Shown: positions 1 through 64,000 of the stretch, piece by piece | How positions within the stretch are numbered: position 1 is the stretch's first letter | How the letters are laid out: each line of letters begins with the position of its first letter | Origin: Patescibacteria group bacterium | GTDB lineage: Bacteria > Patescibacteriota > Patescibacteriia > Patescibacteriales > Patescibacteriaceae | Direction: 5' to 3' | DNA length: 64,000 nt | Assembly (NCBI GenBank): GCA_028704945.1 | Contig: JAQWEL010000002.1 | Location: 1 to 64,000, forward strand | Made by a program: the position numbers and the translations under genes | Notes under the pieces: generated by a model | What the model saw: the letters and a program-made list of their open reading frames with translations, nothing else | The model's database searches: none | What the model was told of the DNA's origin: nothing

Positions 1-1
1 A

Positions 2-85
2 GCTTCAAATGTTTTTGAAGCTTTTATTGGTCTAATAACCGATAAAGCGGAAAAGGTTTTAAATTGTGCCCTTACTTTAGCATAA
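2..85 (+). CDS. 3' end of an unidentified gene (partial)
   Basis: An open frame enters from the left edge and stops at TAA 83-85, giving 27 residues that begin ASNVFEAFIGLITDKAEK. The composition is compatible with a real C-terminus, but the fragment is too short to assign. It is followed by 51 bases before the next gene on the same strand. It could also be chance read-through in AT-rich DNA. Confidence 0.35.
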   Translation, partial: ASNVFEAFIGLITDKAEKVLNCALTLA

Positions 86-136
86 ATATCTTAAAATTGC
101 AAGAGTGACTATTTTGTGTTAAGTTAAAAGAAAAAT

Positions 137-1294
137 ATGCAATATTTATTTATTGGTGGTAATCACCCAGATTTGACCAAGGCCGAACTTTTTGGCTATT
201 TTAAGAGAAAAATTAAGATAAATAACCTTGCCAAAGGTTTGTTTTTGGTTGATTTGGATGATTTTGACCCTAAGATTGCGATTAAAGAGCTTGGTGGGGT
301 TATAAAAATAGCTAAAATTGAATTTAGAATCAAAAAAAATCAAATAGAAGGCTTGGCTCAGCTAATGTCGGAAAAAATTGCTAAAGCTGATAAAAAGATT
401 ATGTTTGGATTCTCTAACTATGGCGTAAAAATAAAAATTGGTGACTTAGCCATGGAGTTGAAGAATATTTTTAAAGCAGGCGGCTTGAGTGCCCGTTGGG
501 TAATTAGTCGTGAGCCTATCTTGTCCAGTGTGGTAGTGGGTGAAAATAAATTGATTGATAATGGTGCTGAATTTATTTTAATACCGATTCAAACTGATAT
601 CATAGTAGCTAAAACAGAAGCAATTCAAGATTATCGCGGATTGTCTAAGCGTGATTACGGTCGGCCGGGTCGAGATGATTATTCGGGCATGTTGCCGCCG
701 AAGTTAGCTCAAATCATGTTAAATTTGTCAGAAACAGATCAAACCAAGGCAGTTTTAGACCCATTTTGTGGTTCCGGGACTGTTTTGACAGAGGCTGCAT
801 TATTGGGAGTGAAAAGCTTATTCGGGTCAGATATTTCAGCCAAGGCTATTGCTGATACAAAGGATAATTTTAGTTGGTTAAAAAATAATTATGATTTAAA
901 GCCATTTTTGTTTTTAAAAAGATTAGATGTTAAAGAACTTAGTAAAGTTATTAAGCCAACATCAATTGATTGTGTTGTTTTCGAAGGATTTTTAGGCCCG
1001 CAACGGGGCAAGATTGATTGGTTTAGAGAATTTAAAGAATTAAATAATTTGTATAGCAGCGCTTTAAAAGAGATTTTCAAAGTTTTAAAAAGTGGAGGCA
1101 TACTGGTGGCCGCCTTACCCCTGGTTGAGAATAACGGCAAAAAATTGATGATTGAACTTGATTTGAAGAATTGGCAAAAGGTTAATTTGGGTTTAGATGA
1201 AATTGAAAATAGGTTTGTAACCTTTAAGAACGGTTTGATTTATAGTCGTCCTAATCAAAGAGTTAAGCGAGAGATTATTGTTTTGAAAAAATAA
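137..1294 (+). CDS. TRM11/UPF0020-type RNA methyltransferase
   Basis: Predicted SAM-dependent methyltransferase of the TRM11/THUMP-associated group, which modifies guanosine in tRNA in characterised members. The 385-residue product has an N-terminal region of about 170 residues resembling the substrate-binding half of archaeal Trm11-like proteins. A Rossmann methylase follows, with motif I DPFCGSGT near residue 208. The usual motif IV (DPPY) is replaced by FEGFLGP near residue 282, a degenerate form also seen in distant relatives, so the target base is uncertain. It starts at ATG 137 with no clear Shine-Dalgarno. It faces the minus-strand unit that follows, with a hairpin terminator between them. 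The methyltransferase fold is clear; substrate specificity is inference. Confidence 0.75.
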   Translation: MQYLFIGGNHPDLTKAELFGYFKRKIKINNLAKGLFLVDLDDFDPKIAIKELGGVIKIAKIEFRIKKNQIEGLAQLMSEKIAKADKKIMFGFSNYGVKIKIGDLAMELKNIFKAGGLSARWVISREPILSSVVVGENKLIDNGAEFILIPIQTDIIVAKTEAIQDYRGLSKRDYGRPGRDDYSGMLPPKLAQIMLNLSETDQTKAVLDPFCGSGTVLTEAALLGVKSLFGSDISAKAIADTKDNFSWLKNNYDLKPFLFLKRLDVKELSKVIKPTSIDCVVFEGFLGPQRGKIDWFREFKELNNLYSSALKEIFKVLKSGGILVAALPLVENNGKKLMIELDLKNWQKVNLGLDEIENRFVTFKNGLIYSRPNQRVKREIIVLKK

Positions 1295-1311
1295 TAAAAA
1301 TATTTTATAAA

Positions 1312-1681
1312 AAAAGTGGCAGCGGGAATTATTCTCGCTGCCTTTGAAATAGACCGCCACCATGAAGTCTGGTGACAAGAACGCTGGTCGGAAAAAGTAA
1401 TACAAGATGTAAAAAATAGATGAAACGTTGCTCCAAAAAAGAGGAGCCGAAAAGGTGTAAAATAAGAAAAGGTGTAAGTATGAAAAACGTCCCACATGAG
1501 TTTTGGCTTTTGATAGTTTGCCTTTAACTCGACCTGGTCGATAGAGTATACCGACGATAGCGTATGCTAGCCGCTTAACGGAAAGGAAACATTTTGATAT
1601 TGGGGGAGTATTTGGTGGGGCTGTAACCTTTGCGGAAAGTAGCTAATTTTTTAAAAGAACAAAATGATAAACGAAAGTCCT
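1312..1681 (-). ncRNA. Candidate structured non-coding RNA of about 370 nt
   Basis: This 450-base gap has no credible ORF but has all the parts of a minus-strand transcription unit. A consensus promoter sits at 1688-1715. A GC hairpin at 1318-1342 is followed, in minus-strand reading, by a run of seven T. Between them are several short hairpins on the minus strand: TAGC-ATAC-GCTA, TCGAC-CAG-GTCGA, GCTCC...GGAGC and CACCA...TGGTG, the last nested in a GACC...GGTC pair. I looked for hallmark motifs of RNase P RNA (GAGGAAAGTCC), tmRNA (TTCGA arm plus tag ORF) and SRP RNA (GGAAG tetraloop region) and found none. The unit is well supported; its identity is unknown. Confidence 0.55.
1318..1342 (-). 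terminator. Rho-independent terminator
   Basis: GGCAGCG and CGCTGCC arms form a hairpin at the end of the candidate ncRNA. On the minus strand it is followed by ACTTTTTTT, a strong U tract. On the plus strand only TTT follows, so the minus direction is the functional one, though it may also slow read-through from the methyltransferase gene. Confidence 0.7.
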
Positions 1682-1687
1682 ATTTAA

Positions 1688-1715
1688 AGTATAGTATAAA
1701 TTTAAAATTTGTCAA
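1688..1715 (-). promoter_or_regulatory. Sigma-70-type promoter for the 1.3-1.7 kb ncRNA candidate
   Basis: Read on the minus strand, TTGACA (1715-1710) is followed after 16 bases by TATACT (1693-1688). It points away from ychF into the ORF-free gap and predicts a start near 1681. Confidence 0.7.
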
Positions 1716-1748
1716 TCTATAGAAAATGGCTAATATTAAATAATAAAA

Positions 1749-2819
1749 TTAACGATTAATTAAAAAATGGCAAATATCTCCGTCTTTAACGATATATTCT
1801 TTGCCTTCAATACGCATTAGACCAAGCTCCTTAGCCTTAATTTCGCTACCACAAGAGCGAAAATCTTCATAAGCGATTATTTCTGCCCGCACAAAACCTT
1901 TTTCAAAATCAGTATGGATAGCCGCTGCCGCTTGAGGAGCTTTAGTATCCTTTTTAATAGTCCAGGCTCTGGTTTCATCAGTCCCGGTAGTAAAAAAACT
2001 AACTAAATTAAGTAAGCCATATGAAGTTTTAATTAATTTATCCAGACCGCTTGAATCCATATTTAGCGCCTCTAAGTATTCTTTTTGTTCATCGGCTGGC
2101 AGCGAGACTATTTCATTTTCTGTTTTGATATTTAATTCAATAGTGTGTGGACCGAATTGATTTAAAAATTCTGGTGATAATTTTTGGCCATCTTTAACAT
2201 TGATAATGTAAAGCATCGGCTTAGCTGTAATCAAGGCAAGATCCTTGATGGCTAAAGATTCTTCTTCAGTTAGATTTAAATCACGAACAGGTATTTCTTG
2301 CTCTAAGTTATTTTTTATTTTTATAAGCAAATCTTTGTAGATAATAGCTTTTTTATCACCCGACTTGCAGTCTTTTTCAGCTTTTTCAAGGCGTTTAGAA
2401 ACGGTGGCTAAGTCGGCTAAAACTAATTCCAAATTGATAATTTCTTTATCTTCAACCGGATTAATACGATTGGCAACATGAATAACATTATCATCCTTAA
2501 AAGCGCGAACCACTTGAGCAATGGCATCGCATTCACGAATGTGTGATAAAAATTTATTACCTAAGCCTTCGCCGGCTGAGGCGCCTTGAACTAAACCGGC
2601 GATGTCGACGAATTCGATAATAGTCGGAATAATTTTTTCAGGTTTAGAAATATCAGCCAAGATTTTAAGACGTTCATCAGGTACTTCAACCATGCCAACG
2701 TTGGGTTCGATGGTGCAGAAAGGATAATTTTCAGCCGGAGCTTGTTTTTTAGTTAGAGTATTGAAAAGGGTTGATTTACCGACATTTGGCAAGCCAACAA
2801 TTCCGATAGATAATGGCAT
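1749..2819 (-). CDS. ychF: Obg-like ATPase YchF
   Basis: Ribosome-associated P-loop NTPase of the YchF/OLA1 family, a universally conserved translation-linked ATPase. The 356 residues match the usual length (363 in E. coli). The P-loop GLPNVGKST lies at 9-17 and the switch segment DIAGLVQGA at 72-80. The G4 motif reads NVKD instead of NKxD, as expected for the family's relaxed nucleotide preference. A C-terminal TGS domain covers roughly the last 85 residues. Its start codon lies 8 bases from the 3' end of tRNA-Val, so it probably shares a transcript with the upstream tRNAs. Confidence 0.95.
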   Translation of the reverse strand: MPLSIGIVGLPNVGKSTLFNTLTKKQAPAENYPFCTIEPNVGMVEVPDERLKILADISKPEKIIPTIIEFVDIAGLVQGASAGEGLGNKFLSHIRECDAIAQVVRAFKDDNVIHVANRINPVEDKEIINLELVLADLATVSKRLEKAEKDCKSGDKKAIIYKDLLIKIKNNLEQEIPVRDLNLTEEESLAIKDLALITAKPMLYIINVKDGQKLSPEFLNQFGPHTIELNIKTENEIVSLPADEQKEYLEALNMDSSGLDKLIKTSYGLLNLVSFFTTGTDETRAWTIKKDTKAPQAAAAIHTDFEKGFVRAEIIAYEDFRSCGSEIKAKELGLMRIEGKEYIVKDGDICHFLINR

Positions 2820-2827
2820 AAATTTAG

Positions 2828-2901
2828 TGGATGCGAGAGGATTCGAACCCCTGACCCCTTCGGTGTAAACGAAGTGCTCTAACCAACTGAGCTACGCATC
2901 C
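2828..2901 (-). tRNA. tRNA-Val (anticodon TAC)
   Basis: Complete cloverleaf of 74 nt. Acceptor GGATGCG/CGCATCC, anticodon stem CTTCG/CGAAG around loop TTTACAC, T loop TTCGAAT. The 3' CCA is not encoded and must be added after transcription. Confidence 0.95.
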
Positions 2902-2921
2902 TTGTTTTAAAACCAACTGTT

Positions 2922-2990
2922 GGTGTAAACGAAGTGCTCCCTGCCTGCCGGCAGGTAACCTCCGCCAACTGGCGGATGAGCTACGCATCC
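2922..2990 (-). pseudogene. Broken 5'-half copy of tRNA-Val carrying palindromic insertions
   Basis: Directly upstream of tRNA-Val, the minus strand repeats its 5' half (GGATGCGTAGCTCA ... GAGCACTTCGTTTACACC). The D-arm is interrupted by two palindromes, CCGCCAGTTGGCGG and CTGCCGGCAG. The T-arm and 3' acceptor half are missing, so it cannot fold as a tRNA. It looks like a tandem tRNA duplication invaded by short palindromic repeats. Confidence 0.8.
2941..2976. repeat. Pair of short GC-rich palindromes
   Basis: Two adjacent perfect palindromic units, CTGCCGGCAG and CCGCCAACTGGCGG (plus-strand reading), sit inside the tRNA-Val half-copy. They are GC-rich in an AT-rich genome and have the look of small dispersed palindromic repeats. 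No further copy was noticed in this window. Confidence 0.6.
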
Positions 2991-3032
2991 TCACACAAGA
3001 CACACTGGTGTCTTGCTTCGTTGCTTACTTCG

Positions 3033-3116
3033 TGCGAACGAGAGGATTTGAACCTCCACAGGGTTGCCCCCGCAAGCCCCTCAAGCTTGTGCGTCTACCA
3101 GTTTCGCCACGTTCGC
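3033..3116 (-). tRNA. tRNA-Leu (anticodon GAG)
   Basis: Class II tRNA of 84 nt with perfect acceptor GCGAACG/CGTTCGC, anticodon stem CAAGC/GCTTG around TTGAGGG, a long variable arm, and T loop TTCAAAT. CCA is not encoded. Confidence 0.95.
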
Positions 3117-3173
3117 CTAACAAGAAGCAGGCTAAATTTTCAAATTAACCCGCTTCGTGCATGAAATAAAATT

Positions 3174-3524
3174 TTATTTGACAACTTTAAGTTTTTTCTT
3201 ATAACCGTCCAACAAGAAATATAATTTAGAACGACGAGTTCTTTGTTCTTTCTTGATTTCTATTTTAGCAATAGTTGGCAAGTTTAATGGAAAAATCTTT
3301 TCGACAGTTACGCCTTCAGAAACTTTAGTAACAGTAATAGTTGAACCGATTTCTTTGCCATGTTTACGGGCAATGATGGTGCCTTCAAAATACTGTAAAC
3401 GTTCTTTTTCTTGTCCTTTAGCATTAGTTTCTTTGATTTTTTGATAAATGCGGACAACCATACCCGGTTTAAGGGCGTCTTTGAGCTCTTCAAGCGTCAT
3501 GTCATTTTTCTTTTCGTTAGCCAT
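3174..3524 (-). CDS. rplS: Ribosomal protein bL19
   Basis: Large-subunit protein at the 30S-50S interface. The 116 residues contain the conserved SH3-like barrel (GMVVRIYQKIKE, QYFEGTIIARK, TVTKVSEGVTVEKIFPL). The basic tail RRSKLYFLLDGYKKKLKVVK is typical of bL19, and length is normal. It stands alone between tRNA genes rather than with rpsP/trmD, and has its own promoter about 35 bases upstream. The start ATG 3524 is the first in frame and fits family N-termini. Confidence 0.97.
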   Translation of the reverse strand: MANEKKNDMTLEELKDALKPGMVVRIYQKIKETNAKGQEKERLQYFEGTIIARKHGKEIGSTITVTKVSEGVTVEKIFPLNLPTIAKIEIKKEQRTRRSKLYFLLDGYKKKLKVVK

Positions 3525-3556
3525 ATTTTTGAATATTTTTGGTATAAAACTATTTT

Positions 3557-3585
3557 AGATTATTATATTTTTAGCTTTTTGTCAA
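3557..3585 (-). promoter_or_regulatory. Promoter of rplS
   Basis: Minus-strand TTGACA (3585-3580), 17-base spacer, TAATCT (3562-3557). It predicts a start near 3550 and a leader of about 25 nt before rplS. Confidence 0.6.
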
Positions 3586-3633
3586 TATTTTACTTATATT
3601 AGTTAAAAATAGACAATATTAGCTAAAATTTAA

Positions 3634-3661
3634 TTAAATCCGCCAGTATTAGCGGATTTAA
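3634..3661 (-). terminator. Hairpin after the Arg-Met-Lys tRNA group
   Basis: Arms TTAAATCCGC and GCGGATTTAA (10 bp, 8-nt loop) lie 8 bases past the 3' end of tRNA-Lys. The following T content on the minus strand is modest, so it may be a terminator or a processing signal. Confidence 0.5.
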
Positions 3662-3668
3662 TTCGTAG

Positions 3669-3741
3669 TGCGCCCAGAGGGATTCGAACCCGCGACCGTC
3701 TGCTTAAGAGGCAGCTGCTCTACCAACTGAGCTATGAGCGC
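3669..3741 (-). tRNA. tRNA-Lys (anticodon CTT)
   Basis: 73-nt cloverleaf. Acceptor GCGCTCA/TGGGCGC (one U-G pair), anticodon loop CTCTTAA, T loop TTCGAAT. No encoded CCA. Confidence 0.93.
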
Positions 3742-3753
3742 ATTTTAGGTTTT

Positions 3754-3830
3754 TGGTGGCGGGGGTGGGAATTGAACCCACGACCTTAGCGTTATGAGTG
3801 CTACGCTCTGACCAACTGAGCTACCCAGCC
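3754..3830 (-). tRNA. tRNA-Met (anticodon CAT; elongator or Ile2)
   Basis: Cloverleaf with anticodon loop CTCATAA and T stem GTGGG/CCCAC. The acceptor GGCTGGG/CCCCGCC has one mismatch at position 4-69. The anticodon stem lacks the three G-C pairs of initiator tRNA. It is therefore an elongator Met or a lysidine-modified Ile tRNA, which sequence alone cannot separate. Unlike its neighbours, the gene is followed by CCA. Confidence 0.88.
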
Positions 3831-3869
3831 ATTGTGCCGTCATTAAAATACAAAAAATTAAAAATTGGG

Positions 3870-3943
3870 TGCATCCGGCAGGATTTGAACCCGCAACCTC
3901 TTGGTCCGAAGCCAAGCACTCTATCCAGTTGAGCTACGGATGC
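3870..3943 (-). tRNA. tRNA-Arg (anticodon TCG)
   Basis: 74-nt cloverleaf with perfect acceptor GCATCCG/CGGATGC and anticodon stem CTTGG/CCAAG around loop CTTCGGA. No encoded CCA. First gene of the minus-strand Arg-Met-Lys group. Confidence 0.95.
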
Positions 3944-4085
3944 TTTTATTTTATACGAAAAACGAACTTTGTCAAGCCCAGTATAGCTTATCACAGATTA
4001 GCATCGTTTTTATTTAAAAGCAATAGTTTGTGTTGCTAAAAACTAAGTTTAAGCTTATAATTAAATAAAAATTAAGGTAAAAAAT

Positions 4086-4322
4086 ATGGACGAAATAACA
4101 CAAGAAATATATGTCTTGGTAAAGAAGAAGCTAAAGGAACAAGGCGCTTATAATCGTGATGCCTATTGCGAAATAATTGATGAAACCATTCAATATTTTT
4201 TAGAAAAAGGTAAATTAGATCCCGACGACAATGTTGATTTAATTCAAACTCAGTTGGAAGATATGTGGGAAGAGGTTGAAGATGATTTAGCTGTTCCTGA
4301 AGATAAATATTACAATTTTTAG
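4086..4322 (+). CDS. Small acidic protein, unknown function
   Basis: A 78-residue, strongly acidic soluble protein with no recognised motif. The sequence suggests helices (EIYVLVKKKLKEQG, AYCEIIDETIQYFLEKG) and an Asp/Glu-rich end. It is a lone plus-strand gene between minus-strand units, followed by a palindromic bidirectional terminator. An opposing minus-strand ORF overlaps it, but the plus reading has the more protein-like composition and ends properly before the terminator. No clear Shine-Dalgarno precedes ATG 4086. Function unknown. Confidence 0.65.
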   Translation: MDEITQEIYVLVKKKLKEQGAYNRDAYCEIIDETIQYFLEKGKLDPDDNVDLIQTQLEDMWEEVEDDLAVPEDKYYNF

Positions 4323-4346
4323 ATTGATAATGTTTTACCATAAAAT

Positions 4347-4376
4347 AAAACTGCTTCATTCGAATGAAGCAGTTTT
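4347..4376. terminator. Bidirectional terminator
   Basis: Near-perfect palindrome AAAACTGCTTCATT/CGAATGAAGCAGTTTT between the convergent small acidic gene (+) and hup (-). It has T runs on both strands. Confidence 0.85.
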
Positions 4377-4379
4377 ATT

Positions 4380-4709
4380 TTAGATGTTTTCTGAAAGATT
4401 TTCAGTTTTAGTCTCAGCCATTTCATCTTTTGCTTTCAAAGCATCTTTTAAAGTTTTACCTGTTTTAAATTTGGCGACAGTAACTTCAGGGATGCGAATA
4501 CGTTCAGTTGGTTTCTGAGGATTTATACCGCCACGAGCGTGGCGAGTTTTAGCCTCAAAAGAACCAAACCCAACGATGTTAATTTTTCGACCGCCCTTAA
4601 GCTCGGAAACGATAGTATTGACTAAACAATCAATCATCATCTCAGCTTGTTTTTTGTTAATGCCTGGAACTTTGTCGGCAAGCCTTTCGATTAAACCAGC
4701 TTTGTTCAT
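4380..4709 (-). CDS. hup: HU-family DNA-binding protein
   Basis: Histone-like HU/IHF protein that binds and bends DNA as a dimer. Of 109 residues, about the first 90 form the HU fold: helical MNKAGLIERLADKVPGINKKQ, the GFGSFEAKTRHARGG turn, the basic arm NPQKPTERIRIPEVTVAKFKTGKTLKDAL. A short acidic Ala/Glu tail extends beyond the core. It lies 4 bases after secG and closes the infC-rpmI-rplT-secG-hup run before a bidirectional terminator. Confidence 0.95.
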   Translation of the reverse strand: MNKAGLIERLADKVPGINKKQAEMMIDCLVNTIVSELKGGRKINIVGFGSFEAKTRHARGGINPQKPTERIRIPEVTVAKFKTGKTLKDALKAKDEMAETKTENLSENI

Positions 4710-4713
4710 ATTT

Positions 4714-4950
4714 TTAGCTTAATTGTTTAGAGGAAATTAACAGTCCAGCTACTGCTAAACCGATAAATAAGACGGCCAAAACAATGGTAGCGCGAAAAAG
4801 AATTTTTTCAACACCGCGTTTGGCGCGATAAATTTCATTAGTTCCACCAAAGACACCGCCAGTGCTTGAACCTTTTGATTGTAAAAGTATTGAAACGATC
4901 AAAAGAAGTGAAACAACAATCTGCGCTATTTGAATGGTTTTGATACCCAT
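4714..4950 (-). CDS. secG: Protein translocase subunit SecG
   Basis: Small SecYEG subunit of the inner-membrane translocon. The 78 residues have the two-helix SecG pattern: helix 1 IQIAQIVVSLLLIVSILLQS, the conserved loop KGSSTGGVFGG, and helix 2 FRATIVLAVLFIGLAVAGLL. It begins one base after rplT stops and ends 4 bases before hup, so it is co-transcribed with ribosomal protein genes. Confidence 0.93.
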   Translation of the reverse strand: MGIKTIQIAQIVVSLLLIVSILLQSKGSSTGGVFGGTNEIYRAKRGVEKILFRATIVLAVLFIGLAVAGLLISSKQLS

Positions 4951-4951
4951 A

Positions 4952-5299
4952 TTATTTTTTTACTTCTTCAATAATGTTAGCAAGCATGCGTTTATTATTG
5001 ACCGCTAAATCAGCTAATATTTTACGATCGAGTCCGACATTGGCTTTCTTTAAAAGGTCAATGAATCTGGAATAGGATAAACCGTGTTCACGAACAAAAG
5101 CGCCGATTTTAATCTGCCATAAAGCGCGATTATCGCGTTTTTTCTGTTTGCGACCGCGATAGCTATGGACACCAGCTTTTAAAGCAGCAACTTTAGCCAG
5201 CTTAATGCGATTTTTGCGACCCCATTTGTAGCCTTTGGTTTTCTGCAAAAGCTTTTTTCGTTTTTTGACGTGGATTACACCTCTTTTTACTCTTGGCAT
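4952..5299 (-). CDS. rplT: Ribosomal protein bL20
   Basis: Early-binding 50S assembly protein that binds 23S rRNA, and in several bacteria the repressor of its own operon. The 115 residues start MPRVKRGVIHVKKRKKLLQK and continue GYKWGRKNRIKLAK, HSYRGRKQKKRDNR and a globular C-terminus, the normal bL20 layout and length. It follows rpmI by 22 bases in the classical infC-rpmI-rplT order. No obvious L20-binding mimic was found in the leader. Confidence 0.97.
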   Translation of the reverse strand: MPRVKRGVIHVKKRKKLLQKTKGYKWGRKNRIKLAKVAALKAGVHSYRGRKQKKRDNRALWQIKIGAFVREHGLSYSRFIDLLKKANVGLDRKILADLAVNNKRMLANIIEEVKK

Positions 5300-5321
5300 A
5301 TTCTTGATTTAATTAATGAAA

Positions 5322-5519
5322 TTAGTTATAAGGCATCAGGTTGGCTAGATTCTTGGCGTCAGCGCAGTGGGCGGTGATGTCGCGGCGTTTGTTGCGCTTG
5401 TCATTACCAGTTTCACGGGCGTTGAAATGATCTTGTCCAGCCTTTCTTCTCATCAGCTTTCCGGTTTTTGTCTTAGTAAACCTTTTTACCGTAGCTTTGT
5501 GGGTTTTGAGTTTCGGCAT
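5322..5519 (-). CDS. rpmI: Ribosomal protein bL35
   Basis: A 65-residue highly basic 50S protein with the family pattern MPKLKTHKATVKRFTKTKTG and the GKLMRRKAGQDHFNAR core. It lies between infC (55 bases upstream) and rplT (22 bases downstream), the conserved operon order. Confidence 0.96.
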   Translation of the reverse strand: MPKLKTHKATVKRFTKTKTGKLMRRKAGQDHFNARETGNDKRNKRRDITAHCADAKNLANLMPYN

Positions 5520-5574
5520 ATTCTCTTGATTAAATATATTAATTTACTTGATAATTTTAGTTTAATTTTAGCAA

Positions 5575-6129
5575 TTATTTTTTGTTTGCCACCAACATAT
5601 TAAAGGAAGCTCCCTGGTTTGTCAAGTTTTCTTCAATCAAAATGTTCAATTCTTCAAAGTTCTTTAATTGATTGTAAAAATTGTTGATTACTTTGGCGGC
5701 TAATTCAGGGTGTTGGCGTTCTCGTCCGCGAAGTCTGATTTCTATTTTTACCTTATCTCCTTTAATTAAAAAACCCTTAGCTTGATTAAGACGGACATTG
5801 AAGTCATGCTCACCGATACGGACTGATAATCGAACACACTTTGTATCGGTTTTTTTAGCTTTAACCTTTTGTTTTTGGCTTTTTTTATCACGTTCATATT
5901 TGAATTGACCGTAATCAATTATTTTACAGATTGGCAATTCAGCCGTTGGGTTAACTTCAACTAAATCAAGTTCCGCTTCTTCCGCCATTCTTAAGGCTTC
6001 ATCAATCGGTGTTGCGCCAGTCATATTTCCACTTTCGTCGATTAAAAAAATAACCGGAGCAGTAATTTGATGATTAGCTCTGAAGGCTTTTTCCGGTGTT
6101 GGTTTGGCTCGGCGATAGATTCTTCTCAT
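5575..6129 (-). CDS. infC: Translation initiation factor IF-3
   Basis: Binds the 30S subunit and checks start-codon and initiator pairing. The 184 residues contain the N-domain (ANHQITAPVIFLIDESG, ALRMAEEAELDLVEVNP, KIIDYGQFKYERDKK), the Lys-rich linker, and the C-domain (RLSVRIGEHDFNVRLNQAK, KVKIEIRLRGRERQHPE). It starts with ATG, not the rare AUU many infC genes use for autoregulation. The start overlaps the stop of the upstream permease gene (ATGA), so translation of the two is probably coupled. Confidence 0.97.
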   Translation of the reverse strand: MRRIYRRAKPTPEKAFRANHQITAPVIFLIDESGNMTGATPIDEALRMAEEAELDLVEVNPTAELPICKIIDYGQFKYERDKKSQKQKVKAKKTDTKCVRLSVRIGEHDFNVRLNQAKGFLIKGDKVKIEIRLRGRERQHPELAAKVINNFYNQLKNFEELNILIEENLTNQGASFNMLVANKK

Positions 6130-7154
6130 AAAGTTTTTTTGTATTCTCGGTAATCCTTAAGGATTACGCTGATGATTGTGGCGACGGGAATGGCGATAAT
6201 TGCTCCCATAACCCCGCCAAGTTTGAAGCCAATCATCAGAACAACAATGCTGACGATTGGGTTTAGTCCAACGGCTTGTTTCATAACCATTGGCACTAAG
6301 ATATTGTTTTCAAGCTGCTGTATTAGGAAATACATGCCAGCAACAATGATTGCTAAGATTGGTGATTGGACTAAAGCCAATAAAATTCCAGGCACACTCG
6401 CTATAATCGGGCCAAGGTAGGGAATTGCCTCAGTCACGCCGGCAATGATAGCAAGTACCAGGGCATATTTAATGCCGACGAGAGATAGTCCGATATAGGT
6501 GAATAAAAAGATTATAAAACAGAGAAAAAATTGTCCTAATAACCAATAACCGACTTTTTGTTCGATTTGATCAATCAGTTTAAAAATTCTTTTTTTCTGT
6601 TTTACGGGCACTAATTGATCGACTGATTTTTTGAAAAAATCTTCTTCAGCTACAATGTAAAAAGTAATAATCAAGACAAGTAAGAACGACAATATTCCTC
6701 CAAACAAACTTGAAATAGTGTCGATAATACCCCCAGTCATTGATTCCAAACTTTTGTTAAGATTGGATATTGAATCAGTCAGCTTTGATAATTCAGGATA
6801 TTTAGTGCCGAATTTAAAGAGCGAGCTTTGCGCGCTTTGGATATAAGCAGGCAAATTATTGGCAAGTTCACCAGTTTCTTTGATAATCGGAGGGATTATC
6901 AAATAAACAGATAAGCTTAAAAAAATAAACAACAATAAGTATAAAATCACTAAACTCAAAGCTCTAGGTATCTTCCGTTCATGAAGCTTGTCAACAAAAG
7001 GTATTAAAGCTAAAGCGATAATCATCGACACTAGCAACAAGCCCAAGATATCAGCCGTTAATTTTAAGAAGTAAATCAAGGCAATAGCGATAATTACTTT
7101 TAGAATAGTGGCCGTTGTAATGTTGATGTTAATTTTTTTGTCCCCCCTTGGCAT
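6126..7154 (-). CDS. AI-2E family (PerM/YdiK-type) membrane transporter
   Basis: A 342-residue multi-pass membrane protein of the AI-2E/UPF0118 family. Visible traits are paired N-terminal helices (ATILKVIIAIALIYFLKLTA, LLLVSMIIALALIPFVD), an amphipathic extracellular stretch, and the C-terminal signature region around AIPYLGPIIASVPGILLAL and NPIVSIVVLMIGFKLGGVMG. Transport substrates vary in the family (AI-2, ions, lipids), so none is assigned. It overlaps infC by 4 bases, an unusual partner for the initiation-factor operon. A -10-like TATAAT lies just upstream. Confidence 0.85.
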   Translation of the reverse strand: MPRGDKKININITTATILKVIIAIALIYFLKLTADILGLLLVSMIIALALIPFVDKLHERKIPRALSLVILYLLLFIFLSLSVYLIIPPIIKETGELANNLPAYIQSAQSSLFKFGTKYPELSKLTDSISNLNKSLESMTGGIIDTISSLFGGILSFLLVLIITFYIVAEEDFFKKSVDQLVPVKQKKRIFKLIDQIEQKVGYWLLGQFFLCFIIFLFTYIGLSLVGIKYALVLAIIAGVTEAIPYLGPIIASVPGILLALVQSPILAIIVAGMYFLIQQLENNILVPMVMKQAVGLNPIVSIVVLMIGFKLGGVMGAIIAIPVATIISVILKDYREYKKTL

Positions 7155-7211
7155 AATTATTGAAAGTAAATTTCTTTAATTATAACAAAAAATTTTATAT
7201 TAGCCAAATTT

Positions 7212-7253
7212 AGCGGCTCTCAGCTTTAAAACTGATTATAGCCGAGAGCCGCT
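7212..7253 (-). terminator. Terminator-like hairpin after rpsA
   Basis: 10-bp arms AGCGGCTCTC/GAGAGCCGCT lie 10 bases beyond the rpsA stop. The T-rich stretch on the minus strand is interrupted, so efficiency is uncertain. Confidence 0.6.
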
Positions 7254-7262
7254 ATTGATTTG

Positions 7263-8348
7263 TTAAGCTTTTTTCTCTTGTTTGACAGCTAAGCCCAAAC
7301 GATGTTCGTTCGGTTCAACTGACATAACAGTGAAATCATAAGCCTCGCCAGCCTTGAAACGGTCTTCAATTTTTTGTCCAGTAGCTAAGGCTAATTGGGA
7401 AATGTGAGCTAAGCCATGGATATCTTCATCAAGTTCGATAAATAAACCGAAAGGATTAACTTTGATTACAGTGCCTTTATAAGATTCGCCAATTTTATAT
7501 TTTTCAGCGATATTCTGCCAAGGATCATTAATCAATTTTTTAGCGGATAAGAAAATTTTTGGTCCGTTAATAGAAATGATTTCCGCCTTAATGGTTTCGC
7601 CAACCTTGTAGAGATCACTCGGATCATCAATTCTCTGCCAAGCTAATTCAGAAATGTGGATTAAACCTTCTAAATTATCGCCAAAGCTTAAGAAAACTCC
7701 GAAATTAGTAACAGCGGTAATAACACCATCGACAAAGTCGCCGACTTGATATTTAGAGATGTTGTCTTTTTGGCGTTCTTGCCAAGCATTTTTTTCACTG
7801 ACAATAAGCTTTTCGTCTTTTTTGTCTAAAGTAATAACTTGGACTTCAATATCTTTACCGATTAAAGATTTTAATTTTTCTAAAATTTTATTCTTATCGC
7901 CACCGGAAACTCGTGGATAATTTTCTGGAGAGAGTTGAGAAACAGGTAGGAAACCGCTGATCTGATGATAGTTGATTAAAAGACCGCCGCGATTAGCTTC
8001 AGTAACGCGAACCATGACATTGGTTTTATTCTCAAAAGAATCAACCAAATTTTGCCAAGTTTTTTCTTGTCCAGCGTGACGGAAAGATAATTCTAGATCG
8101 CCGTTTTCATTTTCACCCTCTATAACAATAGCTTCCACCTCGTCACCTGGTTTTAAATGAGAATAATCGCTTGATTCATAATAAAGTTCGCGACCGCGGA
8201 CAACGCCGGTCATGAAACCGTTAATGTCGATTTTAACCTCAGCCTTGGACGCTGAGATAACAATACCGTTGACAGCATCACCAACTTGGGGGATGTAATT
8301 TTGAGTATCGTCCAATAATTTGGCGAAATCAGTAGATTTGTTAGTCAT
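7263..8348 (-). CDS. rpsA: Ribosomal protein bS1 / S1-repeat RNA-binding protein
   Basis: RNA-binding protein with four S1 (OB-fold) repeats, beginning near residues 19, 104, 200 and 285. Typical strands include GDFVDGVITAVTNFGVFLSF and GESYKGTVIKVNPFGLFIEL followed by GLIHISEL or GLAHISQL. The 361 residues match the short four- to five-domain S1 of small genomes (557 in E. coli). S1 helps load mRNAs with weak Shine-Dalgarno, which fits the SD-poor core genes here. It is monocistronic, with its own promoter and a leader of about 160 nt. Confidence 0.93.
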   Translation of the reverse strand: MTNKSTDFAKLLDDTQNYIPQVGDAVNGIVISASKAEVKIDINGFMTGVVRGRELYYESSDYSHLKPGDEVEAIVIEGENENGDLELSFRHAGQEKTWQNLVDSFENKTNVMVRVTEANRGGLLINYHQISGFLPVSQLSPENYPRVSGGDKNKILEKLKSLIGKDIEVQVITLDKKDEKLIVSEKNAWQERQKDNISKYQVGDFVDGVITAVTNFGVFLSFGDNLEGLIHISELAWQRIDDPSDLYKVGETIKAEIISINGPKIFLSAKKLINDPWQNIAEKYKIGESYKGTVIKVNPFGLFIELDEDIHGLAHISQLALATGQKIEDRFKAGEAYDFTVMSVEPNEHRLGLAVKQEKKA

Positions 8349-8514
8349 ATTTATAAAAAAGTGCTTCTTTTAGCCAAAATATGATTTGATTAATAAAAAA
8401 AGCGCTTCTTAACCCGCTATCGCTTATTTGATAGCTAAGTCTTCGGATAACTGTAGCTTAAGTAATTAAGCTTATAACTCCAAAGTATTTTTTATCAGTT
8501 CTTATTTTTTTCTA

Positions 8515-8542
8515 ATTATAAACGATTTTTAAAAAAAATCAA
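8515..8542 (-). promoter_or_regulatory. rpsA promoter and long leader
   Basis: Minus-strand TTGATT, 16-base spacer, TATAAT predicts a start near 8508 and a leader of about 160 nt. The leader contains AGCTTAA-TTAC-TTAAGCT and GCTATC...GATAGC hairpins. The motif AAGAAGCRCTTTTTT occurs twice, once before each T run. The arrangement resembles an attenuated or autoregulated leader, but no mechanism is shown. Confidence 0.5.
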
Positions 8543-8641
8543 GAGGCGATAGCTAAAATTAGCCAAAATTTAATAAATATGGCTAATTTTAAATAAAAAT
8601 TAATATAAAATGGTTAATATTTTATATTTGGTAACTTTATC

Positions 8642-8670
8642 TTGACAAATTAGTATAAATATGCTATACT
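8642..8670 (+). promoter_or_regulatory. Promoter of the 8.9-kb lipoprotein gene
   Basis: TTGACA, 17-base spacer, TATACT. It predicts a start near 8678 and a leader of about 210 nt. Confidence 0.7.
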
Positions 8671-8696
8671 GCTATATTACTTTTAAAATTGTTCTT

Positions 8697-8837
8697 ATTA
8701 ATTCGGGAAGGAAAACAAAGGGATAGCATGTCAATCGTTAACTGGTTACGACTCGTTTACGCCTGCGGCTATTTCTATTAAAGCTCAAGAGCTAAAAGAC
8801 TAGCTCAATCGCTTTACTCTCTCTTTTCCGGATTAAT
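8697..8837 (+). other. Structured 5' leader or small RNA closed by a long stem
   Basis: ATTAATTCGGGAAG (8697-8710) pairs with CTTTTCCGG-type bases at 8824-8837 to give a stem of about 14 bp. Its non-Watson-Crick pairs are G-U on the plus strand, so the RNA form is plus-sense. The stem encloses about 113 nt before the SD of the lipoprotein gene. No known riboswitch class is recognised. Confidence 0.45.
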
Positions 8838-8887
8838 ACGAATAATTCGTAAGATTGTTATTTTACAATATATATTAGGAGTTTATC

Positions 8888-9409
8888 ATGAGAAGCTTTC
8901 GCTCCACATTGTTTGCGATGTTAATTGCAATTTCAATTCTTTCCACACTAAGCTGTTCATCCAAGAAAGATGAACCCATGTATCTTTCAGCCGTAGTTAA
9001 TTATGATTTACCGCTGAGCGAAGCCGTTGAAGCCGGTAATTACGATTGGAAAGACGGCAATATTAACTCAAACAATTTTCCCGCTTTGTTAGGAGAAGAA
9101 GGACAAAAGAAACTCGACATGGCCCTGATTCATTTTGGCTATCGTATAAGTTCGAGGGACGCTATTACTGAAATGGATAATTTGGGTTATCGACCGGCTA
9201 CGGCTAGAGAAATCTTAGCTTTTGGAATTCAATATCCGAATTTACAAAAACAATTTCCGATTATTGCCTTAGGACAAAGTTGGGTTGATACCGACGGCTT
9301 TCGCTGGGTGCTTTGTTTGGACAGGAACGGTTCTAACCGTGGTCTTGACCTCTTTTCGTTTGGCCGTGATTGGATTGTCTATTACCGGTTGTTGTTTGTT
9401 TGCAAGTAA
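8888..9409 (+). CDS. Secreted lipoprotein, unknown function
   Basis: A 173-residue protein with an N-terminal hydrophobic signal and lipobox STLSC (Cys near residue 23), followed by a Ser/Lys linker, so probably a diacylglyceryl lipoprotein. The mature part has GYRPATAREILAFGIQYPN and a C-terminal aromatic/Gly-rich segment (IALGQSWVDTDGFRWVLCLD). The latter loosely resembles the C-terminus of the 43.6-kb protein. It has a strong promoter, long leader, AGGAG Shine-Dalgarno and its own terminator. Lgt, encoded at 22.4 kb, could modify it. No function is assigned. Confidence 0.75.
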   Translation: MRSFRSTLFAMLIAISILSTLSCSSKKDEPMYLSAVVNYDLPLSEAVEAGNYDWKDGNINSNNFPALLGEEGQKKLDMALIHFGYRISSRDAITEMDNLGYRPATAREILAFGIQYPNLQKQFPIIALGQSWVDTDGFRWVLCLDRNGSNRGLDLFSFGRDWIVYYRLLFVCK

Positions 9410-9477
9410 AGCTCTTAGATGCTTTGACCCTTAGCTCTTTCTTGCCCTTTGACTCTTGGATTCTTTAAAACATTATT

Positions 9478-9519
9478 CCCTGTTCCAATTCTTTAAAAAA
9501 AGAAGGAGCAGGGTTTTTT
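9478..9519 (+). terminator. Rho-independent terminator
   Basis: CCCTGTTCC pairs with GGAGCAGGG (one G-U) and is followed by TTTTTT. It closes the monocistronic lipoprotein gene. Confidence 0.85.
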
Positions 9520-9592
9520 ATACTTAAAAATTTACATTGCTAAATAAAAATAGTAAAATAAAAATAATTAAAAAATAAATTAAGATACAATT

Positions 9593-10582
9593 ATGATTAT
9601 TGCTGTTTTGGGGTCAGGGGCATGGGGGACGGCTTTGGCTAAAATGCTTGCAGAAAAACATGACGATGTTCGATTATGGTTTCATGATCAGGAAGCTTGT
9701 TTTGAAACCAAGCGCACTCATATTAACCCTTATTTAGTAAAAATAAAATTGCCGACTAATTTAAAATTAGAAACCGATTTAGCCAAGGCTTTACCAGGAG
9801 CGGAAATAGTAATCTTAGCCACGCCAGCGCAAAACTTAAAACCAGTATTAAAGAAAGCCAAAAAATATTTAAGTTCAAAGGCGATTATTATTAACGCTGC
9901 TAAAGGTATTGAGATTGATAGTTTTGGCTTGATATCGGAAATAATTGATGAAGTTTTGCCTGAGTTTAGTAATAATGCCGTCTTTTTATCCGGACCAAGT
10001 TTTGCTGCCGAAGTGGCTTTGAAGAAAGAGACCGCAGTAGTTTTAGCTTCAAAATCAGCTGTTGCTGCCAGAAAAGCCCAAGTTGCTTTATCAATGAATT
10101 ATTTTCGTCCTTACACTTCGCGCGATGTTGTCGGTGTGCAAGTTGCCGGCGCTTACAAGAATGTTTTAGCAATTGCCGCTGGTGTTTTATCTGGTTTAGG
10201 CAAGGGAGAAAATTTACAGGCCGCTTTATTAGCCCGCGGTTTAAAAGAAATGACCCGTTTTGGTAAGACTTTTGGCGCTAAAGAAAATACTTTTTTAGGA
10301 CTGGCTGGAGTGGGTGATTTAGTTTTAACGGCCAGGAGCGAGAAGAGCCGTAATTTTTCTTTTGGACGAGAAATTGGCCGCGGACGATTAGCTAAGGATG
10401 TTATCAAAAATTCTAACGCTATTGTCGAGGGCTACTATACGGTTAAAGCGATTATAAAAAAAGCTAAAAAACTCGGGCTTAATTTAACAATTGCCAATTC
10501 GGTCTACAATATTTTGTATGAAAATTATGAACCCGAAACAGCTGTGCGCGATATTATGCTTAGAGGATTGAAAGAAGAATAG
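9593..10582 (+). CDS. gpsA: Glycerol-3-phosphate dehydrogenase [NAD(P)+]
   Basis: Reduces dihydroxyacetone phosphate to sn-glycerol-3-phosphate for phospholipid headgroup precursors; cytosolic. The 329 residues contain the dinucleotide-binding GSGAWGTALAKMLAE at 7-21, the GPSFAAEVALKKETAVV segment, and the C-terminal substrate domain with GAYKNVLAIAAGVLSGLGKG (catalytic Lys region) and FLGLAGVGDLVLTARSEKSRN. Length is normal. It is monocistronic, with no clear SD before ATG 9593 and a bidirectional terminator after it. Its retention suggests some lipid precursor metabolism. Confidence 0.96.
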   Translation: MIIAVLGSGAWGTALAKMLAEKHDDVRLWFHDQEACFETKRTHINPYLVKIKLPTNLKLETDLAKALPGAEIVILATPAQNLKPVLKKAKKYLSSKAIIINAAKGIEIDSFGLISEIIDEVLPEFSNNAVFLSGPSFAAEVALKKETAVVLASKSAVAARKAQVALSMNYFRPYTSRDVVGVQVAGAYKNVLAIAAGVLSGLGKGENLQAALLARGLKEMTRFGKTFGAKENTFLGLAGVGDLVLTARSEKSRNFSFGREIGRGRLAKDVIKNSNAIVEGYYTVKAIIKKAKKLGLNLTIANSVYNILYENYEPETAVRDIMLRGLKEE

Positions 10583-10600
10583 ATTTTAAAATATATTAAA

Positions 10601-10640
10601 AATAATGGTAAACAGACTAAGTTTGCCATTATTTTTTTAT
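10601..10640. terminator. Bidirectional terminator
   Basis: 13-bp stem AATAATGGTAAAC/GTTTGCCATTATT with loop AGACTAA and T7, between convergent gpsA and the sensor-like gene. Confidence 0.85.
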
Positions 10641-10647
10641 AAACAAT

Positions 10648-11391
10648 CTATTTTTCATCATTTTTATAGTAGCGGGAAGTGAAGATAATGAAAATCATTT
10701 CCAGCTGATTGAGGATGGCTTTGATAAGCAAATCTTCTTCGTCGCGCATTTTGGTTTTCGGCATCAAGCAATAAGTCTTGAAGAGCAGATTGGATTTATC
10801 AGAGCTTATAATAAGTAAATCTTTATTTTTTTGCGCTAAGGCGGAATTGCTGATTTCTTGTCGAGAAAAAGTTTTACCAACGCGCACCTCAATGTGTTCT
10901 CTGATAGTTCGACTACGTTCAACTTCAACTAAGCGTATTAATGTCCAATCAATATTGGCAATAGTCAGTATTTTTTGGGCAAAAAATTCTAATATTTTTT
11001 TGATATCCTGTTTACTCTTTGGATATTCGGGCATGGCCGCCAAAGCGGACTTGATAGCGTCTAAGCGGATATTAACTGAGCCGATGTGTTTGATAGCATC
11101 TAACAGGTCAGCCTCCAATTCTCCGTTGTCATTTTTTAATTTTTGAATGTGGCGGATTTGATCTAAATTTTTTTGGTATAGTTTAGCCGAAACCCAAATT
11201 GATGCAGCTAAAGTGGCGATTAATATTTTTTGGATGATGTCTTTAGCTAAACTAAAGTCGCTATTACCAGTGTTGTCAGTTATAAGTTGGGGGATGGAAA
11301 CAGCGAGCAAAACTAAAATCAAACTAATACCCCCATAAGCTATCCTTAAAACATTTTTTTTATCTTTTCGAAACGTTTTTAAATCAAACAT
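10648..11391 (-). CDS. Two-helix membrane protein with a GAF-like cytoplasmic region
   Basis: 247 residues. Two N-terminal membrane helices (IAYGGISLILVLLAVSIPQL and IIQKILIATLAASIWVSAKL) precede a coiled coil (about 75-110). A C-terminal alpha/beta domain with strands such as WTLIRLVEVE and LLIISS resembles a GAF-type sensory fold by pattern only. No kinase, GGDEF or phosphatase motif follows, so if it is a sensor it lacks its own output domain. The gene is monocistronic on the minus strand. Function unknown. Confidence 0.6.
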   Translation of the reverse strand: MFDLKTFRKDKKNVLRIAYGGISLILVLLAVSIPQLITDNTGNSDFSLAKDIIQKILIATLAASIWVSAKLYQKNLDQIRHIQKLKNDNGELEADLLDAIKHIGSVNIRLDAIKSALAAMPEYPKSKQDIKKILEFFAQKILTIANIDWTLIRLVEVERSRTIREHIEVRVGKTFSRQEISNSALAQKNKDLLIISSDKSNLLFKTYCLMPKTKMRDEEDLLIKAILNQLEMIFIIFTSRYYKNDEK

Positions 11392-11485
11392 AAATATTGT
11401 ATTTTTCTAAGGTATCATAGCTGATGACAGGGTTTTTTACAAGGAAGATAAAAAAATCAGCTGCCACTAAGACAGCTGATAAAGG

Positions 11486-11569
11486 TGCGGACAAGAGGAT
11501 TTGAACCTCCACGGATTTTACTCCACAGGCTTCTGAGGCCTGCGCGTCTACCAATTCCGCCATGTCCGC
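11486..11569 (-). tRNA. tRNA-Leu (anticodon CAG)
   Basis: 84-nt class II tRNA. Acceptor GCGGACA/TGTCCGC perfect, anticodon stem CAGGC/GCCTG around CTCAGAA, long variable arm, T loop TTCAAAT. CCA is not encoded. Confidence 0.95.
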
Positions 11570-11639
11570 TAATTTTTTTCTAAAGTAACACAGTTTTTTA
11601 TGTTTAGCAAGAATTATTTTATTGTGATATAATTTTTAT

Positions 11640-11780
11640 ATGAAAAAGAGAAAACAAAATTTATTTACCAAAAAAATGAGCAATTACCAAGCTTATTCCA
11701 TGATTTTAGCCGCTTTTTTGATTGCAGCCGCTTATTTTTTATGGATTATCCTTGGTTTTAAAGTTTGCATTACCAGTTAG
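11640..11780 (+). CDS. 46-residue single-span membrane protein, probably leaderless
   Basis: ATG 11640 opens a 46-codon frame ending at TAG 11780. It has a basic N-terminus (MKKRKQNLFTKKMSNYQ) and one membrane helix (MILAAFLIAAAYFLWIILGF). A TATAAT at 11628-11633 places the transcription start at or next to the ATG, implying a leaderless message. The reading frame ends 2 bases before the convergent PEBP gene. The basic-helix layout supports a real small membrane protein; function unknown. Confidence 0.6.
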   Translation: MKKRKQNLFTKKMSNYQAYSMILAAFLIAAAYFLWIILGFKVCITS

Positions 11781-11782
11781 CA

Positions 11783-12229
11783 CTATTGGTTTGTTAAAGA
11801 ATAATTGCCTGTGTATATCGCTTTATCAACGATGTGGTTAAACATAGCTTCCTCAAGTTCTTTTAGTGTCGCGCCAGTCGTTAAAGATAATTCAGTGTCA
11901 AGAGCATAGGCAGTAAAGCGATAGTGATGCAAGCCTTGGCTTGGACAAGGGCCGCCGTAAGCAATTTTACCAAAATCATTAATACCTTGGATAGCTTCAG
12001 CTGGAACGCTAGCTTCATTGATAGTCGGATTAGAGGCTGGAATATTCCAAATAAGCCAATGAATCCAGGGTTTACCGGCTGAATCAGGGTCATCAACCAC
12101 TAAAGCGATAGTTTTGGCATTGTCTGGCAAATTTTCAATAAAAAGAGACGGGTTATAGTTATCACCTTGGCAGGTATAACAATCAGGAATTCTTTCTCCA
12201 TTGTTAAAGTTAGAAGAATAGATTTTCAT
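11783..12229 (-). CDS. PEBP-family (YbhB/YbcL-like) protein
   Basis: Phosphatidylethanolamine-binding-protein fold of the bacterial YbhB/YbcL group; cytosolic, ligand usually unknown. The 148 residues show the paired signatures DDPDSAGKPWIHWLIWNIP (near 46-64) and GGPCPSQGLHHYRFTAYALD (near 92-111). These form the conserved anion-binding pocket (Asp, His, Pro-Cys-Pro, His). Length is near the usual 150-180. Monocistronic. The molecular role of bacterial PEBPs is not settled. Confidence 0.92.
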   Translation of the reverse strand: MKIYSSNFNNGERIPDCYTCQGDNYNPSLFIENLPDNAKTIALVVDDPDSAGKPWIHWLIWNIPASNPTINEASVPAEAIQGINDFGKIAYGGPCPSQGLHHYRFTAYALDTELSLTTGATLKELEEAMFNHIVDKAIYTGNYSLTNQ

Positions 12230-12287
12230 AAAATTTATTTTTTATTAGTTTGATATAATTATACAATATTTATATAGACTTTAAAAT

Positions 12288-12315
12288 AAAAAACGAGCTT
12301 AAAAGCTCGTTTTTT
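12288..12315. terminator. Terminator-like palindrome
   Basis: AAAAAACGAGC-TTAAAA-GCTCGTTTTTT, an 11-bp stem with T6 on both strands. It sits between the divergent PEBP gene and the 12.4-kb promoter, isolating the island that follows. Confidence 0.8.
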
Positions 12316-12373
12316 AAATAAAATGAATTTAATTTGATATAATTAGCTAAAAGTAGCCTTTTGTGGTTTTCTG

Positions 12374-12402
12374 TTGACAAAAGTAGCAAAATGTGATAAT
12401 AT
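12374..12402 (+). promoter_or_regulatory. Promoter of the 12.5-kb membrane protein gene
   Basis: TTGACA, 17-base spacer, TAATAT. The gene starts about 55 nt downstream, preceded by the SD-like AGAGAGG. Confidence 0.7.
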
Positions 12403-12464
12403 ATATTATTCCTATTTTGCAGGATCTTTGACAACAAAATAAACAATTTAAAGAGAGGTATCAA

Positions 12465-13688
12465 ATGACTTCAAAGAAAAAAGCCGTAACGGTGCTCGCG
12501 AGATTGGCGTTACTCACTTCTTTTCTTGTCCACACCGGATTTTTTAGTCATTTGATGGAAGTTGCTTCTAAACCAAGAGAACACACGCCAGAACAAATGA
12601 CAGAAATATCCGCCTTTATCCAGGCGAAGATTGATAAAGAACAATTGAACCAGGAATATAAGGCAGAAAATTACTTCAACGATTATTATGAAGTTGAAGA
12701 GAAATTCGGGTTTGTCAATTCAATGTTAATTGGCAGGTTGCAGGGTATGGCTCAGGAAAATTCGACTACAGAAGAAATGTCGACAGTTGCTAAAAAATTT
12801 AAAGAAAAGATCGAAGCGAAAATTTCGCATCGGGACGAATTTATGGCAAATGTTCGTGATCTGAGATTGGTAGGAATTCTGACGTGGTTGGCGAATGCGT
12901 ATTTATATTTATTGCCATGGTTTTTTGTGTTATTTGTTATTTGGGCGATTGAAGGTTCGGATAATAAAAAAACATTTTTCAGGCACCCGTTGGGATTTAC
13001 AGTTAGTATTATTGTTTATCCGGCTATAGCAATCTATGTGTTGGTAAAATGGATGATATTAACAGAAAGAAAAGTGTTGGTAGCAACTGAATTAAGAAGG
13101 ACGAAAGAAAATATTTTTTGCGCCTTTTCTGAAGATGAAGTTGCGAAGATTAAGAAGATTACCCAAGGTTCGTTGTCGGCAAGTAACTGGCGTAAATCGT
13201 TGGGTATCGAAGGAAAAAAGAATTACCACGCATTTTCTGCGGCGATGACAGTTGTCGTTTTGTTAATGATTGTCAGTAAACCATTATTATTGGAAGCGGA
13301 AAATTATTCTACGTCCAAGACGATGCTGACTAATCAATCAACTAAGTCGACGATAAATATTTTGCCTACCACATCCCCACCAGCCAATTTTCATGATAAT
13401 GACAGCTCGGTATGGTGGGAAAAAATAACCGATTTTGTGTCGGCAGTGTCATTAACAATTGAATGGTATCGAGAAATAATCAGTCAGTTGTATATCAAAA
13501 TTGTTGCTCGATGTTTAGACGGCTTTGTTATGGAAATTGAACATATTCCTGATACGTTAACCTTTACTTGGTTAACTAACAGAAATTATCAATTTAAAAT
13601 AATAAGGAGTATTAATAATGTCTATAACAAAGAAAACAATCGTCAGATTAATAGCAGTAAGTATTCTGCTTTTATCTTCAACTATTAA
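12465..13688 (+). CDS. Large membrane protein, unknown function
   Basis: 407 residues. It has an N-terminal helix (VLARLALLTSFLVHTGFF), then a charged helical extracellular or coiled region (about 35-135). Two strong helices follow (LTWLANAYLYLLPWFFVLFV, HPLGFTVSIIVYPAIAIYVL), and a further span at AAMTVVVLLMIVSKPLLL precedes a Ser/Thr-rich stretch. ATG 12465 follows AGAGAGG. Its 3' end overlaps the next gene by 71 bases in another frame, so the last 20 or so residues may be a run-on. No family recognised. It probably forms a two-gene unit with the downstream exported protein. Confidence 0.65.
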   Translation: MTSKKKAVTVLARLALLTSFLVHTGFFSHLMEVASKPREHTPEQMTEISAFIQAKIDKEQLNQEYKAENYFNDYYEVEEKFGFVNSMLIGRLQGMAQENSTTEEMSTVAKKFKEKIEAKISHRDEFMANVRDLRLVGILTWLANAYLYLLPWFFVLFVIWAIEGSDNKKTFFRHPLGFTVSIIVYPAIAIYVLVKWMILTERKVLVATELRRTKENIFCAFSEDEVAKIKKITQGSLSASNWRKSLGIEGKKNYHAFSAAMTVVVLLMIVSKPLLLEAENYSTSKTMLTNQSTKSTINILPTTSPPANFHDNDSSVWWEKITDFVSAVSLTIEWYREIISQLYIKIVARCLDGFVMEIEHIPDTLTFTWLTNRNYQFKIIRSINNVYNKENNRQINSSKYSAFIFNY

Positions 13689-14667
13689 TGTTTGCGCTCA
13701 AAAACTGCAAGCAGAAACAACTCTTCAATCCGACAGAGAAGTCTCCGGAATTCAAATTCAACGTTTACAATTCGATAGCCCCAAACTTAATGTCAAATAT
13801 GATTATAAAGTCGATTTGGCTAAAAAGGACAAGATTAATGACGTGTTGGGAATATTTGTTCCTAAGGTCATTAAGAGTGATGATTTTACTCTTGATGTCG
13901 GAGTTATTAAGCTCGGAGATTGGGATAAGGGAGATGAAACGTTCTTGGATTTGACCACGGTAAAAAAATGGAAAAATATTTCCGTGACCGTTGAAATTGG
14001 TCGAGGAGTTTGTCAGATAAATTTTCCGCGTGATTACGTTATTGCACGATTGGCTCATAGTGATTTCACTATCGAGGGCGGACTGGTCAGTAAAAAAGGC
14101 TATTCAAATATCGATGAGTTCGCAAAGGATAAATATTATTGGGCTGCGTATCATCCTAAAAATATTTTTGCGGCCGTTGGTAGCGAGATTTCCAGAACTT
14201 GGTTATTGGCTGGTACCAGAGATTTGAAAAATTTTGGCAATTTAACAGTTGCTAATTACGACCGGGAAAACAAAAATTTCTGGTTTAGATCTCAATGTGG
14301 CTTTGGTCAAGTAAATTAAGATTTTTTCAGTCTTGAAAATTATCTGGTATCTTCAAGTTATTTAATCGTTCCGCCATTTTTTTACAAACATTTTTCACCG
14401 GTTTCAACAAAAGGTGATTATGCCTTTAAGATTGATGGTAAAAGAACTGGCAATGTTGAGAAATATGAGGCAGTGGCAGCTTGCAAATTTGCCGATTATG
14501 GAAATGTTGCCATTGGTTGGCAAAAAGAAAATCCAGATAAACATGGCTTTATTCTGGAGTATTACAAAGCTTGTTCAATTAATAAGTTTAAAGCATCAGT
14601 TGAACTGAGATACGAATCAATTTGTCGTCGCTTGTCTGGTTTCATTACAACAGGTTACGAATTCTAA
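13618..14667 (+). pseudogene. Exported beta-rich protein interrupted by an in-frame TAA
   Basis: The frame opens at ATG 13618 after AAGGAG. It encodes a signal peptide (IVRLIAVSILLLSSTINVCA), then 233 residues of alternating beta-like sequence, stopping at TAA 14317-14319. The same frame then continues without a stop for 115 codons to TAA 14665-14667 in the same style (GYSFK-like strands, KENPDKHGFILEYYKACSIN). It ends LSGFITTGYEF before a terminator. A 349-codon parent gene with one nonsense codon is the simplest reading. Both halves are listed as one broken gene. Sequencing error or stop read-through cannot be excluded. No family recognised. Confidence 0.7.
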
Positions 14668-14686
14668 TAAAAACACAAAGCATCTT

Positions 14687-14713
14687 ATCGTTATAACAAC
14701 GGTTAGATGCTTT
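14687..14713 (+). terminator. Rho-independent terminator
   Basis: AAAGCATCT/AGATGCTTT arms with inner CGTT/AACG pairs, then TTTTTATTT. It lies 20 bases after the distal TAA of the interrupted gene, supporting 14667 as the original end. Confidence 0.8.
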
Positions 14714-14842
14714 TTATTTAATGCAATAAAACAAGATTTAATAATACTTTAGTTTAAATATTCTATTTCCTTGGGTTCTGCCCCGAGGTATTAACAGGGG
14801 TAGGTTTGTATAAATATTTGCTTTTAATTGCTTTAAACTAGA

Positions 14843-14871
14843 TTGACAAAGGTTTGGTGCTATGTTATATA
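14843..14871 (+). promoter_or_regulatory. Promoter of the 14.9-kb gene
   Basis: TTGACA, 17-base spacer, TATATA, about 60 nt upstream of an AAGGAG-led ATG. The preceding gap (14714-14842) holds an inverted repeat TAGTTTAAA (14750-14758)/TTTAAACTA (14832-14840) and a small CCCC...GGGG hairpin of unknown meaning. Confidence 0.7.
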
Positions 14872-14934
14872 TTGCTGTAATTGTTTTTTAAAAATATTTA
14901 ACAAAGTTAGTTATTTAGTTATAAGGAGTAAAAA

Positions 14935-15513
14935 ATGGAATTAACAAAATGGCCTGAGACGGAAATGGCATACTGGCTCGCCATTGAATCACTTGGTGGT
15001 TTTGTCTGGAGTACGAAACATGATTTAGGTCATGGACGTATTGAGAAAACAGCTAGCCTGGAAAAAGAGTTAACGGAAGCCCAGGAAATTCTGGGAAAAT
15101 TAGCTTCAGAACTTTCACGCTTTGGCATCATTCTTCCAGAAGAATGTCCTCAGGTAAAATCTGGAGAAGAAAAACCAACTGCTCCGGCTGGTAAGATGTG
15201 GTATTGGGATTGGTATAACAAGATGAAGACGGAATATTATACTGCGGAATACGAGAAAATTGTTTGTTCAGCTTGCCCGCTGAGCGAAGGCGTAGAAGAA
15301 TTTATTTCCGCAAATCATATTCCTTGCTCAGTATTCCCAGGTATTATTTATCATCTTGCTAAGCCGTTTTTCTGCACAATGGTTTATACAAAAACATGGG
15401 ACAAGAAAAATCTTCTTAAAGAGATAGAAAAAATTGGCGGAGTCGAGGCTGTTATAAGTTTCGAAAAAAAAGAAGCTGAATTAGAAATAGTACATGGACC
15501 AATAAATAAATAA
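14935..15513 (+). CDS. Soluble protein, unknown function
   Basis: 192 residues, no signal peptide. It has a helical region (LEKELTEAQEILGKLASELS), a Trp/Tyr-rich patch (GKMWYWDWYNKMKTEYYTAE), a CSACP motif near residue 113, and a C-terminal alpha/beta stretch ending EIVHGPINK. Four cysteines cluster in the central part (CSACP, PCSVF, FCTMV). This could bind metal, but no known zinc motif fits. It has its own promoter, SD (AAGGAG) and terminator. Not recognised. Confidence 0.7.
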   Translation: MELTKWPETEMAYWLAIESLGGFVWSTKHDLGHGRIEKTASLEKELTEAQEILGKLASELSRFGIILPEECPQVKSGEEKPTAPAGKMWYWDWYNKMKTEYYTAEYEKIVCSACPLSEGVEEFISANHIPCSVFPGIIYHLAKPFFCTMVYTKTWDKKNLLKEIEKIGGVEAVISFEKKEAELEIVHGPINK

Positions 15514-15525
15514 CAAATTGTTATC

Positions 15526-15560
15526 AAGGCACCAGACGTTCGCGACGGTGTCTTTTTTAT
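15526..15560 (+). terminator. Rho-independent terminator
   Basis: Hairpin GGCACC...GGTGTC with inner CG-TTCG-CG, followed by TTTTTT. It ends the 14.9-kb gene. Confidence 0.75.
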
Positions 15561-15626
15561 TTTGTTTAAATGAGTTGTTTAATGTATTTAGGATTTCGAA
15601 TTTATTTAAACAGCCCAAGATATTTT

Positions 15627-16745
15627 TCATAATAAAGCAAAAATTATAAAGGTTAAGGCTGATAAGATAAAGGTTGTTTTTAAATTAGCTATTAGCAATA
15701 TGCAGGCTAAATAAACTAGCGTGCGACTGAAAAATAACGGAATTTCACGAAAGACAATAAACTCATTGCTTTGTTCATCTTTTTTGGCGAATTCATATGT
15801 TAGCGCTTGATATGGCAATTCAATCATGACGCTGATGAAACTAAAAATGATGGAGAAGAGATATAAATATATATTATTATTTAAAAAGTAAGCGGTAGTC
15901 CAAGCGAACGCTGCCAGCATAAAGCCGAATTTCATTAATTTATTTTTATTGTATTTATTGGCGAGCTTACCCATTATCAAAGTAAAGAGCAAGACAACTA
16001 CTGCCGAGATAGAATTAATCGAACTAATTGAGGCAATACCGATTTTTTCACCAAGACTGTTGGCGATGGTAAAATAAAAGAATATTGGCCAAACAACACC
16101 GTGCATGTCTTCGCGAATATTTTCAAAGATTTCCATCGCAATATATTTGGGATATTTTTTGAAAAAGGCAAAAACTTTTTGAAAATTAAATTTTGTTTTG
16201 ACTCTATGATCCTCAAATCGAAAATAAATAAAAATTAAAATAAAATAAACGACAAACACTAAAATAAAAATATTTTTTATACCAAATAGCAGCGCAATGG
16301 CGCCAGAAATAAGCGGCATTAATATGCCCGTAAGCTGTGGCCAAGCAAGGAGACGAGATACATTTTTGCTCATATCATCATGCTTGGTATTCGCTATAAA
16401 AATACAATGCAGGGGATAATACATTAAACCGGTTTCAATCGCTTTAAGCATTGGCGCAATAAAAAATAAATAACGATATTGATCAGAAAGGAAAAGCGTG
16501 GCATAGAATAGAAAGACAAAAAAAAGACGAAGCAAGAAAGCGAGACGCACTCCATAACGCTCACAAAATTTAGCCGCCCCAATAAAAAAAATCGGGACAC
16601 AAATCGAAAAAATAAGATAATAAACGAAAATTAGCTGTAACGAAAAACCAGAATTTAATAGATAAACTGGTATAAAAATTCCAATCGCCGAGCTGGCTAC
16701 AGCCTCCAACGAATTCATAAGATTAATAATTCGAAGTTGGGACAT
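15627..16745 (-). CDS. MFS-type transporter
   Basis: 372-residue polytopic protein with about eleven to twelve hydrophobic helices arranged in two halves. The fold pattern is that of major facilitator permeases: an N-terminal SLEAVASSAIGIFIPVYLLN helix, a central basic loop (EDHRVKTKFNFQKVFAFFKK), then a second six-helix block from about 190. It is slightly short for the family and ends right after the last helix. No sugar, drug or peptide signature is clear, so substrate is unknown. It stops with TGA. Monocistronic on the minus strand. Confidence 0.75.
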   Translation of the reverse strand: MSQLRIINLMNSLEAVASSAIGIFIPVYLLNSGFSLQLIFVYYLIFSICVPIFFIGAAKFCERYGVRLAFLLRLFFVFLFYATLFLSDQYRYLFFIAPMLKAIETGLMYYPLHCIFIANTKHDDMSKNVSRLLAWPQLTGILMPLISGAIALLFGIKNIFILVFVVYFILIFIYFRFEDHRVKTKFNFQKVFAFFKKYPKYIAMEIFENIREDMHGVVWPIFFYFTIANSLGEKIGIASISSINSISAVVVLLFTLIMGKLANKYNKNKLMKFGFMLAAFAWTTAYFLNNNIYLYLFSIIFSFISVMIELPYQALTYEFAKKDEQSNEFIVFREIPLFFSRTLVYLACILLIANLKTTFILSALTFIIFALL

Positions 16746-16864
16746 AGTTTTTTATATAAGCCATTAACCAAATTATTGTTAAATTTTACCATAATAGATC
16801 AAAGAATAAAATGTTTAGTAACTATTAAAAGGTTTGGGTTGGCTAAAATTTTTTACTTAAAAAC

Positions 16865-16890
16865 AAAAACGAGCTGCTAAGCTCGTTTTT
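16865..16890. terminator. Bidirectional terminator-like palindrome
   Basis: AAAAACGAGC-TGCTAA-GCTCGTTTTT immediately downstream of tRNA-His on the minus strand. It uses the same CGAGC core as the 12.3-kb terminator. Confidence 0.8.
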
Positions 16891-16893
16891 ATG

Positions 16894-16965
16894 GGTGCCT
16901 AAAGGGAATCGAACCCTTGCCAAAGGAACCACAATCCTTTGTTCTACCATTAAACTATAGGCACC
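16894..16965 (-). tRNA. tRNA-His (anticodon GTG)
   Basis: Anticodon stem AAGGA/TCCTT around loop TTGTGGT. The 5' end reads G then GTGCCTA, pairing with TAGGCAC and discriminator C. The His-specific extra G-1 opposite C73 is therefore encoded. CCA is not encoded. Confidence 0.94.
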
Positions 16966-16997
16966 ATGACAAAATATTTATAATAAATATTATTGAA

Positions 16998-17558
16998 TTA
17001 GTCAATAGTTTCTAATTCATTAACTATTTTATTTAAAACCTCATTTAAAATAGCCAGTTCATTATTGGAAAATTTAGCTAAGACAAATTTGGCTGGAGTG
17101 GTTTTAAAAATTCCTAAACGAATTTTGCCCAAGGCTTCAGTTTTAACACCAATACGATAACGGGTGAATTGTTGGGTTTTAAGCAGGTTAATAATAGATT
17201 TAATGCCATTGTGTCCGGCGCTGGAAGAGTCTGCGGTAACTTTGAATCGGCCTAAGTCAAGATCAAGATCATCGTGAATAACGATTAAGGTTTGGCTGTA
17301 ATCGGGCTTAGCAGAAGCATCAATCAACTTATAGTAATTCATTATCTTAGCAAGGCTTTCGCCGGACAAGTTCATAAAAGTCAGGGGCTTAACTAATAAG
17401 TCGCCATTAAATTCAGCTACCAAGGCTTGCCATTTTTTCTCTTCACGCCATTTTAGATTGTATTTGGTGGCAATTAAATCAAGCGCTAACCAGCCAACAT
17501 TGTGTCTGGTTTTTTGATATTTATCACCGGGGTTGCCTAAGCCGACAATTATTTTCAT
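16998..17558 (-). CDS. pth: Peptidyl-tRNA hydrolase
   Basis: Releases peptides from tRNAs that drop off ribosomes. The 186 residues carry the family hallmarks GLGNPGDKYQKTRHNVG (catalytic His at 19), the PLTFMNLSGESL loop, IHDDLDLDLGRFK with the catalytic Asp, and SSAGHNGIKSII. Length is typical. It begins 4 bases after der stops and precedes tRNA-His, so LCP, der, pth and tRNA-His probably share a transcript. Confidence 0.97.
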   Translation of the reverse strand: MKIIVGLGNPGDKYQKTRHNVGWLALDLIATKYNLKWREEKKWQALVAEFNGDLLVKPLTFMNLSGESLAKIMNYYKLIDASAKPDYSQTLIVIHDDLDLDLGRFKVTADSSSAGHNGIKSIINLLKTQQFTRYRIGVKTEALGKIRLGIFKTTPAKFVLAKFSNNELAILNEVLNKIVNELETID

Positions 17559-17562
17559 AAGA

Positions 17563-19008
17563 TTAATCTTTTTTGCCGTGCACGATGCGGCCTTTTTCTA
17601 CCCAAATCTTGACTGGCGTTCCGTCTAAGCCATAACGATCGCGTAAACGGTTGGCTAAGAAGTGGAGATAGGAGTCAGCCAAAAATTCTTTGGCGCCGAC
17701 AGTGACAGCGAAGCAAGGTGGATTAATATCCCGTTGTTCAAAGTGTCTGATTTTAGGATAATATTGTCCTTTGCCTTTGGTTGGCTTATGTTTATTGACG
17801 CAATATTTGATAAATTCCAATAAATCTTCCTCGCTTATTCTGGTTTGGCGATTTTTATTTATTTCTAAGATCCAGTCTAATAGCTTATCAACTTTTTCTT
17901 TGGTTTTGGCGCTGATAAATTGAACCGGCACAAATTGGGCAAAGGGGATATGGCTATAAATTTCTTTAATATATTTTTGCGTGTCGCGTTCATCGACTAA
18001 GTCCCATTTATTGGCGATAATCACCAAGCTCTTGCCGCGATCAATAATTTCTTCAGCTAATTTAGTGTCTTGTTTAGTAAGTCCTTCTTTAATATCAACT
18101 ACTAAAAAAACAATGTCAGCTCTGCCTAAGGTTACTAAGGTTGAAGCAATTCCCTGGTGTTCAAGTTTTTTAGCAAGCTCATCGTGTGCTTTTTTGGGGC
18201 CTCTTTTAAGTCCTTGTCGATGGATTCCAGCAGTATCAATAATTCTGATAGCTTTGCCTTTGTATTCTAAGTCAGTGTGTTGTGGTTCTCTGGTAGTGTG
18301 TTCTTCGTTAGAAACGATAACGCGTTCATAGCCTAAAATGGCATTTAATAAACTGGATTTGCCGACATTAGGTTTGCCTAGAATGCAGACTTTGATAGTT
18401 TCTGTATCAATGTCTTCCTCCAATCCTAATAATGGTTCTTCTTCAACTGGTTTAAAGTTGGCGGTTTTTTCCATTATTAAATCTAATAAATCGCCAGTGC
18501 CTGAACCGGTAGCGGCTGAAATTAAAAATGGTTCGCCACACTGAAGTTTAAAGAAGACGCTGGTTTCAAGTCTTATTTTTCTAGAATCAGCTTTGTTAGC
18601 TGCTAAAATTACTTTATCAAAATTCGGTAATATTTTTTTCAAGCTAGCCGCCATAGTCCTATCTTCCGGCATTAAGCCATCTTTAGCGTCAACCAAAAAT
18701 AAAATTAAATCAGCTCTAGTAATAAATTCCCTGGCCTGTCTTTGAACTTTCTCGTCGATTGTTTCGGCAACTGCTTTTTTATTTAGCAAGAATTCAAAAT
18801 CCATGAAACCGCCAGTATCAATCAAGGTAAATGATTTGTTATTCCAGTCTACTTGCCCGATGTTAGCATCGCGAGTCGTGCCGGCAATATTAGAAACCAA
18901 AGCTCTTTTTTTGTCGGTGAGAGCATTGAATAAAGTTGATTTACCAACATTAGTTCGGCCAACAACAACCACTAACGGCTTATCGCGTTTTATTTTTTTA
19001 GCTAGCAT
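17563..19008 (-). CDS. der: Ribosome biogenesis GTPase Der (EngA)
   Basis: Tandem-GTPase 50S assembly factor. The 481 residues contain G-domain 1 (GRTNVGKSTL at 17, DTGGF, NKAD) and G-domain 2 (GKPNVGKSSLLNAILG near 213, DTAGIHRQG, NKWD). The C-terminal KH-like domain with YYPKIRHFEQRDINPPCFAV follows. Length is normal. Its start lies one base after the upstream LCP gene stops and it precedes pth by 4 bases. Confidence 0.97.
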   Translation of the reverse strand: MLAKKIKRDKPLVVVVGRTNVGKSTLFNALTDKKRALVSNIAGTTRDANIGQVDWNNKSFTLIDTGGFMDFEFLLNKKAVAETIDEKVQRQAREFITRADLILFLVDAKDGLMPEDRTMAASLKKILPNFDKVILAANKADSRKIRLETSVFFKLQCGEPFLISAATGSGTGDLLDLIMEKTANFKPVEEEPLLGLEEDIDTETIKVCILGKPNVGKSSLLNAILGYERVIVSNEEHTTREPQHTDLEYKGKAIRIIDTAGIHRQGLKRGPKKAHDELAKKLEHQGIASTLVTLGRADIVFLVVDIKEGLTKQDTKLAEEIIDRGKSLVIIANKWDLVDERDTQKYIKEIYSHIPFAQFVPVQFISAKTKEKVDKLLDWILEINKNRQTRISEEDLLEFIKYCVNKHKPTKGKGQYYPKIRHFEQRDINPPCFAVTVGAKEFLADSYLHFLANRLRDRYGLDGTPVKIWVEKGRIVHGKKD

Positions 19009-19009
19009 A

Positions 19010-20521
19010 CTATTTGATGTTATTGGCGTCGTTGCCTAAAATTAAGATTAAGTCCGGTTGTTCTTTGCTCTTGCCGGCTTCTAAGCGTTTGGCGATATCT
19101 TCTTTGAGCCAATCAGGCAAATTGAAACTGACATTGGCGCCTGTTTTATCTTTTAAAAGTTTTAAAGCTTCAGTCTTAGCTCCGAAGGTTAAATCGTAGA
19201 TAACGCTGACTTCAAAATTTTGTCGGCTGCAATTGGCAACGTCAACTATTTTAAAGCCGAGTTTTTCTAGATCAACAGCCGCCTTGGAAGCTAAACCGTT
19301 AAGCCAAGTTCCGTTTAAGATCTGAATCTTAGCATTTTCAGCTTGCATTTTTTCTTGAGTTTGAGTCGTGACAGTTGAAGCGCCGAATACGTTATTAAAG
19401 AGATACTGGACTTCAGTGAAATTTCCAGTTCGAGGTAAGAGTAGATAAGCCCCATCTTGTCCTCTGGCATCAACCAACAAGCCTTCCGGAGAATTAGATA
19501 AAACTTTGGTGTTCATATCTTCTTTTTTAATATCCTTAACTAAGCTCCAAAATTTAGCCATTTCCCAAATTTTCATGTCAGTGCTGGCATGTTCGTTGAG
19601 ATTGCCAACTAATTTGCTAATCATTGAAGGGTTTAAGATGGTATTAGCTGATAATAATTTTTCTTTGGTAGCTTGAATTACTTTTTGTTGACGGGCGGCA
19701 CGAGCGAAGTCAGTTCCTTCAGAACTTAAGCTGTGGCGGGAACGAGCATATTTTAAAGCCAATTTTCCGTCCATCTTTTGGCAACCTTGCTCAATATGTA
19801 AATGTTCGAAACGCGAATAATAATCAGGATTATCTTCTTGGCCTTCAGCTGGATAAGTATAATCATCAAACGTCTTGTCAACACAAACTTCAATTCCACC
19901 AAGTTCATCTATTAATTGAGTGAAACCATCGAAGTCAACTTTAACATAATAATCTATCGGCGCATTCAAAATGTTGCCGACAGTTTGTGAGGTAGCTAAA
20001 CCGCCAGAGCCAGGTGTTTTTTGTTCAGCGTAGGAATTAACCGCGTTAATTTTACGCCAGCCAATACTTTCAATCGGTACTGACAAGTCGCGAGGGATTG
20101 ATAATAAGGCAACTTTTTTGGTGGCGACATCATAGCTTAAAACCATAATGGTATCGGTTAATTGGCCGCCATCATGACCTTTACCGCCGATGCCTAAGAG
20201 CAAGATATTGATGCGGCCGCGCTCTTCGCCTTTTAAAGGTTCGCTAGTACCTTCGGCAATCTGTTTGATTTGGCCAATCAACGGAATATTATTAATCCAA
20301 GCCATGTGATTTTTTGGAGCCACATTACCATGAATATAGAAAGTTATAAATAAAACAATAATAAAAACCAATGAATAAAAAAAGGTTTTAACTATTTTAT
20401 TTAATATTTTATTGTTTTTACGTTTAGATAAATTGACTAATTCGTGATCGGGAATTAACTCGACGTCTTGATAACGGTCACTTTCTCTAATATCGCGTAA
20501 TAAACGGTCATTGTCGTACAT
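19010..20521 (-). CDS. LytR-CpsA-Psr (LCP) family cell-wall ligase
   Basis: Membrane-anchored LCP phosphotransferases attach undecaprenyl-linked glycopolymers to peptidoglycan. The 503 residues comprise a cytoplasmic tail, one helix (FYSLVFIIVLFITFYIHGNV, about 48-67), and the LCP domain (NILLLGIGGKGHDGGQLTDT, LSIPRDLSVPIE, NAVNSYAEQ, LKYARSRHS, DFARAARQQKVI) with its lipid/phosphate-binding Arg and Asp residues. A C-terminal LytR_C domain of about 110 residues follows. It heads the LCP-der-pth cluster and fits a monoderm-like wall. Confidence 0.93.
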   Translation of the reverse strand: MYDNDRLLRDIRESDRYQDVELIPDHELVNLSKRKNNKILNKIVKTFFYSLVFIIVLFITFYIHGNVAPKNHMAWINNIPLIGQIKQIAEGTSEPLKGEERGRINILLLGIGGKGHDGGQLTDTIMVLSYDVATKKVALLSIPRDLSVPIESIGWRKINAVNSYAEQKTPGSGGLATSQTVGNILNAPIDYYVKVDFDGFTQLIDELGGIEVCVDKTFDDYTYPAEGQEDNPDYYSRFEHLHIEQGCQKMDGKLALKYARSRHSLSSEGTDFARAARQQKVIQATKEKLLSANTILNPSMISKLVGNLNEHASTDMKIWEMAKFWSLVKDIKKEDMNTKVLSNSPEGLLVDARGQDGAYLLLPRTGNFTEVQYLFNNVFGASTVTTQTQEKMQAENAKIQILNGTWLNGLASKAAVDLEKLGFKIVDVANCSRQNFEVSVIYDLTFGAKTEALKLLKDKTGANVSFNLPDWLKEDIAKRLEAGKSKEQPDLILILGNDANNIK

Positions 20522-20594
20522 ATATAATTTAGTAGTATTTTTGGCTAATTTAACTGATAAATTGTAACACAGGAAAATGATTTTGGCAATAGTG

Positions 20595-20623
20595 TTGACA
20601 AATATTTATAAATATGATATAAT
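20595..20623 (+). promoter_or_regulatory. Promoter of the 20.7-kb small membrane gene
   Basis: TTGACA, 17-base spacer, TATAAT: a full consensus promoter about 50 nt before the ATG, divergent from the LCP gene. Confidence 0.8.
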
Positions 20624-20673
20624 ATAACCATAAATTTGAATTGTTCATTTTAAAAAATATTTATAGGTGCAGC

Positions 20674-20955
20674 ATGGAAAAGACTTATTTTGGCCGTTTT
20701 TTATCGAGTGAACACTCTAAAAGTCTCGATATTTTAATGTTTATTTGTTCAATCGGTATTTTTATCGGCATTATTCTGATGGCAGGAGAAACAGTTGCCG
20801 AAATTAAGTTAATACATGGTTTACAACCGACTCAAGCTGATTTACTCGCCGATCAAGCCGCTTCCAGCCTCCGCTTAGTTGGAGTATTCATTACTCTGGC
20901 TTTCTCCTATCTTCTCTACGCTTTCCATAAACTTAAATCAGCTATACAGGCTTAG
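20674..20955 (+). CDS. Two-span membrane protein, unknown function
   Basis: 93 residues from ATG 20674, chosen over an in-frame TTG at 20641 because AGGTG sits 6 bases upstream of the ATG. Two membrane helices, ILMFICSIGIFIGIILMAGE and LRLVGVFITLAFSYLLYAFH, flank a short loop (IHGLQPTQADLLADQAA). It has a strong own promoter and terminator, the pattern of the other accessory genes here. Not recognised. Confidence 0.7.
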   Translation: MEKTYFGRFLSSEHSKSLDILMFICSIGIFIGIILMAGETVAEIKLIHGLQPTQADLLADQAASSLRLVGVFITLAFSYLLYAFHKLKSAIQA

Positions 20956-20971
20956 CAATAAGCCTATCTCG

Positions 20972-21008
20972 AACCTTATCAGTAATAATTATTGGTAAGG
21001 TTTTTTAT
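20972..21008 (+). terminator. Rho-independent terminator
   Basis: AACCTTATCAGTAAT pairs with ATTGGTAAGGTT across a 4-nt loop and is followed by TTTTTT. Confidence 0.8.
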
Positions 21009-21033
21009 TTTGAGTAAGTTTAGATAAAAAAAA

Positions 21034-21062
21034 TTGTCATGGTGGGTAAGATGGGGTATAAT
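21034..21062 (+). promoter_or_regulatory. Promoter of the first Cys-rich pilin
   Basis: TTGTCA, 17-base G-rich spacer, TATAAT. The -10 region and leader (AATAAATACAAAT, then AAGATAAAATTATATT) are shared with the second pilin copy at 51.2 kb, where an insertion separates the two parts. Confidence 0.65.
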
Positions 21063-21114
21063 AAATACAAATGTATTTTAAGATAAAATTATATTTTTTT
21101 AATTAATTTTTAAT

Positions 21115-22353
21115 ATGAAACTTAAAACTAATAAAGGTTTTACTTTGATAGAACTATTAGTAGTAATAGTGATTATTGGTATTTTAGCGACTTTAGCCAC
21201 TGTGGCTCTGAGCGCAGCTAAGGTTAAGGCGAGAGACGCGAAGCGTATCTCGGATATCAAGCAAATGCAAACTGCTCTAGAGCTATATTACAATGAAGAA
21301 AGTACTTATCCGCCTACTACTGCTTTAACTGTTGGTCAAGCTCTGGTAGGAACACAATCTGGTAAAACCTTCATGGGTAAGATACCAGCCGGACCTAATA
21401 CTGGAGAAACTTATACCTATGCTCAGATAAATGGAGGTACTTCCTATACTCTAGCTTATGTTTTAGAGAAACCAGTTAATGAATTTGCTGCTGGCGCAGC
21501 CATAGCTCTACCTGGTAGTATTAATAATCAGTGTATACCTAATTGTAGCGGTAAATATTGCGGTGATAGCGATGGTTGTAGTGGTAAGTGTACCGCTATT
21601 CCTAGTTTAACATCTGGTTCCTTAACTTGTGACTCCGGAACTTATCAACTAAAGTGTGGCACAACAGTTGTTGTTAATTATGCCAAGATTAATCAATGTT
21701 CTGTTAATACAGCTTCTTGCTCTGGAACCACTTGCACTGGAGCGAAAGTTTGTGTTAGTAATACCTGCCAAGATCCTTGTACGACTAATAATGATTGCGG
21801 TTCTTGTAAAAAATGTGTTTTAGGTAGTTGTGTTAATCAAACAAATAGCGAGGATTTAAAAAGTGAATGTGCTGAGCCCACGACAAATAATGCTAGCAAT
21901 GGATGCTTAACCGGAAAATGTAGTGGAACAGGATCCGCTTGTGGTGTTTATAATGACACCAATAGAAATAATTGCCCAATTAATTATAATTGTTATGGCA
22001 GTACAATAGGCAGTGGTGGTAGTTGTTGTAATATCGGCTGTGGTGGTGCCACAGGAGCATGCCCTGGCCAGGCAGGAAATTGTGGCGTTGCTACATGCTC
22101 AACACCATGTAATGATTGTTGTGGTGGTTCAAAACGTTGTGCAACTAAATATTATAACTTTCCCATGGGTGGACAGAGCTTTAGTTGCAATACTAACGGA
22201 GATGGATCGAAATATATACGTGGATACAGATGTGATGGGAGTCAATATAATGATGCGCAGGCTGGTGATTATTGTGTTATAGAGTCAATGCAACCTAATG
22301 CATGCTCAGGCGGCGGCGGAGGTTTATATTATATAACTTTTTGCAAGGAGTAG
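21115..22353 (+). CDS. Cys-rich type IV prepilin, copy 1
   Basis: 412-residue prepilin with a short basic leader and the class III cleavage/methylation motif (G8 before FTLIELL). The N-terminal pilin helix runs to about residue 60, followed by a pseudopilin-like domain (SDIKQMQTALELYYNE, YPP). From about 140 it becomes a Cys/Gly/Ser/Thr-rich tail with many CxxxC-like pairs, probably disulfide-stabilised. It would be exported through SecYEG and assembled into a pilus after peptidase cleavage. Residues 1 to about 300 nearly match the 51.6-kb copy; the C-terminal 100 differ. lgt follows 18 bases later. Confidence 0.88.
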   Translation: MKLKTNKGFTLIELLVVIVIIGILATLATVALSAAKVKARDAKRISDIKQMQTALELYYNEESTYPPTTALTVGQALVGTQSGKTFMGKIPAGPNTGETYTYAQINGGTSYTLAYVLEKPVNEFAAGAAIALPGSINNQCIPNCSGKYCGDSDGCSGKCTAIPSLTSGSLTCDSGTYQLKCGTTVVVNYAKINQCSVNTASCSGTTCTGAKVCVSNTCQDPCTTNNDCGSCKKCVLGSCVNQTNSEDLKSECAEPTTNNASNGCLTGKCSGTGSACGVYNDTNRNNCPINYNCYGSTIGSGGSCCNIGCGGATGACPGQAGNCGVATCSTPCNDCCGGSKRCATKYYNFPMGGQSFSCNTNGDGSKYIRGYRCDGSQYNDAQAGDYCVIESMQPNACSGGGGGLYYITFCKE

Positions 22354-22371
22354 TAGATATATAGTTTAAGT

Positions 22372-23163
22372 ATGTTTAATTTTTTGCATAATTTTGAGCC
22401 AAGCCCAATTTTGGCTGACTTCGGCTTAATAAAAGTTTATTGGTATGGTCTTTTGATTGCTGTGGCCATGACATTAGGTATTTTTGTATTTAAAAAATTA
22501 GTCGATAAAAAATTATCGAATGACGAAGTTTTAGATTTATCTTTTTGGTTGATTATCGGTAGTTTGATTGGTGCGCGTGCCTATCATATTTTTTTGGAAT
22601 ATCAATATTATTTAGCCGCCCCATTGGAAATTTTTAAAGTTTGGAAAGGCGGACTAGCTATCCATGGCGGCATCATTGGCGGTTTTATCGTTTTGTGTAT
22701 TTTTGCTAAAAAGTTTAAAAAAGATTTTTGGTTTTTAACTGGAGCCTTAGCGCCGGCTTTAGCCCTGGGGCAAGCTATTGGCCGTTGGGGCAATTATTTT
22801 AATAACGAACTTTTTGGTGCCCAAACCAAATTGCCTTGGGGAATACCAATTATCTCTAATTCAACTGAAAAATTTTATGTTCATCCAGTCTTTTTATACG
22901 AGTCCTGTTTAAATTTTTTAGTTTTTATTATCCTGTTTGTTTTTTTTAAATTAAAAATATTTAAGCCAAAAATTATTTTTAGTTTATATCTGATTTTTTA
23001 CGGGTTGATTAGATTTTTACTGGAATTTTTAAGAATAGATCATACTTTAATCGTTTTGGGAATTCGTTGGCCGCAAATATTTAGTCTCGGTTTAGTTTTA
23101 ACTGGCGTAATTTTAATTTTATTAGATAAATTAAACATAAAAAATGTTTATGAAAAAAAATAA
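22372..23163 (+). CDS. lgt: Prolipoprotein diacylglyceryl transferase
   Basis: Membrane enzyme moving a diacylglyceryl group from phosphatidylglycerol to the lipobox Cys. The 263 residues have about seven helices, the HGGIIGG loop, and the signature GRWGNYFNNELFG (Arg, Asn and Glu conserved). Length is normal. It lies between two prepilin genes; its 3' end overlaps the next by 20 bases. Likely substrates here include the 8.9-kb lipoprotein. Confidence 0.96.
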   Translation: MFNFLHNFEPSPILADFGLIKVYWYGLLIAVAMTLGIFVFKKLVDKKLSNDEVLDLSFWLIIGSLIGARAYHIFLEYQYYLAAPLEIFKVWKGGLAIHGGIIGGFIVLCIFAKKFKKDFWFLTGALAPALALGQAIGRWGNYFNNELFGAQTKLPWGIPIISNSTEKFYVHPVFLYESCLNFLVFIILFVFFKLKIFKPKIIFSLYLIFYGLIRFLLEFLRIDHTLIVLGIRWPQIFSLGLVLTGVILILLDKLNIKNVYEKK

Positions 23164-24712
23164 ATCAGGTTATACTTTAATTGAAATAATAAGTGTTTTA
23201 GGCATCGCCGTGTTGTTAATTGTTATTTCAGCCGCAGGTATTAACGCTGTTAGAGGTCACAGCCGCGACGCTAAACGCTTGAATGATATTCAGGAATTAA
23301 GTTCAGCTCTTTCAATGTATCGTCAGGAAACAGGTTTTTATCCTGTTAAAATTACGGCTGGAGAGAAATTGGTTACCCCGGGTGGCAAAGTTATTTTAAA
23401 TAAAATACCAACTCCGCCGTTAATTAAGGATGGACCTTGCGCGCCAGGAAACTATGAATATGAACAAATTGACAATGGTCGTTCTTATTCCTTAAAGTAT
23501 TGTCTTGGCTATCAGGTAAATCGAGTTAATCCAGGCAATTGCTATGCTACACCTCAATCAATTTGTTCTAAAGTGGCTAAAACTTGTTCTTGCCAGAATA
23601 AATGTGGTGGAATTTTGGATAATTGCGGCAATCCTTGTAATAATCCTTGTAGCTATGAATGGGTTGATGTGTCTAAGGATGTTATGTCCGCCACCTCAAT
23701 CAAATCTTTGCAATCAGATGAACTGTCTGACAAGTATGGCAGTTTTGTGATTGGATATATAAATGATAAAACCGATTTGATGGAATTTTATCTTCATGAT
23801 TATGAAAAGGGTTGGATTAAGGCAAAATCTCCTGATTACAAAATGCTTGACTTTAGCTTATTTGCTCCAAATTATCCCAATGAAAAACGTAATTTTTATG
23901 CTACCGCCATTGAACTTTCTGATTATATGATTAGTACATATTTAAATAAAGACTATGGAAACGATTCAAGTATTGTTGATAAGGTTGCTTATAGCGGTAA
24001 AGCGGCTAATTATATTTCGGGTAATGCTTTTAATCAAATGGTTATATCCTCTTATTTAAGAGAAGACAATAATGGTGTCATGCTTTTGAATTTAGATGTA
24101 AACGGCAAGGTATTTGATAAAAGCGTTTGTGCTAATTCAGGTGATGGATTTTTTTCTAAAACTGAATTTTTAAAAACTAAAATAAATTCAGACAAAGGAA
24201 TTTACGCTGTTTTTAATAGTGTTGCTGATAACAAAGCGATGTGGGGCAGATGCCTTGGTTTTGAAAAATGGGAATTCAACGATTTTAATGAAGAGATAAA
24301 GCAGATTTGGGATTTAAAAATGGATATTGATGCTAATAATAAAAATTTAGTTATTACTGCTAAAGCTGATTGTGGTGGCAAGCTCGGCTTAGCAACCTTG
24401 ATGTATGCCGGTGATAAATGGCTGCCAGTGGGGGAAAAATGCAGTGTTATAAATCCGGCTGCTTATGATATGAAGATTTTTGAAGATATGGTCTATATTA
24501 CTTATATTGATAGTCTAAAAAGCAGTATGAATACCATTCGCCATGTTCTCAAACCAGATGATACTTCAGCTTGGTCTTATGTTATTAATAAAGAGACTAA
24601 TTACAACGGTTCATTTGATTCTCAAGTAGCCTTGGCGGTTATTGATGGCAATCCTTATGTTACTTTAATAAACAGCGGTAAAATAAAAGTACTGACAACT
24701 CAGAAAAAATAA
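23144..24712 (+). CDS. Prepilin with a large C-terminal repeat domain
   Basis: 522 residues. A class III leader and pilin helix (SGYTLIEIISVLGIAVLLIV) is followed by a pseudopilin core with YxxxTGFYP. A short Cys-rich hinge (CSCQNKCGGILDNCGNPC, about 150-170) follows. A C-terminal domain of about 350 residues has repeated beta-strand blocks with Asp/Trp/Tyr (DLMEFYLHDYEKGWIKAK, NPYVTLINSGKIKVL) resembling a propeller by pattern only. It starts inside lgt (two ATGs six bases apart; 23144 or 23150). A pilus-tip adhesin is plausible, not shown. Confidence 0.8.
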   Translation: MFMKKNKSGYTLIEIISVLGIAVLLIVISAAGINAVRGHSRDAKRLNDIQELSSALSMYRQETGFYPVKITAGEKLVTPGGKVILNKIPTPPLIKDGPCAPGNYEYEQIDNGRSYSLKYCLGYQVNRVNPGNCYATPQSICSKVAKTCSCQNKCGGILDNCGNPCNNPCSYEWVDVSKDVMSATSIKSLQSDELSDKYGSFVIGYINDKTDLMEFYLHDYEKGWIKAKSPDYKMLDFSLFAPNYPNEKRNFYATAIELSDYMISTYLNKDYGNDSSIVDKVAYSGKAANYISGNAFNQMVISSYLREDNNGVMLLNLDVNGKVFDKSVCANSGDGFFSKTEFLKTKINSDKGIYAVFNSVADNKAMWGRCLGFEKWEFNDFNEEIKQIWDLKMDIDANNKNLVITAKADCGGKLGLATLMYAGDKWLPVGEKCSVINPAAYDMKIFEDMVYITYIDSLKSSMNTIRHVLKPDDTSAWSYVINKETNYNGSFDSQVALAVIDGNPYVTLINSGKIKVLTTQKK

Positions 24713-24721
24713 ATTTTTTAA

Positions 24722-24747
24722 AGCAGCCCCTAACAGGGCTGTTTTTA
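24722..24747 (+). terminator. Rho-independent terminator
   Basis: AGCAGCCC/GGGCTGTT hairpin followed by TTTTT, ending the lgt-pilin transcript before polA. Confidence 0.8.
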
Positions 24748-24795
24748 ATTGGCATTCTTTATTTTTTTGTGGTAAGCAGTTATAATTGAAATATT

Positions 24796-27573
24796 ATGAA
24801 TAAGATAAAAAAAGATAAATTGATTGTGATTGATGGTAATGCTTTGATTCACCGCAGTTTTCACGCTTTGCCGCCGACCCTTAGAACTCGGGACGGGGAG
24901 CAGGTTAACGCTGTTTATGGTTTTACTTCCTTTTTGCTAAAAGCTTTAAAAGATTTTAAGCCGACTTATGTTATCTTGACACTTGATCGCAAAGCTAAAA
25001 CTTTTCGTCATGAAGCCTATGCTGAATATAAAGCGACAAGAGTAAAAGCGCCAGATGAATTATATGCCCAAATTCCATTGGTTAAAAAAGTGGCTCAAGC
25101 TTTTGCTATCCCGATTTATGAGTTAGATGGTTACGAGGCTGACGATTTGATTGGCACTATTGCCAACCAAGTTGATGACAAAGTTGATACGATTATTGTG
25201 ACCGGTGATCAAGACACTATGCAGCTTATTAATGAAAGTACTTTTGTTTACACGATGAGCCGTGGCTTAACCGACAGCGTTTTGTTTGATGAGGCCGCAG
25301 TGAAAGCTAAATATGGTTTTAAGCCAAAACAGATGATTGATTATAAAGGCTTGCGTGGCGACCCATCTGATAACATTCCAGGTGTTAAAGGCATTGGTGA
25401 AAAAACAGCCACTGAGCTTTTGGCGGAATTTGATTCAATTGAAAATCTCTATCAGCAGCTTGATTCAGATAAGATAAAACCGAGGATTCGTGAATTGTTA
25501 ACCACTTATAAAGATAAGGCTTTTTTAAGTAAAGAATTAGCCACCATTGATTGTGCGGTACCGATTAAGTTTTCTTTGGCCGAGGCGATTTTTGGTAAAT
25601 ATCAGGTTGAAAAAGTTTTGGAATTGTTTTCTGAATTTGAATTCAAGAGTTTATTAAATAAATTTAAAGATGTTTTAAAAGAATATGGCGGTGAATTGGC
25701 GGACGTGGCTGATTCAAAGATGGCTAGAAACAAAAGAGACTTTAATTATCAATTAGTCGATAGTGAGGCTGATTTTGAAAAGTTTTATAAAAAAATTAAA
25801 CAGGCTAAAGTTTTTGCCTTTGACACTGAAACCACTGGTTTGGATAATTTTAATGCTAAAATTTTAGGCGCATCATTTGCCTTGGCTGATGGCGAAGCTT
25901 ATTTTTTAAATTTGCGTGAAGCCAAGTCCGAGGTTAATTTATTTAATTTTTCTGATAGCACTAAATTAACACCGCAGTGGTTAGAAAAATTAAGACCTAT
26001 TTTTGAGGATAAGAAAATAAAAAAAATCGGTCATAATTTGAAGTTTGATTTAAAAATTTTAGGCGCTTTAGGTATCGACGTTAAAGGGGCTGATTTTGAC
26101 ACTATGATCGCCTCCTATTTATTGCACCCCGATAACCGTCAGCACAATTTAGATGCTTTAGCTTTTACTGAATTGAATTTTGTTAAGATAAATAAAGATG
26201 AATTAACTGGTGATAAAAAGAAAGATAAAGATTTTTCCGCGGTCAGTGTAGAAAAATTATCTAATTATGCCTGTGAAGATGCTGATATGACTTGGCGTCT
26301 GCATGAAAAATTAGCCAAAGAATTAGCTGAAGAAAAATTAACTAAATTATTTGATGAATTAGAAATGCCTTTAGTGACTGTCTTGGCGCGAGTAGAAAAT
26401 GCCGGTATTGTTTTAGATACTGAATACTTAGCTAAGCTGGATAAGATTATTGATCAAGATTTAAAAGGTTTGGTAGAAAAAATTTATCAATTAGCCGGCA
26501 AATCTTTTAATATCGCTTCGGTTCAGCAGTTGCGCAAAGTTTTATTTGAAGATTTGCAGATTGCGACCGAAGGTTTAATGAAAACTAAAACTGGCTTATC
26601 GACCGGAGCGGCCGAATTAGAAAAGCTCAAAGGCAAGCATAAAATCATTGACTATATTTTGGATTGGCGAGAGTTAAACAAGCTCTCCACCACTTATGTA
26701 AAATCTTTGCCGGAATTGATAAATTCAGCTACTGGCCGGGTGCATACTAATTATAATCAAACCGTGGCCGCCACTGGTCGTTTGTCCAGTTCCAATCCTA
26801 ATTTGCAAAATATTCCGATGAAAACTGAACTTGGCAAGAAGATTAGACGAGCTTTTGTGGCTGATAAGGGCAAAGTTTTATTATCGCTTGATTATTCTCA
26901 AATTGAACTTCGTTTAGCCGCCATTATGTCTAATGACCCAGGTTTGGTTAAAGCTTTTAAAAATAATCTTGATATCCACACGGCTACAGCCGCCGCGATT
27001 AATGGCGTCAAACTTGAAGAAGTGACTAAGACTATGCGTCGAGCCGCTAAAGCGATTAATTTTGGCTTGTTGTACGGGCAAGGCGCGCATGGCTTGGCCG
27101 AAGGAGCTAACATTAGCTACGCACAAGCTAAGCATTTTATTGATGAATATTTCAGACAGTTTGCCGGCGTTAAGGAATATATCGAAAAGTGCATTAATCA
27201 GGCTCGAGAATACGGCTATGTAGAAACTTTATTCGGACGTCGCCGCTATTTGCCAGACATCAATTCAAATTTGTCTTCGGTTAGGCGCGCAGCCGAGCGT
27301 ATGGCAGTCAACACTCCGTTGCAAGGCACGGCGGCAGATATGATTAAAAAGGCGATGATTGAAGTTGATGCTTTTTTGCAAACAGGGTATAATGATAAGG
27401 TCAAGATGATTTTGCAAGTGCATGATGAATTAGTTTTTGAATTGTCGGAAAAATTAGTCCCAGAAGTAACTAAACAGATTAAACAGATTATGGAAAATGT
27501 AATTGAAGCCGATGTACCAATTTTAGTTGAGGCTAAAGTTGGCCCGAATTGGGAAGAAATGAAAATGATTTAA
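24796..27573 (+). CDS. polA: DNA polymerase I
   Basis: Repair and Okazaki-fragment polymerase. The 925 residues hold three domains. The 5' nuclease spans about 1-290 (DGNALIHRSFHALPP, EADDLIGT, TGDQD, KGLRGDPSDNIPGVKGIGEKT). A 3'-5' exonuclease retains DTETTGLD (about 343), NLKFD (about 415) and the YACEDAD Asp (about 492), so it should proofread. The family-A polymerase has motif A DYSQIELR (about 699), motif B RRAAKAINFGLLYG (about 748) and motif C HDELVFE (about 876). Complete and normal in length, with no SD before ATG 24796. Confidence 0.98.
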   Translation: MNKIKKDKLIVIDGNALIHRSFHALPPTLRTRDGEQVNAVYGFTSFLLKALKDFKPTYVILTLDRKAKTFRHEAYAEYKATRVKAPDELYAQIPLVKKVAQAFAIPIYELDGYEADDLIGTIANQVDDKVDTIIVTGDQDTMQLINESTFVYTMSRGLTDSVLFDEAAVKAKYGFKPKQMIDYKGLRGDPSDNIPGVKGIGEKTATELLAEFDSIENLYQQLDSDKIKPRIRELLTTYKDKAFLSKELATIDCAVPIKFSLAEAIFGKYQVEKVLELFSEFEFKSLLNKFKDVLKEYGGELADVADSKMARNKRDFNYQLVDSEADFEKFYKKIKQAKVFAFDTETTGLDNFNAKILGASFALADGEAYFLNLREAKSEVNLFNFSDSTKLTPQWLEKLRPIFEDKKIKKIGHNLKFDLKILGALGIDVKGADFDTMIASYLLHPDNRQHNLDALAFTELNFVKINKDELTGDKKKDKDFSAVSVEKLSNYACEDADMTWRLHEKLAKELAEEKLTKLFDELEMPLVTVLARVENAGIVLDTEYLAKLDKIIDQDLKGLVEKIYQLAGKSFNIASVQQLRKVLFEDLQIATEGLMKTKTGLSTGAAELEKLKGKHKIIDYILDWRELNKLSTTYVKSLPELINSATGRVHTNYNQTVAATGRLSSSNPNLQNIPMKTELGKKIRRAFVADKGKVLLSLDYSQIELRLAAIMSNDPGLVKAFKNNLDIHTATAAAINGVKLEEVTKTMRRAAKAINFGLLYGQGAHGLAEGANISYAQAKHFIDEYFRQFAGVKEYIEKCINQAREYGYVETLFGRRRYLPDINSNLSSVRRAAERMAVNTPLQGTAADMIKKAMIEVDAFLQTGYNDKVKMILQVHDELVFELSEKLVPEVTKQIKQIMENVIEADVPILVEAKVGPNWEEMKMI

Positions 27574-27584
27574 AGTTCAAATAT

Positions 27585-27707
27585 ATGGTTTTAGCTCCTA
27601 AAGAAAAATTGCTTTTAATAGGTGGAGGAATTTTGGCGCTGGTGTCGTTAGTGTTTATGATTATCCAGATTGCCGCCTCAGTCGGTACCTTAATTACCGG
27701 CCAATAA
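27585..27707 (+). CDS. 40-residue single-span membrane protein
   Basis: ATG 27585 to TAA 27707 encodes a short basic N-terminus (MVLAPKEK) and one long hydrophobic helix (LLLIGGGILALVSLVFMIIQ...). It lies 11 bases after polA and 20 bases before another small membrane gene, all co-oriented, so it is probably translated from the same message. Function unknown. Confidence 0.55.
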   Translation: MVLAPKEKLLLIGGGILALVSLVFMIIQIAASVGTLITGQ

Positions 27708-27727
27708 AATTTTAAGCTAAATATTTT

Positions 27728-28069
27728 ATGCAAACTAAGAGAACGGTCAATTTTGCTATTCTCGGTGTTTTTATACTCGACATTTTGTTGATTATTTTAG
27801 CGCAAAGATTTTTTGAAAAAGAAATAACTAAGAAATTTTTTAGTATTTTTATTTCGGTTCCTTTTTTAGCGTTAATCTTAATAATGGTTTTTAAATCTTT
27901 ATCAGGCGTCCCTGAATTAGTTGACGGTGAACCGCTTAAAAACAAAAAAGAAGCGCCGAAACATCTTAATATCACTATTGATTTATTGGTTTATGTCGGT
28001 CTCTTGTTAGTTGGGGCATTATTATTTTTTTTGTCTTGGAGATATCTTAAATTCGGCCAAATATTTTAA
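27728..28069 (+). CDS. Small membrane protein, unknown function
   Basis: 113 residues with three to four hydrophobic helices: FAILGVFILDILLIILAQRF, FFSIFISVPFLALILIMVFK, and LLVYVGLLLVGALLFFLSWR, separated by a polar loop (PELVDGEPLKNKKEAPKH). It lies between the 40-residue gene and murD, 3 bases before the latter, suggesting a polA-murD operon. Not recognised. Confidence 0.7.
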   Translation: MQTKRTVNFAILGVFILDILLIILAQRFFEKEITKKFFSIFISVPFLALILIMVFKSLSGVPELVDGEPLKNKKEAPKHLNITIDLLVYVGLLLVGALLFFLSWRYLKFGQIF

Positions 28070-28072
28070 TAT

Positions 28073-29407
28073 ATGAATAAAACAACTTTACACAATAAGC
28101 GCTTGGCTATCTTGGGTTTAGGCGTAGAAAATTATTATTTGATTAAATGGCTGATTAAACATAAAATTCATTGCCAAATTACTGTTTGCGATCAACGGGC
28201 CATCGGAGCCTTGGGCGATAAATTTATTGAGCTAAATAAGCATAAGCATATTACTTGGCAGTTGGGTAGCGAATATAATAAAAATTTAGATCGTTATGAT
28301 GTTTTATTCCGCGTGCCAGGTTGGCCTGTTAACTGTCCAGGTATCAGTAGCGGTTTGAAGAACAACAAAAATTTGATTTTAACTAGTCCAATGCGTTTTT
28401 TCTTGGATCTTGTCGGGACTAATAATATTATCGGTGTGACTGGTACTAAGGGTAAGGGAACAACCAGTTCTTTGATTACCGCTGCCTTGAAAAAGGCCGG
28501 CCTAAAAGTTTATTTGGGCGGTAATATCGGCGTAGCACCCTTTAGTTTTATTGATAAGTTAACTAAAGCTGATTATGTAGTTTTAGAATTATCCAGTTTT
28601 CAGCTTGAAGATTTTCATCTTAGTCCTCATATTGCTGTTTTAACAAATTTTTATCAAGAGCATTTAGCGCCAGCCGATCCCAATAATCCAAATTATCACA
28701 AAACTTTGTCGGCTTATTGGTTAGCTAAGTTTAATGTTGCTAAAAGTCAGACCGCCCGTGACATTTTTATTATCAATGAAAAATTAAAAGACAAATTACT
28801 GAAATGGGAAGCTAAAAATGGCCGACTAAAACAAAGAGTTATTTATTTTGGCAAATCAAATTTGAAATCAGCTTTACCGGGCGAACATAATAAAGAGAAT
28901 ATCGCTGCCGCTGAAGTTGTGGCCAAGGTTTTAAAAATAGATAAAGAAGCTGTTGCCAAAGCTGTTAGCAAGTTTAAATCATTGGAGCATCGGCTTGAAT
29001 TGGTTAAAGAAATCAATAAGGTGCGTTACTATGATGACAGTTTTGCGACTACCCCAGAATCGGCTATTATCGCCCTAAGGTCTTTTTCCGAAAAGATTGT
29101 GTTAATTGCCGGCGGAGCTGACAAAGGTTCTGATTTTAAAGAATTAGCTCAAGCAATTAAAAATAAGGTTAAATATGTTTGTTTATTGGCAGGCGATGGC
29201 ACTAAACGAATAGAAAAAGAATTAATTAATATTAATTTTAAAAATTATACCGTTTACGGCGATTTATTTTCAGCCATGAAAAAAGCTAAAAGTTTAGCCA
29301 AATCTGGAGAGATAGTTTTAATGTCCACCGGTTGCGCTAGTTTTGGTATGTTTGATAATTACAAAGAAAGAGGTAAACAATTTAAAGAAATTGTTAATAA
29401 GTTTTAA
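28073..29407 (+). CDS. murD: UDP-N-acetylmuramoyl-L-alanine:D-glutamate ligase
   Basis: Adds D-Glu to UDP-MurNAc-L-Ala in peptidoglycan precursor synthesis. The 444 residues have the N-terminal UDP-binding Rossmann domain (LAILGLGVENYYLIKWLIKH), the Mur ligase ATP loop GVTGTKGKGTTSSLI (near 122), LELSSFQLE, and the C-terminal domain YYDDSFATTPESA with GGADKGSDF, which is diagnostic for MurD. Length is normal. Its presence supports a peptidoglycan wall, though no other mur gene is in the window. Confidence 0.95.
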   Translation: MNKTTLHNKRLAILGLGVENYYLIKWLIKHKIHCQITVCDQRAIGALGDKFIELNKHKHITWQLGSEYNKNLDRYDVLFRVPGWPVNCPGISSGLKNNKNLILTSPMRFFLDLVGTNNIIGVTGTKGKGTTSSLITAALKKAGLKVYLGGNIGVAPFSFIDKLTKADYVVLELSSFQLEDFHLSPHIAVLTNFYQEHLAPADPNNPNYHKTLSAYWLAKFNVAKSQTARDIFIINEKLKDKLLKWEAKNGRLKQRVIYFGKSNLKSALPGEHNKENIAAAEVVAKVLKIDKEAVAKAVSKFKSLEHRLELVKEINKVRYYDDSFATTPESAIIALRSFSEKIVLIAGGADKGSDFKELAQAIKNKVKYVCLLAGDGTKRIEKELININFKNYTVYGDLFSAMKKAKSLAKSGEIVLMSTGCASFGMFDNYKERGKQFKEIVNKF

Positions 29408-29439
29408 AATAAAATTAACACTTAATTAGTTTTAAATAT

Positions 29440-29475
29440 AACCGATTTGTTTTTTACAGGCATATCGGTTTTTTG
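29440..29475 (+). terminator. Rho-independent terminator
   Basis: AACCGAT/ATCGGTT stem, 17-nt loop, then TTTTTG, after murD. Confidence 0.75.
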
Positions 29476-29542
29476 TTTTAATATTTGTTAGAAGCGCTAA
29501 AATGTGTTATATTTTAATAAATAATAGATTGATTAAACGAGT

Positions 29543-31051
29543 ATGTTTTTGAAAAATAATTTTAAAAAAATTAACCCAGCTAAAACTAAAGGTTTTACTT
29601 TGATAGAGATGTTGATAATAATAGCAATTATCGGTGTTTTAGCGACTATCGCTTCAATCAGCATGAAAAGCGCTCGGTCTAAGGCGATGGATGTTAAAAA
29701 AGTTAGTGATATAAGAGTGCTCCAGTCAGGTTTGGAAATGTATAAGCTTGATGAAGATCAGTATCCGACAAACATTCAAGCTAATTGGGGGAAGCCATTA
29801 GTTGGTCCGACTTCGGGTAAGACGTATATGATTTTACCTAAGCAATTGACTGGGAATTCTTATGGCGATTATTGTAAAGGTATTGATTCTATCTATGATT
29901 ATTCGTCTGCCAGTAGCAATACTTATACTGTTAAATATTGTTTAGATAATCCGATGAATAGTTGCGCTCCAGGACCGAAAACGGCCATACCTAATTTGAT
30001 TATGAACTGTGAGGCAACGCCGGCTTCGACTTGTGTTTCTTCTTGTCTCGGCAAGTGTAGCGGAGAACTTGATAATTGCGGGACAACTGTCTGTCCAGCG
30101 CCGACAGTACCCGATGTCTCAGGTTTAACAGCAAATCCTTCAAGTGGCCAATTAGCTATTGGTTGGACGGCTGTTGCTGGAGCCTCTAGTTATGATGTTT
30201 GCGTAAAGACTGTCGCTTCTGGCAATTGCGCTAATGCTGATTTTTCAGCTACCAATAATTCAACTACTAATAGTTATGTTAAAACAGGTTTAACCAATGG
30301 CACCACATATAATGTAGCTGTCAGAGCAAGGCTGTGTTCTAACGCCACTATCGGAGCTAATCCTAATTCTCAAGTTACTGTTTCGTTAATTGTTCTTAAT
30401 GCTTGTAACGCTCCTACGCGCACCACAGAATGTAATGCAACTAATAATAAAGGTGACATTTGTGGTGGCGGACAGCTCTTTTGTAAAGGCGAAGCTAATT
30501 GCGGCGGCGCTAATTTAGTGGCCGCTCCATCAAATTGTACCGGAGCATTGACTTGCAATTGCGCTAATGATTCTTATTCTGCTGCCTGGAAAACATCTAA
30601 TACGGCCAACATTGGTGATTTTACGGCGACTAATCCTTATATTGGTTATCAGAATATAAATGGCAATGCTGAACAAACAGAGGTTAGTTATGTGGCTAGC
30701 TTAGACTATCCAGCCGCTAAATTTTGCGCTGACTTAAAGATTAATGGTTTTGACGATTGGTATTTGCCCAGCCAAGCTGAATTGTGCGCCATGATTAGAA
30801 GCGGTAATACTTGCAGTAGTTTAACTGCGTCAAATGTTTGCCAAGCTGGCATTAACCAAGCTGCTAGTAATTCTCCCTTGAATAGTTGTTCTAATGGCGC
30901 CCCCTTTGTCACCGGTTTAGGCGGTCCCGGCTACTGGTCTTCTAATGAGTATAGTGCTTTAAATGCTGTGGCTCAACAACCTACACAAGGTTATGTAGGT
31001 AACAGTAACAAAACTTCTCCTGGCTATGTCCGTTGTATTCGTAGATTTTAA
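29543..31051 (+). CDS. Prepilin with fibronectin III and DUF1566 domains
   Basis: 502 residues. Class III leader and helix (KGFTLIEMLIIIAIIGVLAT), pilin core, a short Cys-rich linker, a fibronectin type III module (about 190-285: GQLAIGWTAVAGASSYDVCV, TNGTTYNVAVRARLC), then a C-terminal DUF1566/Lcl-type domain. The last shows AAKFCADLKINGFDDWYLPS, PGYWSSNEY and SPGYVRCIRRF. Both added modules occur in surface proteins and suggest a ligand-binding pilus subunit. No clear SD. A bidirectional terminator follows. Confidence 0.87.
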   Translation: MFLKNNFKKINPAKTKGFTLIEMLIIIAIIGVLATIASISMKSARSKAMDVKKVSDIRVLQSGLEMYKLDEDQYPTNIQANWGKPLVGPTSGKTYMILPKQLTGNSYGDYCKGIDSIYDYSSASSNTYTVKYCLDNPMNSCAPGPKTAIPNLIMNCEATPASTCVSSCLGKCSGELDNCGTTVCPAPTVPDVSGLTANPSSGQLAIGWTAVAGASSYDVCVKTVASGNCANADFSATNNSTTNSYVKTGLTNGTTYNVAVRARLCSNATIGANPNSQVTVSLIVLNACNAPTRTTECNATNNKGDICGGGQLFCKGEANCGGANLVAAPSNCTGALTCNCANDSYSAAWKTSNTANIGDFTATNPYIGYQNINGNAEQTEVSYVASLDYPAAKFCADLKINGFDDWYLPSQAELCAMIRSGNTCSSLTASNVCQAGINQAASNSPLNSCSNGAPFVTGLGGPGYWSSNEYSALNAVAQQPTQGYVGNSNKTSPGYVRCIRRF

Positions 31052-31073
31052 TATTTTGAATTGATTATTTTGC

Positions 31074-31108
31074 AAAAACCCTTCAGCTTGATTAGTTAAA
31101 GGGTTTTT
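31074..31108. terminator. Bidirectional terminator
   Basis: AAAAACCCTT/AAGGGTTTTT, a 10-bp stem with T runs on both strands. It separates the plus-strand prepilin from the minus-strand ncRNA candidate. Confidence 0.85.
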
Positions 31109-31149
31109 GATTTATTTTGACTTTCGTAATTTGTTCGTTTACAATACAA

Positions 31150-31384
31150 TAAGAAAAGCCCATTATCTTATTTCGGGGCGTTCGAAAGTTAGGAGGGGTG
31201 CTTTCGAACTTAAACCGCCGAAACAAGACAATGAGCTTTTAATCACATCCATTTTACCGCCCACAAGTTAGCCAATGGGTAGGACAGATGGTCAAGGAGG
31301 GAGATCACCTGAGCCCGTGCCACAACTAACAAGCAAGCAGTAAAATAGATACGATTTTTTAATGTTAACATCTTCTTAAGTGTT
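31150..31384 (-). ncRNA. Candidate structured small RNA of about 235 nt with CCUCC loops
   Basis: The 425-base gap has no ORF. A minus-strand promoter lies at 31391-31418. The transcript would begin with a domain closed by TTACTGC/GCGGTAA and end in a 23-bp stem (31154-31176 with 31218-31240). Its three irregular pairs are all G-U on the minus strand but A-C on the plus strand, which fixes the strand. Above it a 9-bp stem GTTCGAAAG/CTTTCGAAC presents a 12-nt loop CACCCCTCCTAA. A second CTCCCTCCTT lies in the 5' domain. Both resemble anti-Shine-Dalgarno sequence. Not recognised as 6S, SRP, RNase P or tmRNA. Confidence 0.6.
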
Positions 31385-31390
31385 CAAAAT

Positions 31391-31418
31391 ATCTTAGCAA
31401 TTTAAAATAATTTGTCAA
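31391..31418 (-). promoter_or_regulatory. Promoter of the 31.2-kb RNA candidate
   Basis: Minus-strand TTGACA, 16-base spacer, TAAGAT. Predicted start near 31384, reading away from the divergent 31.5-kb gene. Confidence 0.65.
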
Positions 31419-31476
31419 TATGGCGGCATTTACAATATTATGTAATAATAAAATTGTTTTTCATTTTTAAAATTTT

Positions 31477-31947
31477 ATGGATTCATTGTCACACATATTA
31501 TTAAATAATCTTATCTATAAGGATGTTCCAATGGAATCACGAGTTTGGGCAATCGTTTTGGGCGCCATTCCGGATTTATTTGGTTTTTCTTCAATGTTTA
31601 ATACAGAAGATTTAAAAAGAGCTTTGTTTTTTAAAAAAATGCCGCAATCAATGATTCCAAAAAAAGCCATTTTAACTTACAGGTTATCTCATAGTTTAGT
31701 TTTGTGGATGATTATTTTTTTATTTTTATATTTTTTAAATTATAAGTGGGCGGCTATGATTTGGTGCGGTTGGGCTCTTCACATTTTGACTGACGTCTTC
31801 ACTCATTCAAGTCGTTCAGCCTTAGCCCCTAGAATTTTTTGGCCATTATCGGACTGGTGTTTTGCCGGATTCAATTGGAGTCAGAAAAAATTTTTAATTT
31901 TTAGCTATTCATTGTTTGCGATACTGTATTTTATTTTTTATTTTTAA
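31477..31947 (+). CDS. YdjM-like membrane-bound metal-dependent hydrolase
   Basis: 156-residue polytopic protein with conserved polar residues of the YdjM/DUF457 membrane hydrolase group: MDSLSH (His 6), AIVLGAIPDLFGF (Asp), YRLSHSLVLW (His) and CGWALHILTDVFTHSS (His/Asp/His). These probably ligate metal near the membrane. Helices fill the rest. Substrate unknown. It is 24 bases upstream of ruvB on the same strand, with no SD. Confidence 0.75.
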   Translation: MDSLSHILLNNLIYKDVPMESRVWAIVLGAIPDLFGFSSMFNTEDLKRALFFKKMPQSMIPKKAILTYRLSHSLVLWMIIFLFLYFLNYKWAAMIWCGWALHILTDVFTHSSRSALAPRIFWPLSDWCFAGFNWSQKKFLIFSYSLFAILYFIFYF

Positions 31948-31971
31948 CTTTATAACGACTAGAATATAAAT

Positions 31972-32979
31972 ATGGAAGAAAGAATTGTGGCGCCAATTGC
32001 TAAAGAGAATGAGGAAGCCCAAGAAAAATCACTGCGGCCGAAATTTTTAAGTGAATACGTCGGTCAAGAAAATGTTAAGGCTAATTTAGCAATTTTATTA
32101 GAAGCAGCTAAAAGACGCGGTGAAACAGCCGAGCATCTTTTGTTTTATGGCGCGCCTGGTCTTGGTAAAACCACTTTAGCTTATATCGTTGCCGCTGAGC
32201 TTGGTGTTAATCTGCGAATTACAGCCGGTCCAGCCATTGAAAAGACTGGTGATTTAGCCGCTATTTTAACTAACTTGCAAGAAGGAGATATTTTGTTTAT
32301 TGATGAAATCCATCGTTTATCCAGGGTGGTTGAAGAAATCTTGTATCCAGCTATGGAAGATTCAGTATTGGATATTATTATCGGTAAGGGACCAAGCGCT
32401 AGGACGCTTAGGATTGACTTGCCTAAATTTACTATCATCGGCGCTACCACTAAAGTCAGTTTATTGTCCGCGCCTTTGCGCGATCGTTTTGGCGCTGTTT
32501 ATCATCTGGATTTTTATAATACTGAAGAATTGTCAACTATCATCAAGCGTTCCAGCTCAATTTTAGCGGCTGGCTTGGATGATGAGTCGGCCATGGAAAT
32601 CGCTTGCCGTTCCAGACGAACGCCACGTATCGCTAATCGTTTATTAAGACGGGTTAGAGATTACGCCGAAGTAAAAAATGATAATATTATAGATTTGAAT
32701 ACCACTAAAACGACTTTAGAGATGTTGGGCGTCGATAGTTTGGGACTTGATAAGATTGATCGGGCTATTTTAACCACTATTATCGATAAGTTTTCTGGCG
32801 GCCCGGTTGGGCTGAATACTTTGGCGGCCGCTTCCGGAGAAGATGAAGAAACGATTGAGGATGTTTATGAGCCTTATTTAATACAGCTCGGATTTTTGGA
32901 CAGAAGTTCACGGGGTCGTATTGCCACGCCTAAAGCCCGAGAACATTTAGGTATTACTAATAAAGATGAATTATTTTAA
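31972..32979 (+). CDS. ruvB: Holliday junction branch-migration helicase RuvB
   Basis: AAA+ motor driving branch migration with RuvA. The 335 residues contain [15 protein letters not shown] (Walker A), [16 protein letters not shown] (Walker B), [18 protein letters not shown] (sensor 1/Arg finger) and the C-terminal winged helix ([17 protein letters not shown]-like region, [15 protein letters not shown]). Length is normal. It sits with yebC and ruvC, an order often seen with ruvA, which is not in this window. Confidence 0.98.
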
Positions 32980-33040
32980 AATTTGCCATTTTTAAAAAAT
33001 TGTTTTAGTATTATTTCGAAATATATTAGCTTCAAAAGAT

Positions 33041-33754
33041 ATGTCAGGACACTCAAAATGGGCAACAACTAAAAGAGCTAAAGCTTTGGTCGATGCCAAG
33101 CGCGGAGCTGCTTTTACAAAAGTTGCTAACAATATTGCCATTGCCGCTAGAAATGGCGGAGACCCAGAAACCAACTTCCAATTAAGGATTGCTGTTGAAA
33201 AGGCCAGAATGGTTAATATGCCAAAAGATAATATTGAAAGGGCTATTAAAAGAGGCACTGGTGAAGCTGGTGGAGTTGCCCCGGAAGAATTAATTTATGA
33301 AGCTCTTGGCCCAGCCCAAACTCAGTTTGTAGTTAAATGTTTGTCAGATAATCGCAATCGAACCGCCGCTGTCATCCGCCACGCTTTTGATAAGCACGCC
33401 GGATCAATGGGCGCGGTAATGTGGAATTTTGAACAAAAAGGCGTTATCCATATTTTGGCTGATAATTTAAAACAATTAGACTGGGATGAGTTTGAATTGG
33501 AATTAATTGATCAGGGGGTTGAAGATATTGAAAAAGACGAAGATGGCATTAGTATTTATACCGCTATGGGTGGCTTACAAAAGGTTAAAGTATTTTTAGA
33601 AAGTAAGAATATTATTATTGAATCAGCTGATGTGGAATATGTAGCTAAAGATAAAGTAGACATAAGTGAATCTGATAGTGATAAAGTTGAAAAGATTATC
33701 GATGCCCTAGAAGAATGTGATGATGTAGCCGACTATTATACCAATATCAAATAA
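33041..33754 (+). CDS. yebC: YebC/PmpR-family protein
   Basis: 237 residues, normal for the family: MSGHSKWATTKRAKALVDAK start, NGGDPETNFQLRIAVEKAR, MPKDNIERAIKRGTGE, and YEALGPAQTQFVVKCLSDNRNRT. Described historically as a transcription regulator. YebC proteins have more recently been linked to translation of difficult (proline-rich) sequences, so the exact role is open. It commonly neighbours ruv genes, as here. A terminator hairpin overlaps its stop codon. Confidence 0.95.
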   Translation: MSGHSKWATTKRAKALVDAKRGAAFTKVANNIAIAARNGGDPETNFQLRIAVEKARMVNMPKDNIERAIKRGTGEAGGVAPEELIYEALGPAQTQFVVKCLSDNRNRTAAVIRHAFDKHAGSMGAVMWNFEQKGVIHILADNLKQLDWDEFELELIDQGVEDIEKDEDGISIYTAMGGLQKVKVFLESKNIIIESADVEYVAKDKVDISESDSDKVEKIIDALEECDDVADYYTNIK

Positions 33755-33780
33755 GCAGTTAATCTCTGCTTATTTTTTTA
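33751..33780 (+). terminator. Rho-independent terminator overlapping the yebC stop
   Basis: ATAAGCAG/CTGCTTAT stem with T7. The first arm includes the last codon and TAA of yebC. Confidence 0.8.
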
Positions 33781-33820
33781 AAGTATTAATTTAAAAAAAT
33801 AAAAAGTGTTGATTTTAATA

Positions 33821-33916
33821 ATAATAATTAGAATTAGTGATTCGCTCAAATTTTCCCGCAGGACTGAGGCCCTGCGGGAAAATTCAATCCGCTCTATCAC
33901 TAATTCTAATTATTAT
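33821..33916. repeat. Bipartite inverted-repeat element, copy 1
   Basis: Outer stem: 21 bp perfect (33821-33841 with 33896-33916). Internal loop: TTCGCTCA on the 5' side (33841-33848) and CAATCCGCTCTA on the 3' side (33885-33896). Inner stem: AATTTTCCCGCAGG/CCTGCGGGAAAATT (14 bp) with 8-nt loop ACTGAGGC. It lies between the yebC terminator and ruvC, about 30 bases before the ruvC ATG. The same architecture recurs at 44.8, 54.4 and 57.8 kb. Confidence 0.85.
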
Positions 33917-33946
33917 CTTGAAGCGTTGTAAAAAGAAGAAATTTTT

Positions 33947-34450
33947 ATGAACCAAATTATTTTAGGTATTGATCCTGGCATTGCTGATACTGGTTGGGGA
34001 GTAATTAGCTCCGGTAAAACTAATAAATTAGTTTGCGTGGCTTATGGCAGTGTCAAAACTAAAGCCGGCTTAGATTTGGGCGATCGTTTGGTTATCTTAA
34101 ATCAAGAATTAAGAAAGATTATAAAAGAATATCAGCCGACTGTGGCTGGTATCGAACAATTGTTTTTTTGTAATAATGTTAAAACTGCTTTGGCGGTTGG
34201 GCAGGCTAGAGGAGTGGCTTTGCTTGCTTTAAGAGATAATCTTTTGCCGGTATTAGAATATACACCATTGCAAGTGAAACAAGCTGTGACCGGTTATGGT
34301 AGCGCCAGCAAAATGCAGGTAGGCAAAATGGTTAAAACTATTTTAAATTTAGATTCAATCCCTAAACCTGACGATGCGGCTGATGCTTTAGCAATTGCTA
34401 TTGCCGCCAGTCAGAATTCATTGAGATTAGGTTTTAATAACGGTCGGTAA
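33947..34450 (+). CDS. ruvC: Holliday junction endonuclease RuvC
   Basis: Resolves Holliday junctions by paired nicks. The 167 residues show the RNase H-like acidic residues: Asp in ILGIDPGIADTGWG (residue 7), Glu in GIEQLFF (near 67), and Asp pair in PKPDDAADALAIAI (near 139-143). Length is normal. It lies downstream of ruvB-yebC but behind a terminator and repeat copy 1, so it may be expressed separately. No SD. Confidence 0.96.
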   Translation: MNQIILGIDPGIADTGWGVISSGKTNKLVCVAYGSVKTKAGLDLGDRLVILNQELRKIIKEYQPTVAGIEQLFFCNNVKTALAVGQARGVALLALRDNLLPVLEYTPLQVKQAVTGYGSASKMQVGKMVKTILNLDSIPKPDDAADALAIAIAASQNSLRLGFNNGR

Positions 34451-34516
34451 TAAGTTGTTGATCGATAAATAAAAAATATAAAACAATATTGTTCTTTATA
34501 AATAAGGAATTTTATC

Positions 34517-34906
34517 ATGAAAATAGCTTTGCTTTCGCTTAAGCGAGGTAATTCGGTATCTTCAGATGAGGCCTTTGTCTCATTTGTAGTTAATTGGGCT
34601 TTTGGAAACAACAAGCTTTCTGAAACGCAGATTGTTTTTGGCTATCTTGACCAATTTTTGATTGCCAAAGCGGATTATCTTGAACGATTTGATTATTTTT
34701 TGATTAATTTCGGTGGACATAATTTTGACTCCAAAGATGATTATCAAAAAATAATTAAGTTACAAGAGAAAAGTTCTTGCTTCTCCGAAATTCATATAAT
34801 CCTAAACAAAAGCTTGGATTGGAGAAAGTGGGAAGAGGCAAAAATTGGCTTGATTACTAACAATAGTCTGCTCTTGTGGCTTCACAAGACGTTTCAAAAA
34901 ATTTAA
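34517..34906 (+). CDS. Soluble protein, unknown function
   Basis: 129 residues, no signal or membrane span. Strand-helix alternation (MKIALLSLKRGNSVSSDEAF, FVVNWAFGNN, YFLINFGGHNFDSKDDY, SEIHIILNKSLDWRKWEEA) suggests a compact alpha/beta fold. Asp/His/Asn residues are present but no recognised motif. AAGGA precedes ATG 34517, and a CAGGG/CCCTG hairpin follows at 34930-34949. It belongs to the SD-bearing accessory class. Not recognised. Confidence 0.65.
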   Translation: MKIALLSLKRGNSVSSDEAFVSFVVNWAFGNNKLSETQIVFGYLDQFLIAKADYLERFDYFLINFGGHNFDSKDDYQKIIKLQEKSSCFSEIHIILNKSLDWRKWEEAKIGLITNNSLLLWLHKTFQKI

Positions 34907-35068
34907 ATTAGCAAATTGCTATTGACAAACAGGGGTAGAAATATCCCTGCTTTAAATTAAATTAAAAATAATCAAAATAAAAGCTATAAATTACTATAAT
35001 GTTATTGACAAGCCCATATTTGTTGGCTAAAATGAATAGAGTAAATAATAGATAAATTAATAAATTTT

Positions 35069-35686
35069 ATGTACATAACTTGGCTTGGACATAGTGCTTT
35101 TCGTTTGCAAGATAAGATTGGAACAGACGGAGTGAGTGTCGTGACAGATCCTTTTGAACCAGCAGCCACAGGTTTGAAGTGGTCATCATTGGAATCTGAC
35201 ATCGTGGTTATTAGCGCCAATAATAATCAGCATAATTTTGTAAAAGGAATTAAAGGCGAACCGGTTGTTATTGATTGTCCGGGTGAATATGAATATAAAG
35301 GTGTCTATATCGAAGGTATTGATGCTAAACCAGTAGTTATTTATCGTATCCAGATCGATGATTTAGTTATCGCTCATTTGGGAAGTATTAATAGAATTTT
35401 AGATGCCAAAGAAGTTGAACAGTTGGAAGGAACTGACATTTTGTTTATTCCTGTTGGCGGAAAAGATTGTTTAAACGCTAAGACTGCGGTTGAAGTGGTT
35501 AACCAGATTGAACCGCGTATAGTTATCCCAATGGCTTATCAGATAGATGGACTCAAATTTGATTTGGATAGTGTAGAAAAATTTGTTAAAGAAATTGGGC
35601 TTAATACTCGTCGTGAAGATAAGCTGAAAATAAGCAAAAAAGATTTGCCAACAGAAGATACTGAATTAATTATTTTAAATTACTAA
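35069..35686 (+). CDS. Metallo-beta-lactamase-fold protein with degenerate metal site
   Basis: 205 residues with the UlaG-like MBL scaffold: MYITWLGHSAFRL start, TDPFEPAATGLKWSSLESDI, VIDCPGEYEYKGVYIEGI, IAHLGSI, DILFIPVGGKDCLN, and RIVIPMAYQ. The HxHxDH metal motif expected after the third strand is replaced by ISANNNQHNF, and the usual PMHY reads PMAY. Most metal ligands are lost, so hydrolase activity is doubtful. It starts an operon-like run with the next gene and gyrA (1-10 base gaps). Confidence 0.8.
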   Translation: MYITWLGHSAFRLQDKIGTDGVSVVTDPFEPAATGLKWSSLESDIVVISANNNQHNFVKGIKGEPVVIDCPGEYEYKGVYIEGIDAKPVVIYRIQIDDLVIAHLGSINRILDAKEVEQLEGTDILFIPVGGKDCLNAKTAVEVVNQIEPRIVIPMAYQIDGLKFDLDSVEKFVKEIGLNTRREDKLKISKKDLPTEDTELIILNY

Positions 35687-35687
35687 T

Positions 35688-36200
35688 ATGCCAAGAGGGG
35701 TGCATAAAAAAGATCGTGAAGAGCAAAAGCCTAAACACGCGACTAAGCGGTCTTGGCATGGTCAAAGAATAAAGGATGAGCCGCATATTAGCCCAGAGGA
35801 GCTCTTAAGGTTGGAAGAAATTTTAAATCAAGAGGAAAAACATGAACAAGATTTAAGACGCGAAATGCAAGAGATTATCCGCAGTCGAGATAAAGCGTTA
35901 TCCCGAGAGTTAAAGGGGATGGAAGAACGCAATAAGCGCTTGATTATGTGGATTGGTGTCACCTTGTTAATGACGGTTATTATTTCTTTTTGGTTGATGA
36001 ATATTAGAGCGGCCACTCTGGCGACAGTTAATGCCGGACCTAAAAATAAAAATTTTGATGTTAAGGGGGCTAGAGAAAATTTATCAAAAACCATGGTGGA
36101 CTTAGTTGACCGTATTGATAATATTAAGGCCGAGGCGGAGAAGTTGAAGCAAAGCACTTCTACCGCCACTACCACTCCATTAAAAAATCCTTTACCGTAA
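35688..36200 (+). CDS. Single-span membrane protein with coiled coil
   Basis: 170 residues. A basic, polar N-terminal cytoplasmic region contains a long charged helix (about 45-85: [20 protein letters not shown]). One membrane helix follows ([20 protein letters not shown], about 84-103), then a second predicted helical segment and a Ser/Thr-rich tail. It starts 1 base after the MBL gene and ends 10 bases before gyrA. Not recognised; a scaffold or envelope role is only a guess. Confidence 0.7.
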
Positions 36201-36210
36201 AATAATCGTT

Positions 36211-38721
36211 ATGCCAAAAAATAAAGATCAAGAAAACAAAGAAGAAAAAGTCACCCAACCGAGCTTAGATATTGGCGCGGGACATTTGGTTAATCAATCG
36301 ATTGTTGACGAGATGCGTTCTTGTTATCTCGATTATGCTATGTCGGTTATCGTTAGTCGCGCTTTACCTGATGTTAGGGATGGTTTAAAACCGGTGCACC
36401 GACGCATTTTATATGCCATGTGGAATTTAGGTTTGCGTTCTAATGGAAGATTCAGAAAATCAGCCACCGTGGTCGGCGAAGTGCTTGGTAAATATCATCC
36501 TCATGGTGATAGCGCTGTTTATGATTCAATGGTTCGTATGGCTCAAGAGTTTTCCATGCGATATCCTTTAGTTAAAGGACAAGGTAACTTTGGTTCTATG
36601 GACGGTGATGGCGCGGCTGCTATGCGTTATACCGAAGCAAAGTTATCAGCCATAGCTGAAGAAGTGCTCGAAGATTTAGAAAAAAATACAGTTGACTTTA
36701 TTCCTAACTTTGATGGTTCGCAAAAAGAGCCACGTGTTTTGCCGAGTAAACTGCCCATCCTGTTATTGAACGGTCAAATGGGTATCGCTGTCGGTATGGC
36801 AACCAAAATCCCGCCGCATAATTTAGGGGAGTTGGCTGGAGCGATTGAATACTTGATTGATAATCCGGAAGCATCAATCGATGATTTGATGAAATTTGTT
36901 ACCGGCCCTGATTTTCCTACTGGCGGTATCATTTATAATAAAGAAGATTTGAAACAAGTTTATACTACTGGACGTGGCGGTATTATTATGCGCGGCAAGG
37001 CTGAAATTGAAGAACGAAAAAATGGACAATTTCATATTATTATTTCTGAAATTCCTTATCAGGTTAACAAGGCTACTTTGGTGGAAAAAATTGCCGATTT
37101 AGTTAAAGATAAAAAAATAGACGGAATTAGAGATCTTCGCGATGAGTCGGATAAAGATGGCGTTCGCATCGTGATTGATTTGAAAAAAGAAGCTTATCCA
37201 AAAAAAGTTTTAAACCAACTTTATAAAAAAACACAGCTCCAAGAAACTTTTAACGTCAACATGTTGGCGCTTGTTGATGGTATTCAGCCGAAAGTTTTAA
37301 ATTTAAAGATGGCGCTTGAAGAATATATCAAGCATCGAGAAGAAGTTATTAAACGTCGCACTCAGTTTGACCTTGATAAAGCTCGCGAGCGCGCGCATAT
37401 TTTAGAAGGTTTAATGATTGCCATTGCTCACATCGATGAAGTGATTGCCATCATTAAAAAATCTAAAGATCGCGAAGAGGCTAGACAGAATTTGATGAAG
37501 AAGTTTAAACTATCAGAAATGCAAGCAACCGCAATCGTGGAAATGCGCTTGGGGCAGTTAGCGAATTTAGAGAGCTTAAAAATCGAGAATGAATTAAAAG
37601 ATAAAAAGAAATTAATTGCCGAATTGGAAGGTATCTTAAATACCCGTTCTAAAATGTTAACTATCATCAAAGATGATATTAGAGAATCAGCCGCTAAGTT
37701 TTCAGGTGAACGTCGCACTAAAGTTGTTGCCAAAGAATTAAAAGATTTCTCAGTTGAGGATTTGGTGCCTAATGAGGAAGCGGTGGTAATGATGACTCGT
37801 GATGGTTATATTAAACGTATGCCTTCAGATACGTTTAAGGTTCAATCTAGGGGCGGCAAAGGCGTAGTTGGCTTGACCACTAAAGAAGAAGATTCAGTTG
37901 AATTTATGCTTACTACCATGACGCATGATGATATCTTGTTCTTTACCACGCGTGGGCGAGTATTCCAGCTTAAAGCTTATGAGATACCGTCATCGCAACG
38001 CACGGCTAAAGGCCAAGCCATCGTTAATTTTCTGCAATTATCTTCTGGCGAGGGAGTTTCCAGTGTGCTGCCGTTGGGCAAATTAGTCGGCGCTGAATAT
38101 CTATTTTTTGCCACTCAAGAAGGTTTGGTTAAAAAAGTTAAGTTGGCTGAGTTTGCCAATGTGCGTCGTACCGGGTTGATTGCTATTAAGATTAGGCAAG
38201 AAGATCGTTTAGCCTGGGTAAAACCAACTGGAGGTTCAGATAGCGTTATTTTGGTTACTTCCAAAGGAGCTTCCATTCATTTTAAAGAAACTGATGTTAG
38301 AGATATGGGTCGTAACGCCGCTGGAGTTTTGGGTATCAGATTACACAAAGGCGATAGTGTTGTGGGTATGGGGATTGTGCCGGATGTTGATAAAAAAGAA
38401 TTAAAGAAAATCCAAATAATGGCTGTTATGTCTAATGGCTATGGTAAACGTACGCCGTTATCTGAATATCGTTTGCAATCAAGGGGCGGCAGTGGTATCA
38501 AGACTGCTAAAATCACTGCCAAAACCGGTATCCTGCTAAGCGCTTTTGTTGTTAACGCTGAAAAAATGATGGATCATGATTTGATCATTATTTCTAATAA
38601 TGGCCAAGTTATTCGTCTGCCGTTTAAATCAGTTAGCGAGCTTGGACGAGACACTCAAGGCGTTAGGTTAATGAGATTTAAAGAAAGTGATGACGCGATT
38701 GCCGGGGTTACCTGGATTTAG
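36211..38721 (+). CDS. gyrA: DNA gyrase subunit A
   Basis: Breakage-reunion subunit of gyrase. The 836 residues include [20 protein letters not shown], the helix-turn-helix [20 protein letters not shown] (quinolone-region Ser and Asp retained), [11 protein letters not shown] with the catalytic Tyr (near 140), and a C-terminal six-bladed beta-pinwheel. The GyrA-box reads QSRGGKG, one residue off the consensus QRRGGKG, which favours gyrase over topoisomerase IV. Length is normal. gyrB is not in the window. Confidence 0.95.
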
Positions 38722-38844
38722 AAGATTTGACGATTGTTTTGCGTATATATATAATAGTGTTTGTTATAAAAATTAATTAAGCGATTGCAGCGGTTTATCT
38801 GAGCATGGAGGAATCAGGTTCCAAAGCAATTAAGTTAAAAAAAT

Positions 38845-39873
38845 ATGACTCAAGAAAAAAAGAGTAACAACCTAGTCATCTTTGGTATCATTTTGGTTGT
38901 CTTATTCGCGGTTGGCGTGTTTATGACCAAAAATGACAAAGCTAAAGTCGTGACACCGGCTGAAGCCAAGGCTAAAACCGAAAAATTTATTAAAGACAAT
39001 TTGTTAACCGAAGGCACCAAGTTCACTCTTAGTGATGCTAAGGAATATAATAAGGGCCTTTATGAATTCGAAATTACCATTGCTGATTCTAAAGAGCCAT
39101 TCAAATCTTATTTAACCAAGGACGGTAAAATGTTTGTTCCATCCGCCATGGATATTGATAAAATTACTCAAGAAAAAGAAGGCGCTGCCACTACTACTGA
39201 TAGCGGTGCTAAAGCCGAAGCCCCTGTGGTCGAAGCTCCGAAATCAGATAAGCCAAAAGTTGAAGTATTTGTTATGAGCTATTGCCCATACGGCACTCAA
39301 ATTGAAAAAGGCATTATTCCAGTTGCTCAAGCCTTAGGTAATAAGATTGATTTCAAAATTAAATTCGTCAGCTATGCTATGCATGGTGAAAAAGAATTAA
39401 AGGAAAACATGGTTCAATATTGTATTGATAAAGAGCAAAGTGGAAAAATGTTAGCTTATGTCGATTGTTTTGTTAAATCAAATAATGGTGAATCTGATAA
39501 ATGTTTGACTGCTGCCAAGGTCGACAAGAAAAAAGTTGAAGCTTGCGTTGCCGCGACTGATAAGCAATTTAAAGTCATGGAAACCTTTAAAAAAGGTGAA
39601 GAAGCTTGGGGCAACCAATTCCCTCCATTTGCTATCCACAAGGCTGACAATGAAAAATATGGCGTTCAAGGTTCGCCAACACTCATAATCAACGGTAAAG
39701 AAATTTCCGCTGGCCGTGATGCCGCTTCGTTGGCCAAAGCTATTTGTGGAGCTTTCAACAAAAAACCAGCTGAATGCGATAAGAAGTTTGATAGCGCTTC
39801 TCCATCTGCCGGTTTTGGCTCAGGCACAGAGAAGGCTGCTTCAGGCACTGATGCCGCTGGTTGCGGACAATAA
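38845..39873 (+). CDS. Membrane-anchored thioredoxin-fold (DsbA/GILT-like) protein with CxxG site
   Basis: 342 residues. N-terminal membrane anchor (NLVIFGIILVVLFAVGVFMT), a small alpha/beta spacer, an Ala/Glu linker, then a thioredoxin fold. The active site reads MSYCPYGTQ, so the second Cys of a CxxC site is Gly. Further cysteines (YCIDKEQ, DCFVK, KCLTAA, ACVAA, ICGAF) and the cis-Pro GSPTLIING follow, ending in a Gly/Ala/Cys tail. It probably acts outside the membrane on Cys-rich surface proteins such as the pilins; that link is inference. The 120-nt leader (38722-38844) contains a small ATTGC...GCAAT stem. Confidence 0.83.
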   Translation: MTQEKKSNNLVIFGIILVVLFAVGVFMTKNDKAKVVTPAEAKAKTEKFIKDNLLTEGTKFTLSDAKEYNKGLYEFEITIADSKEPFKSYLTKDGKMFVPSAMDIDKITQEKEGAATTTDSGAKAEAPVVEAPKSDKPKVEVFVMSYCPYGTQIEKGIIPVAQALGNKIDFKIKFVSYAMHGEKELKENMVQYCIDKEQSGKMLAYVDCFVKSNNGESDKCLTAAKVDKKKVEACVAATDKQFKVMETFKKGEEAWGNQFPPFAIHKADNEKYGVQGSPTLIINGKEISAGRDAASLAKAICGAFNKKPAECDKKFDSASPSAGFGSGTEKAASGTDAAGCGQ

Positions 39874-39895
39874 GTAAAATTATAGTCTATATTTT

Positions 39896-39926
39896 AAAAA
39901 CAAGGCTTGAATAGCCTTGTTTTTGT
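39896..39926 (+). terminator. Rho-independent terminator
   Basis: AAAAACAAGGC/GCCTTGTTTTT with 7-nt loop. It isolates the rRNA unit from the upstream gene. Confidence 0.85.
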
Positions 39927-40021
39927 ATTTTTTGCTGTGGATTATTGGTGTTTCGAAATATTAAAGAAATTTTATAATATAAATTATTTAATATTAGCTA
40001 AAATTATTTGTTATAAAAGCT

Positions 40022-40049
40022 ATTGACATATTTTCTAATTAGTATATAA
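40022..40049 (+). promoter_or_regulatory. rRNA (23S-5S) promoter
   Basis: TTGACA, 16-base spacer, TATAAT. It predicts a start near 40056 and a pre-23S leader of about 215 nt. Confidence 0.75.
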
Positions 40050-40104
40050 TTCCAATTGCTGTTATCAATATGATAGTAATAAAAAACAATAAGCAAAATT
40101 GAGT

Positions 40105-40160
40105 GGTTAATTTAAGAGCTTTTTAGCTTGTAGTTGACCGCTCCAACGAGCGGTTTTTTG
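40105..40160 (+). promoter_or_regulatory. Attenuator-like terminator/antiterminator in the 23S leader
   Basis: ACCGCT-CCAACG-AGCGGT followed by TTTTTTG (40137-40160) is a canonical intrinsic terminator placed between the rRNA promoter and 23S. Upstream GGTTAA (40105-40110) can pair with TTGACC (40134-40139), which overlaps the terminator's first arm, so the two folds are mutually exclusive. An AGCT-TTTT-AGCT hairpin fills the antiterminator loop. Confidence 0.55.
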
Positions 40161-40271
40161 TTTAAGCAGCCTGAACTTTAACAATTGAATAATCTTAAAT
40201 AGATATCATTTATTAAATATAATGTAAGTCAAGAGTCCAGTTCCACACTAACTTGTCAAAGACAAAAGTGT

Positions 40272-43297
<3,026 letters not shown>

Positions 43298-43364
43298 ACA
43301 CTCTTGTCTTTGATAGACATTTAAGATTATTTTCAATTGTGAAATATAAGAAAAGACATCATAA

Positions 43365-43482
43365 TTCTGGTGGTTCTTCCGGAGAGGTCACACCCGATCC
43401 CATCTCGAACTCGGAAGTTAAGCTCTCCATGGCCAATGATACTTGGGCCTGTGCCCTGGGAAAGTAGGTAGCCGCCGGAATT
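43365..43482 (+). rRNA. rrf: 5S ribosomal RNA
   Basis: About 118 nt with helix I TTCTGGTGG/CCGCCGGAA, the conserved CCCGATCCCATCTCGAACTC segment and GAAGTTAAGCTC. It follows 23S by about 65 bases; a T run after the closing stem could end transcription. Ends are approximate by a few bases. Confidence 0.95.
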
Positions 43483-43508
43483 ATGGTGTTTTTTTGTACC
43501 CAAATTTA

Positions 43509-43556
43509 TATTTTTTTGTTTAATATTAGCCTGATTATATAATATTATTGACATTT
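43509..43556 (+). repeat. Duplicated promoter region, copy A
   Basis: TATTTTTTTGTTTAATATTAG followed by CTGATTATAT, 7 variable bases and TTGACATTT. It matches 44349-44396 at nearly every other position. It contains the -35 of the 43.6-kb gene (TTGACA 43548-43553, 17-base spacer, TATGTT 43571-43576). Confidence 0.8.
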
Positions 43557-43642
43557 ATCTTAATTTGTGTTATGTTGTTTACAACAGCAAAAATGCTATA
43601 AATTAGTATTATTAACAATTTCTTAAGAAAGGAACAACTACC

Positions 43643-44305
43643 ATGGGTAGCACAACCGAAGGACTGTATAAGAAGCTGCAAATCGCAGTGTTAGACCAAC
43701 TGCCGAATCGTGGTGATTTGCGCAGGGAATCTGTTGAAAACTGGCTTGAAGACCAGGAATCTTTGAAAAAAGCTTTATACAACACATTAAGGGAGTACCG
43801 CGGCAGCAAAACAGAGCCTAAAGATGAGAAAAAAATCGCGGAAAAAATTTATCGTTTTACAGAAATCAGGAATGGTAAGCTGTGGATTAACCTTGCTGCC
43901 GATCCATTCATTCCCGAAGGCTGGTCTATACCCGACGGTTGTCATAAAAAAGGCGACGGCTGGTGGGAATTTAATCCCGATGCGATTAAAGACTTCTTGT
44001 CAGATGAACAGCAAAAAGGAAACTCCATAGGCGGCTATAAACTGCGGGAAATAATGAGAAACCAACCAAGTTTCAATGCTAATCTAATTGATGGACTATT
44101 GGAACGTCCTGAATTTATTCCAAAGGACTGGAAAGATGGAAAGTATCGTTTTGCTTGGGGTACCATTTATCGCAATGCCTACGGCAGTCTGGACGTCCGC
44201 TGTCTTGACTTGGACGGGGTTCAGCCATATTGGCGCTGCTTCTGGCCTGGCCTCGACTTTAATCCGTCGTGCCCAGCCATGGTCGCATTAAATCTAATCC
44301 TTTGA
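43643..44305 (+). CDS. Unknown protein in a promoter-flanked cassette
   Basis: 220 residues, soluble, no signal. An N-terminal helical half (LYKKLQIAVLDQLPNRGDLR, KIAEKIYRF) is followed by two short similar segments around FIPEGWSIPDGC and FIPKDWKDGKYR. The end is Trp/Cys/Asp-rich (VRCLDLDGVQPYWRCFWPGL) and loosely recalls the 8.9-kb lipoprotein terminus. Own promoter, SD (GAAAGGA), terminator. The base composition is visibly less AT-rich than neighbours. Not recognised. Confidence 0.7.
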   Translation: MGSTTEGLYKKLQIAVLDQLPNRGDLRRESVENWLEDQESLKKALYNTLREYRGSKTEPKDEKKIAEKIYRFTEIRNGKLWINLAADPFIPEGWSIPDGCHKKGDGWWEFNPDAIKDFLSDEQQKGNSIGGYKLREIMRNQPSFNANLIDGLLERPEFIPKDWKDGKYRFAWGTIYRNAYGSLDVRCLDLDGVQPYWRCFWPGLDFNPSCPAMVALNLIL

Positions 44306-44319
44306 ACCTTAAATTTTTT

Positions 44320-44360
44320 TGAGCATTTGTAAATATTTATAAATGCTCTATTTTTTTGTT
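44320..44360 (+). terminator. Rho-independent terminator
   Basis: GAGCATTT/AAATGCTC stem then TTTTTTT. The T run is also the start of duplicated promoter copy B. Confidence 0.75.
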
Positions 44361-44396
44361 TAATATTAGTCTGATTATATTGTGGTATTGACATTT
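44349..44396 (+). repeat. Duplicated promoter region, copy B
   Basis: Second copy of the 43.5-kb repeat, exactly 840 bases downstream. It supplies TTGACA (44388-44393), a 17-base spacer and TAATAT (44411-44416) for the 44.5-kb gene. Confidence 0.8.
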
Positions 44397-44464
44397 TAAC
44401 TAAAATATGATAATATATAATTATAAAATTGAGTACTTTTTAATATAATATTCGAGGATATAGG

Positions 44465-44731
44465 ATGGAAGACGAAAGAATAAAAACAAGCGATAATAGC
44501 TGTTTAATGATTGTTTGCGTAGGACAAAAATCAATAGACATGGGGAATATCCAAAATTACCAAACTATTCATTTGGATAAAAATTCCAACATAGCAGAGC
44601 AGAGCTTGGTTTATATTAGCGCTTTGCGCGGCAATTTGGCTCATAGCCAAAATTTATTAGACAAAGCCAAAATAACTTTGGCTAATTCCAGAAAAAATTA
44701 TCATCGAATTTTACCGGATATTAACAACTAA
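44465..44731 (+). CDS. Small soluble protein, unknown function
   Basis: 88 residues. A first half with beta pattern (CLMIVCVGQKSIDMGN, YQTIHLDKNSN) is followed by a long amphipathic helix (SLVYISALRGNLAHSQNLLDKAKITL). GAGGATATAGG precedes ATG 44465. Promoter copy B drives it, and a strong terminator follows (44749-44782). Not recognised. Confidence 0.65.
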   Translation: MEDERIKTSDNSCLMIVCVGQKSIDMGNIQNYQTIHLDKNSNIAEQSLVYISALRGNLAHSQNLLDKAKITLANSRKNYHRILPDINN

Positions 44732-44748
44732 TGCCCGGAGCTAATCAC

Positions 44749-44782
44749 AAAGATCGTTTACAACAAACGGTCTTTATTTTTT
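44749..44782 (+). terminator. Rho-independent terminator
   Basis: AAAGATCGTTT/AAACGGTCTTT stem (one U-G) followed by A and T7. Confidence 0.85.
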
Positions 44783-44817
44783 TATAAAATTGATTAAATA
44801 AAGTATAGTTAGAAATA

Positions 44818-44917
44818 TTTTACAACAGACAACAATAGTTCAACCAGTTTTTGCGCCGTATCTAACGATGCGGGCGCGAAAAACTTAATGGTTTCTCTAT
44901 TGTTGTCTGTTGTAAAA
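44818..44917. repeat. Bipartite inverted-repeat element, copy 2 (divergent)
   Basis: Outer stem: 21 bp perfect (44818-44838 with 44897-44917). Internal loop: TTCAACCA / TTAATGGTTTCT, with AACC able to pair GGTT. Inner stem: GTTTTTGCGCC/GGCGCGAAAAAC (one bulge) with a 15-nt loop. Layout and loop sizes match the other copies, but inner sequences differ. It lies upstream of the PGI/PMI promoter. Confidence 0.75.
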
Positions 44918-44987
44918 GTAGTTATAATTTGTCAATTTACCTGGTTAGACTGTATAATATATTAATAAATTATTAACAGCTAATTAT

Positions 44988-46040
44988 ATGACCTTAACTA
45001 AAGAAAATTTAGATTTAACCATTGCCTCTTTAAACGCCTTGCCGGATCAAATTGCTGATATTTTGTCTTACGGTGATAAGCTTGATTTACCGGAAGATTA
45101 TAAAAATATTGATAAAGTTGTTGTTTCTGGTATGGGTGGTTCTAATTTAGGCGCCAGAATTTTAAGTTCAATCATGTCGTCTGAATTGGTTTGCCCGATT
45201 ATTATTAATTCCGATTACACTGTTCCAGGTTTTGTCAATGAAAAAACTTTATTTGTTTTATCTTCTTACTCTGGCTCAACTGAGGAAACACTAATCAGTT
45301 ATCAAGCGGCTAAAGCTAAAAATGCCAAATGTTTAGTGATTACTGCTGACGGTGAGAATAATAAGCTCATGGCTTTGGCGCAAGAAAATAATTTACCCAG
45401 CTTAGCTTTTAAGGTTACTTATAATCCATCTAATCAACCAAGATTAGCCGTTGGTTATTCCGCTTTCGCTTTAGCAACTGTTCTGGATAAGTTGGGCGTA
45501 ATCAAAATCAACCAAGCTGATTTAAAGGCTGCTTGCGATAAATTAAGGCTTTGGGGCGGAAAATTAGCTCAAGCTGACGCCTTTGATAATGAGGCTAAAA
45601 ATATAGCCAGAGGTTTAATGGGCAAACAGATAGTTTTAGTTGGTGGTGAATTTTTAGCTGGGAATATCCATGCTTTACGCAATCAAATCAATGAAAATGC
45701 TAAACAATTTGCCTCTTATTTGATTTTACCGGATTTAAATCACCATGCTATGGAGGGTTTAGTTAAGCCGGACAACAATAAAGAAAACGTCATTTTTTTC
45801 TTCTTTGATTCCGTCTTATATTCAGATAGGGTTCAATTGAGAAGTAAATTAACCAAGCAAGTTGTCGCGCAAAATAATATCAGTTTTGTGGATATCTCTT
45901 TAACAGGTGTGAATAAGTTAGAACAGTCTTTGGAGGTCTTACAGCTTGGCGCTTGGATGACTTTTTATCTGGCTTTATTAAATGAAGTTAATCCTTTGGA
46001 AATTCCCTTTGTTGATTGGTTTAAAAATGAATTAAAGTAA
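44988..46040 (+). CDS. Bifunctional phosphoglucose/phosphomannose isomerase
   Basis: Interconverts glucose-6-P or mannose-6-P with fructose-6-P. The 350 residues are of the short SIS-domain family. SIS domain 1 shows VVVSGMGGSNLGARILSSIM, SDYTVPGFVNEKTLFVLSSY and SGSTEETL. SIS domain 2 shows GKQIVLVGGEFLAGNIHALR. The catalytic region is FASYLILPDLNHHAMEGL (Asn-His). Length is typical and shorter than classical Pgi. Promoter TTGTCA-18-TATAAT lies near 44931-44958, just past repeat copy 2. It links to glycan precursor supply. Confidence 0.92.
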   Translation: MTLTKENLDLTIASLNALPDQIADILSYGDKLDLPEDYKNIDKVVVSGMGGSNLGARILSSIMSSELVCPIIINSDYTVPGFVNEKTLFVLSSYSGSTEETLISYQAAKAKNAKCLVITADGENNKLMALAQENNLPSLAFKVTYNPSNQPRLAVGYSAFALATVLDKLGVIKINQADLKAACDKLRLWGGKLAQADAFDNEAKNIARGLMGKQIVLVGGEFLAGNIHALRNQINENAKQFASYLILPDLNHHAMEGLVKPDNNKENVIFFFFDSVLYSDRVQLRSKLTKQVVAQNNISFVDISLTGVNKLEQSLEVLQLGAWMTFYLALLNEVNPLEIPFVDWFKNELK

Positions 46041-46259
46041 AGCGTTTTTTTAAAGCAATCATAAATTTAAGCGTTTTAAAATATTTTTTTAGAGCGCTTT
46101 TTAATTGGTTTTTTGGGAAAATATTAAACAACAAAAATCTGGTCTTGGACAGATTGCAAATTTATAATCAGAGGCTAAGATAAGCACAAGTTTAAACTAT
46201 ATCTTTTTTAACCGATATTATAAAAAATTAATTAACTAATTAAGGGAGGGCCAAAATTT

Positions 46260-48854
46260 ATGCGCTCTTTTTTTTGTAAAATCAAAAAAATTCATCTCGC
46301 TGTTTTTGCCTTAATTATTTTTATGGCCGGTTCGCTGGCTGTTTCTTTAGCTTTTTCTAAGGAAATTGTCAGCGCCGCTTCGCTACTGTTAAGTGAAGTT
46401 AAGATTGGCGGTGGACCAGGCAAAACAGCTGAAGATTACGTAAAGATTTGTAATGTGTCTACTGACAGCGTTGACCTTAAAGGCAATCGTTTAGTCAAAA
46501 GAACTAAAACCGGCACTTCTGATACCGGCTTAAAGTCATGGACGGACAGCGTCTCAGTTGCCCCTAATAGTTGCCATGTTTGGGCTAATTCTAATTACGC
46601 AACGGCTATCAATGCTGATTCGTCCACTTCTGGCACCTTAGCCGAAGATAACTGTTTAGCTATCAGAAATGGAGCAGAAGATACCGGTAGTATTATTGAC
46701 GCTTTGGCTTGGGGTGAGTGTACTTCACTAATGGAAGGGCAAGGCGTTTTAAATCCGGAAGCCACGCAAATTATAAAACGTACTAACAATCAAGATACTG
46801 ATAACAATTCAGCTGACTTTACCCTTGTTTCTGTCGAGGGATTACCAGAGGCTTCAAGCACTGCTTCTACGACAGAGACGGTTACTCCAAGCCCATCAGG
46901 CGGTTCGTCATCTGGTGGATCATCAAGCTCAGCTTATTTATCAGCTAACTCCGATAAATTAAAAATAAACGAAATAATGGCTACGCCGTTAGCTGGTGAA
47001 AAAGAATGGGTGGAGCTTTATTATTCAGAACCAGGCACCGTTTCTTTAATGGGTTATTCTTTGGAAGATGCTTCTGGTGCTATCACTTTGATTGCTGAAC
47101 AGATAAATGGTTATCTAGTTGTGGAAACTAAAGGTAGTTTGAACAACGACGGCGATACAATTTATTTAAAAAATTCTTTTGGACAAGTTGTTGATTCCAT
47201 GACCTATGGAACAAAATTAAAATTAGTTTCCCAGTCTGGTCAGTCAATCGCTAAAGATAGTACCGGTAACTGGCAAGTGAGCGCTAAAGTTACTAAAGGA
47301 GCGCTTAATGTGATAGAAAATAAAACCCTAGACAGTAAAGCTGAAACAGTTGAGCCAAAAGAAGAAAAAAATGTTTTGATTATTAACGAAGTCTTAGCTG
47401 ATCCGGTCGGCTCAGATAATTCATCCGCCAATCAAGAATTTATCGAAATTTTAAATATTGGCGACCAAGCAGTTGATTTAAAGGGTTATGTTATCACGGT
47501 TGACGGTCGTCAAGAGTTTCAATTTACCAAATCAATCTCGATTGAACCGAATAAATTTTACACCTTAAAGAAAAGCGAATCTAAATTATCTTTGCCTAAT
47601 AGCAATGGTAAAATTAAATTTTATGCGCCTGGCAAGAAAACGGCGATTGATAGCGTTGATTATAAATTGGAGAACGAAGGTTCAGCTTGGGCGTTTGAGA
47701 AAAACAATAATTCAAGAATAAAAAATGATTGGCGTGAAACCCTAATGCCGACGCCTGATGCTGAAAATGTTTTTATTGATTTCAATCGAGCTCCGGTTAT
47801 TGAAGTTAAATGTCCAGAAGAAGTTGTGGTTAATAGAGATTTTTGGATTGAGCTTGGCGACTCTTTTGATTTGGACGGAGATAAATTATCTTATAAGCTT
47901 GATTTTGCTGACGGTTTTATCAGTTATCAAAGCTTGCAAGATCACGCCTACACCAAACCAGGAAAATATACTTTAAAAATTGAGGTTTCGGACGGTTTGA
48001 AAATAGTCCAGAAGAATTGTCCGATTAAAGTGCCTGACCCTAATGCAAGCACCAACCATGCAAGTCGTGCCAAAACCACTGTTAAAACCACTAAGGTTAC
48101 CACGCCCAAAAAGGTAACTGTAAAAAAAGTGAACACTGCCGCCAAAACAAGCGCCGCCTCTAAAGTAGCTTATAAAAAGATAGTTGGACAAGTCGTCAGT
48201 TTGCCTAATGAATTTTCCAGCCAATTTTTTTACATCTTGCCGACTGAGGGGCAAGGCTGGCAAGTTTATAGCTATAACAAAAAATTTCCTGAATTAAAAT
48301 TAGGTGAGATAATCGAGGTGTCGGGTGAAGTTTCTGAAGTTAGCGGGGAATCAAGATTGAAAACTAAAAATGAATCTCAAATTAAGATTTTAGGAGAAGA
48401 AAAAGAAATCAAAGCCGAAGATAAGAAAATTGCCGAAATAATTTCTGATGACTTAGACCACGTTATTAAGATTAAAGGTCAAGTTTTAAATAAAAAAGGG
48501 AATTTATTTTATGTCGATGATAGTTCTGGCGAGATGCTGGTCTCCTTTGCTGATGGCTTAAAACCTTTAGTTAAAAATGGCGATGAGATTGAGCTTATTG
48601 GAATTGTTCGTCAAACCAGAGGTGGAATCAGGCTTGGAGTCAGGGATTTAGCCGATATGCAGATTGTTAAGCCTGCTAATGACAATAATGAAAATAATAC
48701 AAGCGGCGCTACAACCACTTTGCCGGTTAAGCATGGTGAAGAAAAAGTTATCCGTTATTTATTTGCGATTGTTGGGTTTCTTTGTATTGCTATCGGCGCT
48801 TTGATCTATAAGTATCAATCGTCTAATCAGAAAAATATAGATGAGAAAAAATAA
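46260..48854 (+). CDS. Lamin-tail-domain surface protein
   Basis: 864 residues, probably exported and held by a C-terminal helix (RYLFAIVGFLCIAIGALIYK). Signal helix (IHLAVFALIIFMAGSLAVSL), then three lamin-tail (LTD) domains near 38-150, 235-330 and 370-470, with repeated INEI/INEV and WVEL/FIEI strands. A PKD-like Ig domain sits near 520-595 (DSFDLDGDKLSYKLDF), followed by a Lys/Thr/Val linker and two OB-fold-like units near 640-800. The start follows AGGGAGG. It resembles extracellular nuclease-linked or structural LTD proteins but carries no nuclease motif. Function unknown. Confidence 0.82.
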   Translation: MRSFFCKIKKIHLAVFALIIFMAGSLAVSLAFSKEIVSAASLLLSEVKIGGGPGKTAEDYVKICNVSTDSVDLKGNRLVKRTKTGTSDTGLKSWTDSVSVAPNSCHVWANSNYATAINADSSTSGTLAEDNCLAIRNGAEDTGSIIDALAWGECTSLMEGQGVLNPEATQIIKRTNNQDTDNNSADFTLVSVEGLPEASSTASTTETVTPSPSGGSSSGGSSSSAYLSANSDKLKINEIMATPLAGEKEWVELYYSEPGTVSLMGYSLEDASGAITLIAEQINGYLVVETKGSLNNDGDTIYLKNSFGQVVDSMTYGTKLKLVSQSGQSIAKDSTGNWQVSAKVTKGALNVIENKTLDSKAETVEPKEEKNVLIINEVLADPVGSDNSSANQEFIEILNIGDQAVDLKGYVITVDGRQEFQFTKSISIEPNKFYTLKKSESKLSLPNSNGKIKFYAPGKKTAIDSVDYKLENEGSAWAFEKNNNSRIKNDWRETLMPTPDAENVFIDFNRAPVIEVKCPEEVVVNRDFWIELGDSFDLDGDKLSYKLDFADGFISYQSLQDHAYTKPGKYTLKIEVSDGLKIVQKNCPIKVPDPNASTNHASRAKTTVKTTKVTTPKKVTVKKVNTAAKTSAASKVAYKKIVGQVVSLPNEFSSQFFYILPTEGQGWQVYSYNKKFPELKLGEIIEVSGEVSEVSGESRLKTKNESQIKILGEEKEIKAEDKKIAEIISDDLDHVIKIKGQVLNKKGNLFYVDDSSGEMLVSFADGLKPLVKNGDEIELIGIVRQTRGGIRLGVRDLADMQIVKPANDNNENNTSGATTTLPVKHGEEKVIRYLFAIVGFLCIAIGALIYKYQSSNQKNIDEKK

Positions 48855-48865
48855 TTGTTAAAAAT

Positions 48866-48908
48866 AAAAAACCGATTTACTAAATTAAGTAAGTCGGTTT
48901 TTTATTTT
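48866..48908. terminator. Bidirectional terminator
   Basis: AAAAACCGATTTACT/AGTAAGTCGGTTTTT stem with T runs on both strands, between the convergent LTD gene and M16 protease gene. Confidence 0.85.
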
Positions 48909-48920
48909 AAAGAAAATTAT

Positions 48921-50204
48921 CTATAAAACTAATAATTTCTTAAAATCTTCTTCGTTTTTGTATGGTCCAATGATAGCTAAATTAAGATTTTCTGGCTTAA
49001 AGATAGTTTGGGCGACACGCAAAATATCTTCTTTAGTGACTTTATCAATGGCTGCTAAAAATTCTTCCGGAGTGATAACTCCTCTTGGCTTATTAGCCAT
49101 TTGCCTTAAAACAGTTTCTTGAGAGGCATACCATTCGGCAATTTCATCAGTGCTTTCGAGCGATAGCGGTATCTTGCCATGGAGATAGCTTTTAATTTTA
49201 TCAACTTCTTCATCACTGACTAATTCAGTAGTCATTTTTTTGTATTCGGCTAAAATTATTTTAATTGCTTCTTCGACTTTATTAACTGGCACGCCAGCGC
49301 GGGTGGTTAAATAACCGCAATCAGTATAAATTTCTGATCCAGTCCGGACATAATAAGCCAAACCGTTTCTTTCACGTAAATTAATAAATAATCGGCTTGA
49401 CATTGTCCCGCCCAAAATTATCGCCAAGCTTTTTAAAATAAATTCATCGCTATGACCATAAGCAAAAGTGCGGACACCAAGACTTAAGTGAGTTTGATCA
49501 GTTTCTTTAAAATTTATTTTTAAAGCTGGTTCACTTTGGTTTTCTTCAACAATTAATTTAGTCTGATAATCATCAGCTTTAAAAGCGCCAAAATATTTTT
49601 CTGCTAGTTCTTCGAAATTAGCTGGAATTTTTCCAGCTACCACAACAGTGGCAGAATTAGCGCCATATTGATGATGAAAATATTTAACAAAATCTTCACG
49701 GGTAAAGGCGGCAATATTTTCTTTAGTGCCGATAGTGCTCCAACCGGCCGAGGTGTCGCCGTATAACAATTCTTCAAAGACATCTTCAATATGCCACATC
49801 GGATTATCTAGATACATATTGAATTCTTCAATAATAACGCCTTTCTCCCTGTCGATTTCTTCGGTGGAAAATTTAGAGTTACTCAGCATATCAGACAAGA
49901 CATCAAAGGATAATTTCAGATGCTCAGAAGCGCTTTTAACCCAATAGCCAGTAAATTCTTTGCTGGTATAGGCGTTGAATTCAGCGCCGATTTTATCCAG
50001 CGTTCCGCTAATCGCCATGGTGTCAGGTCGTTTTTCAGTGCCTTTAAAAAACATGTGTTCTAAAAAGTGAGAAATACCGCTGGTTTCACGGCTTTCGTGC
50101 TTAGAACCAGTGGAAAAAATAACCAAGGTAGTAACGGTATTAGTGCCTTCAATCGGCAAAGCAATCGTTTTCAGGCCATTTTTCAGATTAAAGTTTGTTT
50201 GCAT
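48921..50204 (-). CDS. M16-family zinc metalloprotease
   Basis: 427 residues, the length of single-unit processing-peptidase-like M16B proteases. The inverted zinc motif HFLEH lies at 46-50 (SGISHFLEHMFFKGTEKRP), with the distal Glu in GVIIEEFNMYLDNPMWHIED. The C-terminal half contains the R/Y pair in SRLFINLRERNGLAYYVRTG used for substrate binding. Probably degrades small peptides in the cytoplasm. Monocistronic. Confidence 0.93.
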   Translation of the reverse strand: MQTNFNLKNGLKTIALPIEGTNTVTTLVIFSTGSKHESRETSGISHFLEHMFFKGTEKRPDTMAISGTLDKIGAEFNAYTSKEFTGYWVKSASEHLKLSFDVLSDMLSNSKFSTEEIDREKGVIIEEFNMYLDNPMWHIEDVFEELLYGDTSAGWSTIGTKENIAAFTREDFVKYFHHQYGANSATVVVAGKIPANFEELAEKYFGAFKADDYQTKLIVEENQSEPALKINFKETDQTHLSLGVRTFAYGHSDEFILKSLAIILGGTMSSRLFINLRERNGLAYYVRTGSEIYTDCGYLTTRAGVPVNKVEEAIKIILAEYKKMTTELVSDEEVDKIKSYLHGKIPLSLESTDEIAEWYASQETVLRQMANKPRGVITPEEFLAAIDKVTKEDILRVAQTIFKPENLNLAIIGPYKNEEDFKKLLVL

Positions 50205-50320
50205 ATATTTGATATTAATTACTGTGTTTTGATAATAGCTTAGATTGGCCTAAATATCAACAGAAAATGTGGATAAACTGTGGAAAATTGTTTATTTTAT
50301 TGGGTAAAATCGGTTATTAG

Positions 50321-50349
50321 TTGACTTTTTTATTAAAATATGCTATGAT
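50321..50349 (+). promoter_or_regulatory. Promoter of the 50.4-kb gene
   Basis: TTGACT, 17-base spacer, TATGAT, about 50 nt before an AAAGG-led ATG. Confidence 0.6.
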
Positions 50350-50403
50350 ATAAATCATAATTACAAAAATGTACTTTTTAAATTTTAATAGAAAGGTTCC
50401 GCC

Positions 50404-51126
50404 ATGGAATATCGCAATGATTTATCAAGGCCAGCAGAGCCGATAATTGACCCTCGGTACAAGACATTTGTGACCATTAAGCTTGTCGGTATCTTTGTGA
50501 TACTAATCGCTTTCTTGGTCATCCCGTTAATCGCTTCAGCGCAACCATTTTACCAATCAAAGATGATGGTTTCTTGCGATGGTTTGGCCGGTCCACAGAT
50601 TAATTTCGAAAAACCGGATTTAACCCCGAGCTATGTGGCCAGCGCTTCAACTACGGCCAAAACAGCCAATATCTATGCCATTCTTCATGGTCGAGGTTTC
50701 GATAAAACCACTGCTATCTTTTCTTATGGCGGTGGCTTAAGTGTCAATCTTGACCGAGATTTCCGCATCTCTTTCGGCGCAATCGTTGATCAAGACAAAG
50801 AAGTCCGTGGGCAAATCGGTTTATTTATCAAAGTTGATAATAATTGGACGATTGACGCCATTGTCGACAATAAAGCCGAGCTTAATTATATTAAGCAAAG
50901 CCGTTTGGAAGATTGGTGGTATGAAGCCAGATTAATGTATCACATTAAGGAAAATAGTCGTGAGATTATTGTCGGACTAATGGCTCGAGCTAATGATGGA
51001 GCAGGTCTTCGATCCGAATTTGAATTCTTTGGCGGTTTGTATGGCACAGTTTCTGTGCTTTATAACCTAAAAGAACAAGAAAAAGATCCGCTTCGTCTTG
51101 GAGTCGGTCTGTGCCTTCGCTATTAA
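50404..51126 (+). CDS. Exported beta-rich protein with OMP-like C-terminus
   Basis: 240 residues. A polar N-terminus precedes a signal/anchor helix (IKLVGIFVILIAFLVIPLIA, about 25-44). The mature part alternates short amphipathic strands and turns (AIFSYGGGLSVNLDRDFRIS, GQIGLFIKVDNNWTIDAIVD, GLYGTVSVLYNLKEQ). It ends LRLGVGLCLRY with a terminal aromatic, the pattern of outer-membrane barrels. CPR cells are thought to lack a classical outer membrane, so this may be a soluble or wall-associated beta protein. Similar style to the broken 13.6-kb gene. Not recognised. Confidence 0.65.
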   Translation: MEYRNDLSRPAEPIIDPRYKTFVTIKLVGIFVILIAFLVIPLIASAQPFYQSKMMVSCDGLAGPQINFEKPDLTPSYVASASTTAKTANIYAILHGRGFDKTTAIFSYGGGLSVNLDRDFRISFGAIVDQDKEVRGQIGLFIKVDNNWTIDAIVDNKAELNYIKQSRLEDWWYEARLMYHIKENSREIIVGLMARANDGAGLRSEFEFFGGLYGTVSVLYNLKEQEKDPLRLGVGLCLRY

Positions 51127-51147
51127 AATAATTTCAAAAAAAACTTA

Positions 51148-51175
51148 AAACCCGCAAACGAAAATTTGCGGGTTT
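51148..51175. terminator. Rho-independent terminator
   Basis: AAACCCGCAAA-CGAAAA-TTTGCGGGTTT, an 11-bp perfect stem followed by AATATTTTT. Confidence 0.8.
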
Positions 51176-51189
51176 AATATTTTTAAAAT

Positions 51190-51219
51190 TTGCCGGGGTG
51201 GGGTGATATGAGGTATAAT
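51190..51219 (+). promoter_or_regulatory. Promoter of the second Cys-rich pilin
   Basis: TTGCCG (18-base G-rich spacer) TATAAT, then AATAAATATAAAT. This mirrors the copy-1 promoter at 21.05 kb. The rest of the shared leader reappears only after the insertion, at 51530. Confidence 0.55.
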
Positions 51220-51227
51220 AAATATAA

Positions 51228-51532
51228 ATAAGAGAAATTTTTGTTTTAGAATATTAGTCAGATCTATTTTTTCTCTACTTTTCTTTTTATATAGATAAGC
51301 TTTCTGAATTAACACGAAATCTGTCAATTCAGTTTAGTAAGACTAGCGTCGCTGCTCCACAACTCAGACAAAAATATTATTAATTAATATATAATGTATT
51401 TTTGTCTTCAAACATGTGTCGCTACACTCCTTGCCTTACTACTGAATTGCAACGATTTCTCATAATTCATAAAACTTATCTATGAGTGATTTTTTTAATG
51501 CGTTACCTCTATCGTCATTCCGAACGATAAGA
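51228..51532. mobile_element. Candidate insertion of about 290 bp in the pilin-2 leader
   Basis: Compared with pilin copy 1, the conserved leader is split here. The extra segment is bordered by direct repeats ATAAGA (51228-51233 and 51527-51532), which could be a target duplication. Inside are nested inverted repeats: ATAGATAAG (51291) with CTTATCTAT (51475); AATTCAGTTTAGTAAG (51326) with CTTACTACTGAATT (51435); AGACAAAAATA (51366) with TATTTTTGTCT (51397). A TATCGT/ACGATA hairpin lies at the right end. No ORF. It could be a non-autonomous element or an inserted structured RNA. Confidence 0.5.
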
Positions 51533-51561
51533 TAAAATTATATTTTTAATTAATTTTTTAT

Positions 51562-52839
51562 ATGAAATTCAAAAACCAAACAGGTTTTACACTGATAGAA
51601 CTATTAGTAGTAATAGTTATTGTTGGTATTTTGGCGACTTTAACTACCGTAGCTTTAAGTACGGCTCGAGTTAAAGCGAGAGACGCGAAGCGTATCTCGG
51701 ATATTAAACAAATGCAAACCGCATTAGAGCTATATTATAATGAAGAAAATACTTATCCGCCTACTTCGGCCTTAGATGTCGGTAAAGCCTTAGTAGGAGC
51801 ACAATCTGGTAAAACCTTTATGGGTAAGATACCAGCCGGACCTAATACTGGAGAAACCTATACCTATGCTCAGATAAATGGAGGCACTTCCTATACCTTA
51901 GGCTACACCTTAGAAAAACCAGTTAATGAATTTGCTGCTGGTGCAGCCATTGCTTTACCAGGTAGTATTAATAATCAATGTATACCTAATTGTAGTGATA
52001 AGTATTGCGGTGATAGCGATGGTTGTAGTGGTAAATGTACGGCTGTTCCCAGCCTATTAACTGGTTCTTTAACTTGTGATTCCAGCACCTATCAGTTAAG
52101 GTGTGGCACAACGGTTATTGCTAATTACGCTAAGATTAATCAATGCTCTGTCGACACGGCTACTTGCTCCGGAGCTACTTGCGCCGGAGCACAAGTTTGT
52201 GTTAGTAATATCTGCCAAGACCCTTGTACAGTTGATGCGGATTGTGGCTTTTGTAAAAAATGCGTTGCTGGCGGTTGTACCAACCAAACGGCTAGTGAAG
52301 ATTTAAAAAATGAATGTGTTGAACCAACTGCTAATGACGCTAGTAACGGGTGTTTGACTGGAAAATGTAGCGGAACAGGGTCTACTTGTGGTGTTTATAG
52401 TGATACCAATAGAAATAATTGCCCAGCCAACTACAATTGCTATGGTAGTACAATAGGTAGCGGTGGCAGTTGTTGTACCTTGGCAACTTGTGGCGGGGCA
52501 ACTGGTCTTTGCTCTGGCCAAACGACTTGTGGAATAACTTGTAATACGGCTTGTACTAGTTGTTGTAAGGGTAATAATTATTGCGGAACAATAGTAAATA
52601 ATTCTTGTTATTTAAATTATAATAATGGTACCTGTTATGCTAGCGGTACAATTTGGTCATGGATGACTACTGGCGGACCACCAGTATCGGCCGTGACTTT
52701 ATGTCAAAATAATTTTCCAACATCTAATTGCACTATGGGCTCAGGCGGCTGTGAAGGTTCTTGCAATTTTGCTGGTACCGGCAAACAATGCATGCAGTGT
52801 AGTTGCTCTGGTGGACTGTGTGGAACAAGTTGCCAATAA
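51562..52839 (+). CDS. Cys-rich type IV prepilin, copy 2
   Basis: 425-residue paralog of the 21.1-kb pilin. Same class III leader and helix (TGFTLIELLVVIVIVGILAT), same SDIKQMQTALELYYNEENTY core, and nearly identical Cys-rich tail to about residue 305 (GSTIGSGGSC). The last 120 residues are different (TACTSCCKGNNYCGTIVNNS, CSGGLCGTSC) though still Cys/Gly-rich. DNA identity is high in blocks, indicating recent duplication or gene conversion with divergence confined to the end. Pilus subunit or tip variant is the likely role. Confidence 0.88.
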   Translation: MKFKNQTGFTLIELLVVIVIVGILATLTTVALSTARVKARDAKRISDIKQMQTALELYYNEENTYPPTSALDVGKALVGAQSGKTFMGKIPAGPNTGETYTYAQINGGTSYTLGYTLEKPVNEFAAGAAIALPGSINNQCIPNCSDKYCGDSDGCSGKCTAVPSLLTGSLTCDSSTYQLRCGTTVIANYAKINQCSVDTATCSGATCAGAQVCVSNICQDPCTVDADCGFCKKCVAGGCTNQTASEDLKNECVEPTANDASNGCLTGKCSGTGSTCGVYSDTNRNNCPANYNCYGSTIGSGGSCCTLATCGGATGLCSGQTTCGITCNTACTSCCKGNNYCGTIVNNSCYLNYNNGTCYASGTIWSWMTTGGPPVSAVTLCQNNFPTSNCTMGSGGCEGSCNFAGTGKQCMQCSCSGGLCGTSCQ

Positions 52840-52860
52840 TATTTTTAAAGTTAAAAAAAT

Positions 52861-52888
52861 AAAAACACGAGACTAAACTCGTGTTTTT
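52861..52888. terminator. Bidirectional terminator
   Basis: AAAAACACGAG-ACTAAA-CTCGTGTTTTT between convergent pilin copy 2 and glyS. Confidence 0.87.
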
Positions 52889-52901
52889 AATATGGCTAAG
52901 T

Positions 52902-54299
52902 TTATTTAAGATTTTTTATCAACCATTCTTTTAACTCATCAATCTTAACTCTAATTTGTTCCATGGTATCACGGTCGCGGACAGTAACCGTATTATCTTT
53001 TTCAATCGTATCAAAGTCAATAGTGACGCAGTAAGTAGTGCCGATTTCATCTTGGCGACGATAGCGTTTGCCGACATTGCCATTATCATCAAACTGAACG
53101 GTTAAATCTTCGGCTAAAAGGTTATAAACTTCTTTGGCTTTAGCAACGAGTTCTGGTTTATTTTTTAACAAAGGGAAAACAGCCACTTTAACTGGGGCTA
53201 ACCATTTAGGAAATTTCATTACTACGCGAACGTCATTTTCGCCGATAGTTTCTTCAGCATAAGCCGAACACATAGCTGCTAAAATACTGCGATCAACGCC
53301 GAGCGATGGTTCAATGCAATGAGGAATAAATTTGTTGCCCTCATCGTCAGTGTAATCTAAGTTGTGATTTTTTAAGTCAAAGTCAGTGCGATAAGCCAAG
53401 CCGTATAATTCTTTGCGACCAAAAGGGAAGTCATATTCAAAATCAATCGTGCGTTTAGAATAGTGAGCCAAATCTTCGGACGGCACTTCGTATTCGTGAA
53501 TTTCTGATTCTTTAATACCTAAATCTTTGGCCCAATCCAAGATGCTTTGGCGCCAAGCTTTAAAAACTTCGCTCCACTCGGCCTCTGTTTCCGGTGGTTT
53601 GATAAAATATTCAATTTCCATCTGTTCGAATTCACGAGTCCGGAAAATATAATTGCCCGGGGTAATTTCATTACGAAAAGCTTTGCCGATTTGGCCGATG
53701 CCAAAAGGCAGTTTTTTGCGAGTAGTGTCAGCTACGTTTTTAAAATTAACGAATATGCCTTGAGCGGTTTCAGGACGGAAATAGACAGTATTTTCGGCTG
53801 ATTCTACTGGTCCCAAAAAAGTTTTCATCATTAGATTGAATTGTCTTGGTTTGTCTGCTAAATCAAATTTTTTTCCGCAATCTGGACATTTTGTTTCTTC
53901 TTTGATAAAAATTCTAGTTCCATCGTCCATGCCAATGCCGACACCACTACCGTATTCTCCTGTTATCGACGCATTCATAATTATTCCATCAACATGATCT
54001 GGTCTAAAGCGATGTTTACAATTTTTGCATTCAATTAAGGGATCACTAAAATTACTCAGGTGGCCGGAAGCTTCCCAAACCTTGGTATTCATAATCAAGG
54101 CTGCATCAAGACCGACCATATCGGCGCGTGATTGGACAAATTTTTTCCACCAGCGAGCCTTTAAATTATTTTTCAATTCCACACCGAGCGGCCCATAGTC
54201 CCAAGAGTTGGCTAAACCGCCGTAAATATCAGAGCCTGGGAAGATAAATCCGCGTCGTTTGGCCAAACTGACTATTTTTTCCATTAAGTTTTCTGTCAT
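52902..54299 (-). CDS. glyS: Glycyl-tRNA synthetase (alpha2 type)
   Basis: Class II synthetase charging tRNA-Gly. The 465 residues match the homodimeric bacterial/eukaryotic form. Motif 1 region RRGFIFPGSDIYGGLANSWD, two zinc-type CxxC pairs (ECKNCKHRF and KCPDCGKKF), motif 2 FRNEITPGNYIFRTREFEQM with the following EIEYF, motif 3 region EPSLGVDRSILAAM, and the anticodon-binding domain (KVAVFPLLKNKPELVAKAKE) are visible. Repeat copy 3 lies 60 bases upstream of its start. Monocistronic. Confidence 0.97.
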   Translation of the reverse strand: MTENLMEKIVSLAKRRGFIFPGSDIYGGLANSWDYGPLGVELKNNLKARWWKKFVQSRADMVGLDAALIMNTKVWEASGHLSNFSDPLIECKNCKHRFRPDHVDGIIMNASITGEYGSGVGIGMDDGTRIFIKEETKCPDCGKKFDLADKPRQFNLMMKTFLGPVESAENTVYFRPETAQGIFVNFKNVADTTRKKLPFGIGQIGKAFRNEITPGNYIFRTREFEQMEIEYFIKPPETEAEWSEVFKAWRQSILDWAKDLGIKESEIHEYEVPSEDLAHYSKRTIDFEYDFPFGRKELYGLAYRTDFDLKNHNLDYTDDEGNKFIPHCIEPSLGVDRSILAAMCSAYAEETIGENDVRVVMKFPKWLAPVKVAVFPLLKNKPELVAKAKEVYNLLAEDLTVQFDDNGNVGKRYRRQDEIGTTYCVTIDFDTIEKDNTVTVRDRDTMEQIRVKIDELKEWLIKNLK

Positions 54300-54359
54300 A
54301 TGATTAAGATTAATATCAGTAAATATTTAATTATTGGTTTGAATTATTTAAATACTTAT

Positions 54360-54453
54360 AAATACTGATAAACCAATAGTTCGTTCAAATTTGCTCGCTG
54401 GACTGAAATCCAGCGAGCAAATTCAATCCACTCACTATTGTTTCTCAGTATTT
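54360..54453. repeat. Bipartite inverted-repeat element, copy 3
   Basis: Outer stem: AAATACTGA-AAAC-AATAG type (54360-54379 with 54435-54453, one mismatch and one bulge). Internal loop: TTCGTTCA / CAATCCACTCA. Inner stem: AATTTGCTCGCTGG/CCAGCGAGCAAATT (14 bp) with 8-nt loop ACTGAAAT. It lies between glyS (starting at 54299) and the polymerase gene (ending 54494). Relative to copy 1, C to T on the 5' loop is matched by G to A on the 3' loop. Confidence 0.83.
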
Positions 54454-54493
54454 AAATTATTGTATATATTTTAGTTTATATTATCCTAAAGCT

Positions 54494-55789
54494 TTAAATT
54501 TGTCCATTGTTAGCTAAATTCTTTAAAACCAGCCCGGAAACGAAAAAAAGCGTGATAATTCCAATATGCAAACTCCATAACCAATGATCAAAAAATGTGA
54601 TCACCAGAATAACTGACAATAACGATAGACTAAAAGACGCTAAGATTGGCTCTTTTTTTATAATTTTAAAAATGGCAATAAAGAATAGACTAAAAAACCA
54701 AAACATTAAGCCTAAACCCAAGCAACCCAATTCGGCCATAATTAAGAGCCAGAAGTTATGAACTGGTTGATAATCATAACTTTGTTTGTGAGGGAAGGCC
54801 TTTATTAGGGCAGCAGTATAATTACCTAAGCCATGGCCGACAATTGGCGCTTTTTTGATTAAAGTTTTTGCTTCCTGAACGTATAAAGACCTCTCATCTA
54901 ACGATTTATTTTCTAATCTGGTATTAAGATAAAATCTTGGCAAATAAAGATAGCCGTAATTAATACTTAAAGTAAAAATAGTTAAAACAATAACTACCAG
55001 CGGTGAGCTAATTTTTTTGATGTTTTTAATGTTTAAAATACTAAAAACAATTAAACCGATAAATAGGGCTAAGCAGCCCGAGCGTGAAAAAGAAACGAAT
55101 AAGCCGGCCGACAAAGGAATAAGCGAGATTAAGGCAAATAATTTATCTTGACTATCGCTTTTAATATAAAAATAAATAGCGATAATAATAGCTAAAGCTA
55201 AATAGCCGCCTAAGATGTTGGGATGGTCAAAGGAACCGTAAGCCCTGAGCCAACGTTCATTAAAATTATTATGATTAATTTCAATAACACTATCGCCTAA
55301 ATTGGCAGCAGCATGCGAGGCTAAACCCAGCCATTTATTGGCGGGCGCAGCTTGTGAAAAGAATTGTCCTAAAGCTAAAAGTGACGACAAGACAGCGCCG
55401 ATAATAAAAAATTTAGTCAGAAATTTAGACGGAAATTTGAAATTAACTATCAACCAAAAAAGTCCGATGCCTAAAAATAATCGAGCGCAAGCCCAGAGCA
55501 AGAAAATTTTATCAAGCGCAAAATAAATATGGAAAGAAGATAAAATTAACAAGAACCAAAGTGGCCAAAAAAAGAATCGGCGAAATTTATTTGTTTCTTC
55601 CAGACCTTGATATTTAACAAAACCTAACACCAGCAGCGCCGCGATTATCAAATCCGTTAGATAGATTGATGGAGTATTGTAGGCTAAACGATTGTTATCA
55701 ATAATCAATCTGGTCTGCCAAGGCAAAAGGATAATTAAGCCAGCCATCAGCCAGCTAAAAAGATGATTAAATAGTTTTAAGTTTTTCAT
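54494..55789 (-). CDS. O-antigen ligase/polymerase-like (Wzy/WaaL) membrane protein
   Basis: Polytopic glycan polymerase or ligase acting on lipid-linked sugars outside the membrane. About 431 residues from ATG 55789, preferred over ATG 55870 because the longer form would overlap the upstream gene by over 100 bases and add a polar, non-conserved stretch. About ten helices. The diagnostic Wzy_C-type loop lies between helices: LYVQEAKTLIKKAPIVGHGL, GNYTAALIKAF, and YQPVHNFWLLIMAELGCLGL, containing the conserved Arg/His. Substrate unknown. Confidence 0.85.
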   Translation of the reverse strand: MKNLKLFNHLFSWLMAGLIILLPWQTRLIIDNNRLAYNTPSIYLTDLIIAALLVLGFVKYQGLEETNKFRRFFFWPLWFLLILSSFHIYFALDKIFLLWACARLFLGIGLFWLIVNFKFPSKFLTKFFIIGAVLSSLLALGQFFSQAAPANKWLGLASHAAANLGDSVIEINHNNFNERWLRAYGSFDHPNILGGYLALAIIIAIYFYIKSDSQDKLFALISLIPLSAGLFVSFSRSGCLALFIGLIVFSILNIKNIKKISSPLVVIVLTIFTLSINYGYLYLPRFYLNTRLENKSLDERSLYVQEAKTLIKKAPIVGHGLGNYTAALIKAFPHKQSYDYQPVHNFWLLIMAELGCLGLGLMFWFFSLFFIAIFKIIKKEPILASFSLSLLSVILVITFFDHWLWSLHIGIITLFFVSGLVLKNLANNGQI

Positions 55790-56681
55790 AAAACTTGTCT
55801 TTAAATTCTTGCCGGCGATCAAGGGTATGAAGTTTGAGCGTGTGGTCATTGATAATGACGCGGGTGTCACGATTCATTAAATCGCTATGCTCGCGGCGTA
55901 AATGTTTTTTTTGCCAGTTACCCGAGATAGTTTCTAATTTATCCAATAGTTTGCTAATCGAAGATTTATTATTTTTTTTGATTAAGCGCTGGCGAGAAGC
56001 TATGGCGATTTGCCAGTTAGGTAACTGTTTTTTCAGCCAATTATTTTCAGAAATTAATTTATGAAAAGTTTCACCGCGTTCAAAAACAGGTGTTAAAGAG
56101 GCTAACCAGTAAGTTAAATAAATATCTTCTTCGCCAGTGTTTAGGCGGAAACGGACTAAATTCAAATGATCTTCATCAAGTAAGAAACTTAAGCAGAAAG
56201 TGTCGCGCGAACTGTTTTCACCGGGTCGGTCATTAGGTCTTAGTTTTAATATTTTTAGTGGCGCGGCCATAATCAATCTGGTCAGCCATAAACGATTTTT
56301 TTGGGTAATGATAAATAAGTCGATATCGCCCAAATCTTTAAGATTGCCATAGCCGATTTGATTAGCTACGGCAATTAATTTTACCCAAGGTAACTTGCCG
56401 AATATTTTGGCAAATTTTAAAGCTAACTTGAATTTACGATCAGCATAATTTTGCCGTCTAAGTCTGGTATGGATTTTTTGCTCGTCGCCAATAAACCAAA
56501 AACCTTGATTTCGCATTAAACCAAAATTATTGTCAGTTAGAGCTGGTATAATTTCCGACCACTGGGCATTGATGGGTAGGAATTGCCAAAGCTCCAAGGG
56601 TGTTAAGGGGAAAGAAAAAAGATCAAACCAAACGATCGTTCTCTTTATAGCTTCATTCAATTCTGCTTGGCGGTTTTGCAT
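55767..56681 (-). CDS. Nucleotidyltransferase-like protein
   Basis: 304 residues, soluble. The N-terminal part resembles a winged helix (TIVWFDLFSFPLTPLELWQF). The middle contains VANQIGYGNLKDLGDIDLFI, matching the G-S-x(n)-D-x-D polymerase-beta nucleotidyltransferase signature in a relaxed form (GDIDL, Asp pair). The C-terminal half is basic and helical. It lies between rmuC (2 bases away) and the Wzy-like gene (23-base overlap), so it may act in glycan assembly. The family is assigned by motif only. Confidence 0.6.
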   Translation of the reverse strand: MQNRQAELNEAIKRTIVWFDLFSFPLTPLELWQFLPINAQWSEIIPALTDNNFGLMRNQGFWFIGDEQKIHTRLRRQNYADRKFKLALKFAKIFGKLPWVKLIAVANQIGYGNLKDLGDIDLFIITQKNRLWLTRLIMAAPLKILKLRPNDRPGENSSRDTFCLSFLLDEDHLNLVRFRLNTGEEDIYLTYWLASLTPVFERGETFHKLISENNWLKKQLPNWQIAIASRQRLIKKNNKSSISKLLDKLETISGNWQKKHLRREHSDLMNRDTRVIINDHTLKLHTLDRRQEFKDKFYEKLKTI

Positions 56682-56683
56682 AA

Positions 56684-57766
56684 CTAATCATTTATTGGCC
56701 GATCAATTAAAGGTAATTCGCCAATGTTTTCCGAGCCGGTAATCTTAGCCACATCTTTATCAATTTTTTTAAATTCCTTAGTGGCTGAATTATAATGATT
56801 GACAGTAGTAGATAGGGTAGAGCCTAATTTTTCAACATAGGATTCATAAGCGGCTAAATGTTTGCCCAATTTTTCCACATTGTCTTTAATAATTTTGGCT
56901 GATTCCTCAATGGACATCATTCTTAAGCCTTGCAAAACGGTTTGTAAATAAGCGTAAAAACTGGTCGGGGAGGTGATGATAACTTTTTTTTCGTGAGTAG
57001 CGTATTCTAATAAATCGCGGGTATTAATTTTAACGGCACCGACTTTATTAACCAATAAATCATAATAAATCGCTTCAGCTGGAATAAACATAAAAGCAAA
57101 ATTAGTCGTGCCTTCAGTCGGCTTGATATACTTGGAAGTTTCGTCAATGCGAGTTTTAATATCTTGGCGGAATTGTTTTTCTAATTTTTCTCTTAATTCA
57201 GGCTCTTTGGCATTTAATAATCTTTCATAATTTTCTAAGCTGAATTTAGAGTCAATCGGAATAATTAAATCTTTTAAGAAAATAACCGCATCAACAATAA
57301 CGCCATCTTTAAATTGATATTGCATCTGCCAATTGGCTGGTGGCAAAGCATTTTTTAATATCTCTTCTAAATAGAATTCTCCCAAAATGCCGCGTTGTTT
57401 TGGGTTTTTTAAAATGTCTTGCAGGTTTTGCAATTGAGCGCTGAAATTAACCACTTGACGATTAGTTTCATCAAGTTTGGTTAATTTTTCAGTTACCTCG
57501 GCAATGGTTTTGTTGGATTCGTGGCTGATAGATTGGAGTAAGCGAGCGGTTTCAGAAAATTGATTGCGATTAGTTTCGTGGGTTTGGGTAAGTTTAGCGT
57601 CAACATCATGTCTTAAATCGTCCTGTTTACCCGAGATATTGTTTAAGCGGTCTAACAGCACAGCTAAGGTTTCATTGCTGCGGTCAGGCTTATTATTAAG
57701 TCTGACAATATAGATGATAGTACCGGCTAAAAGCAGGGCTAAAATTGCGATAATAAATATTTCCAT
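56684..57766 (-). CDS. rmuC: RmuC-family DNA recombination protein
   Basis: 360 residues. N-terminal membrane helix (IFIIAILALLLAGTIIYIVR), a long coiled coil (about 30-120), then the RmuC endonuclease-like core: KQRGILGEFYLEEILKNALP, DAVIFLKDLIIPIDSKFSLE, FAFMFIPAEAIYYDLLV, and ATHEKKVIITSPTSFYAYLQ. RmuC limits recombination at inverted repeats in E. coli, which is notable given the inverted-repeat elements here. It starts just beside repeat copy 4 and overlaps none of its neighbours. Confidence 0.92.
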   Translation of the reverse strand: MEIFIIAILALLLAGTIIYIVRLNNKPDRSNETLAVLLDRLNNISGKQDDLRHDVDAKLTQTHETNRNQFSETARLLQSISHESNKTIAEVTEKLTKLDETNRQVVNFSAQLQNLQDILKNPKQRGILGEFYLEEILKNALPPANWQMQYQFKDGVIVDAVIFLKDLIIPIDSKFSLENYERLLNAKEPELREKLEKQFRQDIKTRIDETSKYIKPTEGTTNFAFMFIPAEAIYYDLLVNKVGAVKINTRDLLEYATHEKKVIITSPTSFYAYLQTVLQGLRMMSIEESAKIIKDNVEKLGKHLAAYESYVEKLGSTLSTTVNHYNSATKEFKKIDKDVAKITGSENIGELPLIDRPIND

Positions 57767-57782
57767 ACAGAGTTGTTATAGT

Positions 57783-57878
57783 TTGATATTAATAAGTAAT
57801 AGTTCGCTCAATTTGACTCGCTGGACTGAAGGCCAGCGAGTCAAATTAATCCGCTCCACTATTACTTATTAATATCAA
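57783..57878. repeat. Bipartite inverted-repeat element, copy 4
   Basis: Outer stem: 20 bp perfect (57783-57802 with 57859-57878). Internal loop: TTCGCTCA / TAATCCGCTCCA. Inner stem: ATTTGACTCGCTGG/CCAGCGAGTCAAAT (14 bp) with 8-nt loop ACTGAAGG. It sits in the divergent gap between rmuC (starting at 57766) and the CtpA gene. Confidence 0.87.
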
Positions 57879-58038
57879 GAAGATTGTTAAAAGTTATTTA
57901 GGGCACAAGGCTCATTAACAGTATAGCAAGAAAGAGTATAAAGTAAAAAAAGAGTTTTGCCAAATCATCTATGGTCTATTTCACTTTTTATTTTTTAGGT
58001 GATATAATCAATAAAAGAATAATAAAATTAGTGAAAAT

Positions 58039-59313
58039 ATGTTTGTAAAAAACAAAAAGAAAGTGTTTGATTGGGGCAAATTTGGCGCTGTAACCGTCGG
58101 AATTTTTTTTATAGTGTCAGCCTCGTTTTTTTCCGGCGTTCTTTATTCTGATCGGGCGGCTGTTTCTGGCAAAACCAATAAACAAGTTAGCTTATGGAAT
58201 AAGTTGACCGGTCGGGAAGTGGCTAATGCTCAAGGTGACAGCATTGATGGGCAATTGTTTTCGGACGTGTGGAATGCATTAAGAGAAAATTATGTTGATA
58301 GCGATAAATTAAGCGATAAAGACATGCTTTATGGCGCTTTGACTGGTTTAGCCGCTTCGACTGAAGATCCTTACACTGTTTATATGACCCCGTCATCCAC
58401 TAAAGAATTCCAGCAGGATATGGCTGGTTCTTTTGAGGGTATTGGAGCTGAAATCGGCTTAAAAAATGAAATTATTACTGTAGTCGCTCCTTTGGATGGC
58501 ATGCCAGCTCAAAAAGCCGGCATTAGATCGGGTGACAAGATAACAAAAATTAACGGCGAAATAACTTTAGGCATGACTACAAATGACGCTGTCCGTAAAA
58601 TTCGCGGTCCTAAAGGCACTTTTGTTAATTTAACAATTTCGCGTGAAGGCCACAAAGAGTCACTCGAGTTTAAGATAAAAAGAGATATTATTAAGGTTAA
58701 AAGTATTAAAACTGAAACAAAAGACGGTGTTTTTATTATTCGTATTTCCAGTTTTAATGATGACACCGAACAATTATTTGCTGAAGCAGTTAATAAGGCG
58801 CTTACGGCCAAGCCTAAAGGTATTATCTTGGATTTGAGAAATAATCCCGGTGGTTATTTAAACACATCTATTCGAGTAGCTAGCTATTGGATAGAAAAAG
58901 GACCAGTGGTTGGTGAAAAGTATTCTGACGGACATGTTGAAAATGCTGATTCGCTCGGTTTATCTTTGTTAAAGAATTATAAAACAGTTGTCTTGATTAA
59001 TGAGGGTTCGGCTAGCGCTTCGGAAATTGTAGCCGGCGCTTTGCAAGACACTAAAAAGGCCACTATTGTCGGAAAAAAATCATTTGGCAAAGGTTCCGTG
59101 CAAATGATTAAAGATTTTTATGACGGCAGTTCACTAAAGGTAACTACTGCTAAATGGCTAACTCCGGCCGGTCGATCAATTGATAAAGAAGGCATCACGC
59201 CGGATGTTGTGGTTGAATTAACCAAGAAAGATTTTGATGCTAATAAGGATCCGCAACTGACTAAAGCCTTGGAAATCATTAAAAAACCAATTAAACCAGC
59301 CGTTAAAAAATAA
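58039..59313 (+). CDS. S41-family C-terminal processing protease (CtpA-like)
   Basis: 424-residue exported serine protease. Signal/anchor helix (FGAVTVGIFFIVSASFFSGV), cap helices, PDZ domain (about 130-220: FEGIGAEIGLKNEIITVVAP, SGDKITKINGE), and the S41 catalytic core. LRNNPGGYL, the Ser in GSASASEIVAGALQD and the Lys in KKSFGKGSVQ form the Ser-Lys dyad. Length is typical. It precedes the prepilin cluster by 24 bases and could process exported subunits; that link is inference. A TATAAT near 58001-58006 may be its -10. Confidence 0.95.
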   Translation: MFVKNKKKVFDWGKFGAVTVGIFFIVSASFFSGVLYSDRAAVSGKTNKQVSLWNKLTGREVANAQGDSIDGQLFSDVWNALRENYVDSDKLSDKDMLYGALTGLAASTEDPYTVYMTPSSTKEFQQDMAGSFEGIGAEIGLKNEIITVVAPLDGMPAQKAGIRSGDKITKINGEITLGMTTNDAVRKIRGPKGTFVNLTISREGHKESLEFKIKRDIIKVKSIKTETKDGVFIIRISSFNDDTEQLFAEAVNKALTAKPKGIILDLRNNPGGYLNTSIRVASYWIEKGPVVGEKYSDGHVENADSLGLSLLKNYKTVVLINEGSASASEIVAGALQDTKKATIVGKKSFGKGSVQMIKDFYDGSSLKVTTAKWLTPAGRSIDKEGITPDVVVELTKKDFDANKDPQLTKALEIIKKPIKPAVKK

Positions 59314-59337
59314 TAGTTTTAACTTATTTATCGTTTT

Positions 59338-60585
59338 ATGATTAGTCGCCGCTTAAGACAAGGTTTTACTTTGATAGAAATGTCTATTACGATTGCCGTC
59401 ATCGTGATAGTTAGTATCGTTATTTATGCTAATTACAATGAAATAAACGATACCGGTGAAATTTTGGCAGTTGGCGAGCAATTACGTGAGGATGTCCGTT
59501 TAGCTCAAAATTTTTCAGTGTCCGCTCACTTAAATAGAGGCAAACTGACTAACGGCTGGGGAGTTTATTTTAATCGTAATACTAATAAATATGTAGTTTT
59601 TTCTGATTTGAACAGTAATAAAACTTATGATTTTCCAACTAAGATTTTAATCCACGGTTCAGAAACCATTACTGCTGGCAAATTTAAGGATAGCTCTAAC
59701 AATGCTAATGATGTCCAATTGGGCGACGGCTCTAATTATATGCCAACAGTTACTACTGCTGGTGATGCGCCTTATGGCACTAATCGTTTTTCCTTTACTG
59801 GTTCGCAATATCTGTTTACTAGTCCAGCTGATTTAGTGCTGGGTACTGAAGATTTTACTTTGGATGTGATTGTCAGCGATACTTCATACACTACTGCGCC
59901 GCAAACCATTATCATGGCCGGACACTCTGATGACACTAGCGATGTTAATTATGAATATCGACTCTATCGCGACAGCTCCACAACATTAAAATTTGATATT
60001 AGAAATGATTCCGGTACCGTTTATACTTTGACGTCCAGCTCGACCATTACAGGTAATAATAAAAGTAGGCATGTTGCTATCGTTCGTAACGGTCGATATT
60101 TAATGATGTTTGTTGATGGGCAAACTCATGATACGATCGATATCGGAGCAAATACTTCAATTTGGTCTCAAGCTGAAAATACTTATATCGGAGCGCAGTG
60201 TTCTAGCTATTCTTCTGGCTGTACTGGTTTTACCAACTATCATAATGGTTATATCTCTGAAGTGAGATTAACTAAAGGTTGGGCGAATTGGTTTGAAGCT
60301 TTTACTACCCCAACCAGCGCTCGCGATGCTGATGAGGAAAAATATCGAGAAATTAAGCTACCGCCAGGCGTAGTTTTTGAGCGTTTATATCGTGGTGCTA
60401 CCACTACTAACGAATTAAATATTTATTTTTCGCCGATTAATTATTGGATGTATACTTCCAGCACTATCAATACCGAAAGAGCAGAGATTGTGATTAATCG
60501 CGCCGGCATGGCTGATACGGGTGAACCTGGCGATACGCCTAGAACTTTCTATGTCTGGCCATCTGGTTTGATTAGTTTAAAATAA
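59338..60585 (+). CDS. GspH/FimT-like pseudopilin with inserted LamG-type domain
   Basis: 415 residues. Class III leader and helix (QGFTLIEMSITIAVIVIVSI), then GspH-like strands (LREDVRLAQNFSVSAHLNRG, WGVYFNRNTNKYVVFSD). A module of about 190 residues is inserted (about 115-325) with the pattern of a concanavalin/LamG lectin fold: FTGSQYLFTSPADLVLGTED, RHVAIVRNGRYLMMFVDGQT, GYISEVRLTKGW. The GspH-like core then resumes (REIKLPPGVVFERL, ERAEIVINRAG). The insertion suggests carbohydrate or surface binding. First of six tandem prepilin genes. Confidence 0.85.
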   Translation: MISRRLRQGFTLIEMSITIAVIVIVSIVIYANYNEINDTGEILAVGEQLREDVRLAQNFSVSAHLNRGKLTNGWGVYFNRNTNKYVVFSDLNSNKTYDFPTKILIHGSETITAGKFKDSSNNANDVQLGDGSNYMPTVTTAGDAPYGTNRFSFTGSQYLFTSPADLVLGTEDFTLDVIVSDTSYTTAPQTIIMAGHSDDTSDVNYEYRLYRDSSTTLKFDIRNDSGTVYTLTSSSTITGNNKSRHVAIVRNGRYLMMFVDGQTHDTIDIGANTSIWSQAENTYIGAQCSSYSSGCTGFTNYHNGYISEVRLTKGWANWFEAFTTPTSARDADEEKYREIKLPPGVVFERLYRGATTTNELNIYFSPINYWMYTSSTINTERAEIVINRAGMADTGEPGDTPRTFYVWPSGLISLK

Positions 60586-60591
60586 CCGAAT

Positions 60592-61143
60592 ATGAAAAAA
60601 GGCTTTTCCTTAATCGAAATTATCCTGATAGTTGCTTTAGTATCGGTTACTTTTGTCGGCGTTATGGGTTTGACTAGGCGCATTATGCAGATGGAGCATG
60701 TTGTTAAAAATGATTTTATTGCTCAAGGCTTATTAAGAGAGGGTATAGAAATTGCTGCAGCCATGAGGACTGAAAATGTTTCTTCTTCTGTTTCTTTTTA
60801 CACTGATTTATCAACATCTACCACCGACGGGTCACAAAGGATTTTTTCAGCCGATTATAATTCTATTGATTATTCTGTTAGATCAACAAATATTAAAAAT
60901 ATTACAACGATTAAAGATAGCGACGCCAGAATTAAATATGATTCCACTGGCAAGGATTATAATATTAGTATCGGCACCCCAACTGAATTTTATCGGATGT
61001 TTACCGGCACTTATCATGATGGGACAGCTGAAGGTTCTGACCCGTATGTCAGGGTTAAAGTCGATGTTTATTGGGAATCTTACGGCAAAGGACATACTCA
61101 AACACTTACAAATGATTTTTATGAAACAGACAGCGGCTATTAA
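60592..61143 (+). CDS. PilV/GspI-like prepilin
   Basis: 183 residues with MKKGFSLIEIILIVALVSVT, the class III signal, followed by a helix and a beta-rich domain (YVRVKVDVYWESYGKGHTQT). The typical minor-pilin size and LTRRIMQMEH...ARGLL-like helix continuation fit PilV/GspI. It starts 6 bases after the LamG pseudopilin and overlaps the next gene by 23 bases. Confidence 0.82.
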   Translation: MKKGFSLIEIILIVALVSVTFVGVMGLTRRIMQMEHVVKNDFIAQGLLREGIEIAAAMRTENVSSSVSFYTDLSTSTTDGSQRIFSADYNSIDYSVRSTNIKNITTIKDSDARIKYDSTGKDYNISIGTPTEFYRMFTGTYHDGTAEGSDPYVRVKVDVYWESYGKGHTQTLTNDFYETDSGY

Positions 61144-61657
61144 AGATAATCGTGGCTTGACTTTGATTGAACTGATAGTTGCTGTCGGTTTATTTGCAAT
61201 TTTAACATTGGCTATCACCAGAGTTTATCTGCGAGTAATAGATGTACAACAACGTATTAACCAAGAACAGAATTTAGAAGGTGATTTAAAATATGCTATG
61301 AATGTTTTGACGGACGAAACTTCTAAAGCTAAAATTCATACAGCTGATTGTGGTAGCTGCACTGGTTGCGCCGGCAAATATTTTTGTTCTGATGGCGCTG
61401 GCCGATTATGTATGTTAGATGCTAACAGTAATTGCGTTGAGTATTTTTTAGATGCTAACAAACAGATTATAGTTAAACGTGGTGGAGGGACAGAATACGT
61501 CATTACTTCCAAAGATATTGCGGTACAAACTTTAAATTTTGAAATCGGATCAAGGGGGGATTATTTTAAAATATTAGCTAACATCAGATCAACTGAATAT
61601 CCTTCTCAAAGCTTGGTTTATCAAACTTTGATTGCTCAAGATTATAATATTCAATAA
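61121..61657 (+). CDS. PilW/GspJ-like prepilin
   Basis: 178 residues from ATG 61121. Longer in-frame starts upstream lie inside the previous gene and would bury the prepilin leader. MKQTAAIKDNRGLTLIELIV gives the class III motif. The body contains a Cys cluster (CGSCTGCAGKYFCSDGAGRL) and a beta-rich end (DYFKILANIRSTEYPSQSLV). Overlaps its predecessor by 23 bases, implying coupled translation. Confidence 0.8.
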   Translation: MKQTAAIKDNRGLTLIELIVAVGLFAILTLAITRVYLRVIDVQQRINQEQNLEGDLKYAMNVLTDETSKAKIHTADCGSCTGCAGKYFCSDGAGRLCMLDANSNCVEYFLDANKQIIVKRGGGTEYVITSKDIAVQTLNFEIGSRGDYFKILANIRSTEYPSQSLVYQTLIAQDYNIQ

Positions 61658-61662
61658 ATAAT

Positions 61663-62631
61663 ATGATTTTAAAAAACAGTTCAACAAGCTCATTGTTTAA
61701 TAACAAACAAGGCTTTATTTTCCCTATTTTAGTTTTTACTATGGCGGCAGTCATGGTGGCTACGCTATCAATGATGTCGATTTTAGTTATTAAACTCAGG
61801 GAAAGTTCTTTGGCTGGTAATTGTGATTTACGCGCTAATTATGCCGCCAAAATAGCTATAAATCGTCTATTGGCTAGTAATAATTTAAGCGCTTTTGCCA
61901 GTTGCACAGCCGGCCGTTACGTTAATTTTTCCGGTTCCAGTTGTGATTTGCCAGGTTCGACCAATACTATTACCGCCTTAGATAATGATTGTAGTTATTC
62001 AGCTCAGATTAATACTCGAGGCACTTCCAGTGTCAATATTAATGCTGTCGGACGCTGTAACCTTAATAACTGTCGAGGCTCTTCAGGCGCCATTGTTAAG
62101 ATTAATGCCAATGTGAGCGTGCCTGGCAAACCTTGTCCGGTTGATTCAACTGTTGCTTATCAAGGGAAGACTTATAAAACATTTTTTGCCGATTTGGATA
62201 AGGATGGAGTTCAAGATGCTGGTGAGTGTTGGTTGGGAGAAAATTTAGCCGCCCCATTATTGAACGATGAAACAACAAGTGCAACTTACACTGATAGTTG
62301 CGGCCCTTCCCATACCGATGTTATGGGTTATCTTTATGACAGCTCTATGTCAACGAGTTCAATTTGTATGAGCGGCTGGCATTTACCCACTCAAACCGAC
62401 TGGAATAATTTAATCACAGAGTACCCCAATAATGCTCTGTTGCCAGGATATTCTTCTGGTTTTGAAGCGCTGATGGCTGGTTATTATAACTCTGGTTGCA
62501 ATCATTATGGCACTAAGGCTTTCTTTTGGGTAGATGATGCTAAAAATTATATATCGATTGAAGATTATTCTCCTTATTTTTATCAAAACACTATGTCAGG
62601 CGGTCGTTTTAGTGTTCGTTGTATAAAATAA
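61663..62631 (+). CDS. PilX-like protein with FISUMP domain
   Basis: 322 residues. The N-terminal helix (QGFIFPILVFTMAAVMVATL) resembles PilX/minor-pilin anchors with an imperfect class III site. A short Cys-containing body follows. A C-terminal domain from about 165 matches the FISUMP/fibrobacter major-paralogous pattern: VAYQGKTYKTFFADLDKDGV, CWLGENLAAPL, CMSGWHLPTQTDWNNLI, and the terminal SGGRFSVRCIK. Such domains are common on surface proteins. Fifth position of the cluster is consistent with a tip subunit. Confidence 0.78.
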   Translation: MILKNSSTSSLFNNKQGFIFPILVFTMAAVMVATLSMMSILVIKLRESSLAGNCDLRANYAAKIAINRLLASNNLSAFASCTAGRYVNFSGSSCDLPGSTNTITALDNDCSYSAQINTRGTSSVNINAVGRCNLNNCRGSSGAIVKINANVSVPGKPCPVDSTVAYQGKTYKTFFADLDKDGVQDAGECWLGENLAAPLLNDETTSATYTDSCGPSHTDVMGYLYDSSMSTSSICMSGWHLPTQTDWNNLITEYPNNALLPGYSSGFEALMAGYYNSGCNHYGTKAFFWVDDAKNYISIEDYSPYFYQNTMSGGRFSVRCIK

Positions 62632-62635
62632 AAAA

Positions 62636-63052
62636 ATGAAAAAAGGATTTACGTTAGTTGAGGTGTTAGTTGTAGTGGCCTTGCTGGCCGTGCTTACCAC
62701 GGCTAGCGTGGCTGTTTTTAGCCGCATCCGTCGACAAAGCAGAGACTCTGTCCGAGTGGTTAATATTACTCAGATGCAAGTCGCGTTAAGAGCCTTTTAT
62801 CGAGATTGGGGAGTTTATCCTGAAGATATGATTAATGGTTCGAATTTGGCTTCGGGTAGTATTACTTATATGGATACTATACCTTTATATCCTCAGCCGG
62901 TTGATGGTAATTGCCCAGCTAATTCGTCTTATGATTATGAGCTTGGCGCTGGCAGCACAACTTATTCTATAACTTTTTGTTTAGCAGAAAAAATTGGCGA
63001 TATTGAAGGTGGAATTAATATTGTTACGCCAGCAGGAATAACACACCAATAG
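62636..63052 (+). CDS. Small prepilin (PilA/GspG-like)
   Basis: 138 residues. MKKGFTLVEVLVVVALLAVL class III leader, then VVNITQMQVALRAFYRDWGV and YPEDM, typical of GspG-type pilins. A short C-terminal domain has two Cys (GNCPANSSYDYELGAG, SITFCLAEKIG). It starts 4 bases after its neighbour stops and precedes the next by 3 bases. Confidence 0.87.
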   Translation: MKKGFTLVEVLVVVALLAVLTTASVAVFSRIRRQSRDSVRVVNITQMQVALRAFYRDWGVYPEDMINGSNLASGSITYMDTIPLYPQPVDGNCPANSSYDYELGAGSTTYSITFCLAEKIGDIEGGINIVTPAGITHQ

Positions 63053-63055
63053 TTT

Positions 63056-63610
63056 ATGAAAAAAAACGGCTTCACAATTTTAGAACTTTTATTGGCTATT
63101 GTTATAATGTCAATGTTGACGGTTATGACTGTTAAGATTTTAACGTCTTTAAGAATGTCTAATCGCGATAATAAACGAATTACTGATATTAAAGAAATCC
63201 AAAGCGCTTTAGAGCTCTATTATCGAGATAACAGCACTTATCCTTCGAGTTTGTCTGCTGGTCAGCCCTTAGCGTCTTCTTCAGTTACTTATATGTCGAG
63301 TGTACCCGAAAATCCGAAACCGGTTAATGATGGAATTTGTCCAGCTGATTCGTTTTATGATTATTCTTCTGATGAGAATGGCATTTCTTATCATATAAAA
63401 TTTTGTCTTGGCGCTCGGGTTTCAAGCGTTGGAGCCGGTATTAGCTATGCTATACCTGGGGATATTTTAACTTGTGTGCCTGATTGTTATCTGTCTTGCA
63501 AGATTAGCCCGAGCAACGGTTCGGATGGTTGCGGTAGTATTTGCGCTAATGCTTTAGATGCTTGTCCGACTGGTTTCACTTGCCAAAGTAATCATTGCAT
63601 CGTTGACTAA
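63056..63610 (+). CDS. Small Cys-containing prepilin
   Basis: 184 residues. MKKNGFTILELLLAIVIMSM leader, RITDIKEIQSALELYYRDNS, YPSSL, and a short Cys-rich tail (CVPDCYLSCKISPSNGSDGC). The tail is a miniature of those on the 21.1- and 51.6-kb pilins. Last complete gene of the six-gene prepilin run. No SD visible. Confidence 0.87.
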   Translation: MKKNGFTILELLLAIVIMSMLTVMTVKILTSLRMSNRDNKRITDIKEIQSALELYYRDNSTYPSSLSAGQPLASSSVTYMSSVPENPKPVNDGICPADSFYDYSSDENGISYHIKFCLGARVSSVGAGISYAIPGDILTCVPDCYLSCKISPSNGSDGCGSICANALDACPTGFTCQSNHCIVD

Positions 63611-63629
63611 AATATTGTATAATTTATTT

Positions 63630-64000
63630 ATGAATAATAAATTGCCGATAATTATTTTAATTGTTTTTGTTTTAGCTGCTGGTCTAGTCATTTTTTATCT
63701 TTCTAAAAATAGTGATACCAAAAAAGTTGTTCCTGAAAATAATATTATCATTGAAAATAATAAAACCACTCCAAGCGAACCGACAAAGCCAATCATAAAT
63801 ACGCCAACTGGAACAACTTTGACTCCGGCTCAAGTTGAAGCCAGAAAAAAAGAATTAGAACCGATTATTAATAAAGCTATAGAAGAAAAAAAAATTAAGG
63901 TTCAACAAGAGTCAAAGGGCCGAGCGTTCAACGAAGATGAGCTTGATTTCAGGACTGATGCTAAGACTAATGTGGTGACAGAATTAGTCAAAAAACAAGT
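63630..64000 (+). CDS. Membrane-anchored protein, 3' end outside the window
   Basis: ATG 63630 opens a frame that stays open to the window edge (123 full codons). One N-terminal helix (LPIIILIVFVLAAGLVIFYL), a Pro/Thr linker, then a charged helical stretch (TPAQVEARKKELEPIINKAI). TATAAT at 63618-63623 would place the start of transcription at the ATG, so it may be leaderless. It follows the prepilin run. Family not recognisable from this part. Confidence 0.65.
   Translation, partial: MNNKLPIIILIVFVLAAGLVIFYLSKNSDTKKVVPENNIIIENNKTTPSEPTKPIINTPTGTTLTPAQVEARKKELEPIINKAIEEKKIKVQQESKGRAFNEDELDFRTDAKTNVVTELVKKQ

Follow-up and report, generated by a model that had tools for sequence, protein, structure and literature searches.

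Does an interval without an open reading frame, roughly in the middle of this stretch of DNA, encode an RNA on the minus strand, and what would such an RNA do with two exposed loops that resemble the anti-Shine-Dalgarno (anti-SD) end of 16S rRNA? We addressed both questions in the window, by which we mean the whole analysed stretch of 64,000 nt from a Patescibacteria group bacterium. The initial annotation had proposed a minus-strand RNA that targets Shine-Dalgarno (SD) sequences and so could regulate accessory genes selectively.

A structured RNA predicted on the minus strand

The minus strand of the interval (Table 1) folded with a minimum free energy (MFE) of −98.3 kcal/mol, compared with −52.4 ± 4.6 kcal/mol for dinucleotide shuffles (z = −10.05; none of 200 shuffles was as stable), whereas the plus strand reached −61.6 kcal/mol (z = −2.85). 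This strand asymmetry arises from G-U pairs of the minus strand. A 23-nt inverted repeat (31154–31176 and 31218–31240) has three mismatches when read as DNA (87% identity), and all three become G-U pairs in the predicted minus-strand fold, as had been proposed for the irregular positions of the stem. The whole fold consists of two rods in tandem. The loops of hairpin 1, with CUCCCUCCUUG, and hairpin 2, with CACCCCUCCUAA, were both unpaired in the MFE fold, in agreement with the claim that CCUCC-type motifs are presented in loops. What had been described as a 5′ domain with CCCTCC does expose that motif, but it proves to be another rod, the longer of the two, which has a base stem of 24 bp and more G-U pairs. 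No minus-strand ORF of at least 50 aa was found in the interval, which fits the description of an ORF-free unit.

Table 1. Predicted RNA gene, its promoter and its flanking genes in the window.
Feature	Position	Strand	Basis or remarks
Predicted structured RNA	31150..31384	−	Fold and alignment; both ends predicted
Hairpin 1: long rod, 24-bp base stem, inner stems closing the apical loop	31241..31356	−	Fold, covariation
Anti-SD motif CCUCC in hairpin-1 loop (CUCCCUCCUUG)	31296..31300	−	Invariant among members
Hairpin 2: 23-bp stem with three G-U pairs, then inner stem	31154..31240	−	Fold, inverted repeat, alignment
CCUCC in hairpin-2 loop (CACCCCUCCUAAC)	31192..31196	−	Fold, alignment with G001
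Sigma-70-type promoter	31391..31418	−	−35 TTGACA at 31413–31418, 16-nt spacer, extended −10 TG.TAAGAT at 31391–31396
Divergent neighbour, 156-aa YdjM / Zn-dependent phospholipase C-like membrane protein	31477..31947	+	E 2e-4, below curated cut-off; flank only
Convergent neighbour, pilin-like protein with N-methylation motif and Lcl_C domain	29543..31051	+	Flank only

The promoter that had been proposed before the RNA was recovered as TTGACA-16-TAAGAT with an extended −10, and it is kept in the homologue from the same genus (genome G001). A scan of up to 130 nt upstream of hairpin loci (score at least 10 of 13, n = 45) placed a promoter in the orientation of the RNA at 35 of the 45 homologous loci and on the opposite strand at four, compared with 13% in shuffles. 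The RNA is predicted to start about 7 nt past the −10 and to end near 31150, or to run on as far as a convergent terminator near 31078–31110. The transcription unit had been taken to close with a terminal hairpin; the hairpin is present, but a good U-tract is absent 3′ of it, so the position of the 3′ end is uncertain.

Homologues, modular architecture and genomic setting

Plain BLAST returned one diverged homologue, in G001, upstream of the same 156-aa gene that flanks the RNA in the window, and nothing beyond the genus. A second match, in genome G012, fell within a coding sequence and was dismissed as chance. Between the window and G001, the promoter (TTGACAAATT...TTGCTAAGATATT) and the loops (CCCUCCUU; CCCUCCUAA) are conserved, two hairpins and both CCUCC loops are kept, and 13 of the 66 consensus pairs have changed on both sides in a compensatory way. 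A hairpin-1 covariance model built from these two sequences only (R1) matched 18 of the 111 genomes of the order. Rebuilt from 18 sequences, the hairpin-1 model (R2) matched 52 of the 111; beyond the order, it matched nine genomes of the same class and a single one from outside that class. A strict DNA pattern had no match over the genome contigs; a looser one found eight loci, in Candidatus Falkowbacteria and other Patescibacteria MAGs.

The 18-member alignment of hairpin 1 showed two-sided changes at 25 of 34 stem pairs, 92.8% of cells paired, and a covariation of 0.61 compared with 0.30 in shuffles. None of 500 shuffles reached any of the five measures, and slid-partner controls gave far lower values. 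CCUCCUU was invariant in the loop of all 18 aligned members. Each of the 45 loci had CCUCC in the hairpin-1 loop, and almost every MFE fold left it unpaired. This count is partly selection, as the models were trained on CCUCC-bearing loops; the 18 sequences behind R2 came from a two-sequence model scoring mostly on stems. Covariation, the conserved promoter, wide homology and a fold signal confined to the minus strand thus bear out an RNA on that strand, and the interval is almost certainly a real minus-strand RNA gene, predicted to give a stand-alone structured RNA of ~235 nt. Mobile elements can give long, near-perfect inverted repeats, and the structure could in principle be a repeat, the remnant of such an element or a product of chance. 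Such a non-functional origin is hardly credible given covariation over dozens of genomes, the conserved position and promoter, one locus per genome (a single copy in the window's own genome) and the lack of matches in viral contigs.

Many genomes carry, 3′ of hairpin 1, a second element with a CCCUCCU loop. Outside the window's family, hairpin 2 is in most genomes a three-way junction that bears a loop of the same kind, and this form showed two-sided changes at 18 of 22 pairs, reached by none of 500 shuffles. Its covariance model (R3) matched 48 of the 111 genomes of the order, 14 of them without an R2 match, so that hairpin 1, hairpin 2 or both were detected in 66 of the 111 with covariance models, the kind of search suggested by the initial annotation. 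Several R3-only genomes have a sigma-70 promoter directly before hairpin 2 and no hairpin 1, whereas other orders of the class have hairpin 1 without hairpin 2, followed by a U-tract, and a second small hairpin at the junction. The predicted architecture is modular, with either hairpin on its own or the two together, and a promoter, a rigid hairpin and an exposed CCUCC appear in all three versions.

Where hairpin 2 is a three-way junction, its closing stem contains a near-invariant UAGGAG that is complementary to the CUCCU loops (for example, L123:1690–1800), and this complementarity could possibly serve an intramolecular switch or a dimer. It also favours an RNA that acts as a sponge or scaffold, its CCUCC loops pairing with another small RNA or with its own UAGGAG through CUCCU(A/U), and with mRNA SDs secondary. 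We regard this as quite unlikely, as UAGGAG is paired in the consensus fold, the window's hairpin 2 lacks it, and single-hairpin versions exist.

The family has a mostly fixed position. By keyword match, a divergent dprA lies upstream of the RNA at 34 of 45 loci, and downstream, where readable, there is often a convergent pth and then der; examples were confirmed with Pfam. The single locus outside the class (genome G772, L257) also has the order dprA - RNA - pth - der, with a CCCTCC-loop hairpin weakly scored by the model, and this shared order speaks for common descent and against a chance resemblance. The predicted family may extend over a large part of the phylum. Within the window's family, the RNA no longer sits beside dprA, which in the window's own genome lies at C9:106698. 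As SDs are rare in dprA leaders, which usually lack one, dprA was disfavoured as a local target.

The conserved dprA - RNA - pth order at many loci and the U-tract after hairpin 1 in other orders could also indicate a cis element, or a terminator or attenuator of the neighbours (dprA, pth or the YdjM-like gene), rather than an RNA acting in trans. We consider this very unlikely. Both usual neighbours lie on the strand opposite the RNA, which is therefore not their leader, and the RNA has its own promoter and remained conserved where it had moved beside other genes in the window's family.

At least one covariance-model negative, that of genome G019, is a false negative, with a diverged copy sitting in the dprA-pth spacer, and we rejected the assumption that every such negative is a true absence. 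Two genomes, G058 and G102, have an intact dprA-pth spacer from which the RNA is gone, so its loss there is real. Ten of 20 queried genomes lacked a DprA match (E 1e-10), and the same ten lacked a detectable RNA; loss of the RNA may therefore partly be loss of the locus.

Shine-Dalgarno use and the proposed role of the loops

The 16S rRNA tail of the window's own genome, GGATCACCTCCTTTCT, has the core CCUCCUU, the same letters as the RNA loop, complementary to AAGGAGG. The window holds 23S and 5S rRNA at 40273–43480 (contig C9) and contig C8 has the sole match to 16S, so that the rRNA genes are unlinked. In one genus of the window's family (g3; G003, L191, and G007, L188), the 16S tail reads GGATTATCTCC instead of GGATCACCTCC; judged by these letters its anti-SD is degenerate, and the models detected no RNA in either genome.

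SDs are scarce in the window's own genome, where 6-nt SDs precede 2.3% of genes compared with 0.7% at a control offset, and 5-nt motifs 7.2% compared with 2.2%, a small excess. Clear SD leaders before ATG are likewise rare in the window, at 8880 (AGGAGT), 13604 (AAGGAGT), 14923 (AAGGAGT) and 46245 (GGGAGGG). Of the strong leaders named in the initial annotation, those at 8.88, 14.9 and 46.2 kb stood, with GGAG or GGAGGG before ATG, and the one at 43.6 kb did not, having only AAAGGAAC. The accompanying idea that strong SDs are limited to accessory genes fared similarly: SD-led genes are indeed scarce, but hydrophobic N-termini, taken as a proxy for accessory genes, were not enriched among them. 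The genes at 13618 and 14935, both with clear SD leaders, matched no Pfam family.

Across genomes, the RNA co-occurred with SD use. In a post hoc comparison of 24 phylogenetically related and non-independent genomes (16 with and 8 without the RNA), with crude start calls, 6–60 genes for most genomes and G019 moved to the RNA-bearing group, the SD excess differed (p = 0.003). Its mean for 5-nt motifs was +8.2 points with the RNA and −3.9 without, and 6-nt SDs preceded 38 of 488 genes in RNA-bearing genomes compared with 2 of 245 in those lacking it. Within families holding both states, the association gave p = 0.04. Three RNA-bearing genomes (G001, G020 and G019) had no SD excess in the sampled stretches. 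In predicted pairing, the loop-SD duplex reached about −11.8 kcal/mol. The 16S tail gave −12.3, and a leader without an SD about 0. A shuffled loop formed a duplex with one SD leader nearly as stable as that of the real loop (−8.9 and −9.1), which makes the energies only suggestive for short SDs.

Taken as a whole, these observations are probably best explained by a trans-acting anti-SD RNA, made from its own promoter, that would serve as a class-selective repressor of translation. Its rigid hairpins would present CCUCCU(U) loops for pairing in trans with the GGAGG-type SDs of mRNAs. The loops and the 16S tail have the 7-nt core CCUCCUU in common, so the loops could vie with the 30S subunit for the small number of mRNAs led by an SD, block 30S binding and repress translation. 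The SD-less majority of genes would be spared, and the repressor would thus be selective for the SD-led class. We judge action by SD pairing to be reasonably likely, and the RNA probably silences genes by masking the sites at which ribosomes bind. Support for the targeting of SDs that had been suggested is indirect, coming from the invariant CCUCC loop as the shared unit of three architectures and from the co-occurrence of the RNA with SD use. A wider idea, possible but doubtful, is that a deeply conserved, ribosome-independent anti-SD RNA acts in Patescibacteria as a global repressor selective for the SD-led class, balances SD-led against SD-less translation, is kept only for as long as a lineage uses SD-anti-SD initiation and lost with it, and is ancestral to at least two classes of the phylum.

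The likeness to the 16S tail could also be read in terms of protein binding. A protein that normally binds the 16S 3′ tail (Era, for example, or an assembly or initiation factor) might recognise the CCUCC loops, and the RNA would then mimic the tail and titrate or store that protein. The loop does hold the CCUCCUU core of the tail, an invariant unpaired loop on a rigid rod would suit a protein as well, and pth and der, with roles in translation and ribosome biogenesis, are frequent neighbours. We nevertheless consider this unlikely. Only CCUCCU(U) is conserved in the loops, and not GAUCA, which comes just before it in the 16S tail and is part of the known Era site; the association with SD use also favours pairing with mRNA.

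Regulatory RNAs of Patescibacteria are almost unknown so far, and none with anti-SD loops was described in the literature searched. If an anti-SD repressor is the correct reading, a lineage with a reduced genome and mostly SD-less genes would use the presence of an SD as a regulatory address label, and gain and loss of the RNA would be tied to the decay of SD-dependent initiation, including the genus with a degenerate 16S anti-SD. Its strong covariation, defined promoter and mostly fixed dprA-pth locus make the RNA traceable in existing metatranscriptomes.

Relation to known RNAs

The window and 17 homologous loci were searched against Rfam release 15 (4227 families), at the gathering cut-off, and the interval also up to E = 10. 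At the cut-off only tRNA and rRNA matched; below it, the best matches in the interval were unrelated families (E 0.7–10). The strong match to a known family that had been named beforehand as refuting the proposal was thus searched for and not found. A literature search, with subscription literature and preprints outside its scope, did not find this RNA described. The putative RNA belongs to an undescribed family of Patescibacteria (Falkowbacteria and relatives), a large group that is uncultured and has reduced genomes.

Comparison with 6S RNA (RF00013), as had been advised, gave no model match in the interval or in the window's own genome. The two share a long, rod-like form and the look of a stand-alone housekeeping RNA. 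Together with the small junction hairpin in other orders and the absence of a recognised 6S RNA in the window's own genome, this would suit a 6S-like RNA that binds RNA polymerase and acts on transcription. Such a role is highly improbable, as hairpin 1 is a nearly continuous rod lacking the large single-stranded central bubble, the invariant part is instead the CCUCC loop at the apex, and hairpin 2, the sole hairpin in some genomes, folds differently.

A conserved CCUCC-type motif exposed in a structured RNA is the feature of anti-SD-loop sRNAs; here the motif was present at 45 of 45 loci and almost always unpaired in the MFE fold. In the Rhizobiales, NfeR1/alpha-r14 has three hairpins, each with an unpaired CCUCCUCCC, and represses by pairing to SDs (PMC10746234). 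The likeness extends to several hairpins with an ultraconserved unpaired CCUCC-type anti-SD motif on varying stems, and, by prediction here, to a single-gene locus with its own promoter (PMC10746234). However, those are short hairpins in alphaproteobacteria, whereas the rods here measure 85–140 nt, occur in Patescibacteria and are unrelated in sequence and fold. No Rfam match of that kind was found up to E = 10, and CCUCCUCCC is not present; the loops here read NCCUCCU(U/A/G), with only CCUCC(U) in common. The targets of alpha-r14/NfeR1 are known, whereas for the Patescibacteria RNA the SD-led mRNAs are predicted targets.

In Xanthomonas, sX13 uses C-rich loops to repress mRNAs that carry a G-rich motif close to their start codon, and Hfq is not needed (PMC3771888). 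Stable stems with C-rich apical loops are common to sX13, S. aureus RNAIII and the RNA described here, but the loops of sX13 and other C-rich-loop sRNAs are CCCC or CCCCC rather than CCUCC(U), and phylum, fold and locus (polA) differ. NmsR/NgncR of Neisseria repress by SD pairing through two anti-SD sequences in single-stranded or loop regions (PMC5362039). Two exposed anti-SD sequences are shared with the window RNA, but NmsR/NgncR are two sibling sRNAs of three short stem-loops, compared with one RNA with one or two rods. The best explanation is that the predicted RNA works like NfeR1/alpha-r14, sX13 and NmsR but is unrelated to them, given the lack of any sequence or model match, the other folds and the other phylum. 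The RNA family is new, and its proposed mechanism is a variant of regulation by anti-SD-loop sRNAs.
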